From: Amycolatopsis australiensis
GTDB taxonomy: Bacteria; Actinomycetota; Actinomycetes; Mycobacteriales; Pseudonocardiaceae
Reading direction: 5' to 3'
DNA length: 64,000 nucleotides
Assembly: GCF_900119165.1 (NCBI RefSeq)
Contig: NZ_FPJG01000006.1
Location: forward strand, 5,022,001-5,086,000
The position numbers and the translations under genes were made by a program. The notes under the pieces are model-generated. The model saw only the letters and a program-made list of their open reading frames with translations. It was not told where the DNA came from and did not search any database. Below, one piece after another: positions 1 through 64,000 of this stretch; position 1 is the first letter of the stretch; every line of letters begins with the position of its first letter.

Positions 1-957
1 GTGCTGCGCCGTCATCGCGGTGTACTGCCCGGGCCGGGTGAGGTCGGGCACGGCGGCCGCGTCACCGCAGGCGAAGACGTCGTCGCGGCCCGGCACGGTG
101 AGCTGCTCGGTGACGACCAGGCGCCCCTTGGCCGTCTCCAGGCCCAGGCCGGCGACCAGCGGGTCGGGCCGCACGCCGACGCACCACACCAGCGTGCGGG
201 TCGGCACCGGATCGCCGTTGGTCAGCGTCACGCCCTTGGCGTCGGCGTGGTCGACCGAGGTGTTCATCAGCACCTCGACCCCGCGCGAGCGCAGGACCTG
301 GTCCGCGGTCCGGCCGAGCCGCCGGTCCAGCTCGGGCAGCACCCGCTCGGCCACGTCGAGCAGCAGCCACCGGATCCGCTGGCCGGCCAGCTCCGGGTGG
401 CGCGCGGCGAGGGCTTCGGTGAACGCAGGACCCTGCGCGGCGACCTCGGTGCCGGTGTACCCGGCGCCGACGACCACGAACGTGCAGCGCGCGTCCCGTT
501 CGGCGGGGTCCTCGGCCGCGGCGGCCAGCTCGATCTGGCGCGTGACGTGGTCGCGCAGGTACAGCGCCTCCGGCACGCCGCGGAAGCCGTGCGCGTACTC
601 CGGCACGCCCGGGACCGGCAACAGCTTGTTGACGCTGCCGGCGGCGAGCACCAGCCGGTCGTACCCGATCCGGTGCTCCCGGTCCTCGGGGTCGGTGTAG
701 GTGACGTGCCGGGCGTCGAAGTCGATCCCGGTCGCGGTGCCGAGCACGAGCCGGACGCCGCGCAGCGTCTCCGGGATCGAGACCGCCACCCGCCGGGGAT
801 CCAGGATCCCCGCGGCCACTTCGGGCAGCAGCGGCAGGTACAGGAAGTAGTCCGTGGGGTTGAGCACGACGACTTCGACGTCCTCACCGGCTTCCCTGCG
901 AAGGCTCTTTGCCGCGTGGTAACCGGCGAAACCCCCGCCGACGATCACGACACGCAT
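1..957 (-). CDS. NAD(P)/FAD-dependent oxidoreductase, type II NADH dehydrogenase-like (3' end outside window)
   Basis: Flavoprotein expected to pass electrons from NADH to quinone at the inner membrane face. Translation from the ATG at 957 gives an N-terminal Rossmann motif (VVIVGGGFAGYHAA), a second dinucleotide-binding motif (FVVVGAGYTGTEVAA) in the middle, and the late FAD motif VFACGDAAAVP before the window edge. About 319 residues are present; NDH-2 proteins run to 400-450, so the C-terminus lies to the left. A strong AGGAG precedes the start. A stress-type promoter lies about 40 bp upstream. Ferredoxin reductase-like or sulfide:quinone reductase-like roles are possible alternatives. Confidence 0.85.
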   Translation of the reverse strand, partial: MRVVIVGGGFAGYHAAKSLRREAGEDVEVVVLNPTDYFLYLPLLPEVAAGILDPRRVAVSIPETLRGVRLVLGTATGIDFDARHVTYTDPEDREHRIGYDRLVLAAGSVNKLLPVPGVPEYAHGFRGVPEALYLRDHVTRQIELAAAAEDPAERDARCTFVVVGAGYTGTEVAAQGPAFTEALAARHPELAGQRIRWLLLDVAERVLPELDRRLGRTADQVLRSRGVEVLMNTSVDHADAKGVTLTNGDPVPTRTLVWCVGVRPDPLVAGLGLETAKGRLVVTEQLTVPGRDDVFACGDAAAVPDLTRPGQYTAMTAQH

Positions 958-993
958 GGATCTCCTTCCGGGCCGGATGTCCGTCCCGGGCGG

Positions 994-1020
994 TTACCCG
1001 AGGCCGGGCCGGGGAAACCC
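994..1020 (-). promoter_or_regulatory. SigB/SigF-type promoter for the NDH-2-like gene
   Basis: Read on the minus strand, GGTTT is followed by 15 nt and GGGTAA. This fits the actinobacterial stress-sigma pattern GNNT-N14-16-GGGTAN. It lies about 37 bp upstream of the start codon. Confidence 0.6.
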
Positions 1021-1138
1021 GGCCGGTGGGCCCCCGCGGGGTTGACCTGGGGACACAGGGGCGTACGGTCATAGGAGTTGGCTGTTGTTCAGACACGTGC
1101 TCCGGTCAGCGCCCCTGCACACCGCGTTAGGGAGCGCC

Positions 1139-1510
1139 ATGAACTGCTTTCGCACGATCGAAGAACCGTCCGGCCTGACTTTCACCACCACGCAGCGACC
1201 GGGCGGAATCCGGGTCATCACCCTGGTGGGTGACGTCGACGCGGCCACGGTCCACACCCTGGACGAAGCCCTCGCCGCGGGGGAGCGGCTGGTCGCCGAC
1301 CTCACCCGGGTCTCGTTCCTCAGCTGCGCCGGTGTCCGGTCGCTGCTGGAGGCGAACACCCGCACGGAGCTCGCCGTCGCCGTCGGCGGTCACGCCGTGA
1401 CGCGCTCGCTGGAAGCCACCGGAGCCGACCGGCTCCTGGCGGTCCACCGCGGGACCGGTGCCGCCGTCGCCGCGCTGACCCCGGTCCCGGAACCCGGCCG
1501 GGAGGCGTGA
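1139..1510 (+). CDS. STAS-domain protein, anti-sigma factor antagonist family
   Basis: A 123-residue single STAS domain. The core motif VADLTRVSFLSCAGVRSLLEA contains the serine/cysteine-bearing loop where antagonists of the RsbV/SpoIIAA type are phosphorylated. The start is the ATG at 1139 with GGGAG six bases upstream; an in-frame start at 1085 lacks a good ribosome binding site. A TTGACC (1042) and TACGGT (1064) pair, 16 bp apart, could be a housekeeping promoter. It probably binds an RsbW-like kinase such as the one at 8663-9112, but that pairing is inferred from co-occurrence only. Confidence 0.8.
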   Translation: MNCFRTIEEPSGLTFTTTQRPGGIRVITLVGDVDAATVHTLDEALAAGERLVADLTRVSFLSCAGVRSLLEANTRTELAVAVGGHAVTRSLEATGADRLLAVHRGTGAAVAALTPVPEPGREA

Positions 1511-1557
1511 CCACGCCACCCGCTCCCACCGTCCACTGTGGCCGGTGACCGCCGGGG

Positions 1558-1824
1558 TCAGTCGTCGCCGGGCCACTCGCCGGTCGCCTTGCGGTAGCCG
1601 ATGGCCCCCGCCCGCTCGGTGGCGGCCTTGACGGCGGCGAAGATCGCGCCCTGCACCGCCGCCGCGATGATCACCTGCTGCCAGGTGTAGTCGCGGTCGG
1701 TGGCGCCGGGCGCGTCCTCTTCGCCGGCCACGCGCTTCCAGACCTGCTTGAACGCCTGGCCGGCGAGGACACCGCCGAGGGCGCCGATCACCCAGCTCAG
1801 CGGCTTGTACAGCACCTTGTTCAC
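1558..1824 (-). CDS. DUF4235 small membrane protein
   Basis: 88 residues. It opens with KVLYKPLSWVIGALGGVLAGQAFKQVW, a hydrophobic glycine-rich segment, and has a second hydrophobic segment near residues 50-65. This matches the actinobacterial DUF4235 family, whose biochemical role is unknown. It is the last gene of a three-gene minus-strand operon and its start overlaps the stop of the DUF3618 gene by 4 bp. Co-transcription with two other small envelope proteins behind a stress promoter suggests a membrane-stress role (inference). Confidence 0.8.
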   Translation of the reverse strand: MNKVLYKPLSWVIGALGGVLAGQAFKQVWKRVAGEEDAPGATDRDYTWQQVIIAAAVQGAIFAAVKAATERAGAIGYRKATGEWPGDD

Positions 1825-2129
1825 GAGTCGTTCCTCCGTCGCAGGATGAGCCGGATCACGATCAGCAGCCCCAGCAGGCCGGCGAAGACCGGCAGCGGGT
1901 TGCTCCGGACGGCGTCGGCACCCTGCCGGAACCTGATCGCGGTCGGCGCGTTCGTCACGTCGGCGACCTTGGCGGTCGCCTGGTCGAGCTTCTCGTCGAC
2001 GCTCTCCTTCACCCGGGCCTTCACGTCGAGCTTCTGCCCGAGCGCCTCCAGCGTCTCGGCCAGCTCCTCGCGGGTGGTGTCCCGGTCGAGCCGGGCCTCT
2101 TCGGCGTTCTTCGGGAAGTCCCCGCTCAT
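1821..2129 (-). CDS. DUF3618 protein, coiled helix plus C-terminal membrane anchor
   Basis: 102 residues. The N-terminal half is charged and helical (DRDTTREELAETLEALGQKLD, typical of DUF3618), followed by an amphipathic stretch and one transmembrane helix (PLPVFAGLLGLLIVIRLIL) ending in RRRNDS. It overlaps the upstream holin-like gene and the downstream DUF4235 gene by 4 bp each, so all three are almost certainly translated together. No enzymatic motif is visible; the function is unknown. Confidence 0.8.
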   Translation of the reverse strand: MSGDFPKNAEEARLDRDTTREELAETLEALGQKLDVKARVKESVDEKLDQATAKVADVTNAPTAIRFRQGADAVRSNPLPVFAGLLGLLIVIRLILRRRNDS

Positions 2130-2539
2130 GTGCGCACTCCCTGTTTCACGGTGTCCACGTCGGCCCGCACGCCGGTGATCGCCTCTTCCGGAACCGGCGG
2201 CACGCCCTGCGTGACTTCCTTCTTGCCGACCAGCGCCGCGATCCCGGCGACGACGAACAGCGCCGCCGCCACGATCAGCGCGGCCAGCCAGCCGGGCACG
2301 ACGAGCGCCAGTGCCAGCACCGCGGCCGCGACCAGCGTGCCCGCGCCGAGCAACGCGAACACGCCCGCCGCGCCGAACAGGCCGGCGCCCAGCCCCATCT
2401 TCTTCCCCTTGCGCTGCAGCTCGAAGACGGCGAGCCGCATCTCGTCGCGGACGAGCCGCTTGACCTCGTCGGTCAGGTCGGTCACCAGCTCGCCGACCGA
2501 CCGGTCGGCGGCGGGCTTCTTGTTGGCCTCTTCGATCAC
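2126..2539 (-). CDS. Phage-holin-like/YqjE family membrane protein (DUF1469 type)
   Basis: 137 residues with a polar N-terminal helix (SVGELVTDLTDEVKRLVRDEMRLA) and two adjacent transmembrane helices (about residues 50-105), as in the Phage_holin_3_6/YqjE family. Despite the name, this family is a common chromosomal membrane protein and there is no phage context here. I chose the GTG at 2539 because AAGGAGG lies 8 bp upstream; an earlier GTG at 2548 overlaps that site. It is first in the operon with the DUF3618 and DUF4235 genes. Confidence 0.75.
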   Translation of the reverse strand: MIEEANKKPAADRSVGELVTDLTDEVKRLVRDEMRLAVFELQRKGKKMGLGAGLFGAAGVFALLGAGTLVAAAVLALALVVPGWLAALIVAAALFVVAGIAALVGKKEVTQGVPPVPEEAITGVRADVDTVKQGVRT

Positions 2540-2567
2540 CGGACACACCTCCTTGCCTGGCCGCCGT

Positions 2568-2593
2568 GTACCCGGCGCCGCCCGGTGTCAACC
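2568..2593 (-). promoter_or_regulatory. SigB/SigF-type promoter for the holin-like/DUF3618/DUF4235 operon
   Basis: On the minus strand GGTTG, 15 nt, GGGTAC. It lies just ahead of the divergent promoter at 2600-2625, so one 60-bp region drives both directions. Confidence 0.5.
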
Positions 2594-2599
2594 GCGCCG

Positions 2600-2625
2600 G
2601 GTTTGACCGTTGCCGCACCGGGTAG
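2600..2625 (+). promoter_or_regulatory. SigB/SigF-type promoter for the SRPBCC gene
   Basis: GGTTT (2600-2604), 15-nt spacer, GGGTAG (2620-2625). It is a near-perfect match to the stress-sigma consensus, 32 bp ahead of the ATG at 2658. Confidence 0.6.
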
Positions 2626-2657
2626 CCGGATGGCTCGACACCGACGAGGAGGAGTGC

Positions 2658-3119
2658 ATGAGCACGATCACCGAAACCGTGGACGTCGAGGTGCCCGTCT
2701 CGACCGCGTACAACCAGTGGACGCAGTTCGAGGAGTTCCCGCAGTTCATGGAAGGCGTCGAACAGATCCGCCAGCTGGACGCCACCCACACCCACTGGGT
2801 GACGCGGTTCGGCGGGGTGACACGCGAGTTCGACGCGACGATCACCGAGCAGCACCCGGACGAGCGGGTGGCGTGGACGTCCGACTCCGGTCCGGACCAC
2901 GCCGGCGTGATCACCTTCCACCGGCTCGACGACTCGCACACGCGGGTGACCGCGCAGATGGACATCGACCCGGAGGGGTTCGCCGAGAACGTCGCCGACA
3001 AGCTCGGCGTGCTCGACCGCCGGGTGAAGGGCGACCTCAAGCGGTTCAAGGAGTTCATCGAGCGGCGCGGCGGCGAGACCGGCGCGTGGCGTGGTGACGT
3101 GGACCGCCCGGGCACGTAA
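2658..3119 (+). CDS. SRPBCC-family protein (polyketide cyclase/dehydrase-like fold)
   Basis: 153 residues spanning one SRPBCC (START-like) domain: VDVEVPVSTAYNQWTQFEEFPQFM at the N-terminus, and a C-terminal helix with VKGDLKRFKEFIERRGG. Members bind hydrophobic ligands; chromosomal stand-alone members like this one are often stress-induced and of unknown ligand. The ATG at 2658 is preceded by GAGGAGGAG. It has its own stress-type promoter and is followed by a strong hairpin terminator. No polyketide genes lie nearby, so an aromatase/cyclase role is unlikely. Confidence 0.8.
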   Translation: MSTITETVDVEVPVSTAYNQWTQFEEFPQFMEGVEQIRQLDATHTHWVTRFGGVTREFDATITEQHPDERVAWTSDSGPDHAGVITFHRLDDSHTRVTAQMDIDPEGFAENVADKLGVLDRRVKGDLKRFKEFIERRGGETGAWRGDVDRPGT

Positions 3120-3132
3120 CTCGACCGGGTGA

Positions 3133-3161
3133 CACGGCGGGACGGCCACCGTCCCGCCGTG
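3133..3161 (+). terminator. Hairpin terminator after the SRPBCC gene
   Basis: Perfect 13-bp stem (3133-3145 with 3149-3161) around a 3-nt loop, followed by TTTC. Its 3' arm abuts the -35 element of the next gene's promoter. Confidence 0.65.
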
Positions 3162-3186
3162 TTTCGCGTCCGGGGGCCTCGGGTAG
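3161..3186 (+). promoter_or_regulatory. SigB/SigF-type promoter for the aldo/keto reductase
   Basis: GTTT (3161-3164), 16 nt, GGGTAG (3181-3186). The ATG at 3196 is only 9 bp beyond the -10, so the transcript would be leaderless or nearly so. Confidence 0.55.
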
Positions 3187-3195
3187 GCCGCTGGC

Positions 3196-4035
3196 ATGAC
3201 GACCACCGCTGCCCACGTCCCGACCGTCGAGCTGAACAACGGCGTGCGCATCCCGCAGTTCGGGTTCGGCGTGTTCCAGATCCCGCCGGAGGAGACCGCG
3301 CGGGCGGTGCGGACCGCGCTGGAAGCCGGCTACCGCCACATCGACACCGCGCAGATGTACCGGAACGAGGCGGGTGTCGCGGCGGGCATCGCGGAGTCCG
3401 GCCTGGCGCGCGACGAGGTGTTCGTCACGACGAAGCTGGCGAACGACGCGCACGGCTACGACAACGCCATCACCGCACTCGAGGGCAGCCTGCGGCGGCT
3501 CGGGTTCGACCACGTCGACCTGTACCTGATCCACTGGCCGTTGCCGCACAAGGACAACTACGTCCGGACGTGGCGCGGTTTCGAAGACATCCTGCGCGCC
3601 GGCAAGGCCCGCGCGATCGGCGTGTCGAACTTCCAGCCCGCGCACCTCGACCGGCTCGCCGAAGAGACCGGCATGGTGCCCGCGGTGAACCAGATCGAGC
3701 TGCACCCGGCCCTGCAGCAGCCGCCATTGCGCGCCTACCACCAGGCACACGGCATCGCCACCGAAGCGTGGAGCCCGTTGGCGCAGGGGGAAGTCCTCGA
3801 CGACCCGGTGCTCGCGGACCTGGCGGAGAAGCACGACCGGACACCCGCGCAGGTCGTGCTGCGCTGGCACGTCCAGCTGGGGAACATCGTGTTCCCGAAG
3901 TCGTCGTCGCCGGAGCGGATCCGGCAGAACATCGACGTGTTCGGCTTCCAGCTCGACGACGAGGACATGACGGCGATCGGCAAGCTCGACGCCGGCAGGC
4001 GCACCGGGCCGGACCCGGACACTTTCACGGGGTGA
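3196..4035 (+). CDS. Aldo/keto reductase (2,5-diketo-gluconate reductase-like)
   Basis: 279 residues, the usual length for a TIM-barrel NADPH-dependent aldo/keto reductase. The catalytic tetrad is visible: Asp and Tyr in HIDTAQMYRNE, Lys in VTTKLAN, His in LIHWPLP. The GVSNFQP and AWSPLAQG motifs of the cofactor region are also present. It likely reduces aldehydes or ketones, perhaps as detoxification under stress, but the substrate cannot be read from sequence. There is no clear Shine-Dalgarno sequence between the promoter and the ATG, consistent with a leaderless message. Confidence 0.88.
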   Translation: MTTTAAHVPTVELNNGVRIPQFGFGVFQIPPEETARAVRTALEAGYRHIDTAQMYRNEAGVAAGIAESGLARDEVFVTTKLANDAHGYDNAITALEGSLRRLGFDHVDLYLIHWPLPHKDNYVRTWRGFEDILRAGKARAIGVSNFQPAHLDRLAEETGMVPAVNQIELHPALQQPPLRAYHQAHGIATEAWSPLAQGEVLDDPVLADLAEKHDRTPAQVVLRWHVQLGNIVFPKSSSPERIRQNIDVFGFQLDDEDMTAIGKLDAGRRTGPDPDTFTG

Positions 4036-4042
4036 CCGCGGC

Positions 4043-4068
4043 GTTTCCCTGTGCGACCTACCGGGTAC
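4043..4068 (+). promoter_or_regulatory. SigB/SigF-type promoter for the small membrane protein
   Basis: GTTT (4043-4046), 16 nt, GGGTAC (4063-4068), 37 bp ahead of the ATG at 4106. Confidence 0.55.
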
Positions 4069-4105
4069 CTCTTCCGGGTAGGTCCCCCAGGAAGGAGCGT
4101 CCGGC

Positions 4106-4573
4106 ATGACCACGAACGCGTATCTGTCGTTCCTCGCGATCGGCATCGCGCTGGTCTTCATAGACGGGCAGATCATCTACCGCAGCGGCCGCCGGTACCT
4201 GGAGAACTCCTACGGCGACCCGGCGGCAGGCGCGTCGATGACCCGGCTGGTCACGGTGCTGTTCCACCTGGCGACACTGGGGGTGCTGGCGCTCGTCTCG
4301 ACGATCGACATGGGCGGCAGCGACCTGCCGGGCGTCGTCGGACGGCTCGGCGTGCTCCTGCTGATCCTGGCGCTGGCCCACGCGATCACGCTCGCGGCGC
4401 TCGCCCGCATCCGCGGCGAGCAGGAGGTGGAGGCGGTCGTCCAGCGCGGCAACCGGCGGCAGCGGGTGGAGCCGGAGCAGCAGGCGACCGTGACGCCGGT
4501 CCCGGGCCAGGACGGCCGTTACCCGGCGGCGAGCCCGTCGCTGGAGAACCGGTCCCCGTATTCGGCGCAGTGA
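4106..4573 (+). CDS. Small integral membrane protein of unknown function
   Basis: 155 residues with three hydrophobic segments: near residues 6-22, 47-64 and 74-97. A polar, glutamine- and arginine-rich tail of about 50 residues follows and is likely cytoplasmic. AAGGAG precedes the ATG. I do not recognise a named family. Its stress-type promoter and its position among stress genes are the only functional hints. It converges with the GAF-ANTAR gene, with a 10-bp gap. Confidence 0.7.
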   Translation: MTTNAYLSFLAIGIALVFIDGQIIYRSGRRYLENSYGDPAAGASMTRLVTVLFHLATLGVLALVSTIDMGGSDLPGVVGRLGVLLLILALAHAITLAALARIRGEQEVEAVVQRGNRRQRVEPEQQATVTPVPGQDGRYPAASPSLENRSPYSAQ

Positions 4574-4583
4574 GTTCGGCGGG

Positions 4584-5357
4584 TCAGCGGTCGGCGGGCT
4601 GGTCGGTGAGCGCCTTGGCGACATCGGCCAGCTTGACGTTGAGGTCCTGGGACGCGCGGCGCAGCACGTCGAACGCTTCGTCGGCGGTGATGCCGCGGCG
4701 CTGCATGAGAATGCCTTTCGCCTGGCCGATGACGTCCCGGCTCTCGATCGCACGGCGCAGGTGCGCCGCCTCCAGCTCGGCCGCCTCGACGGCCTGGGTG
4801 TGGGCCAGTGCGAGTGACGCGTGCGTCGCGAGCAGGAGGGCGAGGTCCACCGCCCGGTTGTCGAACGCGTCGGGCCGGCTCGAGTAAACGTTGAGCGCGC
4901 CGGAGGTCCGGTCGGTGTCCGGGATCAGGGCGGTGGCCAGCACCGAGTGGTAGCCCAGCGCCGCCGCGCCCGGGCCGAACTTCGGCCAGCGGGGTTCGTG
5001 GGCGAGGTCCTGCGACCAGCCGATGGCCGGGCCGTCGGGCCGCGCCGACTCCACGCACGGGCCTTCGCCGTGGTCGTACTGCAGCTGGTCGAGCCGGACC
5101 GCGATCGCGTCGGTCTCGACGGGAGTGCGGTAGGTGCCGCCGGGTTCCCGGAGCGTGACGCTGACGAGGTCGGCACCGGGGATGATCGCCTTGGCGGCAC
5201 CGACGACGAGCCGCAGCACCCCGCCGACGGTCGGCGTCGCCTCGAGCAGGGTCCGCGTGAGATCGGCGAACTGCCCCGCGAGCAGGCCGGCCTGCCCGTG
5301 GCCGTCCTGGCCGAACCGGGCCCGTTCCCGGGCCCACTCGTCTTCGCCGATGCTCAT
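4584..5357 (-). CDS. GAF-ANTAR regulator
   Basis: 257 residues: an N-terminal GAF sensor domain (about 25-170, including YDHGEGPCVESAR) and a C-terminal ANTAR RNA-binding domain (IESRDVIGQAKGILMQRRGITADEAFDVLRRASQ). ANTAR proteins prevent transcription termination by binding paired RNA hairpins; the GAF domain likely senses a small ligand. The ATG at 5357 (MSIGEDEW) is chosen over 5375. A second protein of the same architecture lies at 13454-14200. RNA targets are not evident nearby. Confidence 0.85.
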   Translation of the reverse strand: MSIGEDEWARERARFGQDGHGQAGLLAGQFADLTRTLLEATPTVGGVLRLVVGAAKAIIPGADLVSVTLREPGGTYRTPVETDAIAVRLDQLQYDHGEGPCVESARPDGPAIGWSQDLAHEPRWPKFGPGAAALGYHSVLATALIPDTDRTSGALNVYSSRPDAFDNRAVDLALLLATHASLALAHTQAVEAAELEAAHLRRAIESRDVIGQAKGILMQRRGITADEAFDVLRRASQDLNVKLADVAKALTDQPADR

Positions 5358-5507
5358 GCGTCTCGTCGTCCTCACGTCCGGGTGGAAGTCCTATTCAACC
5401 CGATGCCGGTGGGGGAGCGGCGAGCCGGTGTTCAGCCGGGTGACCGGCGACGCGGCGCAGTGTGGCGCGCGCCTGTGCGGGAGCGGGCTGTGCCGACGCC
5501 AGGCCGG

Positions 5508-5595
5508 GAGAGCCTGCGGCGCGGGGCGGCCCGGGCGCGGTCGGCGACGTGCGGCGCGGAGCGGCCCGGGCGCGGTCGGCGACGTGCGGTGCGGG
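5508..5595. repeat. 35-bp tandem repeat derived from the 3' end of the hemerythrin gene
   Basis: The 312-bp stretch 5358-5669 has no convincing gene. Inside it, a 35-bp GC-rich unit occurs twice (5526-5560 and 5561-5595), with a partial copy before it. The unit resembles the end of the neighbouring hemerythrin gene near 5690-5730: on the minus strand both read through DRARAA(L/P)RR, and both are followed by AAGSPG. I interpret it as decayed duplications of that gene's C-terminal tail. Confidence 0.6.
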
Positions 5596-5669
5596 CCACA
5601 CCCGGTGCGGTGGGGTAGCCGGTCGGCCACCAGCGGTGAGTCAGCCGCGCGGAAGCGAGTTGCCGATGC

Positions 5670-6197
5670 TCAGCCGGGAGAGCCGGCCGCCCGGCGCAGC
5701 GCCGCCCGGGCGCGGTCGACGAAGCCCGGTCCCGGCCACAGCTGGTCCGCCTGCGGCATCCGGTCGGCCAGGTCCGGATGCGGCAGCGTCGCCGCGCTGT
5801 GCCGGACCTCCAGGACCTCCCGGCCCAGCTCGGCGCGCCGCTCGGGCGGGCAGCTCGCGCGGACCTCGCGTACCGCCCGCGCGCCTTCGTCGCGGACGTG
5901 CCGGCGCACCGCCCGGATCAGCCCGCCCAGCACCCGCTCGAACCGGGGCTCCTGCGGCCCGGTGCCCTCCAGCCGCCGCATCAGGTCCTCGGCTTCCGCC
6001 AGGTCGCCGTCGCCGTCGAGGAACCGCTCTTCCGCGACGGCGTGGCGGACCAGCACCGCGATCAGGTGGTCGGCCAGATCCCGCCGGTTCTCGGGGCTGC
6101 CCTGGCCGAGCTCCAGCTCGGTGCACAGCCGGTCCAGCTCGCGGTGGTCGCCGGCGAGCACGGTGGTCAGGTCGGTTGCGGGCTGGCTGCCGTTCAT
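5670..6197 (-). CDS. Hemerythrin HHE-domain protein
   Basis: 175 residues. The four-helix hemerythrin-like pattern is visible: DHRELDRLCTELE near residue 17, HAVAEERFL near residue 52, and later conserved histidines (RRHVRDEG, RHSAATLPHPD). It probably binds a di-iron centre and senses or stores oxygen or reactive nitrogen; stand-alone HHE proteins are often stress-induced. ATG at 6197 with AGGAGC upstream. It is divergent from the CYTH-CHAD gene. Its final residues are repeated in degenerate form downstream. Confidence 0.8.
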   Translation of the reverse strand: MNGSQPATDLTTVLAGDHRELDRLCTELELGQGSPENRRDLADHLIAVLVRHAVAEERFLDGDGDLAEAEDLMRRLEGTGPQEPRFERVLGGLIRAVRRHVRDEGARAVREVRASCPPERRAELGREVLEVRHSAATLPHPDLADRMPQADQLWPGPGFVDRARAALRRAAGSPG

Positions 6198-6236
6198 GCA
6201 CGCTCCTGGTCCGGACTCGGTTTTTCGCCCGATCGG

Positions 6237-6261
6237 GTACCCGCTGCCCGCACACCGAATC
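6237..6261 (-). promoter_or_regulatory. SigB/SigF-type promoter for the hemerythrin gene
   Basis: On the minus strand GATT, 15 nt, GGGTAC, about 40 bp ahead of the ATG. Confidence 0.45.
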
Positions 6262-6263
6262 GC

Positions 6264-6289
6264 GCGTCGGCCCGCCGCCTGCCGGGTAC
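6264..6289 (+). promoter_or_regulatory. SigB/SigF-type promoter for the CYTH-CHAD gene
   Basis: GCGT (6264-6267), 16 nt, GGGTAC (6284-6289), 34 bp ahead of the ATG at 6324. The -35 is a weak match. Confidence 0.4.
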
Positions 6290-6323
6290 CCACCGGGAGA
6301 ACCGGCCCCCAAGGAGGATGATC

Positions 6324-7841
6324 ATGGCAGCGCCCTCGTCGGTGACCGAACGCGAGCGCAAGTACGAAGTCGCCGCGGGCAGCGGAGTGCCGCGGCTCGT
6401 CGGCGTCGCGGGCGTCGCGACCCAGGACGACCCGGTCGAGGAGATCCTCGACGCGTCCTACTACGACACCGAAACGTTCCGGCTCGCCCGCGGCGGCATC
6501 ACGCTGCGGCGCCGCGTCGGCGGCCACGACGCCGGCTGGCACCTCAAGCTGCCGGTCTCGGCTGACGAACGGCAGGAGATCCGGCTGCCGCTGGGCGGCG
6601 ACCCCCACAAGGTCCCCGGACGGCTGCGCCGCCTGGTGCGCGCGTACACGCTGGGGGAGAAGCTGGTGCCGATCGCGCACCTGCGCACCGACCGGTTCGC
6701 CCACCGGCTCGCCGACGCCGGCGGCCGGACGGTCGCGACGCTGACCGACGACCACCTGACCGGGGAGGCGGGCGGGGAGACCGCGCGGCTCGACGAGTGG
6801 CGCGAACTCGAGCTGGAGCTGGACCCGGCCACCGAACCCGGGCGGCTCGGCGAGTTCGACCGGGCGCTGGCCGAAGCCGGCGCGACGGCCTCGCCGTGGC
6901 CGTCGAAGCTGCGCCGGCTGATCGGCGACCGCGTGCCGTCGCCGCCGCGCGCCCGCAGGAAGCCGACCGCGGGCGACGTCGTGCTGGCGTCGCTGCGCGA
7001 GCACTACGGCGACCTGCGCCGCGCGGACGTCGGGGTCCGGCTGGACGCCGCGGACTCCGTGCACCGGATGCGCGTGGCGACGCGGAAGCTGCGCAGCTCG
7101 CTGCGCACGTTCGGGTCCATTGTGGACAAAGACGCGACCGCGCCGCTCGCGGCCGAGCTGAAGTGGCTCGGGCGGCAGCTGTCGCCGGCCCGGGACGTCG
7201 AAGTCGGCGAGCGACGGCTGCGCGAGCAGCTCGGCGACGTCCCGTCGGAGCTGGTGTTCGGGCCGCTGCGCCAGTACCTGACCCGCCAGTTCGCCCGTGA
7301 GGCCGAAGAAGGCCGGGCCCGCGTCATGGCGGCGCTGACCGGCAAGCGGTACCTGAACCTGCTGCGGGCGCTGGACACCGTGGTCGAGGAACCGCCGCTG
7401 ACGGCCAGGGCGGGCAAGCCGGCGAAGTCTGCGTTGCGCAAGCCGCTGCGCAAGGCCGCCAAGAGGCTGCGTCACGCCGAAGGGGCGACGGAAGGACTGG
7501 AGGACCGCGAACTCGAGAAGGCGTTGCACGAGGTCCGCAAGAAGGCGAAGCGTGCCCGCTACGCCGCCGACACCGTGAAGCCCGTCTACGGCAAGAAGCT
7601 GCGGAAGTGGCGCAAGAACGTCAAGGCCGTGCAGCAGACGCTGGGCGAGCACCAGGACACCGTGGTCGGCCGGGACGTCCTGCACCACCTGACCATCGCC
7701 GGGCACGGGGAAGGCCAGAACACGTTCACGTTCGGGATGCTCTACGCCGGCGACGCCGCCCGGGCCGAGCGGCTGCGCGAGACGTTCGCACGGCGGTGGC
7801 GGCGGCTGGAGAAGGGCGGCCGCCCCGGCTGGCTCCGCTGA
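6324..7841 (+). CDS. CYTH and CHAD domain protein
   Basis: 505 residues. The N-terminal CYTH domain (about 6-210) starts with the signature ERERKYE and has acidic and basic residues lining a tunnel that binds triphosphates. The C-terminal CHAD domain (about 215-490) is rich in conserved histidines (VHRMRVATRKLRSSLRTFG, LHEVRKKAKRARYAA, LGEHQDTVVGRDVL). Such fusions act on or bind inorganic polyphosphate; the actual activity here is unproven. The ATG at 6324 is six bases after AAGGAGG. Confidence 0.88.
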   Translation: MAAPSSVTERERKYEVAAGSGVPRLVGVAGVATQDDPVEEILDASYYDTETFRLARGGITLRRRVGGHDAGWHLKLPVSADERQEIRLPLGGDPHKVPGRLRRLVRAYTLGEKLVPIAHLRTDRFAHRLADAGGRTVATLTDDHLTGEAGGETARLDEWRELELELDPATEPGRLGEFDRALAEAGATASPWPSKLRRLIGDRVPSPPRARRKPTAGDVVLASLREHYGDLRRADVGVRLDAADSVHRMRVATRKLRSSLRTFGSIVDKDATAPLAAELKWLGRQLSPARDVEVGERRLREQLGDVPSELVFGPLRQYLTRQFAREAEEGRARVMAALTGKRYLNLLRALDTVVEEPPLTARAGKPAKSALRKPLRKAAKRLRHAEGATEGLEDRELEKALHEVRKKAKRARYAADTVKPVYGKKLRKWRKNVKAVQQTLGEHQDTVVGRDVLHHLTIAGHGEGQNTFTFGMLYAGDAARAERLRETFARRWRRLEKGGRPGWLR

Positions 7842-7852
7842 GCGGCGGGCCC

Positions 7853-7875
7853 GGGCCGGCCGCCGCGGCCGGCCC
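7853..7875. terminator. Bidirectional hairpin between convergent CYTH-CHAD and sigma-factor genes
   Basis: Perfect 10-bp stem GGGCCGGCCG/CGGCCGGCCC with a CCG loop, in the 33-bp gap between the two stop codons. Confidence 0.5.
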
Positions 7876-8666
7876 TAGCCCTCGCCGGTGAGCTTGCCGC
7901 GCAGCTGTTCCAGGGTCTGCGACAGCAGGCGCGAGACGTGCATCTGGGAGATGCCGACGCGGTCGGCGATCTGGGTCTGGGTGAGCCCGCCGAAGAACCG
8001 CATCACCAGGATCGCGCGCTCCCGCTTGGGCAGCTCCTGCAGCAGCGGCTGGAGGGCCTCGTGGTTTTCGACCATGGCCATCTCGTGGTCGGGTTCCCCC
8101 ATGGTGTCCGCCAGCGACAGCGCCTCGGCGTCGTCGTGCACCGGCTTGTCGACGGACAGGGCCTGGTAGGCGTTGCCGGCCAGGAGCCCTTCGCGGACTT
8201 CGTCGACGTCCAGGTTCAGGTGCTCGGCCAACTCGGTCGGCGTCGGTGCCCGCCCCAGGCGCTGCGAGAGCACCGCCGAGCCCTGGCTCAGGGACAGGTG
8301 CAGCTCCTTGAGCCGCCGCGGCACCCGCACCGACCAGCCGGTGTCCCGGAAGTGCCGCCGTACCTCGCCCATGATCGTCGGCACGGCGAAGGACAGGAAG
8401 TCGTGCCCCCGGGCGGGGTCAAACCGGTCCACGGCGTTGATCAGCCCGATCCGGGCCACCTGGACCAGGTCCTCCCGGGGTTCGCCGCGGCCGGAGAACC
8501 GGGTCGCGATGTGCTCGGCGAGCGGCAGGAGCTCGGTCACCAGCTTGCTCCGGACGACTTCGCGGCGGGGGTCGTCCGGTCCGAGCGTCCCCAGCTCCTC
8601 GAACAGCGGCTCGCAGTGGGCGTATTCGTCCGGGCGGTGGAGGAGGGTTTTGCGCTCGCTGCTCAC
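7875..8666 (-). CDS. RNA polymerase sigma factor, SigB/SigF/SigG group
   Basis: 263 residues with sigma-70 regions 2, 3 and 4. Region 2 reads EDLVQVARIGLINAVDRFDPARGHDFLSFAVPTIMGEVRRHFRD; region 4 contains RERAILVMRFFGGLTQTQIADRVGISQMHVSRLLSQTLEQLR. This is the actinobacterial stress and development group (SigB/SigF). The GTG start at 8666 overlaps the stop of the upstream anti-sigma gene in a GTGA tetranucleotide. Expected targets are promoters of the form GNNT-N14-16-GGGTAN, which are abundant in this window, including one upstream of this operon. Confidence 0.9.
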   Translation of the reverse strand: MSSERKTLLHRPDEYAHCEPLFEELGTLGPDDPRREVVRSKLVTELLPLAEHIATRFSGRGEPREDLVQVARIGLINAVDRFDPARGHDFLSFAVPTIMGEVRRHFRDTGWSVRVPRRLKELHLSLSQGSAVLSQRLGRAPTPTELAEHLNLDVDEVREGLLAGNAYQALSVDKPVHDDAEALSLADTMGEPDHEMAMVENHEALQPLLQELPKRERAILVMRFFGGLTQTQIADRVGISQMHVSRLLSQTLEQLRGKLTGEG

Positions 8667-9112
8667 GCGCTCGTTCCCGGGTTCAGCACCAGCTCGATCG
8701 TGACGATGCCCGCGCCTCCACCGGGAAGGACGTCGCAGTGCGCGGTCACCGACCGGCTCAGCGTGGTGAGGACGTGCCAGCCGAAGGTGCGGTCGCTCGG
8801 TGGCCGCGGGTCGCTCGAGCGGACCGAGACGACGACGTGCAGGCCGTCGGCGGCCTGCAGGAACCGGCAGTGCAGCTGGCTGCCGAGCTCGGCCAGCTGG
8901 ACCAGCTGAGCGCACGCCTCGTCGACGGCCATTTTCGCGTCGGCGATGGCGTCGAGGCCGAAGTCCGCGCGCGAGACCACGCCGTGCGTGAGCATCCGGA
9001 CCAGGGGAATCTGCTCGGCCATGGCCGGCAGGCGCAGCTCCACCGGCTCCTCGAGCAGCTCGTCCAGCGTCGGCCTCCGGCCGTGCGAGCTGCCGCTTCG
9101 TGTTTCTTCCAT
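8663..9112 (-). CDS. RsbW-like anti-sigma factor (GHKL ATPase)
   Basis: 149 residues. The GHKL ATPase fold is suggested by AKMAVDEACAQLVQL (N-box region) and by later glycine-containing segments. It precedes the SigB/SigF-type sigma gene and overlaps it by 4 bp, the classic arrangement for an anti-sigma kinase that holds its sigma factor and is released by a STAS antagonist. The G-boxes look weak (DVLPGGGAGIVTIE), so ATP binding may be degenerate. No STAS gene is in this operon; candidates are at 1139, 12803 and 61665. Confidence 0.75.
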   Translation of the reverse strand: MEETRSGSSHGRRPTLDELLEEPVELRLPAMAEQIPLVRMLTHGVVSRADFGLDAIADAKMAVDEACAQLVQLAELGSQLHCRFLQAADGLHVVVSVRSSDPRPPSDRTFGWHVLTTLSRSVTAHCDVLPGGGAGIVTIELVLNPGTSA

Positions 9113-9122
9113 GCGTGAGGTA

Positions 9123-9148
9123 CTACCCATCCGGGGGACAGCCGACAC
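9123..9148 (-). promoter_or_regulatory. SigB/SigF-type promoter for the anti-sigma/sigma operon (autoregulation)
   Basis: On the minus strand GTGTC, 15 nt, GGGTAG, starting about 10 bp ahead of the ATG at 9112. It suggests the sigma factor transcribes its own operon. Confidence 0.5.
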
Positions 9149-9168
9149 TTCGTGATCAGGGATCTGCG

Positions 9169-9498
9169 TCACCGGCCCAGCGCCCGTTCGAGTTCTTTCT
9201 TGGTCATCGTCGAGCGGCCGTCGATGTTCCGCTTCTTCGCCTCGTTGTAGAGCTGGGCCTTCGTCGGCCCGCCGGGGCCCTTGCGGTTGCCGGACCGCTC
9301 GCCGCCGCGCTGCTGCGGGGACTTGTCCTTGACCGACGTCCGGCTGGCCTGCCGGGACTCGCCGGACTGCGCCCGGTTCTTGTTTACCGTGCGCGCGGCG
9401 ATCTCCTTGGCCCGTTTCGTGCTCGCGCCGCGGTCCTCGGCCGAGTCTTTGATGTGCTCGTACTGCCGCTCGCGCTTGTCGCTCCACGACTGAGGCAT
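9169..9498 (-). CDS. Basic stress-associated protein with C-terminal SAP-like motif
   Basis: 109 residues, strongly basic and polar. It opens MPQSWSDKRERQYEHIKDSAEDRG, has a disordered middle, and ends TKAQLYNEAKKRNIDGRSTMTKKELERALGR, a helix-loop-helix resembling SAP/Rho-N DNA-binding motifs. Homologues are commonly annotated as plasmid stabilization proteins, but nothing here suggests a plasmid. GGAAGGAG precedes the ATG at 9498. The C-terminal motif closely parallels the tail of Ku at 14928-15875. Confidence 0.7.
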   Translation of the reverse strand: MPQSWSDKRERQYEHIKDSAEDRGASTKRAKEIAARTVNKNRAQSGESRQASRTSVKDKSPQQRGGERSGNRKGPGGPTKAQLYNEAKKRNIDGRSTMTKKELERALGR

Positions 9499-9524
9499 GC
9501 CCGCTCCTTCCTCTCGCGGGGTGA

Positions 9525-9550
9525 GTACCCGGTCGATCACCGGGTAAACC
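9525..9550 (-). promoter_or_regulatory. SigB/SigF-type promoter for the SAP-like small protein
   Basis: On the minus strand GGTTT, 15 nt, GGGTAC: one of the best consensus matches in the window, 27 bp ahead of the ATG. Confidence 0.6.
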
Positions 9551-9648
9551 CCCGGCCAGGGCGGCCCGCGGGACGCACCGGGAGTTCCTGCACGACCAGG
9601 GTGCCGGGGACGCCGTGGGTGCGCGTCCGGTCGATCTTCCGGCCCGCC

Positions 9649-9674
9649 GGTTACCCAGTGCTCCGGGCGGGTAC
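9649..9674 (+). promoter_or_regulatory. SigB/SigF-type promoter for the F420-dependent oxidoreductase
   Basis: GGTTA (9649-9653), 15 nt, GGGTAC (9669-9674), 30 bp ahead of the ATG at 9704. Confidence 0.5.
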
Positions 9675-9703
9675 GCGGGGGGCTGATGCGAGAGGAGGCG
9701 CCG

Positions 9704-10666
9704 ATGCGGATCGGCTACACCCTGATGACCGAGCAGGCGGGGCCGAACGACCTGGTCCGGTTCGCCGCCGGGGCCGAGCAGGCCGGCTTCGACTTCGAGG
9801 TGATGAGCGACCACTACTCGCCGTGGCTGGACGAGCAGGGCCACGCGCCCTACGCCTGGAGTGTGCTGGGCGCGGTGACCCAGGCGACCGAGCGCGTTGA
9901 GCTGATGACCTACGTCACCTGCCCGACCATGCGCTACCACCCGGCGGTGGTCGCGCAGAAGGCGGCGACCGTGCAGGCGCTCTCGGGTGGCCGGTTCACC
10001 CTCGGCCTCGGCGCGGGCGAGAACCTCAACGAGCACGTCGTGGGCCGCGGCTGGCCACCGGCGAACGTCCGGCACGACATGCTCGCCGAGGCCGTGCAGA
10101 TCATCGGCGGCCTGTTCGACGGCGGGTACTTCGACTACGAGGGCAAGCACTTCCGCGTCGACTCGGCGAAGCTGTGGGACCTGCCGGAGAAGCGGACGCC
10201 GATCGGGGTCGCGGTGTCCGGTTCGCAGTCGATCAAGCGGTTCGCCCCGGTGGCCGACGCGATGATCGCCGTCGAGCCCAAGAGGGAGCTGTCGCAGGAG
10301 TGGGACGCGACGAAGCTCGGCCCGCCGACCCGCAAGATCGGCCAGATGCCCGTGTCGTGGGGGACCGACCGCGACGCGGCGGTGCAGCGCGCGCACGAGC
10401 AGTTCCGGTGGTTCGCCGGCGGCTGGAAGGTCAACGCCGAGCTGCCGGGTCCGTCCGGTTTCGCCGGGGCCACGCAGTTCGTCCGCGAAGACGACGTCGC
10501 GGGCTCGATCCCGTGCGGCCCGGACCTCGAGCCGATCGTCGAAGGCGTGCGCGAGTTCGAGAAAGCCGGCTTCACCGACGTCGCCCTGGTGCAGATCGGC
10601 GGCGACCAGCAGAACGGCTTCCTCGACTTCGCCGAGAAGGAGCTGCTCCCCGCCCTGCGCGGGTAG
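9704..10666 (+). CDS. LLM-class F420-dependent oxidoreductase, glucose-6-phosphate dehydrogenase-like
   Basis: 320-residue luciferase-like TIM barrel. Motifs typical of the F420-G6PDH-like subfamily are present: MSDHYSPWLDEQGHAPYAWSVLGA, TCPTMRYHPAVVAQKAAT, and GLGAGENLNEHVVG. Members use the deazaflavin F420 for hydride transfer, often to keep F420H2 available under oxidative stress. The ATG at 9704 follows AGAGGAGG; an in-frame ATG at 9686 is less well placed. The true substrate may differ from glucose-6-phosphate. Confidence 0.85.
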   Translation: MRIGYTLMTEQAGPNDLVRFAAGAEQAGFDFEVMSDHYSPWLDEQGHAPYAWSVLGAVTQATERVELMTYVTCPTMRYHPAVVAQKAATVQALSGGRFTLGLGAGENLNEHVVGRGWPPANVRHDMLAEAVQIIGGLFDGGYFDYEGKHFRVDSAKLWDLPEKRTPIGVAVSGSQSIKRFAPVADAMIAVEPKRELSQEWDATKLGPPTRKIGQMPVSWGTDRDAAVQRAHEQFRWFAGGWKVNAELPGPSGFAGATQFVREDDVAGSIPCGPDLEPIVEGVREFEKAGFTDVALVQIGGDQQNGFLDFAEKELLPALRG

Positions 10667-10749
10667 GTCCACCCGTTCGGGGGAACGCGGATCGCGGCCG
10701 TCAGGAGTAGTACGCGGAGTACGGGGCAGTCCGGCGACAGGAGTTGCGG

Positions 10750-12522
10750 ATGACCGACGTGAAGCCGGCACCGAGCCTGCGGGCGGTGCCACTGGCAGTC
10801 GCGCGGCGCGGGCCGAAAGGCAGCGTGCTGCTCCGGCTCATGCGCACCACCGACCCGAAGCAGATCGGGATCCTGTACCTGGTCTCCTCGTTCGGGTTCT
10901 TCATGGCGGGCGGCGCGATGGCGCTGCTGATGCGCGGCGAGCTGGCCCGGCCCGGCCTGCAGTTCCTGTCGCCGGAGCAGTACAACCAGTTGTTCACCAT
11001 GCACGGCACGGTGATGCTGCTGCTGTACGCGACGCCGAACCTGTTCGGGTTCGCCAACTACATCCTGCCGCTGCAGATCGGCGCGCCGGACGTCGCGTTC
11101 CCGCGGCTCAACGCGTTCTCCTACTGGCTGTACCTGTTCGGCGGGCTGATCGTGCTCAGCTCGTTCCTGACCCCCGGCGGCGCGCCGGACTTCGGCTGGA
11201 CGGCCTACACGCCGCTGTCCAACACCATCCACTCGCCGGGCATCGGCGGCGACCTGTGGATCATGGGCCTGATCGTGTCCGGGCTCGGCACCATCCTCGG
11301 CGCCGTCAACATGGTCACCACGATCGTGTGCCTGCGCGCGCCCGGGATGACGATGTGGCGGATGCCGCTGTTCACCTGGAACATCCTGTTCACCGCGATC
11401 CTGATCCTGCTGGCGTTCCCGATCCTCACCGCGGCGCTGTTCGGCCTGGCCGCCGACCGCCACCTGGGTGCGCACGTGTTCGACCCCGAGAACGGCGGGG
11501 CGATCATGTTCCAGCACCTGTTCTGGTTCTTCGGCCACCCCGAGGTCTACATCGTGGCGCTGCCCTACTTCGGGATCGTCACGGAGATCATCCCGGTGTT
11601 CAGCCGCAAACCGCTCTACGGCTACCGGCTGATGGTGTTCGCCACGATCGGGATCACCGGCCTGTCGGCGACGGTGTGGGCGCACCACATGTTCGCGACG
11701 GGTTCGGTGCTGCTGCCGTTCTTCTCGATCATGACGTTCTTCATCGCGGTGCCGACCGGGATCAAGTTCTTCAACTGGATCGGCACGATGTGGAAGGGGC
11801 ACCTGAGCTTCGAGACGCCGATGCTGTGGTCGGTCGGGTTCATGGTGACGTTCCTGTTCGGCGGGCTGACGGGGGTCATCCTGGCGTCGCCGCCGCTGGA
11901 CTTCCACGTGCACGACAGCTACTTCGTGGTGGCGCACTTCCACTACGTGCTGTTCGGCACGATCGTGTTCGCGACGTTCGCGGGCATCTACTTCTGGTTC
12001 CCGAAGATGACCGGCCGGATGCTCGACGAGCGGCTCGGCCGGTGGCACTTCTGGACGACGTTCATCGGCTTCCACACGACGTTCCTGGTCCAGCACTGGC
12101 TGGGTGACATGGGCATGCCGCGCCGGTACGCGGACTACCTGTCGACGGACGGCTTCACGACGCTGAACACGATCTCGACGATCGGCGCGTTCATCCTGGG
12201 CGCGTCGACGCTGCCGTTCATCTGGAACGTCGTGAAGAGCTACCGCTACGGCGAGCAGGTCCTGGTCGACGACCCGTGGGGCTACGGCAACTCCCTCGAG
12301 TGGGCGACGACGTGCCCGCCGCCCCGGCACAACTTCCTGGACCTGCCGCGGATCCGCTCCGAGCGGCCGGCGTTCGAGCTGCACCACCCGGAGGCGGTGG
12401 AGCGGATGAAGGAGGAGCGGTACATCCGGTCGAAGCGCGCCCAGGCCAAGGCGGCGGACAAGGGGACCGAACCACCCCAGTCGCGTGAGGGCCACGCGGG
12501 AACGGCGGGTTCCTCGCGCTGA
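10750..12522 (+). CDS. ctaD: Cytochrome c oxidase subunit I (aa3 type)
   Basis: 590 residues with about 12 transmembrane helices. Metal ligands of heme-copper oxidases are clear: heme a histidine in TMHGTVM, the Cu-B histidine-tyrosine motif [15 protein letters not shown], the HH pair in WAHHMFATG, and the heme histidines in [16 protein letters not shown]. It carries out oxygen reduction in the terminal oxidase. Subunits II, III and the bc1 genes are absent, so this is a free-standing ctaD, perhaps one of several paralogues. A GGAG precedes the ATG at 10750. Confidence 0.95.
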
Positions 12523-12802
12523 CGCCCGGGCAGCGGGCTGCCGGGATCTGCCTGGGGTTTTGCGTGGGTCGCCGGAACCGGTGGTGCTGGGCGAGTGCGG
12601 CTTCGGCCGCGGTACTCGCCCATCGCGCCGGATTCCGCGGCTCGGCGATCCGGCGGCGCCAGGCGGCGTGGGGCACCGGTCGGTGCGGTTCCTCGCCCGG
12701 CTGCCGGCCGAGGGGCGCTCACAGGCGGCCGGGTGGCCGGAACGCGGAGGCCGGCGGGCTTTCTTGGCCGTCGCCACTGCCCGCGGGCTTCGACCGCCGC
12801 CG

Positions 12803-13168
12803 TCAGGCGGTCGCGGGTTCGGGGCGCCGGTCGGCGACCGTCACGCGCTGGTCCGCGCCGGTGACCCGCAGGGCCCGGCGGACGAACGGGCTCCGGCCGG
12901 TCACCACCAGCAGCGCCGTTCCCTTCTGCTCCGCCTGCAGTGCCGCGTGCAGCAGCACCCGCACCCCCGCCACGCCCAGGAAGTCCACTTCGGACAGATC
13001 CACCACCAGCCGCTCCGGTGCCGCCCAGAGGCGGTCCGACAGCAGGGTCGCCAGGTCCGCCGCCGTTGCCGTGTCGAGGTCGCCGCGGGCCGTGATCAGC
13101 ACCGCGTGCGGGGCGGGCCACGCAGTGCGCAGCCGCAGTGCCGGGTGTGGTTGCCGGGAGATCTTCAT
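12803..13168 (-). CDS. STAS-domain protein, anti-sigma factor antagonist family
   Basis: 121 residues with a single STAS domain (VLITARGDLDTATAADLATLL; LVVDLSEVDFLGVAGVRVLLHA). The usual phosphorylatable serine position reads glycine (FLGVAG), so phospho-control by an RsbW kinase may be absent or altered. The ATG at 13168 is the most natural start, but no strong Shine-Dalgarno sequence is seen and upstream starts exist. The flanking gaps 12523-12802 and 13169-13453 hold no gene I can support. Confidence 0.72.
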   Translation of the reverse strand: MKISRQPHPALRLRTAWPAPHAVLITARGDLDTATAADLATLLSDRLWAAPERLVVDLSEVDFLGVAGVRVLLHAALQAEQKGTALLVVTGRSPFVRRALRVTGADQRVTVADRRPEPATA

Positions 13169-13453
13169 GCCGGTTCGCCGCCGTCCTGGTGCCGCGCGGG
13201 GCCGAGGGCGCCGCCGCGCTCGAATGATGCGGGGCCGGCTGCTGATTGAACCGTCCACCGAGCCTAGCCACCTCCGGGGGACTCGCAACCGTCGTTGCTC
13301 CGAACGGGGGAGAGCCGCACGCCACCGCGGTGACCGCTTGTGCCCGCGCCGACCGGGATGCAGTAATCTCGCGCTGGACCCGTTAAAGCGCTAGCGGCCC
13401 ACTAGTGGCGCGCGCCCGGGTCCTCCCTGGTCTTCAGCGCCCTGACTCACGGA

Positions 13454-14200
13454 ATGAGGGCGTCAGCAAGGATGACGGGCGGGCACGAGGAGCTCACCGC
13501 GCGGCTCGACGAAGTCACGGTCGCCATGGAGTCGCTGACCGCGATGCTGGACACCGAGCTCGACCTCGGCCAGATGCTGCAGGCGGTGTGCGACCACGCG
13601 GTCCAGGTCGTGCCGGGTGCCGACATGGCGAGCATCACCCTGGTGCGCGACGGCGTGCCGGAGACGGTCGCCAGCACCGACGAGCGGGCGGTCAACTTCG
13701 ACCGCGAGCAGTACCGGATCGGCGACGGCCCGTGCCTGCGCGCCGCCGAGACGGGGCAGCCGGTCCGGGTGGGCATCGGGGCGGTCGGGGACCTGTGGCC
13801 GCAGTTCGTCTCGTCGGCCGAGCAGCTGGGCGTCGCGAGCTTCCTCGCCGCGCCGCTGACCGTGGACGACGACATGTCCGGCGCGGTCAACCTGTTCGGC
13901 TTCGGCGAGCACGGCTTCAGCGAACTGGGCACGAAGATCCTCGAGCTGTACACGGCGACGGTCGTGTTCGGCCTCCGCAGCGCGCGCCGCTACTTCGCCG
14001 CGCGTGAGCTGGTCGACCAGCTGAACCGCGCCCTCGAGACCCGCGCGGTGATCGACCAGGCCAAGGGGATCCTGATGGCCGCGCACCGGATCACCGCGGA
14101 GGACGCCTTCCAGCGGCTGGTGAAGCGTTCCCAGGACGGCAACCGCAAGCTGCACGAAGTGGCCGCGGAGTTCGTGGCCGCGGTCGCGACGACCACCTGA
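13454..14200 (+). CDS. GAF-ANTAR regulator
   Basis: 248 residues with a GAF domain (about 20-175; YRIGDGPCLRAAETGQPVRV) and a C-terminal ANTAR domain (LETRAVIDQAKGILMAAHRITAEDAFQRLVKRSQD). Same architecture as the protein at 4584-5357. It probably converts a ligand or redox signal into transcription antitermination. The start at 13454 or 13472 cannot be decided; GAGGG lies 11 bp before the latter. Confidence 0.85.
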   Translation: MRASARMTGGHEELTARLDEVTVAMESLTAMLDTELDLGQMLQAVCDHAVQVVPGADMASITLVRDGVPETVASTDERAVNFDREQYRIGDGPCLRAAETGQPVRVGIGAVGDLWPQFVSSAEQLGVASFLAAPLTVDDDMSGAVNLFGFGEHGFSELGTKILELYTATVVFGLRSARRYFAARELVDQLNRALETRAVIDQAKGILMAAHRITAEDAFQRLVKRSQDGNRKLHEVAAEFVAAVATTT

Positions 14201-14214
14201 CCGCCGGCCGGTCG

Positions 14215-14418
14215 CTAGCTCGTGGGAACTTCGTCCGGCGGGGTCTCGGCCACCGGGTCACCGCGGTGCCGGCTGCGCTGGCAGGTCGTGCAGACCAGGG
14301 TGCGGCCGAGCACCGTGCCGTCGTCCGCGACCACCTGGGCCACGTGCATCGTCGGGAAGCCGCAGACTTCGCAGGGCAGCGACCCCTCCTCGCGGCTGAT
14401 GCGGATCTGCGTGCCCAT
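14215..14418 (-). CDS. Small zinc-ribbon-like protein
   Basis: 67 residues with two CxxC knuckles, LPCEVCGFPT and LVCTTCQRSRH, about 27 residues apart, as expected for a zinc ribbon. No other domain fits. AGGAGG lies 5 bp before the ATG. It is divergent from the 65-residue gene at 14607. Function unknown; DNA/RNA binding or redox sensing are possibilities only. Confidence 0.65.
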   Translation of the reverse strand: MGTQIRISREEGSLPCEVCGFPTMHVAQVVADDGTVLGRTLVCTTCQRSRHRGDPVAETPPDEVPTS

Positions 14419-14537
14419 CCGGCCTCCTGGTGTGACGTGGGTCTCACTACTCTGCCGGTTTCGGCCGCGGGGCCCACCGAATTCACTCGTTCGGCCTAGC
14501 GAAAGCCGTCTCCGGGAACCCGATCGGCTGCTCCAGT

Positions 14538-14561
14538 GTTTCGTGGGATGAGACGGGGTAA
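14538..14561 (+). promoter_or_regulatory. SigB/SigF-type promoter for the 65-residue protein
   Basis: GTTT (14538-14541), 14 nt, GGGTAA (14556-14561), 45 bp ahead of the ATG at 14607. Confidence 0.5.
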
Positions 14562-14606
14562 TCCGCCGGCGCAAGGATCACCGGGGGATACCGGAGGGGA
14601 GCGAAC

Positions 14607-14804
14607 ATGCGAGACAAGCGGAACGACCTGCGGCCGGTGGCGGACCTGCTCCTCGAGGGCGGGGACACGCCGACCCAGGCGGCCACCCGGCGCAAGGCGG
14701 CACTCGCCGTCGCGGCGCGGGCGAAGGATCCCGAGGACTGCGCGCGGCTGCTCGACATGCTGGGCCTGCACCGGATCGGCACCCGCAGCAGCGAAGTCGC
14801 CTGA
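14607..14804 (+). CDS. Hypothetical 65-residue protein
   Basis: Small soluble helical protein (MRDKRNDLRPVADLLLEGG..., then an alanine-rich helix and ARLLDMLGLHRIG). It has a good ribosome binding site (GGAGGGGAG), a stress-type promoter and a terminator just downstream, so expression is likely. I do not recognise the family. It sits immediately upstream of the Ku/LigD operon but is separated from it by the terminator. Confidence 0.6.
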   Translation: MRDKRNDLRPVADLLLEGGDTPTQAATRRKAALAVAARAKDPEDCARLLDMLGLHRIGTRSSEVA

Positions 14805-14817
14805 CGCGCGTGCGCGC

Positions 14818-14852
14818 GGAGCCCGCCGAGGCCACCCGGTCCGGCGGGCTCC
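14818..14852 (+). terminator. Hairpin terminator before the Ku operon
   Basis: Perfect 11-bp stem GGAGCCCGCCG/CGGCGGGCTCC with a 13-nt loop. It isolates the small gene at 14607 from Ku. Confidence 0.6.
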
Positions 14853-14878
14853 GGCCGTCACGCACCGCGACGGCGCCG

Positions 14879-14905
14879 GGTTTCGGGAAGCGATCATGCG
14901 GGTAT
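14879..14905 (+). promoter_or_regulatory. SigB/SigF-type promoter for the Ku/LigD operon
   Basis: GGTTT (14879-14883), 16 nt, GGGTAT (14900-14905), 22 bp ahead of the ATG. An excellent match, placing NHEJ under stress-sigma control. Confidence 0.6.
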
Positions 14906-14927
14906 CGCTGCCGGTGAGGAGGTCGAC

Positions 14928-15875
14928 ATGGCCAGACCGGTGTGGAGCGGCGCGCTGAGCCTGGGGTTGGTCACCGTGCCGGTGGAGCTGTACCCCGCGG
15001 TGGCGGACCACACGATCCACTTCCACCAGTTCGAACGCGGGACGTCGGACCGGATCCGCAACCGCCGGGTCAACGAGCGGACCGGCGACGAGGTGAGCCA
15101 GGACGAGATCGTCAAGGGCTACGACCTCGGCGGCGGCGACCACGTGCTCGTCGAGCCGGACGAGCTGGAGGAGATCGCGCCCGAGCGCTCGCGGCGGATC
15201 GACATCGAGCAGTTCGTCGAGCTCGACGAGATCGACCCGTGGTTCTTCGACAAGACGTACTGGCTCAAGCCGGCGAAGGAGGACTTCGCCAAGGCGTACG
15301 GCCTGCTGCTGCAGGCGATGGACCGCAGCGAGAAGGCCGGCATCGCGAAGTTCGTGCTGCGCGGCAAGGAGTACCTCGCGGCGATCCGCGCCGGCGAAGG
15401 CGTCATGGTGCTCAACACCCTGCACTTCGCCGCGGACCTGCGGAAGCCGAAGGACGTCATGGGCGGCCTGCCGAGCCTGCCGAAGCCGCGGCCGAAGGAG
15501 CTCGACATGGCCCTCGCGCTCGTCGACGAGATGACCGCGCCGTGGCAGCCCGAGGACTACCGCGACGAATACTCCGAGCGCGTCGAAGAGCTGATCAAGG
15601 CCAAGGAGCAGGGCAAGGAGATCGCGCACGAGGAGGAACCGGAGCCCTCGGCCGACGTCGTCGACCTCTTCGAGGCGCTCTCGCGCAGCGTGAAGAACCG
15701 CAAGAGCGGCGGCAAGGAACGCGCGGCCGCGCCGAAGAAGCCGAAGCAGCGGAAGAAGCCCGACCTCGCCGAGCTGTCCAAGTCCGATCTGGACAAGCTC
15801 GCCCGCGAGCAGGGCGTCAAGGGGCGGTCGAAGATGACGCGCGCCGAGCTGGAGAAGGCGCTGAAGGCGTCGTGA
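14928..15875 (+). CDS. ku: Non-homologous end-joining protein Ku
   Basis: 315 residues. The bacterial Ku core begins ARPVWSGALSLGLVTVPVELY and includes the bridge and pillar regions through about residue 250. A lysine-rich tail follows, ending in a SAP-like motif (LAELSKSDLDKLAREQGVKGRSKMTRAELEKAL). Ku forms a ring homodimer on DNA ends and recruits LigD. GAGGAGG precedes the ATG. The stop overlaps the GTG of the ligase gene (GTGA), so Ku, ligase and polymerase form one translationally coupled operon. Confidence 0.95.
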   Translation: MARPVWSGALSLGLVTVPVELYPAVADHTIHFHQFERGTSDRIRNRRVNERTGDEVSQDEIVKGYDLGGGDHVLVEPDELEEIAPERSRRIDIEQFVELDEIDPWFFDKTYWLKPAKEDFAKAYGLLLQAMDRSEKAGIAKFVLRGKEYLAAIRAGEGVMVLNTLHFAADLRKPKDVMGGLPSLPKPRPKELDMALALVDEMTAPWQPEDYRDEYSERVEELIKAKEQGKEIAHEEEPEPSADVVDLFEALSRSVKNRKSGGKERAAAPKKPKQRKKPDLAELSKSDLDKLAREQGVKGRSKMTRAELEKALKAS

Positions 15876-16816
15876 GCGGGCCAGGCTGGCGCGAGCCGAC
15901 CTTGGCCACGCTCACCGACCGCCGCTTCTCCGACGAGAACTGGCTCTACGAGCGCAAGCTGGACGGCGTCCGGGCGATCTGCGTGCGGGACGGCGGCACG
16001 CCGACGCTCTATTCGCGCAACCACAAGGTGATGGACACCGCCTACCCGGAGCTCGTCGAAGCGCTGGCCGCCCAGGGCGGCCCGCGGTTCGTCGCCGACG
16101 GCGAGATCGTCGCGTTCGACGGCGGCAACACCAGCTTCGCCGCCCTCCAGCCGCGCATCCACGTCAGCGACCCGGACCGCGCCCGGGCCACCGGCGTGCG
16201 CGTCTACTACTACCTGTTCGACCTGCTGTACTACGACGACCAGGACACGACCGCGTTGCCGCTGCGCCAGCGGAAGGCACTGCTGCGGGACGCCTTCGAC
16301 TTCGAAGACCCGCTGCGGCTGTCGGCGCACCGCAACACCGAAGGCGAGAAGTTCTACGACGAAGCCTGCCGGCGCGGCTGGGAAGGCGTCATCGCGAAGC
16401 GGGCGGACGCGCCCTATCACCATGGACGGTCACCCGACTGGCTGAAGTTCAAGTGCGCGCAGGGTCAGGAACTCGTCATCGGCGGCTTCACCGACCCGCA
16501 GGGCGCGCGGCACGGCTTCGGCGCGTTGCTGCTGGGCTACCACGAAGACGGCGGCCTGAAGTACGCCGGCAAGGTCGGCACCGGGTTCGACGAGAAGCTG
16601 CTGTCGTCGCTGCACGCGCGGCTGCGGGAGCGCGAGACGTCGCGGTCGCCGTTCGCCGGGCCGGTCCGGGAACGCGGCGCGCACTGGGTCCGGCCGGACC
16701 TGGTGGCGCAGATCGGCTTTTCCGAATGGACGCGCGACGGGCGGCTGCGGCATCCGCGGTTCGCCGGCCTGCGCGAGGACAAGAAGGCGGCGGACGTCGT
16801 GCGGGAGCGGGCATGA
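15872..16816 (+). CDS. ligD: ATP-dependent DNA ligase (stand-alone LigD ligase domain)
   Basis: 314 residues. The nucleotidyl-transferase lysine lies in YERKLDGVRA (KxDG). Further ligase motifs are SRNHK, VADGEIVAFD, GWEGVIAKR and DWLKFKC. The C-terminal OB domain ends near GFSEWTRDGRLRHPRFAGLREDK. It seals ends in non-homologous end joining. It is a separate polypeptide from the polymerase, unlike the three-domain LigD of mycobacteria. Starts and stops overlap both neighbours by 4 bp. Confidence 0.92.
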   Translation: MSGPGWREPTLATLTDRRFSDENWLYERKLDGVRAICVRDGGTPTLYSRNHKVMDTAYPELVEALAAQGGPRFVADGEIVAFDGGNTSFAALQPRIHVSDPDRARATGVRVYYYLFDLLYYDDQDTTALPLRQRKALLRDAFDFEDPLRLSAHRNTEGEKFYDEACRRGWEGVIAKRADAPYHHGRSPDWLKFKCAQGQELVIGGFTDPQGARHGFGALLLGYHEDGGLKYAGKVGTGFDEKLLSSLHARLRERETSRSPFAGPVRERGAHWVRPDLVAQIGFSEWTRDGRLRHPRFAGLREDKKAADVVRERA

Positions 16817-17679
16817 CGGAGATCTCCCATGCGGACAAGCTGTACTACCCGGCAGACGGGCTGACGAAGGGCGACGTGGTCGAGTACTACCGCGCGGTCG
16901 CCGGCGTCATGGTGCCGCACCTGCGCGGCCGCCCGCTGACGCTGCGCCGGTTTCCCGACGGCATCGAGGGCCAGGGCTGGTTCCAGAAGCACCCGGGCGA
17001 GCACTTCCCGGACTCGGTCCGCGTCGAGCGCGTGCCCCGGCGTGGTGGCGGCACCGACGAGTACGTGGTCTGCGACGACGCCGCGACGCTGGAATACCTG
17101 GCGGGACAGGGAACGCTCGAGTTCCACGTCTGGCTGTCCACAGTGGACGCACCGGAGCGGCCGGACCGGCTGGTGCTGGACCTCGACCCGCCGGCCGGCA
17201 CGCCGGTCGCCGAGCTGCGGGCGGTCGCGCGGCGGATCCGCGACCACTGCGAGCGCGCCGGGCTGACCCCGTTCGTCCAGGCGACCGGCGGGCGCGGCTT
17301 CCACGTGCTGGCGCCGCTGGACGCGAAATCCGGCACCGAGGTGGTCCTGGAACTGTCCCGCGCGCTGGCCGGCCGCGTGGCCGCCGACGACCCGGACCGC
17401 CTGACGACGGCGCAGCGCAAGGACAAGCGCGGCGACCGGATCTTCCTCGACGCCAACCGCAACGGCTACGCGCAGACGTTCGTCGCGCCGTACTCGCTGC
17501 GGGCCCGCCCGGGCGCGGCCGCCGCGACCCCGCTCGACTGGCGCGAGCTGGGCAAGGCCGAGCCGGACGGCTGGAGCCTGGCGAAGGAGAAGCAGCGGCT
17601 GGCACGCAAGGAGGACCCGTGGCGGGATCTCGGCGCGCACGCCGCCTCGGCGGAAGCCGCCCTGCGAAAGCTGCGCTGA
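16813..17679 (+). CDS. ligD: LigD polymerase/primase domain protein
   Basis: 288 residues matching the archaeo-eukaryotic primase-like PolDom of LigD: KLYYPADGLTKGDVVEYYRAVAG, HVWLSTVD, the metal-binding aspartates in LVLDLDPP, and TGGRGFHVLAPL. It adds nucleotides, often ribonucleotides, at breaks before ligation. ATG at 16813 overlaps the ligase stop. No LigD 3'-phosphoesterase domain occurs in this operon. Confidence 0.92.
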   Translation: MTEISHADKLYYPADGLTKGDVVEYYRAVAGVMVPHLRGRPLTLRRFPDGIEGQGWFQKHPGEHFPDSVRVERVPRRGGGTDEYVVCDDAATLEYLAGQGTLEFHVWLSTVDAPERPDRLVLDLDPPAGTPVAELRAVARRIRDHCERAGLTPFVQATGGRGFHVLAPLDAKSGTEVVLELSRALAGRVAADDPDRLTTAQRKDKRGDRIFLDANRNGYAQTFVAPYSLRARPGAAAATPLDWRELGKAEPDGWSLAKEKQRLARKEDPWRDLGAHAASAEAALRKLR

Positions 17680-17685
17680 GGCCGC

Positions 17686-18318
17686 TCAGGCCAGCATCTT
17701 GCCGGCGGCCTTCAGGTCGGCGACGAACGCCGCGTACGCCTCGTCGCGGTCCGGGGCGCGCAGGATCGCCGACGGGTGGACGGTCGCGACCGCCGACGGC
17801 ACCAGGTCCGCCACGTCTTCCGGCGCGTCCAGCGGCTCGCCGCGGTGGGCCGTCAGGCGGAACTTGGGGCCCAGCAGCGACTGCGCGGCCGTGGCCCCCA
17901 GCAACAGCACCAGTTCCGGGCGCACCGCGCGCAGCTCCGCCAGCAACCACGGCCGGCAGGCGACCACCTCGGTGCGGCCGGGCTTCTGGTGGATGCGGCG
18001 TTTGCCGCGTTCGTCACGCTTGAACTTGAAGTGCTTGACCGCGTTGGTGACGTACAGGGCCGTCCGGTCGAAGCCGGCTTCCTCGAACGCGCGGTCCAGG
18101 AGCTTCCCGGCGGGGCCGACGAACGGCTCGCCCGCCAGGTCCTCCTTGTCACCGGGCTGCTCGCCGACGACCAGGATCCGCGCCCCGGCGCTGCCTTCGC
18201 CGAAGACGGTCTGCGTCGCGTCCTGGTAGAGCGGGCACCCTCGGCAGCCGGACGCCGCCGACCGCAACCGGGCGAGGTCGGTGGTGTCCGGCGGCTCGGC
18301 ACCGCGGGTATCCGGCAT
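17686..18318 (-). CDS. udgX: UdgX-type uracil-DNA-binding glycosylase
   Basis: 210 residues of the uracil-DNA glycosylase superfamily. Motif 1 is GEQPGDKED (about 53) and motif 3 HPSAILR. The insertion KRRIHQKP carries His110, the hallmark of UdgX, where this histidine forms a covalent bond with the abasic site after uracil removal. Cysteines at 25, 28 and 121 fit the iron-sulfur cluster of the family. It converges on the LigD polymerase gene with a 6-bp gap. A near-consensus stress promoter (GGTTT-N15-GGGGAA) lies upstream. Confidence 0.9.
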   Translation of the reverse strand: MPDTRGAEPPDTTDLARLRSAASGCRGCPLYQDATQTVFGEGSAGARILVVGEQPGDKEDLAGEPFVGPAGKLLDRAFEEAGFDRTALYVTNAVKHFKFKRDERGKRRIHQKPGRTEVVACRPWLLAELRAVRPELVLLLGATAAQSLLGPKFRLTAHRGEPLDAPEDVADLVPSAVATVHPSAILRAPDRDEAYAAFVADLKAAGKMLA

Positions 18319-18346
18319 GTGCCGGGAAATTCCCCGTGCCGGGGCC

Positions 18347-18371
18347 GAGTAAACCCGCGACGCGGGGGTAG
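18347..18371 (+). promoter_or_regulatory. SigB/SigF-type promoter for the CBS protein
   Basis: GAGT (18347-18350), 15 nt, GGGTAG (18366-18371), 36 bp before the ATG. Confidence 0.45.
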
Positions 18372-18407
18372 CCGAACTGCAACCGCCCGGAACGAAAGGA
18401 GTTCACG

Positions 18408-18824
18408 ATGACCACCGCACGCGAGATCATGACGTCGGACGCGACCTGCGCCCGGGAGTCGGACACCGTGCACGACGCCGCGGTCACGATGGCGCAGAAG
18501 GGGGTCGGTGCGCTGCCGATCTGCGGCGAGGACAACCGGCTGAAGGGCATGATCACCGACCGCGACATCGTGGTGAAGGTCCTGGCCGAGGGCAAGGACC
18601 CGCGCGCGGTCCACGTCGGCGAGCTGGCCCAGGGCGAGGTCGTGACGATCGGCGCCGACGACGACGCGCAGGAGATCCTGCGCACCATGTCCGAGCACCG
18701 CGTGCGCCGGCTGCCGGTGATCGACGGGCACGACCTGGTCGGCATCGTCGCGCAGGCGGACGTCGCCCGCGCGCTGTCCAACCCGACGGCGGGCGAGCTG
18801 GTCGAGGCCCTGTCCTACGACTGA
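18408..18824 (+). CDS. CBS-domain pair protein
   Basis: 138 residues comprising two CBS motifs (AREIMTSDATCARESDTVHDAA ... GALPICGEDNRLKGMITDRDIV and VVTIGADDDAQEILRTMSEHRVRRLPVIDGHDLVGIVAQADVAR). Such stand-alone pairs bind adenine nucleotides and often act as energy sensors for partner enzymes. AAAGGAG precedes the ATG. No partner is fused, so the target is unknown. Confidence 0.88.
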   Translation: MTTAREIMTSDATCARESDTVHDAAVTMAQKGVGALPICGEDNRLKGMITDRDIVVKVLAEGKDPRAVHVGELAQGEVVTIGADDDAQEILRTMSEHRVRRLPVIDGHDLVGIVAQADVARALSNPTAGELVEALSYD

Positions 18825-18834
18825 CTTCGCGGAC

Positions 18835-18871
18835 GCGGCCCGCGTCGCCCGGCCCGGGTGACGCGGGCCGC
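18835..18871. terminator. Bidirectional hairpin between CBS and DUF3040 genes
   Basis: Perfect 12-bp stem GCGGCCCGCGTC/GACGCGGGCCGC, between two convergent genes. Confidence 0.6.
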
Positions 18872-18892
18872 GGCGCGTCCGGCGATCTGCGC

Positions 18893-19177
18893 TCAGCTGT
18901 CCTGAGTGGACTTGCGGCCCGCCTCGGCGCGGGCGATGTGCCACGCCACGAGCGCGCCGCCGGCGACCGTGCCCCAGAGCACCAGTCCCGCGTCCCGGGC
19001 GAAGAGCCCGACGATGAGCATGGTCAGCGCCGTGATGTCGCACAGCACGAGCAGCAGTTTCCAGCGGCGGGCCTCGCGCAGCGTGCGGCCGCTGAGGGCG
19101 GCGGCGAACGCGGGGTCGCTCGCCTCCAGCTCGGCTTCGATTTCGCGCAGGGCGTGGCGTTCGCGCTCCGGCAGCAT
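18893..19177 (-). CDS. DUF3040 membrane protein
   Basis: 94 residues. The N-terminal LPERERHALREIEAELEASDPAFA is the signature of actinobacterial DUF3040. Two transmembrane helices follow (about 42-60 and 64-82). The role is unknown, possibly envelope stress. GAGGAGG precedes the ATG. Confidence 0.85.
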   Translation of the reverse strand: MLPERERHALREIEAELEASDPAFAAALSGRTLREARRWKLLLVLCDITALTMLIVGLFARDAGLVLWGTVAGGALVAWHIARAEAGRKSTQDS

Positions 19178-19208
19178 GATGGCCTCCTCGCCTCGGGCTA
19201 CCGCAGGG

Positions 19209-19234
19209 ATACCCGCTCCGCGGCCGTTCGAAGC
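19209..19234 (-). promoter_or_regulatory. SigB/SigF-type promoter for the DUF3040 gene
   Basis: On the minus strand GCTTC, 15 nt, GGGTAT, about 32 bp ahead of the ATG. Confidence 0.45.
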
Positions 19235-19264
19235 GGCCGTTTCCCCGGCTGCCGGGCGTCGGAA

Positions 19265-21031
19265 TCAGTGGTTGTCGCGCGGAATGCCCTTCGTCCGCGC
19301 GATCCGCTGGTACGCCACCGCCGGGCGCAGCACCATGCCGTCGCAGAGCTGGTCGACCATCGACCGCTGGATCTCCTGCCACGGCGTCTGCGCCGCCGGC
19401 ACCGGGTAACCGCCGGCTTCGGCGAGCTCCTTGCGGCGCAGCGCGAGCTCTTCGTCCGGCACGAGCACGTCCGCGGTGCCGGCGCGGAGGTCGATCCGCA
19501 CCCGGTCGCCGGTGCGCAGCAGCGCGAGCCCGCCGCCGGCCGCGGCCTCGGGGGAGGCGTTGAGGATCGACGGCGACCCGGACGTGCCGGACTGGCGGCC
19601 GTCGCCCAGGCACGGCAGCTCGCGGATGCCCCGCTTGATCAGCGCCGCGGGCGGGCGCATGTTCACCACCTCCGCCGCGCCCGGGTAGCCGAGCGGGCCG
19701 GTGCCGCGCATGACGAGCAGCGAATCCTCGTCGACGCCGAGGTCCGGGTCGTCGATGCGGGCATGGTAGTCCTCCGGGCCGTCGAACACGACGGCGGTGC
19801 CCTCGAACACGCCACCGGCCAGGTAGCGGCGGCGGAACTCGGGCGAGATCACGCTGGACTTCATGATCGCGGCGTCGAACAGGTTGCCCTTGAACACGAG
19901 GAACCCGGCGTCCTCGACGAGGGCGGTGCCGAAGGTCCGGATGACGTCCCGGTCGGTGGCTTCGGCGTCGCGGCAGTTCTCGCCGAGCGTGCGCCCGTTG
20001 ACCGTCCGCGCGTCCTCGTGGACGAGCCCGTGCCGCATCAGCTCGTGCACGACGGCCGGGACGCCGCCCGCGCGGTGGAACTCCTCGCCGAGGTACTTCC
20101 CGGCCGGCTGGAGGTCGACCAGCAGCGGGACGGCGTACCCGAGCCGCTGCCAGTCCGCCAGGGGCAGCTCGACACCGACGTGGCGGGCGATGGCGCCGAT
20201 GTGGATGGGCGCGTTGGTGGAGCCGCCGATCGCCGAGCTCACGACGATGGCGTTCTCGAAGGCTTCGCGGGTCAGGATGTCGGACGGCTTGAGGTCTTCG
20301 CGGACCATGTCGACGATCCGCAGGCCGGTGCGGTAGGCCATCCGGGCCCGGTCGCGGTGCGGCGCGGGGATCGCCGCGCAGCCGGGCAGGCTCATGCCGA
20401 GCGCCTCGGCGAGCGCGTTCATCGTCGAGGCGGTGCCCATGGTGTTGCAGTGCCCGGGTGACGGCGCCGAGGACGCGACGAGGTCCATGAACCCGGCGGC
20501 GTCGATCTCCCCGGCCGCGAGCAGCTCGCGCGCCTTCCAGACGATGGTCCCGGACCCGGTGCGCTCGCCGTTGAACCAGCCGTTGAGCATCGGGCCGCCG
20601 GACAGCACGATGGCGGGGATGTCGACGGTGGCGGCGGCCATCAGGCAGGCGGGGGTCGTCTTGTCACAGCCGGTGGTGAGGACGACGCCGTCGATGGGGT
20701 AGCCGTAGAGCGTCTCGACGAGGCCGAGGTAGGCGAGGTTCCGGTCGAGGGCGGCGGTCGGGCGCTTGCCGGTCTCCTGGATCGGGTGGACGGGGAACTC
20801 GACGGCGATCCCGCCTGCCTCCCGGATGCCTTCCCGGGTGCGCTCGGCCAGCTGCAGGTGGTGGCGGTTGCACGGGGAGAGGTCGGAGCCGGTCTGCGCG
20901 ATGCCAATGACCGGCCTGCCGGACTGCAGCTCCTCCCGCGTCAGGCCCCAGTTCAGGTACCGCTCGAGGTAGAGCGCGGTCATCCCGGGGTCGGCGGGGT
21001 TGTTGAACCAGGCTTCGCTGCGCAGTCCCAT
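19265..21031 (-). CDS. IlvD/Edd-family dehydratase, probably sugar-acid (L-arabinonate-type) dehydratase
   Basis: 588 residues. Three cysteines suited to an Fe-S cluster are C54 ([10 protein letters not shown]), C122 ([10 protein letters not shown]) and C195 (GHCNTMGTA). Their spacing equals that of L-arabinonate dehydratase (C59/C127/C200). The family removes water from dihydroxy acids or aldonates; this member looks like the sugar-acid branch rather than the isoleucine/valine pathway enzyme. No ilv genes lie nearby. ATG at 21031 (MGLRSEAW). A hairpin separates it from bglC. Linking it to plant-sugar use is inference from context. Confidence 0.8.
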
Positions 21032-21085
21032 ACCGGCCAGTCTGTCAACGCCGGCGCCGGAATGCACGCCCCGGCTCGGGAGGTT

Positions 21086-21117
21086 CGTGGCGGCCACCCG
21101 CGCCGGCGGCCGCCACG
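21086..21117 (-). terminator. Hairpin terminator after the ceb-bglC operon
   Basis: Perfect 10-bp stem CGTGGCGGCC/GGCCGCCACG immediately downstream of the bglC stop codon. Confidence 0.6.
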
Positions 21118-21121
21118 GACG

Positions 21122-22528
21122 TCAGCCGAGGCCGTTGAGGCCGATCACGCGGGAGTACCAGTGGGCGCTCTGCTTGGGCGTCCGGCGCTGGGTCGCGTAG
21201 TCGACGTGGATCAGGCCGAACCGCTTCGCGTACCCCTCGGCCCACTCGAAGTTGTCGAGCAGCGACCAGTAGAAGTACCCGCGCAGGTCGACCCCGGCCG
21301 CCAGCGCGTCGTGCGCTGCCCGCAAGTGCGAGTCCAGGAACGCCACGCGGTCGGTGTCGACGATGTCGCCGCCTTCACCCACCACGTCCGGGTACGCCGC
21401 GCCGTTCTCCGTGATGTACAGCGGCACCGACCGGTAGCCGCGGTGCACCTGCAGGAGCGACTCCGTCAGCCCGGCCGGCTGGACCTCCCAGCCGGAGTCC
21501 GTGCGGGGCGCCGCCGGGTCCGGGACGAAGTGGACGTCGCCCGCGCCGACCCACTCCGGGCCCGCCGGCTCGCTGCCCGGCACCGGGCGCCCCGCGACGC
21601 GGTAGTCGCGGTAGTAGTTCACGCCCAGCCAGTCGACGTGCGCGGCGATGACCGCCGCGTCCTCGTCGCGGACCACGTCGCCGAGCCCGAACGGCGCCAG
21701 GTCGGCCACCAGGTCGTCCGGGTACCCGCCGCGCAGCACCGGGTCGAGGAACAGCCGGTTCTGCAGGCCGTCGATCCGCCGGGCCGCCGAGACGTCGGAG
21801 ACGTTCGCCGGGTCGTGCGGGGCGACCGGGTACAGGTTCAGCGTGATGCCCGCCGGGGTGTCCGGTGCGTGCCGCCGGATGATGTCCATCGCCAGCCCGT
21901 GGCCGAGCAGCAGGTGGTGCGTCGCGGCGACGGCGGCCGGGTGGTCGGTGCGGCCGGGCGCATGGATGCCGCCCGCGTAGCCGAGCATCGCCGCGCACCA
22001 CGGCTCGTTGAGCGTCGACCAGCTGGCGACGCGGTCGCCGAGGCGGGCCAGCACCGTCTCGGTGTACTCGGCGAACCGGTAGGCGGTGTCCCGGCTGGTC
22101 CAGCCGCCCCGCTCCTCCAGCGCCTGGGGCAGGTCCCAGTGGTAGAGCGTCGCCCACGGCTGGACCCCGGCCTCGAGCAGGCAGTCGACCAGCCGGTCGT
22201 AGAACGCGAGCCCGGCGGCGTTCGGCGCGCCGCCGTCCGGCCGCACCCGGGGCCAGGCCAGCGAGAACCGGTAGGCGCCGAGCCCGAGCCGGCGCATGAG
22301 GCCGACGTCCTCGGAGTACCGGCGGTAGTGGTCGGCCGCCGGCTCGCCGTTGTCGCCGCCCCGGACCGCGCCCGGGCGGCGGGCGAAGACGTCCCAGACC
22401 GAGTCGGTGCGCCCGTCGGCCGTCGTGGCTCCTTCCACCTGGAACGCCGCGGTGGCGGCGCCCCAGACGAAGCCAGGCGGGAACATCAACGCGGTCTCCG
22501 CCCGAACGCTGTCGGGATGTACGGACAT
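21122..22528 (-). CDS. bglC: GH1 beta-glucosidase (cellobiose hydrolysing)
   Basis: 468 residues, no signal peptide, so cytoplasmic. Classic GH1 motifs: PPGFVWGAATAAFQVEG at the N-terminus, the acid/base glutamate in STLNEPW, and the nucleophile glutamate in YITENGAAYPD. It should split imported cellobiose to glucose. The ATG lies 2 bp after the permease stop (TGAacATG), so it is the last gene of cebE-cebF-cebG-bglC, as in Streptomyces. Confidence 0.93.
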   Translation of the reverse strand: MSVHPDSVRAETALMFPPGFVWGAATAAFQVEGATTADGRTDSVWDVFARRPGAVRGGDNGEPAADHYRRYSEDVGLMRRLGLGAYRFSLAWPRVRPDGGAPNAAGLAFYDRLVDCLLEAGVQPWATLYHWDLPQALEERGGWTSRDTAYRFAEYTETVLARLGDRVASWSTLNEPWCAAMLGYAGGIHAPGRTDHPAAVAATHHLLLGHGLAMDIIRRHAPDTPAGITLNLYPVAPHDPANVSDVSAARRIDGLQNRLFLDPVLRGGYPDDLVADLAPFGLGDVVRDEDAAVIAAHVDWLGVNYYRDYRVAGRPVPGSEPAGPEWVGAGDVHFVPDPAAPRTDSGWEVQPAGLTESLLQVHRGYRSVPLYITENGAAYPDVVGEGGDIVDTDRVAFLDSHLRAAHDALAAGVDLRGYFYWSLLDNFEWAEGYAKRFGLIHVDYATQRRTPKQSAHWYSRVIGLNGLG

Positions 22529-22530
22529 GT

Positions 22531-23388
22531 TCACCCTTTCACGGCACCTTGCATGATCCCGGCCACGATCTGGCGGCCGAGGAGGACGAAGACGATGAGG
22601 ATCGGGATGGTGGCCAGGGTCGTGCCGGCCAGCACCAGCGAGTAGTCGACGTAGTAGCCGCTCTGCAGCTTCTCCAGCGCCACCTGGACGGTCGGGTTCC
22701 CCGCGTCCAGCACCACCAGCGGCCAGAGGAAGTCGTTCCACGACATCATGAACGTGAACATCGCCAGGATCGCCGCGGCCGGGCGCACGGCGGGCAGGCA
22801 GACGTTCCAGAAGATCCGGATCATGCTGCAGCCGTCGACGCGCGCGGCCTCGATGAGCTCGTACGGCAGAGCGTCCACTGTGTACTGACGCATCCAGAAC
22901 ACGCCGAACGCGGTGACCAGGTTGGGCACGATCACCGCCTGCAGGTGCCCGGCCCAGCCCAGCTCCGACATCGCGATGAACAGCGGGATGATGCCGAGCT
23001 GGGTGGGCACCGCGAGCGTCACGACGATGAACACGAACAACCCGTTGCGGCCGCGGAAGCGCAGCTTGGCGAAGGCGAACCCGGCCAGCGACGAGAACAG
23101 CACCGTGGTCAGCGTGACCGTGCCGGACACGATGACGCTGTTGGCCAGCGCCTTCCAGAACGGCACGCTGTCGAACACGCGCGAGGCGTTCGCGAAGAAG
23201 TTCCCGCCGGGCAGGAACGGCGGGACGCGCTCGGTGAGCATCCCGTTGTCACGGCTGGCCACCAGGAACGACCAGTAGAACGGGAACAGCGAGCCGAGCA
23301 CGAAGATCGCCAGCACCACGTAGGTGGCCTTGCGCGGCTTGCCGAGGTTGGCGACGCTGCGGCGGAGCCCGCCGTGGAGTGTGGTCAT
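22531..23388 (-). CDS. cebG: Carbohydrate ABC transporter permease (cellobiose/cellotriose)
   Basis: 285 residues, six predicted transmembrane helices, MalG type. The ATPase-coupling EAA-like loop reads YELIEAARVDGCSMIRIFWNVCLP. The start ATG at 23388 overlaps the stop of the other permease by 4 bp. With CebE and CebF it forms the importer; no ATPase is encoded here, so a shared MsiK-like ATPase elsewhere is expected. The symbol rests on operon structure and the CebR-type operator. Confidence 0.87.
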   Translation of the reverse strand: MTTLHGGLRRSVANLGKPRKATYVVLAIFVLGSLFPFYWSFLVASRDNGMLTERVPPFLPGGNFFANASRVFDSVPFWKALANSVIVSGTVTLTTVLFSSLAGFAFAKLRFRGRNGLFVFIVVTLAVPTQLGIIPLFIAMSELGWAGHLQAVIVPNLVTAFGVFWMRQYTVDALPYELIEAARVDGCSMIRIFWNVCLPAVRPAAAILAMFTFMMSWNDFLWPLVVLDAGNPTVQVALEKLQSGYYVDYSLVLAGTTLATIPILIVFVLLGRQIVAGIMQGAVKG

Positions 23389-24374
23389 TTCTTCTTCACC
23401 GCCGGGGTACGGGCGATCCGGCCGGTGAGGAAGAAGTTCACCAGCGCGATGAGCACGATGATCACGAACAGGACCCAGGCGATCGCCGAGGCGTAGCCGA
23501 GGTTGTAGTTCTCGAACGCCGACTGGTACAGGTACAGCGTCACGGTCTGGAACTGGTTGGTCGAGCCGCCGTTGTTCGACCCCGGCATCGCGTCGAACAG
23601 CTTGGGCTCGGTGAAGATCTGCAGGCCGCCGATCGTCGAGGTGATGGTGACGAAGATCAGCGTCGGCTTCAGCAGCGGCAGCGTGACGTTGAAGAACCGC
23701 CGCCAGGTGCCCGCGCCGTCGATGAGCGCCGCCTCGTGCAGCTCCTTCGGGATGGCCTGCATGGCCGCCAGCACGATCAGGGCGTTGTAGCCCGTCCAGC
23801 GCCAGTTGACCATGATGGCGATCGCGACGTGGCTGCCGATGCGGCTGGCCTGCCAGTCGACCGGGTCGAGCCCGACGGTCTGCAGCAGGCCGTTGATCAG
23901 CCCGTACTTGGGGCCGAACAGGTTGGCGAAGATGATGCCGATCGAGACCAGGCTGGCCGCGTACGGCAGCAGGATGCCGACGCGCCAGCCCGTCGCCCCG
24001 CGCAGCCGGGCCCCGAGCAGGGCCGCCAGCAGCACCGCGATGATGATCTGCGGGACGCTGGAGAGCAGGAAGATGCTGATCGTGTTGGTCAGCGCGTTCC
24101 AGAACTGCCCGTCGCCGAGCAGGTCCTTGTAGTTGCCGAGGCCGATGAAGTCGGGGTCGTCGCTGCCGGCCTTCCACTTGAACAAGGAGACGTAGGCGGT
24201 GTAGAGCAGCGGGAACAGCCCGACGATCCCGAACACGATGAAGAACGGCGCGACGTAGAGGTACGGCGACACCTTGACGTCCCACCGGCTCAGCCGGTGC
24301 CGGAAGGTGGGCCGGGGAGACACCCGCTCCCCGGCCTTACTCCCTTCTGGCGCGATCTTGTCGATGACGGTCAT
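23385..24374 (-). CDS. cebF: Carbohydrate ABC transporter permease (cellobiose/cellotriose)
   Basis: 329 residues, MalF type, with a long cytoplasmic N-terminus and six hydrophobic segments. The coupling loop is KELHEAALIDGAGTWRRFFNVTLP. It sits 4 bp downstream of the binding-protein gene and overlaps cebG. The lysine-rich C-terminus (RTPAVKKK) is common in this subfamily. Confidence 0.87.
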   Translation of the reverse strand: MTVIDKIAPEGSKAGERVSPRPTFRHRLSRWDVKVSPYLYVAPFFIVFGIVGLFPLLYTAYVSLFKWKAGSDDPDFIGLGNYKDLLGDGQFWNALTNTISIFLLSSVPQIIIAVLLAALLGARLRGATGWRVGILLPYAASLVSIGIIFANLFGPKYGLINGLLQTVGLDPVDWQASRIGSHVAIAIMVNWRWTGYNALIVLAAMQAIPKELHEAALIDGAGTWRRFFNVTLPLLKPTLIFVTITSTIGGLQIFTEPKLFDAMPGSNNGGSTNQFQTVTLYLYQSAFENYNLGYASAIAWVLFVIIVLIALVNFFLTGRIARTPAVKKK

Positions 24375-24378
24375 CGGG

Positions 24379-25677
24379 TCAGCGCGTGATCTTCTTCGCG
24401 GATTCGACCAGCTGGTTCCAGCCGTCCGCCGCCGACTTGCCCTGCTCGACCGCCTGCAGGGCCGGGCTCGCCGCGTTCTCCTGGATCTGGCCGTCGCCGG
24501 GACCCTTGTACTGCGGCTTCTGCACCTTCTTGGCCTGCTCGGCGAACAGCTCGCCGACCTTCGCGTCGCCGAAGTACGGGTCGGTCTGGCTCAGCAGCGC
24601 GGGGTCGGTCAGCGCCTTGACCTGGCTCGGGAAGTTGCCCTTCGCCTGGAACGCCTTGATCTGCTGCTCCGGCGCGGTCAGCCAGGCGGCCAGCTCGGCC
24701 GCTTCCTTCGGGTGCTTCGACTGCGTCGGCACGGTCAGGTACGAGCCGCCCCAGTTGCCGCCGCCGCCGGGGAACGCCGCGGTGACCGCCCACTTGCCCG
24801 CGTTCTCCGGGCCGGCCTGCTCCTTGATCACGCCGAGCATCCACGACGGGCACACCTTCGTGGCGAAGGCGCCCTGCTTGAAACCGGAGTTCCACTCGTT
24901 GCTGAACGCGGTCAGCTTGGCCGACTCGCCCTTGGCGACCGCGTCGGTGACCTTGGTCCAGGCGTCCTTGATGCCCTGGTTGCTGTCCAGGGTGAGCTTG
25001 TCGTCGGTGTTCAGGTAGCCCTGGGGGAGCTGGTTGACCATGGCGTTGAAGTTCTGCGCGGCCGAGTCGAACCAGGCCTTGTGGGTCTTGGCGGCGAAGT
25101 CGGCGCCGGCCTGGAAGTAGCTGTCCCAGGAGGCGAACAGCGGCTTGACCGCTTCGGGGTCGGTGGGCAGGCCGGCGGCCTGGAACATGTCCTTGCGGTA
25201 GCACATGGCCAGCGGCCCGATGTCGGTGCCGTAGCCGATGACCTTGCCGTCCTTGGTCTTGGCGGCGTCGTACTTCCAGCTCAGCCAGCGGTCGGGGGAG
25301 GCGTCGGCCGGGCCGATCTTGCTCAGGTCGTTGAACTTCGAGCCCTTGTCCAGGACGTCGGAGAGGTGACCCTCCTCGACCGCCGTCACGTCGGCGAGGC
25401 CCGAGCCCGCGGCCAGCTTGGTGATCAGGTCCTGGTGGTAGGGCCCGCCCTGGCCGGTCTTGCGGTGGGTGATCTTGATGTTCGGGTGCAGCCGCTCGTA
25501 CTCCGGGATGAGGGCCTCGTACCCGAACTCGGTGAAGGTCGCCAGCGTCAGCTCGACGTGCTCGTTCGGGTTCGCCGCGGCCGGTGTGTTGCTGTCACCG
25601 CCTCCGCAGGCCGTGGCGCCGAGCGCCGTCATCGTGATGCCCAGTGCGAGGACCAGGCCGTTCCGGATCGTTCTCAC
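24379..25677 (-). CDS. cebE: Cellobiose-type ABC transporter substrate-binding lipoprotein
   Basis: 432 residues. Signal peptide with lipobox ALGATAC and mature Cys near residue 22, followed by the solute-binding fold (VELTLATFTEFGYEALIPEYERLHPNIKI). Start taken as GTG at 25677; a GTG at 25689 overlaps the AAGG site. First gene of the ceb operon, with a perfect CebR-type operator 55-68 bp upstream. A paralogue with the same signature segments (AWFDSAAQNFNAMVNQLP) is at 34264-35535. Confidence 0.88.
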   Translation of the reverse strand: MRTIRNGLVLALGITMTALGATACGGGDSNTPAAANPNEHVELTLATFTEFGYEALIPEYERLHPNIKITHRKTGQGGPYHQDLITKLAAGSGLADVTAVEEGHLSDVLDKGSKFNDLSKIGPADASPDRWLSWKYDAAKTKDGKVIGYGTDIGPLAMCYRKDMFQAAGLPTDPEAVKPLFASWDSYFQAGADFAAKTHKAWFDSAAQNFNAMVNQLPQGYLNTDDKLTLDSNQGIKDAWTKVTDAVAKGESAKLTAFSNEWNSGFKQGAFATKVCPSWMLGVIKEQAGPENAGKWAVTAAFPGGGGNWGGSYLTVPTQSKHPKEAAELAAWLTAPEQQIKAFQAKGNFPSQVKALTDPALLSQTDPYFGDAKVGELFAEQAKKVQKPQYKGPGDGQIQENAASPALQAVEQGKSAADGWNQLVESAKKITR

Positions 25678-25701
25678 GTGTTCAACCACCTTGTTGACGG
25701 G

Positions 25702-25715
25702 AATGAGCGCTCTCA
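25702..25715. promoter_or_regulatory. Secondary, degenerate CebR-type half box in the cebE leader
   Basis: AATGAGCGCTCTCA matches TGGGAGCGCTCCCA at 10 of 14 positions and lies between the main operator and the cebE start. It may allow cooperative binding, or be chance. Confidence 0.3.
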
Positions 25716-25731
25716 CTGCTGGGAGCCCGAC

Positions 25732-25784
25732 TGGGAGCGCTCCCAGGTGTCGGAGAGTCTGGTTGGGGGCTCCACCGGTGTCAA
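25732..25784 (-). promoter_or_regulatory. cebE promoter with perfect CebR-type operator
   Basis: On the minus strand: -35 TTGACA (25784-25779), 17-bp spacer, -10 CAGACT (25761-25756), then 10 bp to the perfect 14-bp palindrome TGGGAGCGCTCCCA (25732-25745). The operator sits over the expected transcription start, so binding would block initiation or clearance. Confidence 0.85.
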
Positions 25785-25810
25785 GGGGTCGTAACCGGAG
25801 CGTTTCCTGC

Positions 25811-25824
25811 GAGGAGCGCTCCCG
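25811..25824. promoter_or_regulatory. Weak CebR-type box upstream of cebR
   Basis: GAGGAGCGCTCCCG matches the operator at 11 of 14 positions, 40 bp ahead of the cebR start. Autoregulation is plausible. Confidence 0.45.
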
Positions 25825-25863
25825 GACTTCGCACTGGGTGACCGTTAAGCTGAGGACGTCCGG

Positions 25864-26922
25864 GTGGTTGTGGTGAGCGAGGGCGGTACCGTGGGGCCTC
25901 GAGCAGGGGATGAAGAGCGGCCGACGCTGGAGGATGTCGCGGCGTTCGCCGGCGTGTCTCGGTCGACGGCGTCGCGCGCGCTGAACGACGACGCGTACGT
26001 CAGCGCGGCGGCGCGCGAGAAGGTCCTCGCCGCGGCCCGTGACCTGGGCTATTCCCCGAACCAGGCGGCGCGGTCGCTGGTCACCCGCCGCACCGGCGCG
26101 GTCGCCGTCGTGCTGTCGGAGCCGGAGGCCCGGCTGCTCGACGACCCGTACCGGACCGCGGTCATGCGGGCCGGCTACCGCGAGCTGGCCGACGTCGGCC
26201 GCCAGATGGTGCTGATCTTCTCCGACACGCGCGAGGACCTCGGCAAGACCGTCCGGTTCCTCGAAGGCGGCCACGTCGACGGCGCGCTGGTGTTCGCGCC
26301 GCACCGCGCCGACCCGCTCCCCAAGGCGCTGCGGCTGCTGCGCATCCCGGTCGTGTTCGGCGGCCAGGCGGCCGGCATCCGCCGCGGCGTGCACGTCGTC
26401 GACTTCGACAACGAGGGCGGTGCCCGCCTGGCGGTGGAGCACCTGGTCGCGGCCGGGCGGCGGCGGATCGGCACGATCGCCGGGCCGCAGGACCAGAGCG
26501 CCCCGATCGACCGGCTCGCCGGGTGGCGCAAGACGCTGCTCGACGCCGGGCTCGACCCCGACGGCCTGGCCGAAGAGGCCGACTTCACGCTGGCGGGCGG
26601 GGCGAACGCGATGTCCGCGCTGCTGAGCCGCCACCCGGACCTCGACGCGGTGTTCGTCGCCAGCGACATGATGGCGGTGGGCGCGCTGCGCACCCTGGAC
26701 GCGGCGGGCCGCCGCATCCCCGAAGACGTCGCGGTGGTCAGCTTCGACGACAACGCGACGCTGGCCCCGGCCATGGACCCGCCGCTGACGTCGGTCCACC
26801 AGGATCCGCGCGAGCAGGTCCACGCCATGGTCGAGACGCTGATGCAGCTGCTCGAGGACCAGAGCCTGAAGCCGCGGCAGCAGATACTGCCGGTCTCGCT
26901 GGCGGTCCGCGCCTCGAGCTGA
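25864..26922 (+). CDS. cebR: LacI-family repressor, CebR/CelR type
   Basis: 352 residues. HTH near residues 20-45 (PTLEDVAAFAGVSRSTASRALNDDAYVS), hinge about 60-75, then the periplasmic-binding-like sensor. It should bind TGGGAGCGCTCCCA palindromes and release on cellobiose. The GTG at 25864 has GAGGA 7 bp upstream. It is divergent from cebEFG-bglC. The assignment rests on location and on the many matching boxes; the other LacI protein at 35685 is the rival candidate. Confidence 0.8.
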   Translation: MVVVSEGGTVGPRAGDEERPTLEDVAAFAGVSRSTASRALNDDAYVSAAAREKVLAAARDLGYSPNQAARSLVTRRTGAVAVVLSEPEARLLDDPYRTAVMRAGYRELADVGRQMVLIFSDTREDLGKTVRFLEGGHVDGALVFAPHRADPLPKALRLLRIPVVFGGQAAGIRRGVHVVDFDNEGGARLAVEHLVAAGRRRIGTIAGPQDQSAPIDRLAGWRKTLLDAGLDPDGLAEEADFTLAGGANAMSALLSRHPDLDAVFVASDMMAVGALRTLDAAGRRIPEDVAVVSFDDNATLAPAMDPPLTSVHQDPREQVHAMVETLMQLLEDQSLKPRQQILPVSLAVRASS

Positions 26923-27154
26923 CCCGCGGGCCCGGACGCTCGACACGACTTTTCCGTCGCGAGCGTTCTTGACCCAGATGTACGCCAATGGCGCTAAACG
27001 GCGTTCTCTGCGTACCCATCGTGAGCGTGGCGCTGCACCATTCGAGTGAACTGCCGACGATCGGGTGGGGCTGTTCAGGACCGTTCAGTTCGGCGTCGCT
27101 CGCCACGCGCTCCGGTGTGACGTCCGCAGCCGCGGTGTCCTTCTGACTCGATTC
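26923..27154. other. Intergenic stretch between cebR and the GH48 gene
   Basis: The full gap is 26923-27243. This part holds no gene; GC content is lower than in neighbours. A TTGACC at 26969 could be a further -35 but lacks a good partner hexamer. The GH48 promoter/operator fills 27155-27205. Confidence 0.5.
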
Positions 27155-27205
27155 TTTACATCCAGGTTTCAAGCTGGCTACCGTCTGCGCCTGGAAGCGC
27201 TCCCA
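27155..27205 (+). promoter_or_regulatory. Promoter and CebR-type operator of the GH48-GH5-GH6 operon
   Basis: -35 TTTACA (27155-27160), 17 bp, -10 CTACCG (27178-27183), 8 bp, operator TGGAAGCGCTCCCA (27192-27205; 13 of 14 matches). Confidence 0.8.
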
Positions 27206-27243
27206 GATCGCTGGCTCCCTACGGACAAAGGAGTTCCGCAGCC

Positions 27244-31708
<4,465 letters not shown>

Positions 31709-31734
31709 CCCGACAACACGAAGGAGCACACTCG

Positions 31735-33552
31735 ATGAGGAGTGAATTCTGGTCCCCGAAGAGGAAGACGCGGCTCGCCGTGGCTTCCTCGGTGACGGCC
31801 GCCGCGGTCGTCTCGGGGCTCCTGGTGGCCGGCGGGAGCCCGGCGACCGCCGCCACCGGCTGCAAGGTGACCTACACGGTCAACCAGTGGGACACCGGGT
31901 TCACCGCGAACATCGCGGTGACCAACCTCGGCGACAGCGTGTCGTCGTGGAACGTCGAATGGGACTTCGCCGGCAACCAGCAGGTGCAGCAGGGCTGGAG
32001 CGCCACGTTCACCCAGACCGGCAAGCACGTGAGCGCGAAGAACCCGTCCTGGGGCGGCACGCTCGGCACGAACGCGTCGGCGAGCTTCGGCTTCAACGGC
32101 TCGTACTCGGGCACGAACGCCGTCCCGACGTCGTTCTCGCTCAACGGTGTCCACTGCGACGGCACCACGGGCGGCCCGACCACGACGCCGACGACCCCGA
32201 CCACGCCGACGACCCCCACGACCCCGACCACGCCGACCACGCCCACGACCCCGACCACGCCGACCCAGCCGGGGACGCACGTGGACAACCCGTACGCGGG
32301 CGCCAAGGGGTACGTGAACCCGGACTGGTCGGCCGAGGTCAGCTCGGCGGCCGCGGCCAAGGGCGGCACCCTGGGCGCGCAGATGGCCAAGGTGGCGAAC
32401 ACCTCGACCGCGGTGTGGCTCGACCGGATCGCCGCGATCGCCGGCACCACGGACTCGCGCGGCCTGCGCGGGCACCTCGACGCCGCGCTGGCGCAGGCGA
32501 GCGGCGGCACGCCGGTGACCATCCAGATCGTCGTCTACGACCTGCCCAACCGCGACTGCGCGGCGCTGGCGTCCAACGGTGAGCTGAAGGTCTCGCAGAA
32601 CGGCCTGGCCCGGTACAAGAGCGAGTACATCGACCCGATCGCGTCGATCCTGGCCGACCCGAAGTACGCGCCGCTGCGGATCGTGGCGGTCGTCGAGCCG
32701 GACTCGCTGCCGAACCTGATCACGAACACTTCGATGGCGACGTGCGCGGAGGCGCAGTCCAGCGGGGCGTACGTGCAGGGCATCCAGTACGCGCTGAACA
32801 AGCTGCACGCGATCTCCAACGTCTACAACTACCTGGACATCGCGCACTCGGCGTGGCTGGGCTGGGACAGCAACTTCGGTCCCTTCGTCAACCTGGTCAA
32901 GCAGATGCTGCAGGGCACGACGGCCGGGGTGAACAGCGTCGACGGCTTCATCAGCGACACGGCGAACTACACCCCGCTCACCGAGCCGAACCTGCCGGAC
33001 CCGAACCTCACGGTCGGCGGGCAGCAGCTGAAGTCGGCGACGTTCTACCAGTGGAACCCGTACTTCGCCGAGGTGCCGTTCGCCACGGCGATGTACAACG
33101 CGTTCGTCGCCGCCGGCCTGCCGAGCAGCATCGGCATGCTGGTCGACACCTCGCGCAACGGCTGGGGCGGCTCGGCCCGGCCCACCGGCGCGTCGGGGTC
33201 CACTGTGGACGCCTACGTCAACTCGGGGCGGATCGACCGGCGGCTGCACCGCGGCAACTGGTGCAACCAGAGCGGCGCGGGCCTCGGCGAGCGGCCGACG
33301 GCCAGCCCGGCGGCGCACTTCGACGCCTACGTCTGGATCAAGCCGCCGGGTGAGTCCGACGGCGCGAGCCAGCAGATCCCGAACGACGAAGGCAAGGGTT
33401 TCGACCAGATGTGCGACCCGACCTTCCACGGCACCCAGCAGGCCAACGGCGGCAACCTGACCGGTGCGCTGCCGAACGCCCCGCTGTCGGGCAAGTGGTT
33501 CGAGGCCCAGTTCGAGGAGCTGGTCCAGAACGCCTACCCGCCGGTGCAGTAA
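31735..33552 (+). CDS. Secreted GH6 cellobiohydrolase with N-terminal CBM2
   Basis: 605 residues. Signal peptide about 1-40; CBM2 41-144; a Thr-Pro linker about 148-177 made of repeated TPT units; GH6 domain about 180-605. Catalytic aspartates lie in YDLPNRDCAALASNGE and VVEPDSLPN. The long loops and the SGRIDRRLHRGNWCNQ and WIKPPGESDG regions suit a non-reducing-end exocellulase. AAGGAG precedes the ATG. It ends the GH48-GH5-GH6 operon. Confidence 0.92.
   Translation: MRSEFWSPKRKTRLAVASSVTAAAVVSGLLVAGGSPATAATGCKVTYTVNQWDTGFTANIAVTNLGDSVSSWNVEWDFAGNQQVQQGWSATFTQTGKHVSAKNPSWGGTLGTNASASFGFNGSYSGTNAVPTSFSLNGVHCDGTTGGPTTTPTTPTTPTTPTTPTTPTTPTTPTTPTQPGTHVDNPYAGAKGYVNPDWSAEVSSAAAAKGGTLGAQMAKVANTSTAVWLDRIAAIAGTTDSRGLRGHLDAALAQASGGTPVTIQIVVYDLPNRDCAALASNGELKVSQNGLARYKSEYIDPIASILADPKYAPLRIVAVVEPDSLPNLITNTSMATCAEAQSSGAYVQGIQYALNKLHAISNVYNYLDIAHSAWLGWDSNFGPFVNLVKQMLQGTTAGVNSVDGFISDTANYTPLTEPNLPDPNLTVGGQQLKSATFYQWNPYFAEVPFATAMYNAFVAAGLPSSIGMLVDTSRNGWGGSARPTGASGSTVDAYVNSGRIDRRLHRGNWCNQSGAGLGERPTASPAAHFDAYVWIKPPGESDGASQQIPNDEGKGFDQMCDPTFHGTQQANGGNLTGALPNAPLSGKWFEAQFEELVQNAYPPVQ
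32178..32272 (+). repeat. Threonine-proline linker repeat of the GH6 enzyme
   Basis: Tandem 9-bp-like units (ACCCCGACC/ACGCCGACG variants) coding TPT repeats. Similar stretches code linkers in the LPMO (about 37403-37480), the Cip1-like protein (about 41250-41305) and the second GH5 (about 42552-42625). Confidence 0.7.
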
Positions 33553-33556
33553 GACC

Positions 33557-33597
33557 CCCGGGCCGGGCGGTGCCGCACAGCCGCCGCCCGGCCCGGG
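33557..33597. terminator. Bidirectional terminator between GH6 and acetyltransferase genes
   Basis: Perfect 14-bp stem (33557-33570 with 33584-33597) in the gap between convergent genes. Confidence 0.65.
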
Positions 33598-33618
33598 TTC
33601 CCACTCTTCGCGAAGTTC

Positions 33619-34146
33619 CTAGAGGTCCTTGCGGAAGGACAGCCGGTCCAGTCCCGGCCCGTCGTAGTCGGGCTGGACCGGCAGTCCGCCGAACTCCTTC
33701 GGCCCCGGTTCGGTGACGAACCCCAGCCGGGTGTGGAAGGCGTGCGAAGCCTTGTTCACCGGTGACGTGATCGCCCGGACGGTGGTCCGCCCGTGCGCCC
33801 GGCTGTAGGCGAAGAACCGCTCGTACAGGGCGGCGGCGAGGCCCTTGCCGCGCTCGGCGGGATCGACGCCGACGAAGTGGATGTAGCTCTCGGCCGGCCG
33901 CGACGGCGAGAGGAACCCGATCAGGAACGCGACGACGCGGTCGTCGTCGCCGGTCACCAGGAAGCTGCTGCCGGTGAAGTGCTGGAACATCAGCTTCGGC
34001 AGCAGCAGGGCCCGCTGGCGCGAGCCTTCTTCGCCGCCGAGGCCGCCCCACCAGGCATCGAGCACGGCGAGGACCGGCAGGTGGTCGTCCGGGCCGGGAT
34101 GGCGGACGGAGTGGCCCGCCAGCGGGGACAGATCAGGAGTCGTCAC
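33619..34146 (-). CDS. GNAT-family N-acetyltransferase
   Basis: 175 residues. The acetyl-CoA-binding segment reads YIHFVGVDPAERGKGLAAALYERFFAYSRAHG (the Q/RxxGxG/A loop as ERGKG), and NKASHAFHTRLGF follows. Substrate unknown. The GTG at 34146 gives a compact protein, but no strong Shine-Dalgarno sequence is present and a GTG at 34203 is also possible. It interrupts the cellulase cluster without a CebR-type box of its own. Confidence 0.8.
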   Translation of the reverse strand: MTTPDLSPLAGHSVRHPGPDDHLPVLAVLDAWWGGLGGEEGSRQRALLLPKLMFQHFTGSSFLVTGDDDRVVAFLIGFLSPSRPAESYIHFVGVDPAERGKGLAAALYERFFAYSRAHGRTTVRAITSPVNKASHAFHTRLGFVTEPGPKEFGGLPVQPDYDGPGLDRLSFRKDL

Positions 34147-34263
34147 CGGGCCAGCGTGCCGCACCACGGGTGCGGCGCGCGAGCCGGTTTCCGCCGCGGT
34201 CACCTCACGGACAGGAGTTCCCCAGTGCGCTGCCCCCTTGCCCGCGGACCGGCCGCCCGCCGG

Positions 34264-35535
34264 TCACGGCACCACCCGGTGCACCCCGATCAGCACCTGC
34301 TGCCAGACGGCGCCCGGGTCGGCGCCGTGCTCGACCGACTTGAGCGCCGGCGCGATCACCGTCTCCTGGATCTTCCCGTCGCCCGGGCCCTTGTACTGCG
34401 GTTTCCCGACCTTGCGGGCCTGCGCGACGAAGACCTGCCCGCTCAGCGCGCCGCCGAAGTAGCCGTTCATCTCGCTGAGCAGGTCCGCGGAGGTGAAGGC
34501 GTCGACCTGGCTGGGGAAGTTGCCGCTCACCCGGAAGGCGTGCAGCTGCTGCTCGGGCGCGGTCAGCCAGGCGGCGAGCGCGGCGGCTTCCCGCTGGTGC
34601 GGGCTCGCGGCGGGCACGGCGAGGTAGGAGCCGCCCCAGTTTCCGCCGCCGTCGGGGAAGGCGTCGGTGATCGCCCACTTGCCCGCGTTGGCCGGCCCGG
34701 CCTGCTGTTCGATGATGCCGAGCATCCACGACGGACAGACCTTCGTCGCGAAAGCGCCGGTGCGCAGCCCGTTGTTGCCGTCGTCGGCGAAGGCGGTGAG
34801 CCCGGCCGACTGCCCCTGCCTGACGGCGGTGGTGACCTGGTCCCACGCGGCCTTGAGCGCGGTGTTCGTCTCGAGCGTCGGGTGGTCCTGGCGGTCGAGG
34901 TAGCCGACCGGAAGCTGGTTGACCATGGCGTTGAAGTTCTGCGCCGCGGAGTCGAACCACGCCTTCCCGTGCGTGCGCTTGACGTACTTGTCGCCCGCCG
35001 CGAAGTAGCTGTCCCAGGTGGCGAACATCGTCTTCACCGAGCCGGGATCGGTCGGCAGGCCGGCCGCCTCGAGGAGGTCCTTGCGGTAGCACATGGCGAG
35101 CGGGCCGATGTCGGTGCCGTAGCCCACCAGCTTGCCGTCCTTGCTGCGGCCCGCCTCGTACTTCCATTCCAGCCACCGGCCGGGCTTCACGTCGGCCGGC
35201 CCGACCTTGGCCAGGTCGGCGAACTTGTCCGACTGGGCGAGGACGTCGGCGAGGTGGCCTTCCTCGACGGCCTGGATGTCGGCGAGTCCCTGGCCGTTCT
35301 GCAGCTTGCCCAGCAGGTCCTGGTGGTACGGGCCGCCCTGCTCGGTCCGCACCTGCCGGACGGTGATGCCGGGGTGGGTGAACTCGTAGCCGGGGATCAG
35401 GTCGTCGTAGCCGAACTGGCCGAACGTCGCCAGGGTGAGCGTGATGTGCTCGGGGGTGGCGGGACCGCAGCCGCCGGTCAGGACGAGCAGGACGGCGGCG
35501 GCGACGAAGGCCAGCCGTCTTCGGATCAGCCTCAT
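34264..35535 (-). CDS. Orphan CebE-like substrate-binding lipoprotein
   Basis: 423 residues. Lipoprotein signal with lipobox LTGGC (Cys about 23). It parallels CebE throughout (TLATFGQFGYDDLIPGYEFTHPGI; GYGTDIGPLAMCYRKD; WFDSAAQNFNAMVNQLP). No permease or ATPase gene accompanies it. A CebR-type operator lies in its promoter, so it is likely co-induced with cebEFG and may share the CebFG permease with a different ligand preference. Confidence 0.85.
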   Translation of the reverse strand: MRLIRRRLAFVAAAVLLVLTGGCGPATPEHITLTLATFGQFGYDDLIPGYEFTHPGITVRQVRTEQGGPYHQDLLGKLQNGQGLADIQAVEEGHLADVLAQSDKFADLAKVGPADVKPGRWLEWKYEAGRSKDGKLVGYGTDIGPLAMCYRKDLLEAAGLPTDPGSVKTMFATWDSYFAAGDKYVKRTHGKAWFDSAAQNFNAMVNQLPVGYLDRQDHPTLETNTALKAAWDQVTTAVRQGQSAGLTAFADDGNNGLRTGAFATKVCPSWMLGIIEQQAGPANAGKWAITDAFPDGGGNWGGSYLAVPAASPHQREAAALAAWLTAPEQQLHAFRVSGNFPSQVDAFTSADLLSEMNGYFGGALSGQVFVAQARKVGKPQYKGPGDGKIQETVIAPALKSVEHGADPGAVWQQVLIGVHRVVP

Positions 35536-35574
35536 GTCAGCGCACTCCCCGTTCGCGATTCACTCCCTCGTGAA

Positions 35575-35623
35575 TGGGAGCGCTCCCGGGGGGAGTCTTG
35601 TTTCCGGGTGCGGCGGGTGTCAA
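35575..35623 (-). promoter_or_regulatory. Promoter and CebR-type operator of the orphan binding protein
   Basis: On the minus strand: -35 TTGACA (35623-35618), 18 bp, -10 AAGACT (35599-35594), 5 bp, operator at 35575-35588. Read on the plus strand it is TGGGAGCGCTCCCG, 13 of 14 matches. Confidence 0.75.
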
Positions 35624-35684
35624 GGTGCGCGACGGCGGGTGCCCGGCCGGACACGGACGGGCTCTCCCGGGCGGAAGGGGTGCG

Positions 35685-37046
35685 ATGAAGCGTCCGACGA
35701 TCACCGACATCGCGCGGCAGGCCGGCGTGTCCAAGGGCGCGGTGTCGTACGCGCTGAACGGCCGCCCGGGCGTGTCGGAGGCGACCCGGCACCGGATCAC
35801 GGAGATCGCCCGCGAGCTGGGCTGGTCCCCGAGCAGCACGGCGAGAGCCCTGTCGGGCGGCCGCGCCGGGGCGATCGGCCTGGTGGCCGGCAGGCCGGAC
35901 GTGCTGGCGGTCGAGCCGTTCCTGACGGCGTTGCTCGAAGGAGTGGAGCGCGAGCTGGTGCTGCGGGTGGTCCGCGGACCCGAGGCGGAGCTGGCCGTGT
36001 ACCGCCGCTGGCGGGCCGAGCGCAGGGTCGACGGCGTGCTGCTGGCGGGCCCGGAGTGCGCGGGCGAGCTGCCCGGGATCGGCCTCCCGGCAGTGGTGCT
36101 GGGCGGCCCCCCGGAGTGCCGCGAAGTGCCGTCGGTGTGGATGGACGACACGGCGGCGGCCGACGAGGTGCTGAGGTACCTGACGGCACTGGGCCACCGC
36201 CGGGTGGTGCGCCTGGCGGGCCCGGCGGTGCTGGCCGACCCGCGGGTGCGGGAGGAAGCGTTCCGGACGGCGGCGGCGCGGCTGGGGTTGACGGAGGTCC
36301 GGACTGTCCACACAGGACCGGCGCCGCTTCCGGCGGCGGTGACAGTTCACCCGCCAGGGGGAGAGGTGGTCAGGTACCCGACGGTCGCCGCCGCGGCGGC
36401 GGGATACCGGGCGGAGATGGCGACGGGGTTCGGCCGCTCGGGCGGGATGACCGGGAGAAACTCGGGCCCGGCGGCGGATGCGGGGAGCGCGGGCCACCGA
36501 AGCTCGGCCGGGCCGGCTGGTCGCCGGGGCGAACCCGGCGCGGGATTCGGCCGTGCCGGCGAGGTTACCGGTTACCGGCGCGGCAGTGTGGCGTCAGCCG
36601 GTCACCGAGCCGGTCGCGGCGCAGCCGCGATCACCGCTCACCCCGGCGAGCCCGCCGCCCCGCGGCTCGCTCCCACCGTCCATTCCGGCCACACCACCCA
36701 CGCGGCCGAAACCGGCGCCGGAGTGGTGCGGCAGCTCCTCACCGGCCCGCAACCACCCACCGCGGTCCTGTGCGACACCGACACGCTCGCCGTCGCCGCG
36801 CTGGTCGTCGCGCGGGAACTCGGGCTTGCCGTGCCGCGGGATCTCTCCGTCGTCTCCTGGGACGACTCCGATCTCTGCCGTCTCGTGCGGCCCGCGCTCT
36901 CCGCCGTCCGGCGGCCGCTCGCCGAACTCGGCGGGCTTGCCGCGTCGATGCTGCGGGACCTCATCGCCGGCGAAGACGTCGGTGACGTCTGTGCGTCGCG
37001 GCCCCGGCTGATCACGCGGGGCAGCACCGGGCGCGCCCGCTCCTGA
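35685..37046 (+). CDS. LacI-family regulator with large low-complexity insertion
   Basis: 453 residues, about 110-125 more than usual. HTH at 5-30 (ITDIARQAGVSKGAVSYALNGRPGVSEAT), sensor N-part to about 212, then a Gly/Ala/Arg/Ser-rich stretch about 213-338, then the normal C-part (VVRQLLTGPQPPTAVLCDTDTLAVAAL; LSVVSWDDSDLCRLVRPALSAV). The insert contains a 39-residue internal duplication (GFGR at 248 and 287; GEP at 282 and 321). It is divergent from the orphan binding protein and probably responds to its ligand. The reading frame stays open throughout. Confidence 0.85.
   Translation: MKRPTITDIARQAGVSKGAVSYALNGRPGVSEATRHRITEIARELGWSPSSTARALSGGRAGAIGLVAGRPDVLAVEPFLTALLEGVERELVLRVVRGPEAELAVYRRWRAERRVDGVLLAGPECAGELPGIGLPAVVLGGPPECREVPSVWMDDTAAADEVLRYLTALGHRRVVRLAGPAVLADPRVREEAFRTAAARLGLTEVRTVHTGPAPLPAAVTVHPPGGEVVRYPTVAAAAAGYRAEMATGFGRSGGMTGRNSGPAADAGSAGHRSSAGPAGRRGEPGAGFGRAGEVTGYRRGSVASAGHRAGRGAAAITAHPGEPAAPRLAPTVHSGHTTHAAETGAGVVRQLLTGPQPPTAVLCDTDTLAVAALVVARELGLAVPRDLSVVSWDDSDLCRLVRPALSAVRRPLAELGGLAASMLRDLIAGEDVGDVCASRPRLITRGSTGRARS
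36321..36704 (+). repeat. Internally duplicated GC-rich insertion inside the lacI gene
   Basis: Codes for the low-complexity insert at residues about 213-340. It shows a ~117-bp tandem-duplication period and is flanked by similar peptides TVHTG (207-211) and TVHSG (331-335). This suggests expansion by slippage or recombination. Confidence 0.6.
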
Positions 37047-37050
37047 CCTC

Positions 37051-37085
37051 TGTGGAGGCCCCGCCGGCGCGGCGGGGCCTCCACA
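37051..37085. terminator. Bidirectional terminator between lacI and LPMO genes
   Basis: Perfect 15-bp stem TGTGGAGGCCCCGCC/GGCGGGGCCTCCACA with a GGCGC loop. Confidence 0.75.
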
Positions 37086-37093
37086 AGCGACAG

Positions 37094-38185
37094 TCAGGTT
37101 CCCTGGCAGGTCACCGCCGGCTGGGCCGGGTTGGCCCCCGGCGCGTTGACCACCAGACCGAACGTCGTCTGCCCGTCCGGCGCGATCCGGCCGTTCCAGT
37201 CCGCGTTGCGGACGGTCACCGCCGAACCCGACTGGCTCAGCGTGCCGTTCCAGACGCTGCCGATCGTCTGGCCCGACGGCAGCGTCCAGCCCACCTGCCA
37301 GCCGTTGTACGCCGTCGTGCCGTGGTTCATCACCGTCACCGTCGCCTGGTAGCCGCCGCTCCACGCGTTGGTCACCTCGTACATCGCCATGCACGAGCCC
37401 GCGGGGGTCGTCGGCGTCGTCGGGGTGGTGGGCGTGGTCGGCGTCGTGGGCGTGGTCGGGGTCGTGGTCGTCGTGCCGCCGGAGCCCTTCACGCCGGTGA
37501 CCTCGCCGTGCCCGCCGTCGAACGTCACGTCCGAGCAGCCGTAGAACGTTTCGGTGCTGTCGGAGCGCTTCCACACCGAATAGATGATGTGCCGGCCCGA
37601 CTTGTTCGACGGCAGCGCGCCGCTCCACTTGTACTGCCCGTCGACCGTGCCCACCTGGCCGGTCACCGGCGGGTGGTCCACCGTCAGGAACGGCTGGTCC
37701 TCCAGCTCGTCCCAGGTGAGCGGCTTCGAGGGGTCCCAGCCGTCCTTCGTCACGTACGTGTAGAACCAGCCCGGGTGGGCGGCCCACGCGTTGTAGGAGA
37801 AGTCGAACGTGGCCCCGGCCGTGAGGTGGGTCAGCGGCCAGTCGCCGACCTGGTCGAACCCGGCGTAGTTCGCGTTGCCGCCCGAGCAGAGCTTGCCGTC
37901 GGGGATGAAGCCGCGGGTGCGGCCGGCGCCGTCGGAGCGCAGCACGGCGAACCAGTTGTACAGCGAGTTGGCGCCGCTGGTGGCCACCGCGGCCGCGCAG
38001 GCCGGGTTCTGCGGGATGATCTGGCCGGTCGAGCTGAGCCCGTCCTCCCAGCACAGGAACGTCCGGCTCCCCGGTTTCATCATCGCGCCGTGCGCCTCGG
38101 CCGTGCCGGTGTCGAGCAGGACGGCTGTCAAGCTCGCCAGCAGCACGGTGACGGCGGCGAGGATCGTACTTCGTCTCCTGGTCAC
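37094..38185 (-). CDS. Secreted AA10 lytic polysaccharide monooxygenase with C-terminal CBM2
   Basis: 363 residues. The signal peptide ends AEA, exposing His32 as the new N-terminus (HGAMMKPGSRTFLCW). The second copper ligand is the histidine of NAWAAHPGW, so the histidine brace is intact. AA10 domain about 32-232; Thr-Pro linker; CBM2 about 263-363. It should cleave crystalline cellulose oxidatively and boost the GH enzymes; action on chitin is possible but the CBM2 and context favour cellulose. The GTG at 38185 follows AAGGGA. Confidence 0.92.
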   Translation of the reverse strand: MTRRRSTILAAVTVLLASLTAVLLDTGTAEAHGAMMKPGSRTFLCWEDGLSSTGQIIPQNPACAAAVATSGANSLYNWFAVLRSDGAGRTRGFIPDGKLCSGGNANYAGFDQVGDWPLTHLTAGATFDFSYNAWAAHPGWFYTYVTKDGWDPSKPLTWDELEDQPFLTVDHPPVTGQVGTVDGQYKWSGALPSNKSGRHIIYSVWKRSDSTETFYGCSDVTFDGGHGEVTGVKGSGGTTTTTPTTPTTPTTPTTPTTPTTPAGSCMAMYEVTNAWSGGYQATVTVMNHGTTAYNGWQVGWTLPSGQTIGSVWNGTLSQSGSAVTVRNADWNGRIAPDGQTTFGLVVNAPGANPAQPAVTCQGT

Positions 38186-38220
38186 GTCAGTCCCTTCGTC
38201 GGGTAGCGTGCGTCGAAGAC

Positions 38221-38268
38221 TGGGAGCGCTCTCACGATCAGGATACGCGGTGGGGGTCACTTCCGGAA
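38221..38268 (-). promoter_or_regulatory. Promoter and CebR-type operator of the LPMO gene
   Basis: On the minus strand a -10 TATCCT (38245-38240) with a weak -35 TTCCGG 17 bp away, then 5 bp to the operator at 38221-38234, which reads TGGGAGCGCTCTCA on the plus strand (13 of 14). Confidence 0.7.
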
Positions 38269-38341
38269 CATCCCGCGGTGACCGGCGGGTGCGTCGTGGC
38301 CTACGTTGGGCGGGGCCGTCGATCTACCGGAAAGGCCGAGA

Positions 38342-39535
38342 GTGGACAGTCCGTCATCGGTGCCCGCCTGGGTGCGCGCCGAACCCGCCCGGCTGCTCGG
38401 TTTCGCCGCCCGCGCGGCGCACCCGGGCGGCGGTTTCGCCTGGCTCGACGACGCCGGGCGGCCGGTGCTCGACCGGCCGGTCGAAACGTGGATCACCTGC
38501 CGCATGACGCACGTCTTCGCGCTGGCGTCCCGGCAAGGCGCGGCCGCGGGGGAGCAGGTCGCCCACGGCGTCGCGGCCCTGAAGGGCTTGCTGCGCGACG
38601 CGCAACACGGCGGCTGGTACGCCTCGACAACGTTGTCGGAGAAGCGCGCGTACGAGCACGCCTTCGTCGTCCTGGCGGCGGCGAGCGCGGCCGCGGCGGG
38701 CGCCGAAGGGGCCGAGTCCCTGCTCGCCGAGGCCCTCGACGTCGTGGAACGCCGGTTCTGGGAGCCCGGCCCCGGCCGCGTCGCCGACGTCTGGGACCGC
38801 GGCTGGACGCGCCTGGAGGACTACCGCGGCGCCAACGCCAACATGCACACCGTGGAGGCGTTCCTGGCCGCCGCCGACGTCACCGGCGACCGGCGGTGGG
38901 CCACCCGCGCGCTGTCCATTGTGGACCACCTGGTGCACGGCGAAGCCCGCGCGCACGGCTGGCTGCTCCCCGAGCACTACGACGCCGGCTGGCACGTGCG
39001 GCCGGAGTACAACCGGGACGAGCCCGCCCACCCGTTCCGGCCGTTCGGCGCGACCATCGGCCACCTCTTCGAATGGGCACGCCTGGCCGTGCACCTCAAG
39101 CGTGCGCTCGGCGCGGAGGCGCCGGGCTGGCTGGTACCGGACGCGGCCGCGCTCTTCGCGACGGCGGCCCGCGACGGCTGGGCCGTCGACGGCAAGCCGG
39201 GATTCGTCTACACCACCGACTTCGCCGGTGTCCCGGTCGTGCGCACCCGCCTGCACTGGGTGGTGGCGGAGGCGATCGCCGCCGCGTGGACGCTGCACCA
39301 GGAGACCGGCGACCCGGCCTACCTCGCCCGGTTCGAGGAGTGGTGCGCCCACGCCGAAACCTGTTTCGTCGACCGCGAACTCGGGTCGTGGCACCACGAG
39401 CTGGACCCGGAGAACCGTCCCGCGAAGACGGTCTGGGCGGGCAAACCGGACATCTACCACGCCTACCAGGCGACGCTGCTGCCGAGCCTGCCCCCGGCGG
39501 CGTCGTTCGCCGGTGCCCTGTTCCCGCGCCGCTAG
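38342..39535 (+). CDS. AGE-family sugar epimerase/isomerase
   Basis: 397 residues of the N-acylglucosamine 2-epimerase (alpha/alpha barrel) family. Conserved segments include ITCRMTHVFALAS, GGWYAST, YEHAFVVLAAASAA, WHVRPEYNRDEP, VYTTDFAGVPVV and GKPDIYHAYQATLLP. Such enzymes interconvert mannose/fructose, epimerise cellobiose, or isomerise sulfoquinovose; I cannot tell which. No signal peptide. The GTG at 38342 follows GGAAAGG. It is divergent from the LPMO and 32 bp ahead of an aldo/keto reductase, likely an operon. Confidence 0.82.
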   Translation: MDSPSSVPAWVRAEPARLLGFAARAAHPGGGFAWLDDAGRPVLDRPVETWITCRMTHVFALASRQGAAAGEQVAHGVAALKGLLRDAQHGGWYASTTLSEKRAYEHAFVVLAAASAAAAGAEGAESLLAEALDVVERRFWEPGPGRVADVWDRGWTRLEDYRGANANMHTVEAFLAAADVTGDRRWATRALSIVDHLVHGEARAHGWLLPEHYDAGWHVRPEYNRDEPAHPFRPFGATIGHLFEWARLAVHLKRALGAEAPGWLVPDAAALFATAARDGWAVDGKPGFVYTTDFAGVPVVRTRLHWVVAEAIAAAWTLHQETGDPAYLARFEEWCAHAETCFVDRELGSWHHELDPENRPAKTVWAGKPDIYHAYQATLLPSLPPAASFAGALFPRR

Positions 39536-39567
39536 ACTGCCCGCCACCGTTCCGGACAAGGAGAACC

Positions 39568-40563
39568 ATGTCGCCTTTCGCCGCCGCCGATGACCGGTAC
39601 GCGGGCATGCCGTACCGGCGGGCCGGGCGCAGCGGGCTGCAGCTGCCGGCCGTGTCGCTGGGCCTGTGGCACAACTTCGGGGACGACAAGCCCCTCGACG
39701 TCCAGCGCGCGGTGCTGCGCCGCGCGTTCGACCTCGGCGTGACGCACTTCGACCTGGCCAACAACTACGGCCCGCCCCCCGGCGCGGCCGAGGCGAACTT
39801 CGGGCGGCACTTCGCCGCCGACTTCCGCCCGTACCGCGACGAGATCCTCGTGTCCTCCAAGGCGGGCTACCTGATGTGGGACGGCCCGTACGGCGAGTGG
39901 GGCTCCCGCAAGAACCTGCTGGCCAGCCTCGACCAGAGCCTCCGCCGCACCGGGCTGGACCACTTCGACGTCTTCTACTCCCACCGCCCGGACCCGCAGA
40001 CGCCGATCGAAGAGACGATGGGCGCCCTCGACACGGCCGTCCGCTCCGGAAAGGCGCTCTACGCGGGCATCTCGAACTACTCGCCGGAGCAGACCCGGGC
40101 CGCGATCGCGGCACTGCGGGAACTCGGCACGCCGCTGCTGATCCACCAGCCGTCGTACTCGATCCTGAACCGCTGGGTCGAGGACGGCCTCCTGGACACC
40201 CTCGACGACTACGGCGTCGGTTCGATCGCGTACTCGCCGCTGAGCCAAGGCCTGCTGACCGACCGCTACCTCGACGGCATCCCGGCCGGATCGCGCGCGG
40301 CGGGCGCCAGCCCGTTCCTCACCGCCGACCGGATCACCGAGGAGACGCTGACGACCGTCCGGGCGCTGAACGACGTCGCCAAGCGGCGCGGCCAGTCACT
40401 GGCCCAGCTGGCCATCGCCTGGGTGCTGCGCCGGGGCCGCGTCACGTCCGCGCTGATCGGGGCCAGCAGCGTCGCACAGCTCGAAAACACCGTCGCGGCC
40501 ACCGCGAACCTCGAGTTCACCGACGACGAGCTGGCCGAGATCGACCGGATCACCGCCCGGTAG
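39568..40563 (+). CDS. Aldo/keto reductase, YghZ (AKR14)-like
   Basis: 331 residues. Catalytic Asp and Tyr in FDLANNYGPPPGAAE, Lys in VSSKAGYLMWDGPYGEWGS and His in YSHRPDPQTPIEE. These motifs match the L-glyceraldehyde-3-phosphate reductase (YghZ) group. Natural substrate uncertain. AGGAG precedes the ATG. Probably co-transcribed with the AGE-family gene. Confidence 0.87.
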   Translation: MSPFAAADDRYAGMPYRRAGRSGLQLPAVSLGLWHNFGDDKPLDVQRAVLRRAFDLGVTHFDLANNYGPPPGAAEANFGRHFAADFRPYRDEILVSSKAGYLMWDGPYGEWGSRKNLLASLDQSLRRTGLDHFDVFYSHRPDPQTPIEETMGALDTAVRSGKALYAGISNYSPEQTRAAIAALRELGTPLLIHQPSYSILNRWVEDGLLDTLDDYGVGSIAYSPLSQGLLTDRYLDGIPAGSRAAGASPFLTADRITEETLTTVRALNDVAKRRGQSLAQLAIAWVLRRGRVTSALIGASSVAQLENTVAATANLEFTDDELAEIDRITAR

Positions 40564-40567
40564 CCCG

Positions 40568-41713
40568 TCAGCAGCCGATCCGCGAGCCGCCGACGGCCAC
40601 GTCGTCGAACCACAGCGTGTCGGCGTCGCCGCCGTAGCTTTCCCAGCCGAGCCGCAGGTCGGTCACCGATGGGTGCCAGGCGCGGGCGAGCCACTGCTGG
40701 TCGATGTCGGGGGTGGGCACGCCGTCGACGACGAGCCCGGGCACCTCGGCGGAGCCGAGCCAGGTCCGCAGGTGCCCGGCGGCGCCGTCGAGGGCGAATT
40801 CGAAGCAGGACCAGGTGCCGGTCGGCAGCGGAACGCTCTGGGCCACGCCGGCCGGGCTCTGCGCCGGCAGCGTCGCGTCGTCGGATTCGCGGTTCCACTG
40901 CAGCGCCCGGTTCTGCCCGCCGGCACGCAGGTCGCGGCCGCCGTCGGCGCTGTCGCGCATGGCCATGAACGTGACGTGCCCGGCGGGCAGCGGCGTCGTG
41001 TGGCGGACCCAGAACCGGCCGTAGAGCACGCCGGAGCCGGACACGCTCGTGCCGAAGAACGCGTGGTTGCAGTAGCCGCCCCCGCCGGCGACCTTCACCG
41101 AGCGGCTGCCGGAGTGCGCGACCGTCCCGTCGACGGTGACGGTGCCCGTCCCCGTGCAGTTCGCCGCGCCCACGGTCCACAGCCCGGACGGCGTGGTGCC
41201 GGTCTGCCCCTCGAAGTCGTCGCAGATCGTCGCGCCCGCACAGCCCGCGGGCGGGGTCGTGGGCGTCGTCGGGGTGGTCGGGGTGGTCGGGGTGATCGTC
41301 ACCGGGGGAGCGGGGTCGCCGCACGTGACGCCGTTGAGCGCGAAGTCGGTGGGGGCGGGGTTGGTCCCGCCGTAGGTGCCCTGGAGGCCGAACGAGACGG
41401 TGCCGCCGGCGGGCAGCGCGGCGTTGTAGGGCACGCTTTCCGCGGTGACGGCGGTCCCGGACTGGCGGACGGTGGCGTTCCAGGCCGACGTGACGGACTG
41501 GGTGCCGGCGTAGTGCCAGGTGAGGCTCCACGAGGAGAGCGCGGTGGCGCCGTTGGTCACCGAGATCTCGGCGGTGAAGCCGGTCTGCCACTGGTTGACG
41601 TGGTAGCCGATTTCGCAGGCGGGCGCGGCGGCGGCCGGACCCGCGACGACGACCGCGCTCGTGCCCGCGGCGGCGAGGCAGAGGGCGGCGAGAGCGCCGG
41701 CGAACCTGTTCAT
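40568..41713 (-). CDS. Secreted CBM2 protein with Cip1-like C-terminal domain
   Basis: 381 residues. Signal peptide about 1-30; CBM2 about 31-132; Thr-Pro linker 133-153; then a ~225-residue domain starting CAGATICDDFEGQTGTTPSGLW and containing CNHAFFGTSVSG, MRDSADGGRDLRAGGQN and WSCFEFALDG. This is reminiscent of fungal Cip1, a cellulose-induced beta-jelly-roll protein of unsettled activity with bacterial homologues. GGGAGG precedes the ATG. A polysaccharide lyase-like role is possible. Confidence 0.72.
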   Translation of the reverse strand: MNRFAGALAALCLAAAGTSAVVVAGPAAAAPACEIGYHVNQWQTGFTAEISVTNGATALSSWSLTWHYAGTQSVTSAWNATVRQSGTAVTAESVPYNAALPAGGTVSFGLQGTYGGTNPAPTDFALNGVTCGDPAPPVTITPTTPTTPTTPTTPPAGCAGATICDDFEGQTGTTPSGLWTVGAANCTGTGTVTVDGTVAHSGSRSVKVAGGGGYCNHAFFGTSVSGSGVLYGRFWVRHTTPLPAGHVTFMAMRDSADGGRDLRAGGQNRALQWNRESDDATLPAQSPAGVAQSVPLPTGTWSCFEFALDGAAGHLRTWLGSAEVPGLVVDGVPTPDIDQQWLARAWHPSVTDLRLGWESYGGDADTLWFDDVAVGGSRIGC

Positions 41714-41799
41714 GGGGCCTCCCGGGGCGCGGACAGGGGCGCCGCGGTCACCCGCGGCGCCCCTGGGTGGTGGCCGCGTTCTGACGAGGCGACCTGGCA

Positions 41800-41852
41800 T
41801 GGGAGCGCTTCCAGCCGCCGGAAACGTAACCCCGGTGTGTCGCTGTTGTAAA
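41800..41852 (-). promoter_or_regulatory. Promoter and CebR-type operator of the Cip1-like gene
   Basis: On the minus strand: -35 TTTACA (41852-41847), 17 bp, -10 TTACGT (41829-41824), 10 bp, operator at 41800-41813 (plus-strand reading TGGGAGCGCTTCCA, 13 of 14). Confidence 0.8.
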
Positions 41853-42050
41853 GCGCGACCCGGTCGTGACCCGATCCGGTGGTCCGTTTTCCGCAGCCTT
41901 GGCCGCGTGCGGCGCGTACTGAACGCTCCTGAACGGCCGAATCCGTTGGGTGGCAACCGGTCTCGGCGCTGCGCTGCGCCATCGGCCCGCGCGGGCGGAT
42001 GCGCCCGTTGGAGTGGTTTCCGGAAATCCTCGCCGAAGATCGCCGCCGGG

Positions 42051-42103
42051 TTTACAGCGCCGGGGGCGCGGGGTACTGTCCACCGCTGCTGGGAGCGCTC
42101 TCA
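42051..42103 (+). promoter_or_regulatory. Promoter and CebR-type operator of the second GH5 gene
   Basis: -35 TTTACA (42051-42056), 17 bp, -10 TACTGT (42074-42079), 10 bp, operator TGGGAGCGCTCTCA (42090-42103; 13 of 14). Confidence 0.82.
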
Positions 42104-42134
42104 CGGAGTTCCGTTCCGCACAAGGGAGTGATCG

Positions 42135-43634
42135 ATGCGTTCCGGATCAGCACTGATCGGCGCCGCCGGCGTGTTCGCCGTCGCCGCCGCGACCACAGCG
42201 TTCAGCCTCGGCACGCCGTCGCCCGCCGCGGCGGCGACCGCCTGCGAAGTCGGCTACACGGTCAACGACTGGGGAAGCGGTTTCACCGCCAACCTCACCT
42301 TGAAGAACCTCGGGACGGCGCCGCTGTCCGGGTGGCAGATCAGCTACACCTACGCCGGGAACCAGCAGCTCCAACAGGGGTGGAACGCGACGTGGGCGCA
42401 GTCCGGCCACACCGTCACGGTCACCCCCGCCGGCTGGAACGGCACGATCGCGCCGAACGCGTCGGTCAGCGCCGGCGCGAACTTCGCCTACAGCGGGACC
42501 AACACGGCACCGGCGTCGTTCAGCGTGAACGGCGCCCCGTGCGGCGGCACGCCCCCGCCGACCACGACCCCCACCACGCCGACGACCCCGACCACGCCGA
42601 CGACGACCCCGCCGCCCACGGGCGCGCCCGCGCTGCACGTTTCCGGCAACCGCCTGGCCGACTCCGCGGGCAACGCCGTCACCCTGCGCGGCGTGAACCG
42701 CTCGGGCGGCGAATTCGCCTGCGTGCAGGGCACCGGCCTCTTCGACGGCCCGATGGACGCCGCCTCGGTGGCCGCGATCAAGAGCTGGCACGCCAACGTC
42801 GTGCGCGTGCCGTTCAACGAGGACTGCTGGCTCGGCCTGCCGGACGTCAAGCCGGAGTACGCCGGCGCGACCTACCGCGCGGCGCTCAAGTCCTACGTGG
42901 ACCTGTTGCACCAGAACGGCCTGGTCGCGATCCTCGACCTGCACTGGACCCACGGCGTCTACACGGGAAACTCCTCCGCGTGCAGTGACGTCGACGCCAC
43001 CTGCCAGAAGCCGATGACCGACGCCGAGCACTCGGTGGACCTGTGGACGTCGGTCGCCGGCACGTTCAAGGGCGACGACGCCACGATCTTCGACCTGTTC
43101 AACGAGCCCTACCTCGACCGCGCGGTGTCCGGGTCGGCCCAGGCGTGGACGTGCTGGCGGGACGGCGGCTCCGCCTGCCCGGGCATCGGCTACCCGGTGG
43201 CCGGGATGCAGGCCCTGGTGAACGCGGTGCGCGCGACCGGCGCCACGAACGTGATCATGCTGGGCGGACTCGCGTACTCCAACGACCTGACCGGCTGGCT
43301 GCAGTACAAGCCCACCGACCCGGCAGGCAACCTGGTCGCGTCCTGGCACTCGTACAACTTCAACTCGTGCAGCTCGTCGTCGTGCTGGGACAGCCAGCTG
43401 GCGCCGGTCGCGGCGGCCGTCCCGCTGGTGGCCGGGGAGATCGGCGAGAACGACTGCGCGAGCGGGTACGTCACCGGCCTGATGGACTGGCTCGACCGGC
43501 ACCAGGCGTCCTACCTCGGCTGGACGTGGAACACCTGGAACTGCAGCACCGGCCCGTCCCTGATCTCGGGCTACGACGGCACCCCGACGGCCTTCGGCGC
43601 GGGCATCCGCGCGCACTTCCTCGCCGCGGGCTGA
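42135..43634 (+). CDS. Secreted GH5 endoglucanase with N-terminal CBM2
   Basis: 499 residues. Signal peptide about 1-34; CBM2 35-138; Thr-Pro linker 139-162; GH5 domain 163-499. Acid/base Glu324 in FDLFNEPY and nucleophile Glu435 in VAGEIGEND. The domain differs from the E1-like GH5 at 30182 (for example LRGVNRSGGEFACVQG), so it belongs to another GH5 subfamily; beta-1,4-glucan or mannan as substrate cannot be separated. AAGGGAG precedes the ATG. Confidence 0.9.
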   Translation: MRSGSALIGAAGVFAVAAATTAFSLGTPSPAAAATACEVGYTVNDWGSGFTANLTLKNLGTAPLSGWQISYTYAGNQQLQQGWNATWAQSGHTVTVTPAGWNGTIAPNASVSAGANFAYSGTNTAPASFSVNGAPCGGTPPPTTTPTTPTTPTTPTTTPPPTGAPALHVSGNRLADSAGNAVTLRGVNRSGGEFACVQGTGLFDGPMDAASVAAIKSWHANVVRVPFNEDCWLGLPDVKPEYAGATYRAALKSYVDLLHQNGLVAILDLHWTHGVYTGNSSACSDVDATCQKPMTDAEHSVDLWTSVAGTFKGDDATIFDLFNEPYLDRAVSGSAQAWTCWRDGGSACPGIGYPVAGMQALVNAVRATGATNVIMLGGLAYSNDLTGWLQYKPTDPAGNLVASWHSYNFNSCSSSSCWDSQLAPVAAAVPLVAGEIGENDCASGYVTGLMDWLDRHQASYLGWTWNTWNCSTGPSLISGYDGTPTAFGAGIRAHFLAAG

Positions 43635-43642
43635 CCGCGGAG

Positions 43643-43683
43643 CCGCCGGAGGCGGGACGACGATGCCGTCCCGCCTCCGGCGG
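43643..43683. terminator. Bidirectional terminator between GH5 and GH74 genes
   Basis: Perfect 16-bp stem (43643-43658 with 43668-43683) around a 9-nt loop. Confidence 0.75.
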
Positions 43684-43686
43684 GGT

Positions 43687-46395
43687 TCAGCTCGTGGTGC
43701 AGGCCTTGCCGTTGAGCGAGATCGCGGCAGGCTTCCCGTTGGCGGCCCCGGAGGTGCCAGTGAAGCCGAACTCCGCGCTCCCGCCCGGGGCGATGGTCCG
43801 GTTCCAGCCCGCGTCGACCGCCGAGACCGCCGAGCCGGTCTGCGTCACCTGCGCGTTCCACGCCTGCGTCACGCGCTGGCCGTCGGCGAACGACCACGTC
43901 ACCGTCCAGCCGGTGACCGCCGCCGTCCCGGTGTTCCCGACCTTCACCCCCGCCTGGAACCCGCCCTGCCACTGGTTCGTCACGGTGTAGACCGCGGTGC
44001 ACGACGAAGACGGCGCCGGAGTCGTGGTGGTGGCCGGCGGCGTGGACGTCCCCGGCGAGGTGGTCGTCGTCTCCGGCGGTGGCTGGTCACCGCCGGACTC
44101 GCCCACGATCACGCCCCGCCCGTTCGTGCCGACGTACACCCGGCCGTAGACCCGCGGATCGCCGGTCAGGGCCGCCCCGATGTTGCCGTACTGGTGCTGG
44201 TCGTCGTTGATCCGCGTCCACGACCCGCCCGCGTCGTCCGACCGGAAGATCCCGCGCACCCCGCCGATCTTCGCGATCGTGTACAACGCCGGATACGTCC
44301 GGCCGGGAGCGGCCTTGCCGAACCCGATGTTGTCGGCTTCGGTGACCGCCGCCAGTCTCGTGAAGGACGCGCCGGAGTCGGTGGAGTGCCAGAGCCCGTA
44401 CGTGGCACCGGATCCACCGGCCAGCCAGACGTCACCGGACACGCCCGGCATCGCCTTGAAGTGCGCCGATCCGCTGGGCAGCCCGGTGGCCGCCGTGGCC
44501 GTGAACGTCGCGCCGCCGTCGGTGCTGACGTAGAACCGGCCGGCCGCGAAGCCGTAGAACTTCTTCGGGTCGACGCGGTCGGCCTCGACGACCGCGCCGG
44601 CCGGGATGCCGCTCGACGCCGTCCACGACGAGCCGAACCCGGCCGAATAGCTGACGCCGGTGCCGTCCGGGCTCCACACGAACCGGCTGCCGTCGGCGGC
44701 CGCGGCGACCGTGCCGCCGGCGGCGTTCCCGCCCGGTTCCGCGCCCTGGAACCAGTTCTTCCCGCCGTCGGTGGAGAAGGCGATCCGGTTGTCATCGGGC
44801 CGGGCCGACCGGTCGAGCGTGCCGACGCGCACGATCGTGGCCGGGCTCAGCTCGGCGTAGTCGAGGCTGGTCGTCGTCGTGAACACCGGCTGGGTGTACA
44901 TGCCGGCCGGGACGGCGTCGAGGCTGTCGTGCCGGAAACCGCCGATGTCGCCGAGGCCGGACAGCAGCGGCGCGCCGGAGGGCGGGCTGATCAGGTCCAG
45001 CACCGCGGTCTCCTCGAGGCCCGCGACGACCGGCTTGATGGTGATCTTGCCGCCGCTGTCCCACTTGGTGAGGTCGGACGCGCCGTAGATCGTCGCGCCG
45101 GTGCCGTAGAGCAGGTGGTTCGAGTCGAACGGATCGATCTCCACCGACTCGGTCATCCAGCCGAGCTTCGGCGAGGGCACCGGGGGAGCGGCCTGGACGC
45201 CGAAGTTCAGCCACGGCACCGCGGAGATGTCCTGCGTGTAGCGCAGTGACCGGTCGGGGTAGCTCGAGAAGTCCCAGATCCGCGTCCAGGTGGCGCCGCC
45301 GTCGGTGCTGCGGAAGAAGATCACGTCCGGCCACCACGACACCTGCGTCGCGACCATCAGCGTGTTCGGGTGCTGCCGGTCGATCGTCAGCCCGCTGTAG
45401 CCGAAGTAGTCGTCGGAGCTGCCGGAGGGGATGGGGCTGATCCGGGTCCACGCGCCGGTCTTCGTGCTGTACTTCCAGACGTCGCCCTTCGCGCCGTCGT
45501 ACGGTCCGCCCGTGTCGCTGGTGGCCAGGTAGAGGTAGCCGCCGGCCGGGTCGAGCACGCCCTTGTGCGCCAGGAATCCGGTGGGCTGGCCGGCCAGCCG
45601 CGCCCACGTCGTGCCGCCGTCGGTGCTGCGGTAGACGGTGTCCTGTTTGTCCGCGACGCCGACGTAGATGGTCTGGGTGGTGCTGCCGCGGGTGCCGGTC
45701 GAAGGGTCGAAGGTCACCCAGGTGACGCCTTCGTTGTCGCTGGAGTACCCGGTCGTGTCGCCGGGGTCGGGGGCGTAGTTGCCCGGGTTGGGGAAGCCCG
45801 CCACCTCGGCCCACGTCACCCCGGAGTCCGTGCTGCGCCAGAGGCCTTTGCCGCTCGGCGCGCCGAGGTAGAGGACGCTGTCGCGGTTCGGGTCGATGGC
45901 GAGCCGTTCGCCCATCCCGCGGCCGGGCATGTTGCCGCCGAGCTTGAACGGCAGCGCGGCCGCCTGCCACGTGGCGCCGCGGTCGGCCGAACGCAGGATC
46001 GCGCCGGTGCCCGGGTCCCAGCTGTTGGTGTACATGCCGGCCGCGACGTAGACCCGGTTCGGGTCGACCGGGTCGGTGGCCAGGCTGACGACGCCGTTGT
46101 GGCCCCAGTCGGTCCAGCCGACCGAGTCCAGCAGCGGGATCCAGCGCCCGGTGGCGGGGTTCCAGCGGTAGGCGCCGCCGATGTCGGTGCGGGCGTAGAC
46201 CAGGCCGGGTTCGGTCTGGTTGAAGACGATGCCGGGGACGAACCCGCCGCCGCCGATCTCCGCGTTGCGCCAACTGTACGGCGCCGGGGCGGCCGGCGAC
46301 GCCGGTGCCGCGGCGACGGTGACCGCGATGGCCGCGGGGAAGACGAGAGCCAGCGTGCCCGCCAGCAGCCGTCTCGGGGAAAGCGTCGTTTTCAC
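43687..46395 (-). CDS. Secreted GH74 xyloglucanase with C-terminal CBM2
   Basis: 902 residues. Signal peptide about 1-35; twin seven-bladed propeller GH74 domain about 36-770 with repeated Asp-box-like motifs (STDGGTTWARL, STDSGVTWAEV, STDGGKNWFQG). The N-terminal catalytic aspartate region is VYARTDIGGAYRW. A Thr/Ser/Pro linker (TTTTSPGTSTPP) leads to the CBM2 at about 803-902. It cleaves xyloglucan, exposing cellulose to the other enzymes. The GTG at 46395 follows GGAGG. Confidence 0.92.
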   Translation of the reverse strand: MKTTLSPRRLLAGTLALVFPAAIAVTVAAAPASPAAPAPYSWRNAEIGGGGFVPGIVFNQTEPGLVYARTDIGGAYRWNPATGRWIPLLDSVGWTDWGHNGVVSLATDPVDPNRVYVAAGMYTNSWDPGTGAILRSADRGATWQAAALPFKLGGNMPGRGMGERLAIDPNRDSVLYLGAPSGKGLWRSTDSGVTWAEVAGFPNPGNYAPDPGDTTGYSSDNEGVTWVTFDPSTGTRGSTTQTIYVGVADKQDTVYRSTDGGTTWARLAGQPTGFLAHKGVLDPAGGYLYLATSDTGGPYDGAKGDVWKYSTKTGAWTRISPIPSGSSDDYFGYSGLTIDRQHPNTLMVATQVSWWPDVIFFRSTDGGATWTRIWDFSSYPDRSLRYTQDISAVPWLNFGVQAAPPVPSPKLGWMTESVEIDPFDSNHLLYGTGATIYGASDLTKWDSGGKITIKPVVAGLEETAVLDLISPPSGAPLLSGLGDIGGFRHDSLDAVPAGMYTQPVFTTTTSLDYAELSPATIVRVGTLDRSARPDDNRIAFSTDGGKNWFQGAEPGGNAAGGTVAAAADGSRFVWSPDGTGVSYSAGFGSSWTASSGIPAGAVVEADRVDPKKFYGFAAGRFYVSTDGGATFTATAATGLPSGSAHFKAMPGVSGDVWLAGGSGATYGLWHSTDSGASFTRLAAVTEADNIGFGKAAPGRTYPALYTIAKIGGVRGIFRSDDAGGSWTRINDDQHQYGNIGAALTGDPRVYGRVYVGTNGRGVIVGESGGDQPPPETTTTSPGTSTPPATTTTPAPSSSCTAVYTVTNQWQGGFQAGVKVGNTGTAAVTGWTVTWSFADGQRVTQAWNAQVTQTGSAVSAVDAGWNRTIAPGGSAEFGFTGTSGAANGKPAAISLNGKACTTS

Positions 46396-46413
46396 GTCTG
46401 CCTCCACTCGTTC

Positions 46414-46461
46414 TGGGAGCGCTTCCAGAAAACGGTAGCCCCGCGTCCGAAGCCTTGTAAA
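46414..46461 (-). promoter_or_regulatory. Promoter and CebR-type operator of the GH74 gene
   Basis: On the minus strand: -35 TTTACA (46461-46456), 17 bp, -10 CTACCG (46438-46433), 5 bp, operator at 46414-46427 (plus-strand TGGGAGCGCTTCCA, 13 of 14). The hexamers are identical to those of the GH48 promoter. Confidence 0.8.
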
Positions 46462-46557
46462 CTCTCGCGGACCAGGCCAAACGCGTTCGACGATTTCGCC
46501 TGCGCGGACCGTCCACAATGGAAACCTTCGCTCCTTTGTGTACGACGTCGAGTCGCG

Positions 46558-46569
46558 TCACATATGTGA
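46558..46569. promoter_or_regulatory. Palindrome upstream of the sugar transporter
   Basis: TCACATATGTGA is a perfect 12-bp palindrome in an unusually AT-rich patch, 113 bp before the MFS start. It may be an operator. No CebR-type box lies in this gap. Confidence 0.4.
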
Positions 46570-46681
46570 ATGCCGATCAGGTTTCTGAATTGTTATCGAC
46601 GACTGTCTTGCCCGGCTTTTTGCCGCGTGTGAGTGTGGTGGCCGCTGGCTGGACTGGACCTACGAAAGAGGCGACCCGGCA

Positions 46682-48082
46682 ATGACCGATCCGTCACGGG
46701 CACTGACAGCCCCGGCGCGGCACATCAGCCGAACCACGTTGTACTTCTTCGGTGCGCTCGGCGGCATCCTGTTCGGTTACGACCTCGGCGTCATTTCCGG
46801 GGTGCTCCCGTTCATCGGGAAACTGTGGGCACTGACCAGCTGGGACAAGGGCGTGATCACCGCGAGCCTGTCGGTCGGTGCCATCGTCGGCGCGCTGTTC
46901 TCCAGCCGCACCAACGAAGCACTCGGCCGCCGCCGCACGATCATGGTCGCCGCGGCGATCGTCATCGTGGGCACGCTGGCGGCGAGCTTCTCGCCGACGT
47001 TCCTGCTGCTGGTGATTTCGCGGCTGGTCATCGGGCTCGGCATCGGGCTGTCGTCCTCGACCGTGCCGACGTACCTGTCCGAGCTGGCCCCGGCGCGGCT
47101 GCGGGGCGCGATGGGCGCGCTGAACCAGATCTTCATCGTGCTCGGCATCCTGATCGCGTTCCTGGTGAGCTACTGGCTCGGCCCGGTTTCGGCGTGGCGC
47201 TGGATGTTCGCCGGCGCGATCGTGCCCGCGGCGGTCCTGCTCGTGGGGCTGGTGTTCCTGCCGGAAACCCCGCGCTGGCTGGTGAAGAACGGCCGGGAGG
47301 AGGAAGCCCGGCGGGTGCTGGCGAGCGCGCACGGCAACACGGTGAACCTCGACGAGGAGATCGCGACGATCAACGAGGTCATCCGGCTCGACACCGAGCA
47401 GAAGCCGCGGCTGCGCGACCTCTTCTCCGGTTTCGTGCGGCCGATGCTGGTCGTGGCGCTGCTGCTCGCGATCGGCCAGCAGTTCAGCGGCGTCAACGCG
47501 ATCAACGCGTACTTCCCGACGATGCTGATCGGGCTCGGCTTCGCCACGCAGGCGGCGCTGCTGTCCGGCGTGCTGCTGGGCGTGACGAAGTTCCTGTTCA
47601 CCGCGTGGGTCGTGTTCGTGGTGGACCGCTGGGGCCGCAAGCCGCTGCTGCTGATCGGCAACGTCATCATGGTCCTCACGCTGGTCGCGGCCGGGCTGGT
47701 GGTGCTGAACGTCCACGACACCGGCACGCGCGGCATCCTGATGCTGGTGATGATGGTGCTCTACCTGGTCGGCTACGAGCTGGGCTGGGGCGCGGTGGTC
47801 TGGGTGATGATGTCCGAGGTGTTCCCGCTGAAGTTCCGCGCGGCGGGCATGGGCGTCAGCAGCGTGGTCCTCTGGGCGGCGACGGGCATCGTGAGCGCGG
47901 TGTTCCCGATCATCTCGGACCCGAAGTCGCTCGGCATCGGCGGTTCGATGTTCCTGTTCGCCGGCGTGAACGTGGTGCTGTTCGTGCTGACGAAGTGGCT
48001 GGTCCCGGAGACGAAGGGCCGCACGCTGGAACAGATCGAGCTCGACCTGCGGGCGCGGCAGGGGGTCGTGGCCAAGAGCTGA
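46682..48082 (+). CDS. Sugar-porter MFS transporter (sugar:proton symporter)
   Basis: 466 residues, 12 transmembrane helices. Sugar porter signatures: GRRRTIMVAA after helix 2, SELAPARLRGAMGALNQ after helix 4, PETPRWL after helix 6, QQFSGVNAINAYFPTM in helix 7, DRWGRKPLL after helix 8 and PETKGRTLEQIE at the end. Likely imports a monosaccharide such as xylose or glucose. GAAAGAGG lies upstream. It stands outside the CebR-box set. Confidence 0.9.
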   Translation: MTDPSRALTAPARHISRTTLYFFGALGGILFGYDLGVISGVLPFIGKLWALTSWDKGVITASLSVGAIVGALFSSRTNEALGRRRTIMVAAAIVIVGTLAASFSPTFLLLVISRLVIGLGIGLSSSTVPTYLSELAPARLRGAMGALNQIFIVLGILIAFLVSYWLGPVSAWRWMFAGAIVPAAVLLVGLVFLPETPRWLVKNGREEEARRVLASAHGNTVNLDEEIATINEVIRLDTEQKPRLRDLFSGFVRPMLVVALLLAIGQQFSGVNAINAYFPTMLIGLGFATQAALLSGVLLGVTKFLFTAWVVFVVDRWGRKPLLLIGNVIMVLTLVAAGLVVLNVHDTGTRGILMLVMMVLYLVGYELGWGAVVWVMMSEVFPLKFRAAGMGVSSVVLWAATGIVSAVFPIISDPKSLGIGGSMFLFAGVNVVLFVLTKWLVPETKGRTLEQIELDLRARQGVVAKS

Positions 48083-48132
48083 CGTGGGCGTCGCTCACCG
48101 GCGGGGCGCGGGTTTCCCGCGTTCCGCCGGTT

Positions 48133-48987
48133 TCAGTGTGCGGTGACGCGGGTGAGCTTGCCGGCCAGCCGGCCGATCCACGCCTCGACTTCCTCCGGTG
48201 AACGGTCCGGGAGGCCGAAGATCGTCTCGGTCACGCCGAGGGAATCCAGGTGGGCCAGCCGGTCGGGGTCCGGTCGCTCGCCGAGCGCGCAGATCCGTGG
48301 CGCTCCCGGACGTCCTTCGGCCGCCCAGATCTCCTTCAGCAGCGCCACGTGCCCGTCGAGGTCGCTGTCCGCCGGGGTCGTCAGCCAGCCGTCGGCGTGG
48401 CGGGCGATCCAGCGGAACGTCTTCTCCGCCGGGCCCGCGCCCAGCAGCACCGGGATGTGCGGCTGGACCGGCTTCGGCCACGCCCAGCTCGGGCCGAACG
48501 ACACGAACTCCCCGTCGTAGGAAGCCTCTTCCTGAGTCCACAGTGCACTCATCGCCTCGAGGTACTCGCGCAGCACCGTCCGGCGGCGGTGGCCCGGCAC
48601 GCCGTGGTCGGTCAGCTCGTCGACGTTCCAGCCGAACCCCGCGCCGAGCGTCACCCGGCCGCCCGAGAGGTGGTCCAGGCTCGCGATCGTCTTGGCCAGC
48701 GTGATCGGGTCGCTTTCGACCGGCAGCGCCACCGCCGTGGACAGCCGGATCCGCGACGTCACCGCGGCCGCCGTCGCCAGGGCCACCCACGGGTCCAGCG
48801 TCCGGCTGTACCGGTCGTCGGGCAGCGACGCGTCACCGGTGCGCGGGTGCGGCGATACCCGCTTCACCGGGATGTGCGTGTGCTCGGGGACGTAGAACGT
48901 GGCGAACCCCGCGGCTTCCGCGGCGCGCGCCGCGGCCGCCGGGGTGATGCCCCGGTCGCTGGTGAACAGCACGATTCCGTAGTCCAC
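48133..48987 (-). CDS. LLM-class F420-dependent oxidoreductase
   Basis: 284-residue luciferase-like TIM barrel ([51 protein letters not shown]), of the TIGR03619-like group common in actinobacteria. Hydride donor probably F420H2; substrate unknown. The GTG at 48987 lies 14 bp from a KstR-like palindrome, hinting at lipid or steroid regulation. Confidence 0.83.
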
Positions 48988-49000
48988 GCGCCGAGCGTAT

Positions 49001-49014
49001 TAGAACGTGTTTCA
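49001..49014. promoter_or_regulatory. KstR-like TetR operator
   Basis: TAGAACGTGTTTCA fits the steroid-catabolism repressor pattern TNNAACNNGTTNNA exactly. It is adjacent to the start of the LLM oxidoreductase gene. Confidence 0.5.
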
Positions 49015-49255
49015 GTTTTCAAGGTCACCTCGTCGTCGCCGTGCGGGGTCGCTCGGCTACGATCCGTCGCCTTGAGGGATGTTCGATCCCGGGCTGACAC
49101 ACTCGGGGAGCCGGCGGGGCGGACCGGCCGGTCGAGGGAGGTGCGGGGTGCGCGCGATGCTCTACTGTGGACGGTCACGGACCGTGTCCCAGAACGTGGA
49201 CACCCGGTGCGGGCGGGATGGCCAGCCGGGGGTGGGTTCCACTATCCTCGTCCAC

Positions 49256-49327
49256 GGGCCGAGAGGCGCTGCAACGGACCGCGGGGTCCGCCACGCTCGA
49301 CCCGTACCACCGGACCAAGGGCGCCTC
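49256..49327 (+). ncRNA. S-adenosylhomocysteine (SAH) riboswitch
   Basis: P1 forms between GGGCCGAG (49256-49263) and CTCGACCC (49296-49303) with one mismatch. P2 is a 6-bp hairpin (49275-49280 with 49285-49290). The conserved core GGCGCTGCAAC (49265-49275) and GCCACGCTCG (49290-49299) resemble the ahcY/SAH motif, with one departure (CCACGC for CCAGGC). A pseudoknot pairs AGGCGC (49264-49269) with GCGCCT (49321-49326). Located in the metH leader, as known for this class. Rest of the gap 48988-49255: nothing besides the KstR-like box. Confidence 0.78.
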
Positions 49328-49345
49328 CCGAGCGAGGGAGGGCGC
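49321..49345 (+). promoter_or_regulatory. Expression platform: RBS-masking hairpin of metH
   Basis: The 3' pseudoknot strand can instead pair with the metH Shine-Dalgarno: 49321-49329 with 49336-49345 (one bulged G), burying GGGAGGG (49336-49342). SAH binding should free the site, giving a translational ON switch. Confidence 0.7.
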
Positions 49346-49347
49346 TG

Positions 49348-52952
<3,605 letters not shown>

Positions 52953-52971
<19 letters not shown>

Positions 52972-54104
52972 TCCCGCAGCTCGATGTCCGTGGCGAACTT
53001 GTCGGTCGCCTTGAGCACCAGGCCGAGCAGGAAGCGGGACTTGAACGTCCAGTCCCGCAGCCGGATCCGCAGCCGGGACGGCGGCGCGAGGAACGGGCCC
53101 GCGCTGCCGCGCTGCGCGACCTTCGCGTAGTCCCGAAACTGCGCTTCGTAGCGGGCGAAGGCGACGCGGTGGTCGCCGCCCGCGGCCAGCAGCTCGCCGG
53201 CGAGCACGTAGGCGCCGACGATCGCCAGGCCGGTGCCGAAGCCGCCGAGGGTGTTGCCGTAGGCGGCGTCGCCGAGCAGGACGACGCGGCCGCGCGAGTA
53301 GTGGTCGATGCTGACGCGCGCGAGCGAGTCGAGGGAGAACTCCCGCGCCGCCGGGACCTTCGCCAGCAGCTCGGGCACCCGCCAGCCGGCGCCCTCGTAG
53401 GCGTCGATCAGCAGCTGCCGCTGCCGGTCGCTGTCGCCGCGGTCGTACTCCAGCTCGGGGGAGGCGAACACGAAGAACGCCGACGCCTTCGGCCCGCCGA
53501 CCGCGGCCATCCGGCCGGGTTCGTTGTACATCACCGCCTCATCGGTGGCGACGTCCTCGCCGAGCTCGGCCAAGGCGTAGTAGTGGCCGAGGAACCGGAC
53601 GTAGTCGCGTTCCGGGCCGAAGGCGAGCCGCCGGACGTTCGAGTGGATGCCGTCGGCGCCGACCACGAGGTCGAACTTCCGCGGCGCGGCGTACGCGAAG
53701 GTGACGTCGACGCCGTCCGGGGTTTCGGTCAGCGACGTGATGGTGTCGCCGAAGAGGTACTCGCAGCTGGTGTGCGCGTACAGGATCTCGGCCAGGTCGC
53801 CGCGGCGGATCTCGATCTCCCCGCCGGTGAACTCGCCGGGGATCACCGCGCGCGGCTTCCCGGAGGCGTCGATGATCGTCTGGTCCGTGCCGCCGGTCTG
53901 CCGGCGCAGGACGTCGCCGAGGATGCCCATGCGCTCGAGCACGGTCCGGTGGGTGGTGCCTTTGAAGTCGACGGCCTGCCCGCCCGGCCGCACCGCCGGC
54001 GCGCGTTCGACGACGGTGACGGTGCACCCGTAGCGGGTCAGCCAGTGGGCGAGGGCGGGGCCGGCGATGCTGGCGCCGGAGATCAGGACGGTGAGGTTCT
54101 TCAT
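52953..54104 (-). CDS. FAD-dependent monooxygenase (PHBH family)
   Basis: 383 residues. GxGxxG-like FAD motif degenerates to [16 protein letters not shown]; the DG motif is [16 protein letters not shown] and the GD motif [22 protein letters not shown]. Such enzymes hydroxylate aromatic or polyketide-like substrates; tetracycline-inactivating TetX-like members are related. Substrate unknown. Converges on metH with a 19-bp overlap. Confidence 0.85.
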
Positions 54105-54145
54105 GCCGCCGAGCGTCGCCGGAGCGGCTTACCGGCCCCTGGCGA

Positions 54146-54170
54146 AGCGCTGACGGCCGCCGTCAGCGCT
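54146..54170 (-). terminator. Hairpin after the PI-PLC-like gene
   Basis: Inverted repeat AGCGCTGACGGC/GCCGTCAGCGCT, nearly continuous, at the stop codon of the gene at 54169-55581. Confidence 0.5.
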
Positions 54171-55581
54171 ACTCGACGGCGCCGTTCCGGGTCACCAGGG
54201 TCTGGTACCAGGCGTCGTACGGGTGGTTGGTCGCCGGGTAGTTCGCCAGGGGCGTGGTCGCGTCGCCCGACGAGTCGAAGTCCCAGCCGCGGACCAGCTT
54301 GCCGGACTGGCGGGCCGCGGTGATGAACGACGACTCCGTCGCCGGCGCCCCGTAGAACAACGCGCCCTGCTGCAGCTCCGCGCTGTCGCCCTGCTGGAAC
54401 TCGTCGAAGGCGACCTGGCGGTAGCGGATCCGGTCGCCGGCGACGCGGTCGGTGTCGACGCGCAGCGTGTTCGACGGGGTCGGCCCGTCCGCGCCGGTCC
54501 ACACGTCGACGAGCCGGCCGGCGGCGGTCGCGGTGTCCGTGGCGAACCGCGCGTCGGACGTCTTCGCGTTGCCGCTCCAGGACACCGTCGTGCCCGACAG
54601 CGTGCCGGTCCACGTCCAGTTCTGGCTGCTGCTCTGGCTCCGGTGGATCTCGCGCAGGTGCGTCGCGTCGGTGAACGCGACCGTCGGCAGCACACCGTTG
54701 TCGTACTGGTGGCTGGCCTGCCAGGTGATTTCGCCGTCCGCGCCGAGCTTGCCGACGTGGTACCAGAGCGTCGTGGCGCTCGGCGACTGGTGGACCTCGA
54801 CGAGGTCGCCGTTGTCGTCGAGCGCGACGGCGGGGGTCTGGCCGCTGTCGTACCTGCCGTGCCGCAGCCACGTGACGCGCCCGTCGGCGCCGTAGGTCCC
54901 GGTCCAGTACCAGAGGGCGCCGGCCCCCGAGTCGTGGACCTCGACGATCTGGCCGTGGCCGTTGAGCGCGACGGCCGGGTGGTAGCCGACGTCCCGCTTG
55001 TACCCGGCGCGGCTCGTGCCGTTGCCGGACAGCAGCGCCAGCACGCGCCCGCGCAGCGCATCCACGGTCGGCTGGCCCGCCGGGTAGTCCTGCGCCCGCA
55101 GCAGCCGGCTACCGAACACCGACTCCAGCTCTTGGTTGACGGCGGCCAGGTTGCCCGCCGCGAAGTCCGGATTGTCGGTCAGGTCGTCCTTGAGGTCGAG
55201 CATGACGACGATCGGCGCGGCGGCCGGGTGCGCGGCGGACCAGGTGCCGATCGTGGTCAGCCAGTCACGCAGGTTGTCCGACGCGGGGTTGCCGCCGCCG
55301 TGGTCGACGAGGTCGCCGGGGGAGCCGTGGCCGACGCCGTAGTCGTGGGTGGTGGCGTAGCCGTTGTCGTGGATGTCCAGCTCGAGGAACCGGACGCCGT
55401 GGTCGAGCTGGTACGCGAGGGAGTTCTTCGCGCCGTCGACGTCGCCCGAGTAGCTGTTGTGCGTGGCGCGGAAGACCGACGCGGTGAACGGCGGGCTCGC
55501 GGCTCCGGCCGTGGCGCCGGTCAGCAGCGCGGCGGCGGTGAGCGCGACGGTGCTCACCGCGAGAACGGGCAGGCGGGTCAT
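54169..55581 (-). CDS. Secreted PI-PLC X-type phosphodiesterase with inserted repeat domain
   Basis: 470 residues. Signal peptide about 1-28. The PI-PLC-like barrel begins with catalytic-type His41 (FRATHNSYSGDV), then FLELDIHDNG and His79 (ATTHDYG), and VVMLDLKDDL. Three ~48-residue repeats (about 198-345; PAVAL-x-GxG-xxVEVH ... LWY ... GADG-xxTW) follow. The barrel resumes at about 400-470 (ALFYGAPATESSFITAA; LVRGWDFDSS). Probably hydrolyses a phosphodiester lipid or binds surfaces; no direct evidence of substrate. Confidence 0.78.
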   Translation of the reverse strand: MTRLPVLAVSTVALTAAALLTGATAGAASPPFTASVFRATHNSYSGDVDGAKNSLAYQLDHGVRFLELDIHDNGYATTHDYGVGHGSPGDLVDHGGGNPASDNLRDWLTTIGTWSAAHPAAAPIVVMLDLKDDLTDNPDFAAGNLAAVNQELESVFGSRLLRAQDYPAGQPTVDALRGRVLALLSGNGTSRAGYKRDVGYHPAVALNGHGQIVEVHDSGAGALWYWTGTYGADGRVTWLRHGRYDSGQTPAVALDDNGDLVEVHQSPSATTLWYHVGKLGADGEITWQASHQYDNGVLPTVAFTDATHLREIHRSQSSSQNWTWTGTLSGTTVSWSGNAKTSDARFATDTATAAGRLVDVWTGADGPTPSNTLRVDTDRVAGDRIRYRQVAFDEFQQGDSAELQQGALFYGAPATESSFITAARQSGKLVRGWDFDSSGDATTPLANYPATNHPYDAWYQTLVTRNGAVE

Positions 55582-55755
55582 CCTCGGGTCCTCACGTCGG
55601 GGAACGGGACGGCCTCATCCTGGCCCGCGGCCTCGAACAGCGGGTGGAACACCGGGGAACACGGGTGGAACGCCCAGAAGGCGGCGATCGGCCGGACTGC
55701 CGCCCAGGATGCGAGAGGTTTTCCAGCCCAAGGGGTGAAGCTTGGCCTCCGGGCG

Positions 55756-55786
55756 TTGACCCGGCGGCTCCCGCGGCCGCTAGTAG
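55756..55786 (+). promoter_or_regulatory. Possible leaderless promoter of the MFS gene
   Basis: TTGACC (55756-55761) and TAGTAG (55781-55786) are 19 bp apart; the GTG start follows after 5 bp, leaving no room for a Shine-Dalgarno sequence. Confidence 0.4.
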
Positions 55787-55791
55787 ATCGC

Positions 55792-56925
55792 GTGTTCCCC
55801 ACCGTCTCCGCGACCAGGACGCGCCAGCTCGCGGTGCTCGCCGCCGTGCAGGTGTGCGCCATGAGCGTCTGGTTCTCCGCCTCGGCCGTCGTGCCCGCCC
55901 TGCGCGCGGACTGGGGATTTTCGCGCGAGCACGCGATCCTGCTGACCGTCGTCGTCCAGATCGGCTTCGCCACGGGCGCCGTGGCTTCGGCCGCCCTCAA
56001 CCTCGCCGACCGGTTTCCGCCGCACGCCCTGATCGCGGGCAGTGCCCTGCTGGCCGCCGGGTTCACCGTGGCCCTGCCGTGGAGCCCGCACTGGCTGGCC
56101 GTCCCGCTGCGGTTCGGCGCCGGGTCCGCCCTCGCCGGGGTCTACCCGGTCGGGATGAAGGTCGTCGTGTCGTGGTTCCCGCGGCGGCGGGGGATCGCGC
56201 TCGGCGTGCTGCTCGGTGCCCTGACCGTCGGGTCCGCCCTGCCCACCCTGCTGCGGCCGCTGCCGTGGCGGGCGGTCCTGCTGTGCGCAGCCCTGCTCGC
56301 GACGCTCGGCGCGGGCATCGCCGCCGCCTACGTCCGGCCGGGCCCGGACCACGCGCCTTCGCCGCCGTGGCAGCCGAGGTACCTGCTGCGGATGGCGGCC
56401 GACCCGCGTCAGCGGCAGGTGTGCCTCGGCTACTTCGGCCACATGTGGGAGCTCTACGCGCTCTGGGCGTGGCTGCCCGCGTACCTGGCCGCGAACCGCG
56501 TACCCGGCGGGCCGACGGCCTTCATCGTGATCGGGGTGTGCGGCGCGACCGGGTGCCTGCTCGGCGGCGTGCTGTCGGACCGATGCGGCCGCCGGGTCGT
56601 CGCGAGGGCGGCCATGCTCGTCAGCGGAGGCTGCGCCGTGCTGTCCTACCCGGCGGCCGGCACCGTCCTGCTGCTGCCCGTGCTGCTGGTCTGGGGGGTC
56701 GCGGTCATCGCCGACTCCGGCCAGTTCTCCGCCGCGCTCGCCGAGACGGCGGACCCGCGCTACGTCGGCACGGCGCTCACCGCGATGACGGCGTTCGGGT
56801 TCCTGCTCAGCGCGGGCACGATCCAGCTGCTGCCGCCGGTCGCCGACGCCGTGGGCTGGCGGGCCGCGATGCCGCTGCTGGCCGCCGGGCCGCTGCTCGG
56901 CGCGCTCGCGATGCGCCGCCGGTAA
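55792..56925 (+). CDS. MFS transporter (CynX/NimT or CDPE-like)
   Basis: 377 residues with about 11-12 hydrophobic helices. MFS loop motifs: LADRFPPHALIAG after helix 2 and LSDRCGRRVVARAA after helix 8; GYFGHMWELYALWAWLPAYLA marks the seventh helix region. Substrate unknown. I chose the GTG at 55792; a GTG at 55735 is in frame but lies ahead of a likely promoter. The transcript may be leaderless. The 210-bp gap before it holds no other gene. Confidence 0.75.
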   Translation: MFPTVSATRTRQLAVLAAVQVCAMSVWFSASAVVPALRADWGFSREHAILLTVVVQIGFATGAVASAALNLADRFPPHALIAGSALLAAGFTVALPWSPHWLAVPLRFGAGSALAGVYPVGMKVVVSWFPRRRGIALGVLLGALTVGSALPTLLRPLPWRAVLLCAALLATLGAGIAAAYVRPGPDHAPSPPWQPRYLLRMAADPRQRQVCLGYFGHMWELYALWAWLPAYLAANRVPGGPTAFIVIGVCGATGCLLGGVLSDRCGRRVVARAAMLVSGGCAVLSYPAAGTVLLLPVLLVWGVAVIADSGQFSAALAETADPRYVGTALTAMTAFGFLLSAGTIQLLPPVADAVGWRAAMPLLAAGPLLGALAMRRR

Positions 56926-56935
56926 CCTCGCGGAC

Positions 56936-57265
56936 ATGGTGGCAGAGCACGTGATCGTGACGTCCACGACGGACTCCGAGGCCGCGGCCGGGGAGCTGGC
57001 CGCGCGGGTGATCGAAGAGCGGCTGGGCGCGTGCGCGCAGGTCGTCGGCCCGGTCACCAGCGTCTACCGCTGGGAAGGCGAGGTGCGGACCGACCGCGAG
57101 TGGCGCGTCGAAGTCAAGACGACGGCGGGCCGGGTGGCCGCCCTGGCCGAGCGCATCAAGCAGCTGCACGGCTACGACCTGCCCGAGGTGATCGCGACGC
57201 CGATCGAAGGCGGCAGCGCGGAATACCTGGCCTGGGTGACCACCGAAAGCGGGAACGGTGGTTAG
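56936..57265 (+). CDS. cutA: CutA family divalent-ion tolerance protein
   Basis: 109 residues. Family signatures are HVIVTSTTDSEAAAGELAARVIEERLGACAQVVGPVTSVYRWEG and LHGYDLPEVIATPIEGGSAEYLAWV. It forms trimers of ferredoxin-like domains; a role in copper tolerance is historical and uncertain. ATG 10 bp after the MFS stop, so likely co-transcribed. Confidence 0.92.
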   Translation: MVAEHVIVTSTTDSEAAAGELAARVIEERLGACAQVVGPVTSVYRWEGEVRTDREWRVEVKTTAGRVAALAERIKQLHGYDLPEVIATPIEGGSAEYLAWVTTESGNGG

Positions 57266-57274
57266 CTGGCCACC

Positions 57275-57976
57275 ATGGACGAACTGAGAACCCGTTTCGA
57301 AGCGCTGACCACGGCCCACCTCGCCGACGCGTGCATCCGCGCCGGTCTCCCGGTCCGCTGCGCGCCGGCGCCGACGCGCGCGGTGGTCCCCGGCTCGCGC
57401 CTGCTCGGCCCGGCGGTCCCGGCCCGGCACGTCGGCAGCGTCGACGTCTTCCTGGAGGCGTTCGAGCACGCCACGCCGGGCGGGGTGCTGGTGGTCGACA
57501 ACGGCGGCCGTCTCGACGAAGCCTGCGTCGGCGACCTCGTGGTGCTCGAAGCCCGCGCCGCCGGGCTCGCCGGCGTGGTCATCTGGGGCCTGCACCGCGA
57601 CACGGCCGACATCCGGGCGATCGGCCTGCCGGTGTTCAGCCTCGGCTCGCTCCCCACCGGCCCGCTGTCCCTCGGCCCGCGCGTCGACGGCGGCCTGCGC
57701 GAGGCGATCGTCGGGACGTGGCGGATCGGCACGGAGGACCTGGTCCTCGGCGACGACGACGGCGTCCTGTTCGTTCCGCTGGCCCGCGCGCAGGAGCTGT
57801 TCACCCTCGCCGAAGGCATCCGCGACACCGAACGCCGCCAGGCCGAGCGCATCCGGGCCGGCGAGCCGTTGCGCGCGCAGGTCCGCTTCGTCGAGTTCCT
57901 CGCCGCGCGCGAAGCGGATCCGGCGCTGACCTTCCGTGCGCACCTGCGGGCCGTCGGTGGCGCCATCGAGGAGTAA
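57275..57976 (+). CDS. RraA/HMG-aldolase family protein
   Basis: 233 residues. The RraA-like fold shows LTTAHLADACIRAG, GGVLVVDNGG, CVGDLVVLEARAAGLAGVVIWGLHRD (with the Arg-Asp pair) and a late DDDGVLFVPL. Members are class II aldolases (HMG/CHA aldolase) or regulators of RNase E; in actinobacteria the aldolase-like role is more probable. Often misannotated as a methyltransferase. It starts 9 bp after cutA. Confidence 0.82.
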   Translation: MDELRTRFEALTTAHLADACIRAGLPVRCAPAPTRAVVPGSRLLGPAVPARHVGSVDVFLEAFEHATPGGVLVVDNGGRLDEACVGDLVVLEARAAGLAGVVIWGLHRDTADIRAIGLPVFSLGSLPTGPLSLGPRVDGGLREAIVGTWRIGTEDLVLGDDDGVLFVPLARAQELFTLAEGIRDTERRQAERIRAGEPLRAQVRFVEFLAAREADPALTFRAHLRAVGGAIEE

Positions 57977-57983
57977 CCCGGAA

Positions 57984-58009
57984 GTGTGATGTTCCGCCGA
58001 AGGGGGTAT
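57984..58009 (+). promoter_or_regulatory. SigB/SigF-type promoter for the DUF6292 gene
   Basis: GTGT (57984-57987), 16 nt, GGGTAT (58004-58009), 30 bp ahead of the ATG at 58040. Confidence 0.4.
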
Positions 58010-58039
58010 TCCGGCGCAGCGGCGGCGCGGGAGGCGAGC

Positions 58040-58504
58040 ATGGACACCCTCATCGACTTCGGCAGGGACATCGAATACCACTTCGCCCGCGGGCTGCGGG
58101 CCTACCTCGCCCGGGTGGCGTGTGCCGTCGGGGTCGGGTTCGAATCGTGTTCGCTCGACCTCGACGTGCCGGCCTCGGGGTACGTAGCGCTCGACCGCGC
58201 GCTGCCGGACCTGCCGGGGCACGACCTGGCGCTGATCTGGGACGAGGTCCACGGCTGGTCGGCGGTGGTCGAGCCGGCGGGCGGCGGCGCCACGAAGGTG
58301 CTCGCCTACCTCGGCGGCGACGAGGTCCTGCCGCCGCCACGGACGGTCGCGCGGTTCCTGGAGGTGCTGCGGGTGGCCGGCCCGCCGGCCGGCTCGTTCC
58401 GGCCGCCGGTGTTCCGGACGGCGGGCCGGCACGAGGACCTGGTCGACTGGCTGCCGGTCACCGGACCGGAGGGGCTGCTGCGCGCCAGCTCGCCGACGTG
58501 GTGA
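58040..58504 (+). CDS. DUF6292-like protein
   Basis: 154 residues: an opening helix (FGRDIEYHFARGLRAYLARVA), then a beta-rich middle (ALIWDEVHGWSAVVEPAGGGATKVLAYLGGDEVLPPPRTVARFLEVL). This resembles the DUF6292 family frequent in Pseudonocardiaceae; function unknown. The ATG at 58040 follows GGGAGG. The last codons and stop are tandemly duplicated downstream. Confidence 0.68.
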   Translation: MDTLIDFGRDIEYHFARGLRAYLARVACAVGVGFESCSLDLDVPASGYVALDRALPDLPGHDLALIWDEVHGWSAVVEPAGGGATKVLAYLGGDEVLPPPRTVARFLEVLRVAGPPAGSFRPPVFRTAGRHEDLVDWLPVTGPEGLLRASSPTW

Positions 58505-58622
58505 CCGGTGTCCGGACTCGGTTGAAGGACAGACGGCGGGGGCTGGAGGGCCTGCTGCGCGCCAGTTCGCGGACGTGGTGACCGGCTCCCCGGACTCGGC
58601 GCAGGACAGCACGGCGAGGTTG
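58469..58622 (+). repeat. 77-bp tandem duplication of the DUF6292 gene 3' end
   Basis: Copy 1 (58469-58545) covers the final 11 codons (EGLLRASSPTW), the stop and flanking DNA. Copy 2 (58546-58622) repeats it with several substitutions and still codes LLRASSRTW plus TGA. The stretch 58505-58728 otherwise holds no gene. Confidence 0.75.
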
Positions 58623-58728
58623 CCGTGGGTGCGTCCGGCGCGGTGACCGGCGTCGCGGACCGGGGGGAAGCGACCGCGCCGAGGGCCTACGATGGGCCGG
58701 AAGCGATCCGTCCACCGAGGGAACCGGC

Positions 58729-59376
58729 GTGAGCAGCCCCGATGAACCGAGCCCCGTCCGCGTCCTGCTCGTGGAGGACCACGACATGGTGGCCGAGGCG
58801 CTGCAGCTCGCCCTCGACCGCGCCGATGGCATCACCGTGGTCGGCCGTGCCCGGTCGCGGGCCGAAGCCGTCGCGGACGCGCGCGAACACCACCCGGACG
58901 TCGTCGTGCTGGACCGGCGCCTCGCCGACGGGGACGCCCTCGGCGTCATCGCCGAACTCGGCTCCGGCGGCGCGCGCGTGCTGGTGCTGACCGGGGACGC
59001 GACGCCGTCGGTCGCCGTGCAGGTCGCGAAGGCCGGCGGGGCCGGTCTGCTGCTCAAGTCCTCGCACCTCGGCGTGCTGGAGTCGGCCGTGCGCGACGTC
59101 GCCGCGGGCGGTGTCGTCTTCGATCCCGAGCTGCTGCCCGAGATCTTCGACCGGCTCACCGGCCGGGTGCCGGGCCGTGGCGCCGAGCTGACCGCGCGCG
59201 AGCGCGAAACCCTCGACCTGCTCGCGGAAGGCGCCAGCACCGAGGAGATCGGCCGCCGCCTCGGCGTTTCCCGCAACACCACGCGCAACCACGTGCAGCG
59301 TGTGCTGGAAAAGCTCGGCGCGCGGTCGAAGCTGGAAGCCGTCGCCGTGGCACGCCGGGAGGGCCTGCTCGGCTGA
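58729..59376 (+). CDS. LuxR/NarL-family response regulator
   Basis: 215 residues. Receiver domain 10-125 with phospho-acceptor Asp62 (VVVLDRRLADGD) and conserved Lys in LLLKSS; LuxR-type HTH at about 150-210 (LTARERETLDLLAEGASTEEIGRRLGVSRNTTRNHVQRVLEKLGARSKLEAV). The GTG start follows GAGGGA. A cognate kinase is not adjacent in an operon, though the PAS kinase at 59901 is a candidate. Confidence 0.9.
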   Translation: MSSPDEPSPVRVLLVEDHDMVAEALQLALDRADGITVVGRARSRAEAVADAREHHPDVVVLDRRLADGDALGVIAELGSGGARVLVLTGDATPSVAVQVAKAGGAGLLLKSSHLGVLESAVRDVAAGGVVFDPELLPEIFDRLTGRVPGRGAELTARERETLDLLAEGASTEEIGRRLGVSRNTTRNHVQRVLEKLGARSKLEAVAVARREGLLG

Positions 59377-59448
59377 TGCAGCTGCACCAGCCCCGCGGCC
59401 CCGGTTTGCATCTCGTCGCGCGCGACGCCGCCGGGCACGCTGGACGCC

Positions 59449-59847
59449 GTGGAGATCCCGGCACCCCTGACCGCCGAATGCCCGCTGACCGACCTGGCCG
59501 GCGGCCTGTCCGTCGTGCGTCGCTTCGCCCGGGTCACCTTGCTGGCGTGGGCGAGCGGTGCCGACGTCGATGACGCGCTGCTGGTCGTCACCGAACTCGC
59601 GACCAACGCCCTGCGGCACGCCGGCGGCCGTCCCGTCCTCCGGCTGAGCGTCGGGGCCGGTCACGTCCGCATCGAGGTGTTCGACGACGAGCCGGCGCTG
59701 CCGGTGCGGCGGCGGCCCGGCGCCGACGGCGGCTGGGGGCTGGCGCTCGTCGAGCGGCTGTCCCTCGCCTGGGGCACCGCACGCCACGGGGTGGGGAAGG
59801 TGGTGTGGTGCGCGCTGTCCGCACCGTCGGCCGAGCTCGCCGGCTGA
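59449..59847 (+). CDS. Anti-sigma-type GHKL ATPase
   Basis: 132 residues of the RsbW/SpoIIAB-like HATPase_c_2 family: N-box VVTELATNALRHAGG, G1-like IEVFDDEPALP, and GGWGLALVERLSLAWG. Acts as a serine kinase or anti-sigma switch, often with STAS proteins; the STAS protein at 61665 is a possible partner. GTG start; no sigma gene is adjacent. Confidence 0.8.
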   Translation: MEIPAPLTAECPLTDLAGGLSVVRRFARVTLLAWASGADVDDALLVVTELATNALRHAGGRPVLRLSVGAGHVRIEVFDDEPALPVRRRPGADGGWGLALVERLSLAWGTARHGVGKVVWCALSAPSAELAG

Positions 59848-59900
59848 GGTCCACGCGCCCGTGCTGTGCCGGAGCGCCGCTCATCCGGCAGAGTTGGCGC

Positions 59901-61286
59901 ATGGAAGACCACGGGATCGTGACGCTGGACCCGCAGGGCCGCGTGGCGAGCTGGACCGCGGAGGCCGGGCGCATCGGCGGGTGGTCCGCGGCGGAGATCG
60001 TCGGCCGCCCCTTCTCGGTGTTCTACCCGCCGGACGACGTCGCGGCCGGGAAACCCGGCCGCGAGCTGGCGATCGCCGCCGAACGAGGCCGGTTCGCGGA
60101 CGAGGGCTGGCGGGTCCGCAAGGACGGCAGCCGGTTCTGGGCCGAGGTGGAGATCACGGCGTTGTTCGACGGGCAGCAGCGGCTGCTGGGGTTCGGGAAG
60201 GTCACCCGGGACATGACCAAACGACGTGACGCGGAAGAGGCCCTGCGCCTGAGCGAAGAACGGTTCCGACTGCTGGTGCACAGCGTGCAGGACTACGGCA
60301 TCTTCATGCTCGACCCCGGTGGGCGGATTTCGAGCTGGAACGCCGGCGCCGAGCGGATCAAGGGCTGGACCGCGGACGAGGCCATCGGGCAGCACTTCTC
60401 GATGTTCTACCCGCCGGAGGACGTCGCCGCGGGGAAGCCCGACTGGGAGCTGGAGGTCGCCGCCGAGCAGGGGCGCCTGGAGGACGAAGGCTGGCGCGTG
60501 CGCAAGGACGGCAGCCGGTTCTGGGCGAACGTCGTGATCACGGCGTTGTTCGACGACCGGCACCGGCTGCAGGGCTTCGGGAAGGTCACCCGCGACATGA
60601 CCGAGCGGCGCAACGCCGAACAGGCCCTGCGCGAACGGCGGCGGCTGGTCGGCCACCTCGTCGACGCGCAGGAGGTCGAACGGCGCCGGATCGCCTGGGA
60701 CGTCCACGACGAGTCGATCCAGTCCATGGTGGCCGTCGGCATGCGCCTGCAGCTGCTCGCCTCCCGGCTGCCGGAGCCGCACGCGAGCGCCGTCGCGGGG
60801 CTCGACGAGTCGGTGCAGGCCGCCATCGGCAGGCTGCGCGGCCTGGTGTCCCGGCTGCGGCCGCCGGAGCTGGACCGGCACGGCCTGGTGGAGGCGGTGT
60901 CGGGCTACGTCGACGAGGTCGCGGGCCGGTGGGGCCTCGAGCATTCGGTGCACGACGAGCTGACCGCCGAGCCGTCGCCGGAGGCGGCGATCACCGTGTA
61001 CCGGATCTGCCAGGAGGCGCTGAGCAACGTCCACAAGCACGCCCGGGCCACCAGGGTCGACGTCCGGATGTCCACAGTGGACAACGGAACGCTGGTGCGG
61101 ATCACCGACGACGGCGTCGGCACGGCCTCCGACGACGCCGGCGCGGGCCACTTCGGGCTGGTCGAAATGCACGAGCGGGCCGAAGCGGCGCACGGCTGGC
61201 TGTCGGTGACGAGCACGCCGGGGCAGGGCACGGTCGTCGAGTTCTGGCTGCCGATGCTGCCCGACCTGACGGGACTCGAGCCGTGA
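59901..61286 (+). CDS. Tandem-PAS sensor histidine kinase (HisKA_3/LiaS type)
   Basis: 461 residues, no membrane segment. Two PAS domains, about 1-115 and 125-245, are strikingly alike (FYPP[DE]DVAAGKP, DEGWRVRKDGSRFWA, LxGFGKVTRDMT). A HisKA_3 dimerisation helix carries His269 (RRRIAWDVHDESIQSM), and the ATPase domain has QEALSNVHKHARAT and ITDDGVG. Cytosolic ligand or redox sensing is likely. ATG at 59901; its ribosome binding site is weak. The stop overlaps the next gene by 4 bp. Confidence 0.9.
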   Translation: MEDHGIVTLDPQGRVASWTAEAGRIGGWSAAEIVGRPFSVFYPPDDVAAGKPGRELAIAAERGRFADEGWRVRKDGSRFWAEVEITALFDGQQRLLGFGKVTRDMTKRRDAEEALRLSEERFRLLVHSVQDYGIFMLDPGGRISSWNAGAERIKGWTADEAIGQHFSMFYPPEDVAAGKPDWELEVAAEQGRLEDEGWRVRKDGSRFWANVVITALFDDRHRLQGFGKVTRDMTERRNAEQALRERRRLVGHLVDAQEVERRRIAWDVHDESIQSMVAVGMRLQLLASRLPEPHASAVAGLDESVQAAIGRLRGLVSRLRPPELDRHGLVEAVSGYVDEVAGRWGLEHSVHDELTAEPSPEAAITVYRICQEALSNVHKHARATRVDVRMSTVDNGTLVRITDDGVGTASDDAGAGHFGLVEMHERAEAAHGWLSVTSTPGQGTVVEFWLPMLPDLTGLEP

Positions 61287-61657
61287 CCGAGGTGCGGGTG
61301 CTGATCTCCGACGACGACGCGATGATCCGCGACGTCCTCAAGGAGGTCCTGGATTCCGAGGCCGACATCGCCGTGGTCGCCGTCGCGGGCGACGCCGACG
61401 AGGCGATCCGGCTGGCCGAGCGGCACCGGCCCGAGGTCGCGGTGCTCGACGTGCGGATGCCGGGCGGCGGAGGAGCCCGGGCCGCGCGCGAGATCGCCCG
61501 GCGCAGCCCGGGCACCGCGATCCTGGCTTTCTCCGCCTACGCCGACCGGGCCTCGATGGCCGGGCTGGCCGCGGCCGGTGTCACCGAGTACCTGGTGAAG
61601 GGCGTGCCGAACACGGCGATCGTCGACGCCGTCCGCCGGCTGGGGCACGCGTCGTAG
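61283..61657 (+). CDS. Receiver-only response regulator
   Basis: 124 residues with a single receiver domain: acidic pair VLISDDDAMIRD, phospho-acceptor Asp56 (VAVLDVRMPGGGG), and Lys in YLVKGVP. It lacks the NarL-type DNA-binding domain normally paired with HisKA_3 kinases. The GTG overlaps the kinase stop (GTGA), so they form a two-component pair with no obvious DNA output. Confidence 0.88.
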   Translation: MTEVRVLISDDDAMIRDVLKEVLDSEADIAVVAVAGDADEAIRLAERHRPEVAVLDVRMPGGGGARAAREIARRSPGTAILAFSAYADRASMAGLAAAGVTEYLVKGVPNTAIVDAVRRLGHAS

Positions 61658-61664
61658 CGAGCGC

Positions 61665-62057
61665 TCAGCCCGCCATCCGGGCGTTCACGACCCGGTCGAA
61701 GTCCGTCGGCAGCAGCGCGAACAGCCGCCGCACGGCGCGTGACCGCCCGGGTTCGACCACCAGGTGCGCGCCGGAGGCGTCGGCGAGCAGCTGCGCGCGC
61801 AGCAGCGAATTCAGCCCGGCGACGGAGAAGAACGTGACACCGGACAGGTCGATGACGATCTCCTCGGCGTTCCCGCGGATGCGGGACCGCAGGACCTCGT
61901 CGAGCCGGCGGGCGGTGCTCAGGTCGACCTCGCCGCTCACCCGCACGCGGACGGTGTGCGGAGCGGGCCGAAGGACCCGCAGGGTCATGTGACCGCCGGC
62001 GTCCACCCAGGCGGGAACGGTGAGCGCGTGGTCGGCCGGGCGAGGTTGAGGAACCAT
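61665..62057 (-). CDS. STAS-domain anti-sigma factor antagonist
   Basis: 130 residues. STAS core VRVRVSGEVDLSTARRLDEVLRSRI and IVIDLSGVTFFSVAGLNSLLRAQLLA, with the regulatory serine in FFSVAG. A proline-rich lead of about 25 residues precedes it. The ATG at 62057 is chosen because AAAGGG lies 10 bp upstream; GTG at 62066 overlaps that site. It converges on the receiver gene. Confidence 0.82.
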   Translation of the reverse strand: MVPQPRPADHALTVPAWVDAGGHMTLRVLRPAPHTVRVRVSGEVDLSTARRLDEVLRSRIRGNAEEIVIDLSGVTFFSVAGLNSLLRAQLLADASGAHLVVEPGRSRAVRRLFALLPTDFDRVVNARMAG

Positions 62058-62189
62058 CGCGGGCACACCCTTTCGTCAGGCAGCGGGGGCGGGCCGGACG
62101 TGGTCGGAAAGCGCCTCGGCGAGGCAGCGTGCCGGCCCGGGCGCGGAACGTCCGGCAGCGGCTGACGGCTCAACCGTGAGCCTTCAGCA

Positions 62190-62205
62190 TAGTGCATCTG
62201 CACTA
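62190..62205. promoter_or_regulatory. Palindromic operator candidate between STAS and DUF4326 genes
   Basis: TAGTGCATCTGCACTA: two perfect 7-bp arms with a 2-bp centre, in the divergent gap. Likely a site for a dimeric repressor not encoded here. Confidence 0.5.
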
Positions 62206-62295
62206 GCCAGACCACCGGGCATGTCCGCTGGGCCTTCCCGGCCGCCTGGCGGACGCCCGCCGGGCGCGCCAGGCTGGTCGCGGAAAGGAGCACGC

Positions 62296-62604
62296 ATGCC
62301 CACCACCGTCGTCAACCTGAAGGGCCATCGCGACGACCCGGACTACGCCGACGTGGTCTACGTCGGGCGGCCCATGCACCGCGGCGGCTGGCACCTCGCG
62401 GGTTCGAAGCTCGCCAGCCCGTTCCGGCCGGGCCCGGACGGCAGCCGCGAGGAGGTCCTCGCCAAGTACCGCGAATACCTGCTCTCGCGGCCGGACCTGC
62501 TCGCTCTCGTGCCCGAGCTGCGCGGCAAGCGGCTCGGCTGCTGGTGCGTGCCGGAACCGTGTCACGCCCAGGTGATCGCGGACATCGCGGATCACGGGCC
62601 GTAA
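62296..62604 (+). CDS. DUF4326 domain protein
   Basis: 102 residues. It matches DUF4326: VVNLKGHRDD..., VYVGRP, SPFRPG, and the terminal LGCWCVPEPCHAQVIADIA with Cys/His residues suited to metal binding. Function unknown. AAAGGAG precedes the ATG. Confidence 0.85.
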   Translation: MPTTVVNLKGHRDDPDYADVVYVGRPMHRGGWHLAGSKLASPFRPGPDGSREEVLAKYREYLLSRPDLLALVPELRGKRLGCWCVPEPCHAQVIADIADHGP

Positions 62605-62656
62605 CGAACCGCACCCCCTGCGCGAGTAACCTGGCGACACGAGGGGGTGATCGACG

Positions 62657-64000
62657 GTGCCCGCGCGACGACACGGCGGCTTCGACCAGGCCGAGCTGCC
62701 GGAAGCGCACCGGATCCGGTGGTGGCTCGCGGCGGTCACGGCCGGGCTCGTCGCGGCCGGGTTCGCCGTCGTGCCGTACCTGCCGTTCTTCCAGAGCTGG
62801 ACGTTCGTCCGCGACCCGAAGGTCGCCGGTGTCATCACCTGGACGGTCCTGCAGACGTCGGTCGTGCTCGTGTCCGCGGTGCTGACGCTGTACTTCGTCG
62901 GCCGTGCCCGCCTGGAAACCGCCGCCTTCCGGGCCAACCAGATCGATATCCGGCTCTTCGCCGACGAACGCCCGGAAAGCAGCCACGACCGCGAGATCGA
63001 CTCCGCCGTCGAGCTGACCGCCGCGTTCAAGCGGATCCTCAACGACTCGCGGCTGTACACGCCGACGCCGGTGCCCGGCGTCGGCAGCTCGTACGACTTC
63101 ATCCAGATCGTCGAACACGCCGGCGACTCGGCGGACGGCTGGTGGAAGGCCGCCACCAAGCTGATCCGGCTCGCGCAGCCGCCCGCCGCGTTCACCGTCA
63201 CCGGCACCGTCCGGCCGGGCAACACGGCCGGCCGCCACCAGCTCATCCTCGAGCTCGTCCGCGTCCCGCGCTTCGCCGCCGGCCCGATGGTGATCGAGGA
63301 CGAGAACTGGCCCCGCGTGCTGCACCGCGCGGCGAACGCGGTGGCCGCGCTGGTCATCCCGCGCAGCGCCTACGTCCGCACGAACATCCACTGGGCCGCG
63401 TGGCGCGACGCGAAGATCCCGTACGAGCTGTTCGACGCCTACCAGCGCGCCAACCACTTCGTCTCCCACCGCCGCTACGACGAGGCCCTCGCCGAGTACT
63501 ACCGGGCGGTCAGCCACGATCCGTCGAACGTCTACATCAGACTGGAGATCGCCGCGCTGCAGGAGCAGCTCGACCTGCACCTCGACGCGCTCGCCACGTA
63601 CGACGACGTGATCACCGTCTGCAGCCGGGGCCACCCGGAGCTGGCCCGCTGGTGGATCGGGCCGGACTTCGCGCGCCGGCCCCGCCACGCCGGCCGCGGC
63701 CGCGACGTCGCCCTGCTGATCGCCCGCTACCGGCACGCGCTCGTCCTCGGGCACGGCGACTCCGTGGCCGGCTCCTGGTGGGTCCGGCGCACGACCGCGG
63801 GCGCGCCGGGGGACGCGCGGGCGCAGCGGCGCGCCGAGCTGCGGGCGGCGCTGGAGCTGCGCTTCCGCCGGTACGTCGACCTCGACGTGCGGATCCGGCC
63901 GGAGGCGATGCCGCGCGAGGAACGGCTGCAGCTGCACCGCCGCGTGCTGCGCGTCCCGGCCGAGGAACTCGTCGTCCACGAGGCGACGCCGGAGCAGCTC
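62657..64000 (+). CDS. Membrane protein with TPR-like region (3' end outside window)
   Basis: 448 residues visible, frame open to the window end. Two transmembrane helices near residues 24-40 and 57-80 are followed by a cytoplasmic region and a TPR-like helical repeat about 265-325 (NHFVSHRRYDEALAEYYRAVSHDPSNVYIRLEIAALQEQ). I do not recognise the family. The GTG at 62657 follows GAGGGGG. Confidence 0.7.
   Translation, partial: MPARRHGGFDQAELPEAHRIRWWLAAVTAGLVAAGFAVVPYLPFFQSWTFVRDPKVAGVITWTVLQTSVVLVSAVLTLYFVGRARLETAAFRANQIDIRLFADERPESSHDREIDSAVELTAAFKRILNDSRLYTPTPVPGVGSSYDFIQIVEHAGDSADGWWKAATKLIRLAQPPAAFTVTGTVRPGNTAGRHQLILELVRVPRFAAGPMVIEDENWPRVLHRAANAVAALVIPRSAYVRTNIHWAAWRDAKIPYELFDAYQRANHFVSHRRYDEALAEYYRAVSHDPSNVYIRLEIAALQEQLDLHLDALATYDDVITVCSRGHPELARWWIGPDFARRPRHAGRGRDVALLIARYRHALVLGHGDSVAGSWWVRRTTAGAPGDARAQRRAELRAALELRFRRYVDLDVRIRPEAMPREERLQLHRRVLRVPAEELVVHEATPEQL

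Follow-up and report, generated by a model that had tools for sequence, protein, structure and literature searches.

Whether the leader of a methionine synthase gene (metH) in Amycolatopsis australiensis senses SAH, and what such sensing would do to the gene, is the question raised by the DNA analyzed here. The window, meaning the whole stretch of 64,000 nt (GCF_900119165.1, NZ_FPJG01000006.1, positions 5,022,001 to 5,086,000, forward strand), lies on contig C6 of an Amycolatopsis genome of 9.3 Mb. An earlier note had proposed that this leader folds as an SAH riboswitch whose pseudoknot competes with a hairpin over the ribosome-binding site (RBS). Judged from sequence comparison, the leader is probably an SAH-sensing riboswitch, an actinomycete variant of the SAH class that would act as a translational on-switch.

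Architecture of the metH leader

The gene behind the leader is indeed metH: the frame is complete, carries all five MetH domains of Pfam (S-methyl_trans, Pterin_bind, B12-binding_2, B12-binding, and Met_synt_B12), and is 93% identical over its best segment to metH of Amycolatopsis sp. A133. Between 49255 and 49327, the leader folds into the three parts of an SAH riboswitch, P1, P2, and the pseudoknot; every element sits at the place claimed for it, and the 3' strand of the pseudoknot matches exactly. Aptamer position numbers were carried onto window bases through a reference sequence, which we assume to be correct. The features are as follows.

48133-48987, minus strand: luciferase-like monooxygenase gene, divergent from metH on the other side of the leader
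49243-49248, plus strand: -10 box TATCCT; TANNNT lies 17-20 nt before the P1 GAG in 63 of 63 metH leaders of the genus
49255-49263, plus strand: P1 5' strand, pairing with 49296-49304 with one C.A mismatch
49264-49269, plus strand: pseudoknot 5' strand (positions 8-13, AGGCGC), complementary to 49321-49326
49271-49272, plus strand: pocket bases G15 and C16, SAH contacts according to PMC7057144
49275-49290, plus strand: P2 hairpin, 49275-49280 with 49285-49290
49293-49294, plus strand: pocket base A29 (49293) and swapped base C30 (49294); C30 in 126 of 126 Amycolatopsis copies found by RF01057
49296-49304, plus strand: P1 3' strand, pairing with 49255-49263; P1 columns 90.2% paired
49319, plus strand: swapped base G46, putative partner of C30
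49321-49326, plus strand: pseudoknot 3' strand (positions 48-53, GCGCCT), complementary to 49264-49269
49321-49329, plus strand: 5' arm of the competing hairpin (anti-ribosome-binding-site); hairpin 49321-49345, -16.7 kcal/mol
49336-49345, plus strand: 3' arm of the competing hairpin, with one bulged G; includes the RBS GGGAGGG (49336-49342)
49348-52971, plus strand: metH, B12-dependent methionine synthase of 1207 aa with five Pfam domains; ATG at 49348

Because the -10 box stands at a fixed distance upstream in all 63 metH leaders, the RNA is predicted to start near 49254-49256, at the first base of P1. The pocket bases G15, C16, and A29 are all kept in the window copy (49271, 49272, and 49293). 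A motif descriptor, written after the motif had been seen, matched once in the window and in none of 2000 dinucleotide shuffles of the leader. The stability of the whole-leader fold is ordinary, with a z of -0.73 and 48 of 200 shuffles folding equally well.

Assignment to the SAH class

The SAH riboswitch model RF01057 was the best of three relaxed Rfam matches in the leader (E up to 10); it aligned from one end of the model to the other and scored 31.0 bits, with an E of 3e-4 for the 271 bases searched. The covariance search that the earlier note had suggested as a check thus returned the expected family, but below its curated gathering score of 37 bits, which is why a gathering-threshold Rfam scan of the window gave no match. 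We retain the class assignment on this best match, despite the score under the cut-off. We dismissed the other two matches as chance, one being a viral frameshift element (E 5.5) and the other leuA-Halobacteria (E 4); neither the SAM/SAH riboswitch RF01727 nor the SAM-IV riboswitch RF00634 was among the three.

The public model can overlook copies of this form. A whole-genome RF01057 search at E <= 0.001 reported only C6:4970960-4971036 on the minus strand (35.8 bits), a second copy that lies upstream of ahcY, and skipped that of the window. Model R1, built from 23 copies of relatives with the window copy among them, gives the latter 77.7 bits (E 5.6e-15), the runner-up in the window reaching 17 bits (E 0.074). 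Across the genus, RF01057 matched in 72 of 80 genomes and passed the gathering score in 46, as did four of the nine named actinomycete metH leaders that carry the element; the window copy falls short of it. Judged by anatomy, P1, P2, the pseudoknot, and the three pocket bases are present in the window copy, and the reference core letters G30 and C46 are absent, the pair being retained with its partners exchanged. An SAH-recycling gene follows in both cases, metH here and ahcY at the second copy.

Covariation support for the fold

The fold was assessed in 42 sequences: 20 are actinomycete, 21 belong to the class that includes Nitrosomonas, and the remaining one comes from a small genome in the same phylum as the window. 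Over 20 pairs (P1, P2, the pseudoknot, and 30-46), 94.9% of cells are paired, against 78.1% in shuffles and at most 45.5% in slid versions. Both sides have changed in 14 of the 20 pairs, and the covariation score of 0.493 was matched by none of 500 shuffles. The pseudoknot, left unmodeled by the RF01057 match line, is 99.6% paired with both-side changes in three of six pairs (n = 42 sequences). P2 is 97.0% paired, with such changes in all four counted pairs, and P1 has them in six of nine pairs at 90.2% pairing, its outermost pair being poorly kept (15 of 38 cells unpaired). P1 and P2 alone, in 23 actinomycete sequences, are 94.3% paired versus 87.7% in shuffles. The pair 30-46 forms in every one of the 42 sequences, as G-C in 22 and C-G in 20.

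A swapped pair in the ligand pocket

The earlier note had remarked on a single odd base in the core (CCACGC for CCAGGC) and guessed at an actinobacterial variant. The odd base is real, but it is not single: two positions differ, and the C at 49294 and the G at 49319 are compensatory. The guess itself is upheld within the genus, where the pocket pair G30-C46 is replaced by C30-G46 in 126 of 126 Amycolatopsis copies found by RF01057, as in the window; all 29 reference copies, 28 of them from the Nitrosomonas class and one, locus L112, from the window's phylum, have G30 and C46. Since L112 shares the phylum and has the reference form, the swap is not phylum-wide. We infer the 30-46 pairing from the swap, which separates the clades and may be one event. 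Two pseudoknot pairs are exchanged as well, 8-53 from G-C in the reference to A-U in actinomycetes, and 9-52, which is A-U in 24 of the 29 reference copies, to G-C. At pair 13-48, eight distinct actinomycete copies that belong to a different family of the order have U-A, as does a single reference copy. Beside pocket base C16, position 17 differs by gene in Amycolatopsis: all 62 ahcY leaders have G there, and 62 of the 63 metH leaders have A.

The position table holds 175 actinomycete rows (137 distinct sequences), comprising the window, 138 rows retrieved by pattern, six order-level relatives, and 30 family-level R1 loci, some of which repeat Amycolatopsis copies. The pattern for the 138 rows already contains CCACGCTCG; the unbiased part is the set of 126 copies found by RF01057, all of which fit the pattern with C30 and G46. 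The patterns also require G15, C16, and A29, a demand to which no row was lost. Loci L138, L163, and L167, where the aptamer lies off its expected place, were omitted from the table, and of 60 matches in one underlying scan, 30 entered as loci.

PMC7057144 describes a crystal structure in which the adenine of SAH sits between C16 and A29 in a minor-groove cleft, with G15 bonding the adenine and C46 touching the homocysteine tail. By our reasoning, C30-G46 can hold an acceptor in about the same place on the minor-groove side, so a loss of SAH binding is not expected. A more speculative proposal, which we consider unlikely, is an actinomycete pocket subclass in which C30-G46 would read the homocysteine tail from the other side with a selectivity (e.g., against SAM, adenosine, or ATP) unlike that of the proteobacterial form, the pseudoknot strand would have been reshaped to serve both the sensing helix and the anti-ribosome-binding-site, and position 17 would be tuned to each gene.

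One strand, two probable outputs

The hairpin that had been claimed to bury GGGAGGG is present, 49321-49329 pairing with 49336-49345, and it takes up the 3' strand of the pseudoknot. Because both structures use 49321-49326, they are mutually exclusive. In the metH leaders of the genus, the GCGCCU of this strand runs on as CC, and the resulting CCUCC can pair with the GGAGG of the RBS in 63 of 63. An ATG, GTG, or TTG follows GGAGG by 4-8 nt in all 63 and is in frame with the MetH match in 62. Among 28 distinct loops, the next inward pair is always C-G (19) or G-C (9), and the pair after it forms in 16. A U-run (three or more U within 12 nt) after the hairpin was found in none of the 63.

The hairpin extends beyond the genus. 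It reads CCUUCC/GGAAGG in all eight metH leaders taken from a different family of the order and CCUCC/GGAGG in all ten from the order of Actinocorallia, and it is found at 29 of 30 family-level loci (L278 is without the exact motif). Among the 30 copies of the Nitrosomonas class, of which 29 lie upstream of ahcY, the aptamer is never followed by the CCUCC/GGAGG motif.

All 62 ahcY copies of Amycolatopsis have the hairpin, and in 47 of them at least three U follow within 12 nt. The ahcY hairpin of the window genome (-22.9 kcal/mol) is followed by UUU and begins 88 nt upstream of the start of ahcY. In most ahcY copies, the hairpin is thus probably a terminator, and one design appears to serve two outputs, RBS masking at metH and termination at most ahcY copies.

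The switch would work as follows. In the absence of SAH, 49321-49329 would pair with the RBS and metH would go untranslated; as SAH builds up, it would stabilize the pseudoknot, which would capture 49321-49326 and free the RBS. MetH, once made, would convert homocysteine back to methionine. At the ahcY copy, where the same strand lies in the terminator-like hairpin, the SAH signal would also raise the SAH-breakdown enzyme. Given that the shared strand excludes both folds at once, SAH should switch metH and ahcY on, and translational activation by SAH is the most likely direction at metH. The sequences themselves show the anatomy, its conservation, the pair changes, and the partner genes; we infer the ligand, its selectivity over SAM, this direction, and the mechanism by analogy, from the class and the anatomy.

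In energy, the pseudoknot helix (-10.0 kcal/mol) is outweighed by the competing hairpin (-16.7 kcal/mol), so switching would need strong ligand stabilization or kinetic control. An accessibility model in which the pseudoknot strands are blocked, and which omits ligand, pseudoknot geometry, and co-transcriptional folding, raises the opening of the window RBS from 0.14 to 0.27 and thus weakly favors unmasking. With the same model, the GGAGG core becomes more open in 62 of the 63 metH leaders, and in 37 the gain exceeds 0.3. All 62 ahcY copies rise too, 23 of them by more than 0.3, with that of the window genome barely moving, from 0.0001 to 0.0003.

Alternative explanations

Two further points count against the main reading: a base reported to contact SAH is changed, and the window copy lies under the curated Rfam score. 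The same fold might serve another molecule, the swapped pocket pair having shifted recognition to SAM, methylthioadenosine, or adenosine, and position 46, the homocysteine-tail contact according to PMC7057144, does differ from the crystallized form in all actinomycete copies examined. Yet 125 of the 127 Amycolatopsis copies precede metH or ahcY (two are unassigned), as expected for SAH, and the swap, viewed from the minor groove, can by our reasoning leave the acceptor in place; we regard a different ligand as improbable. Still less credence goes to a conserved leader that binds a protein or sets RNA stability alone, with no small ligand, and to this reading we give hardly any weight: the core retains the pocket bases of the crystallized SAH aptamer, and two different outputs use a common strand-exchange design.

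The remaining alternatives accept an SAH riboswitch and differ over its output. That the metH hairpin is itself a terminator, acting by premature termination and not by RBS masking, is suggested by its ahcY equivalent, terminator-like in 47 of 62 copies; at metH, the U-run occurs in 0 of 63 leaders and the 3' arm of the hairpin is the RBS in 63 of 63, which makes a transcriptional switch there quite improbable. A switch that lowers metH expression on binding SAH would have a precedent in the SAM/SAH class, whose pseudoknot hides the RBS when bound (PMC7367207). Here the RBS is not part of the aptamer, and only in the competing fold does it pair with an aptamer strand; an off-switch is very improbable. 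SAH-dependent activation of metH translation remains the likely reading.

Distribution and gene partners

At least one copy occurs in 74 of 80 genus genomes, the 72 with an RF01057 match and two of the remaining eight by the model built here. The genus set holds 127 copies, namely all 126 RF01057 matches, each fetched, and the window; 63 lie upstream of metH, 62 upstream of ahcY, and two (L240 and L241) are unassigned. The two partner genes fit with SAH recycling. Among 20 named loci, RF01057 scores above its cut-off ahead of metH in five, from Planobispora takensis (41.7 bits), Amycolatopsis sp. A133 (41.4), Actinocorallia populi (39.6), Amycolatopsis dendrobii (39.5), and a gammaproteobacterial MAG (60.4).

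Over 80 metH loci, R1 found nine at 67 bits or more, of which seven were in the model: five from Amycolatopsis and one each from Micromonospora, Frankia, Actinocorallia, and Planobispora. A tenth match was weak (L024, 21.1 bits, E 0.078), and R1 found none at L008 and L063, the two other metH loci labeled Actinomycetota or Rubrobacteraceae. In the family of the window genome, R1 matched in 163 of 249 genomes and 23 of 46 genera. In the order of Actinocorallia, it matched in 23 of 101 genomes, the weakest two at 46.8 and 36.4 bits, with ten of the 23 matches examined at locus level. Across the phylum, 11 of 396 genomes matched R1 and six of 396 matched RF01057, one match being false in each case (genome G252 with locus L255, and G371 with L116, both rejected because the locus is without the motif). 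Because only a few candidates in each genome are scored in the family and phylum scans, copies can be missed. In the genomes behind metH loci of other or deep groups, model R2 found no copy (eight of eight).

Several copies depart from this picture. L112 (genome G082, 1.8 Mb) carries a proteobacterial-type aptamer of 57.5 bits upstream of ahcY, and its position 47 is U. This copy points to horizontal transfer, to an older form, or to a misplaced contig. L240 and L241, on different contigs of genome G056, have identical aptamers in which the otherwise kept U14 is A, while a third copy there (L096) is normal; a recent duplication with a pocket-side change is possible, as is an assembly duplicate. 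Variant aptamers lie upstream of a methyltransferase gene at L246:653-1480 (minus strand; Methyltransf_11, 1.9e-19) and of a MOSC-domain gene at L274:803-1483 (minus strand; 6.4e-14), neither of them metH or ahcY, and both aptamers retain the CCUCC/GGAGG hairpin.

At ten of the 62 Amycolatopsis ahcY-type loci (L126, L175, L193, L199, L200, L209, L218, L219, L223, and L230), ahcY starts 944-975 nt past the aptamer, with an opposite-strand frame of 270-320 aa in between. The one such frame scanned, at L175, encodes a SAM-dependent methyltransferase (Methyltransf_25, 1.5e-13). At such loci, SAH-driven read-through would give RNA antisense to a methyltransferase gene on its way to ahcY.

Relation to known riboswitches

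The SAM-IV riboswitch RF00634, which occurs in actinobacteria, is likewise a SAM-cycle riboswitch, and its fold and ligand differ from those of the SAH riboswitch. The proteobacterial type of RF01057 is represented by the crystal structures 3NPN and 3NPQ. The window form has P1, P2, the pseudoknot, and G15, C16, and A29 in common with that type, but carries C30-G46 in place of G30-C46, has pairs 8-53 and 9-52 swapped, and extends its 3' strand into an RBS-pairing CCUCC, a motif that does not follow any of the 30 copies of the Nitrosomonas class. The gene association is also shared: SAH riboswitches are described upstream of ahcY, metF, and, in Comamonadaceae, metH in PMC4239095, and PMC3766115 mentions their presence in Mycobacteriaceae. 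The SAM/SAH riboswitch RF01727 resembles the present element as a small pseudoknot that binds SAH, as the window form presumably does, and differs in its H-type fold, its place upstream of metK, and its action as an off-switch that hides the RBS when bound, according to PMC7367207.

Our literature search returned neither a C30-G46 SAH riboswitch nor one upstream of Amycolatopsis metH; a prior description is possible, the founding papers, reportedly Weinberg 2007, Wang 2008, and Edwards 2010, lying outside the search. As far as searched, an actinomycete form with a C30-G46 pocket pair and a fused anti-ribosome-binding-site strand appears to be new.

The swapped pair amounts to a natural experiment: it alters a base that contacts the ligand, in a riboswitch whose structure is known, and models of the pocket are therefore testable. 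The design is also compact, with a single strand that would serve as sensor, as anti-ribosome-binding-site, and, at ahcY, as terminator arm. Actinomycetes are rich in methyltransferases, and in this group the element would extend SAH sensing to methionine synthase.
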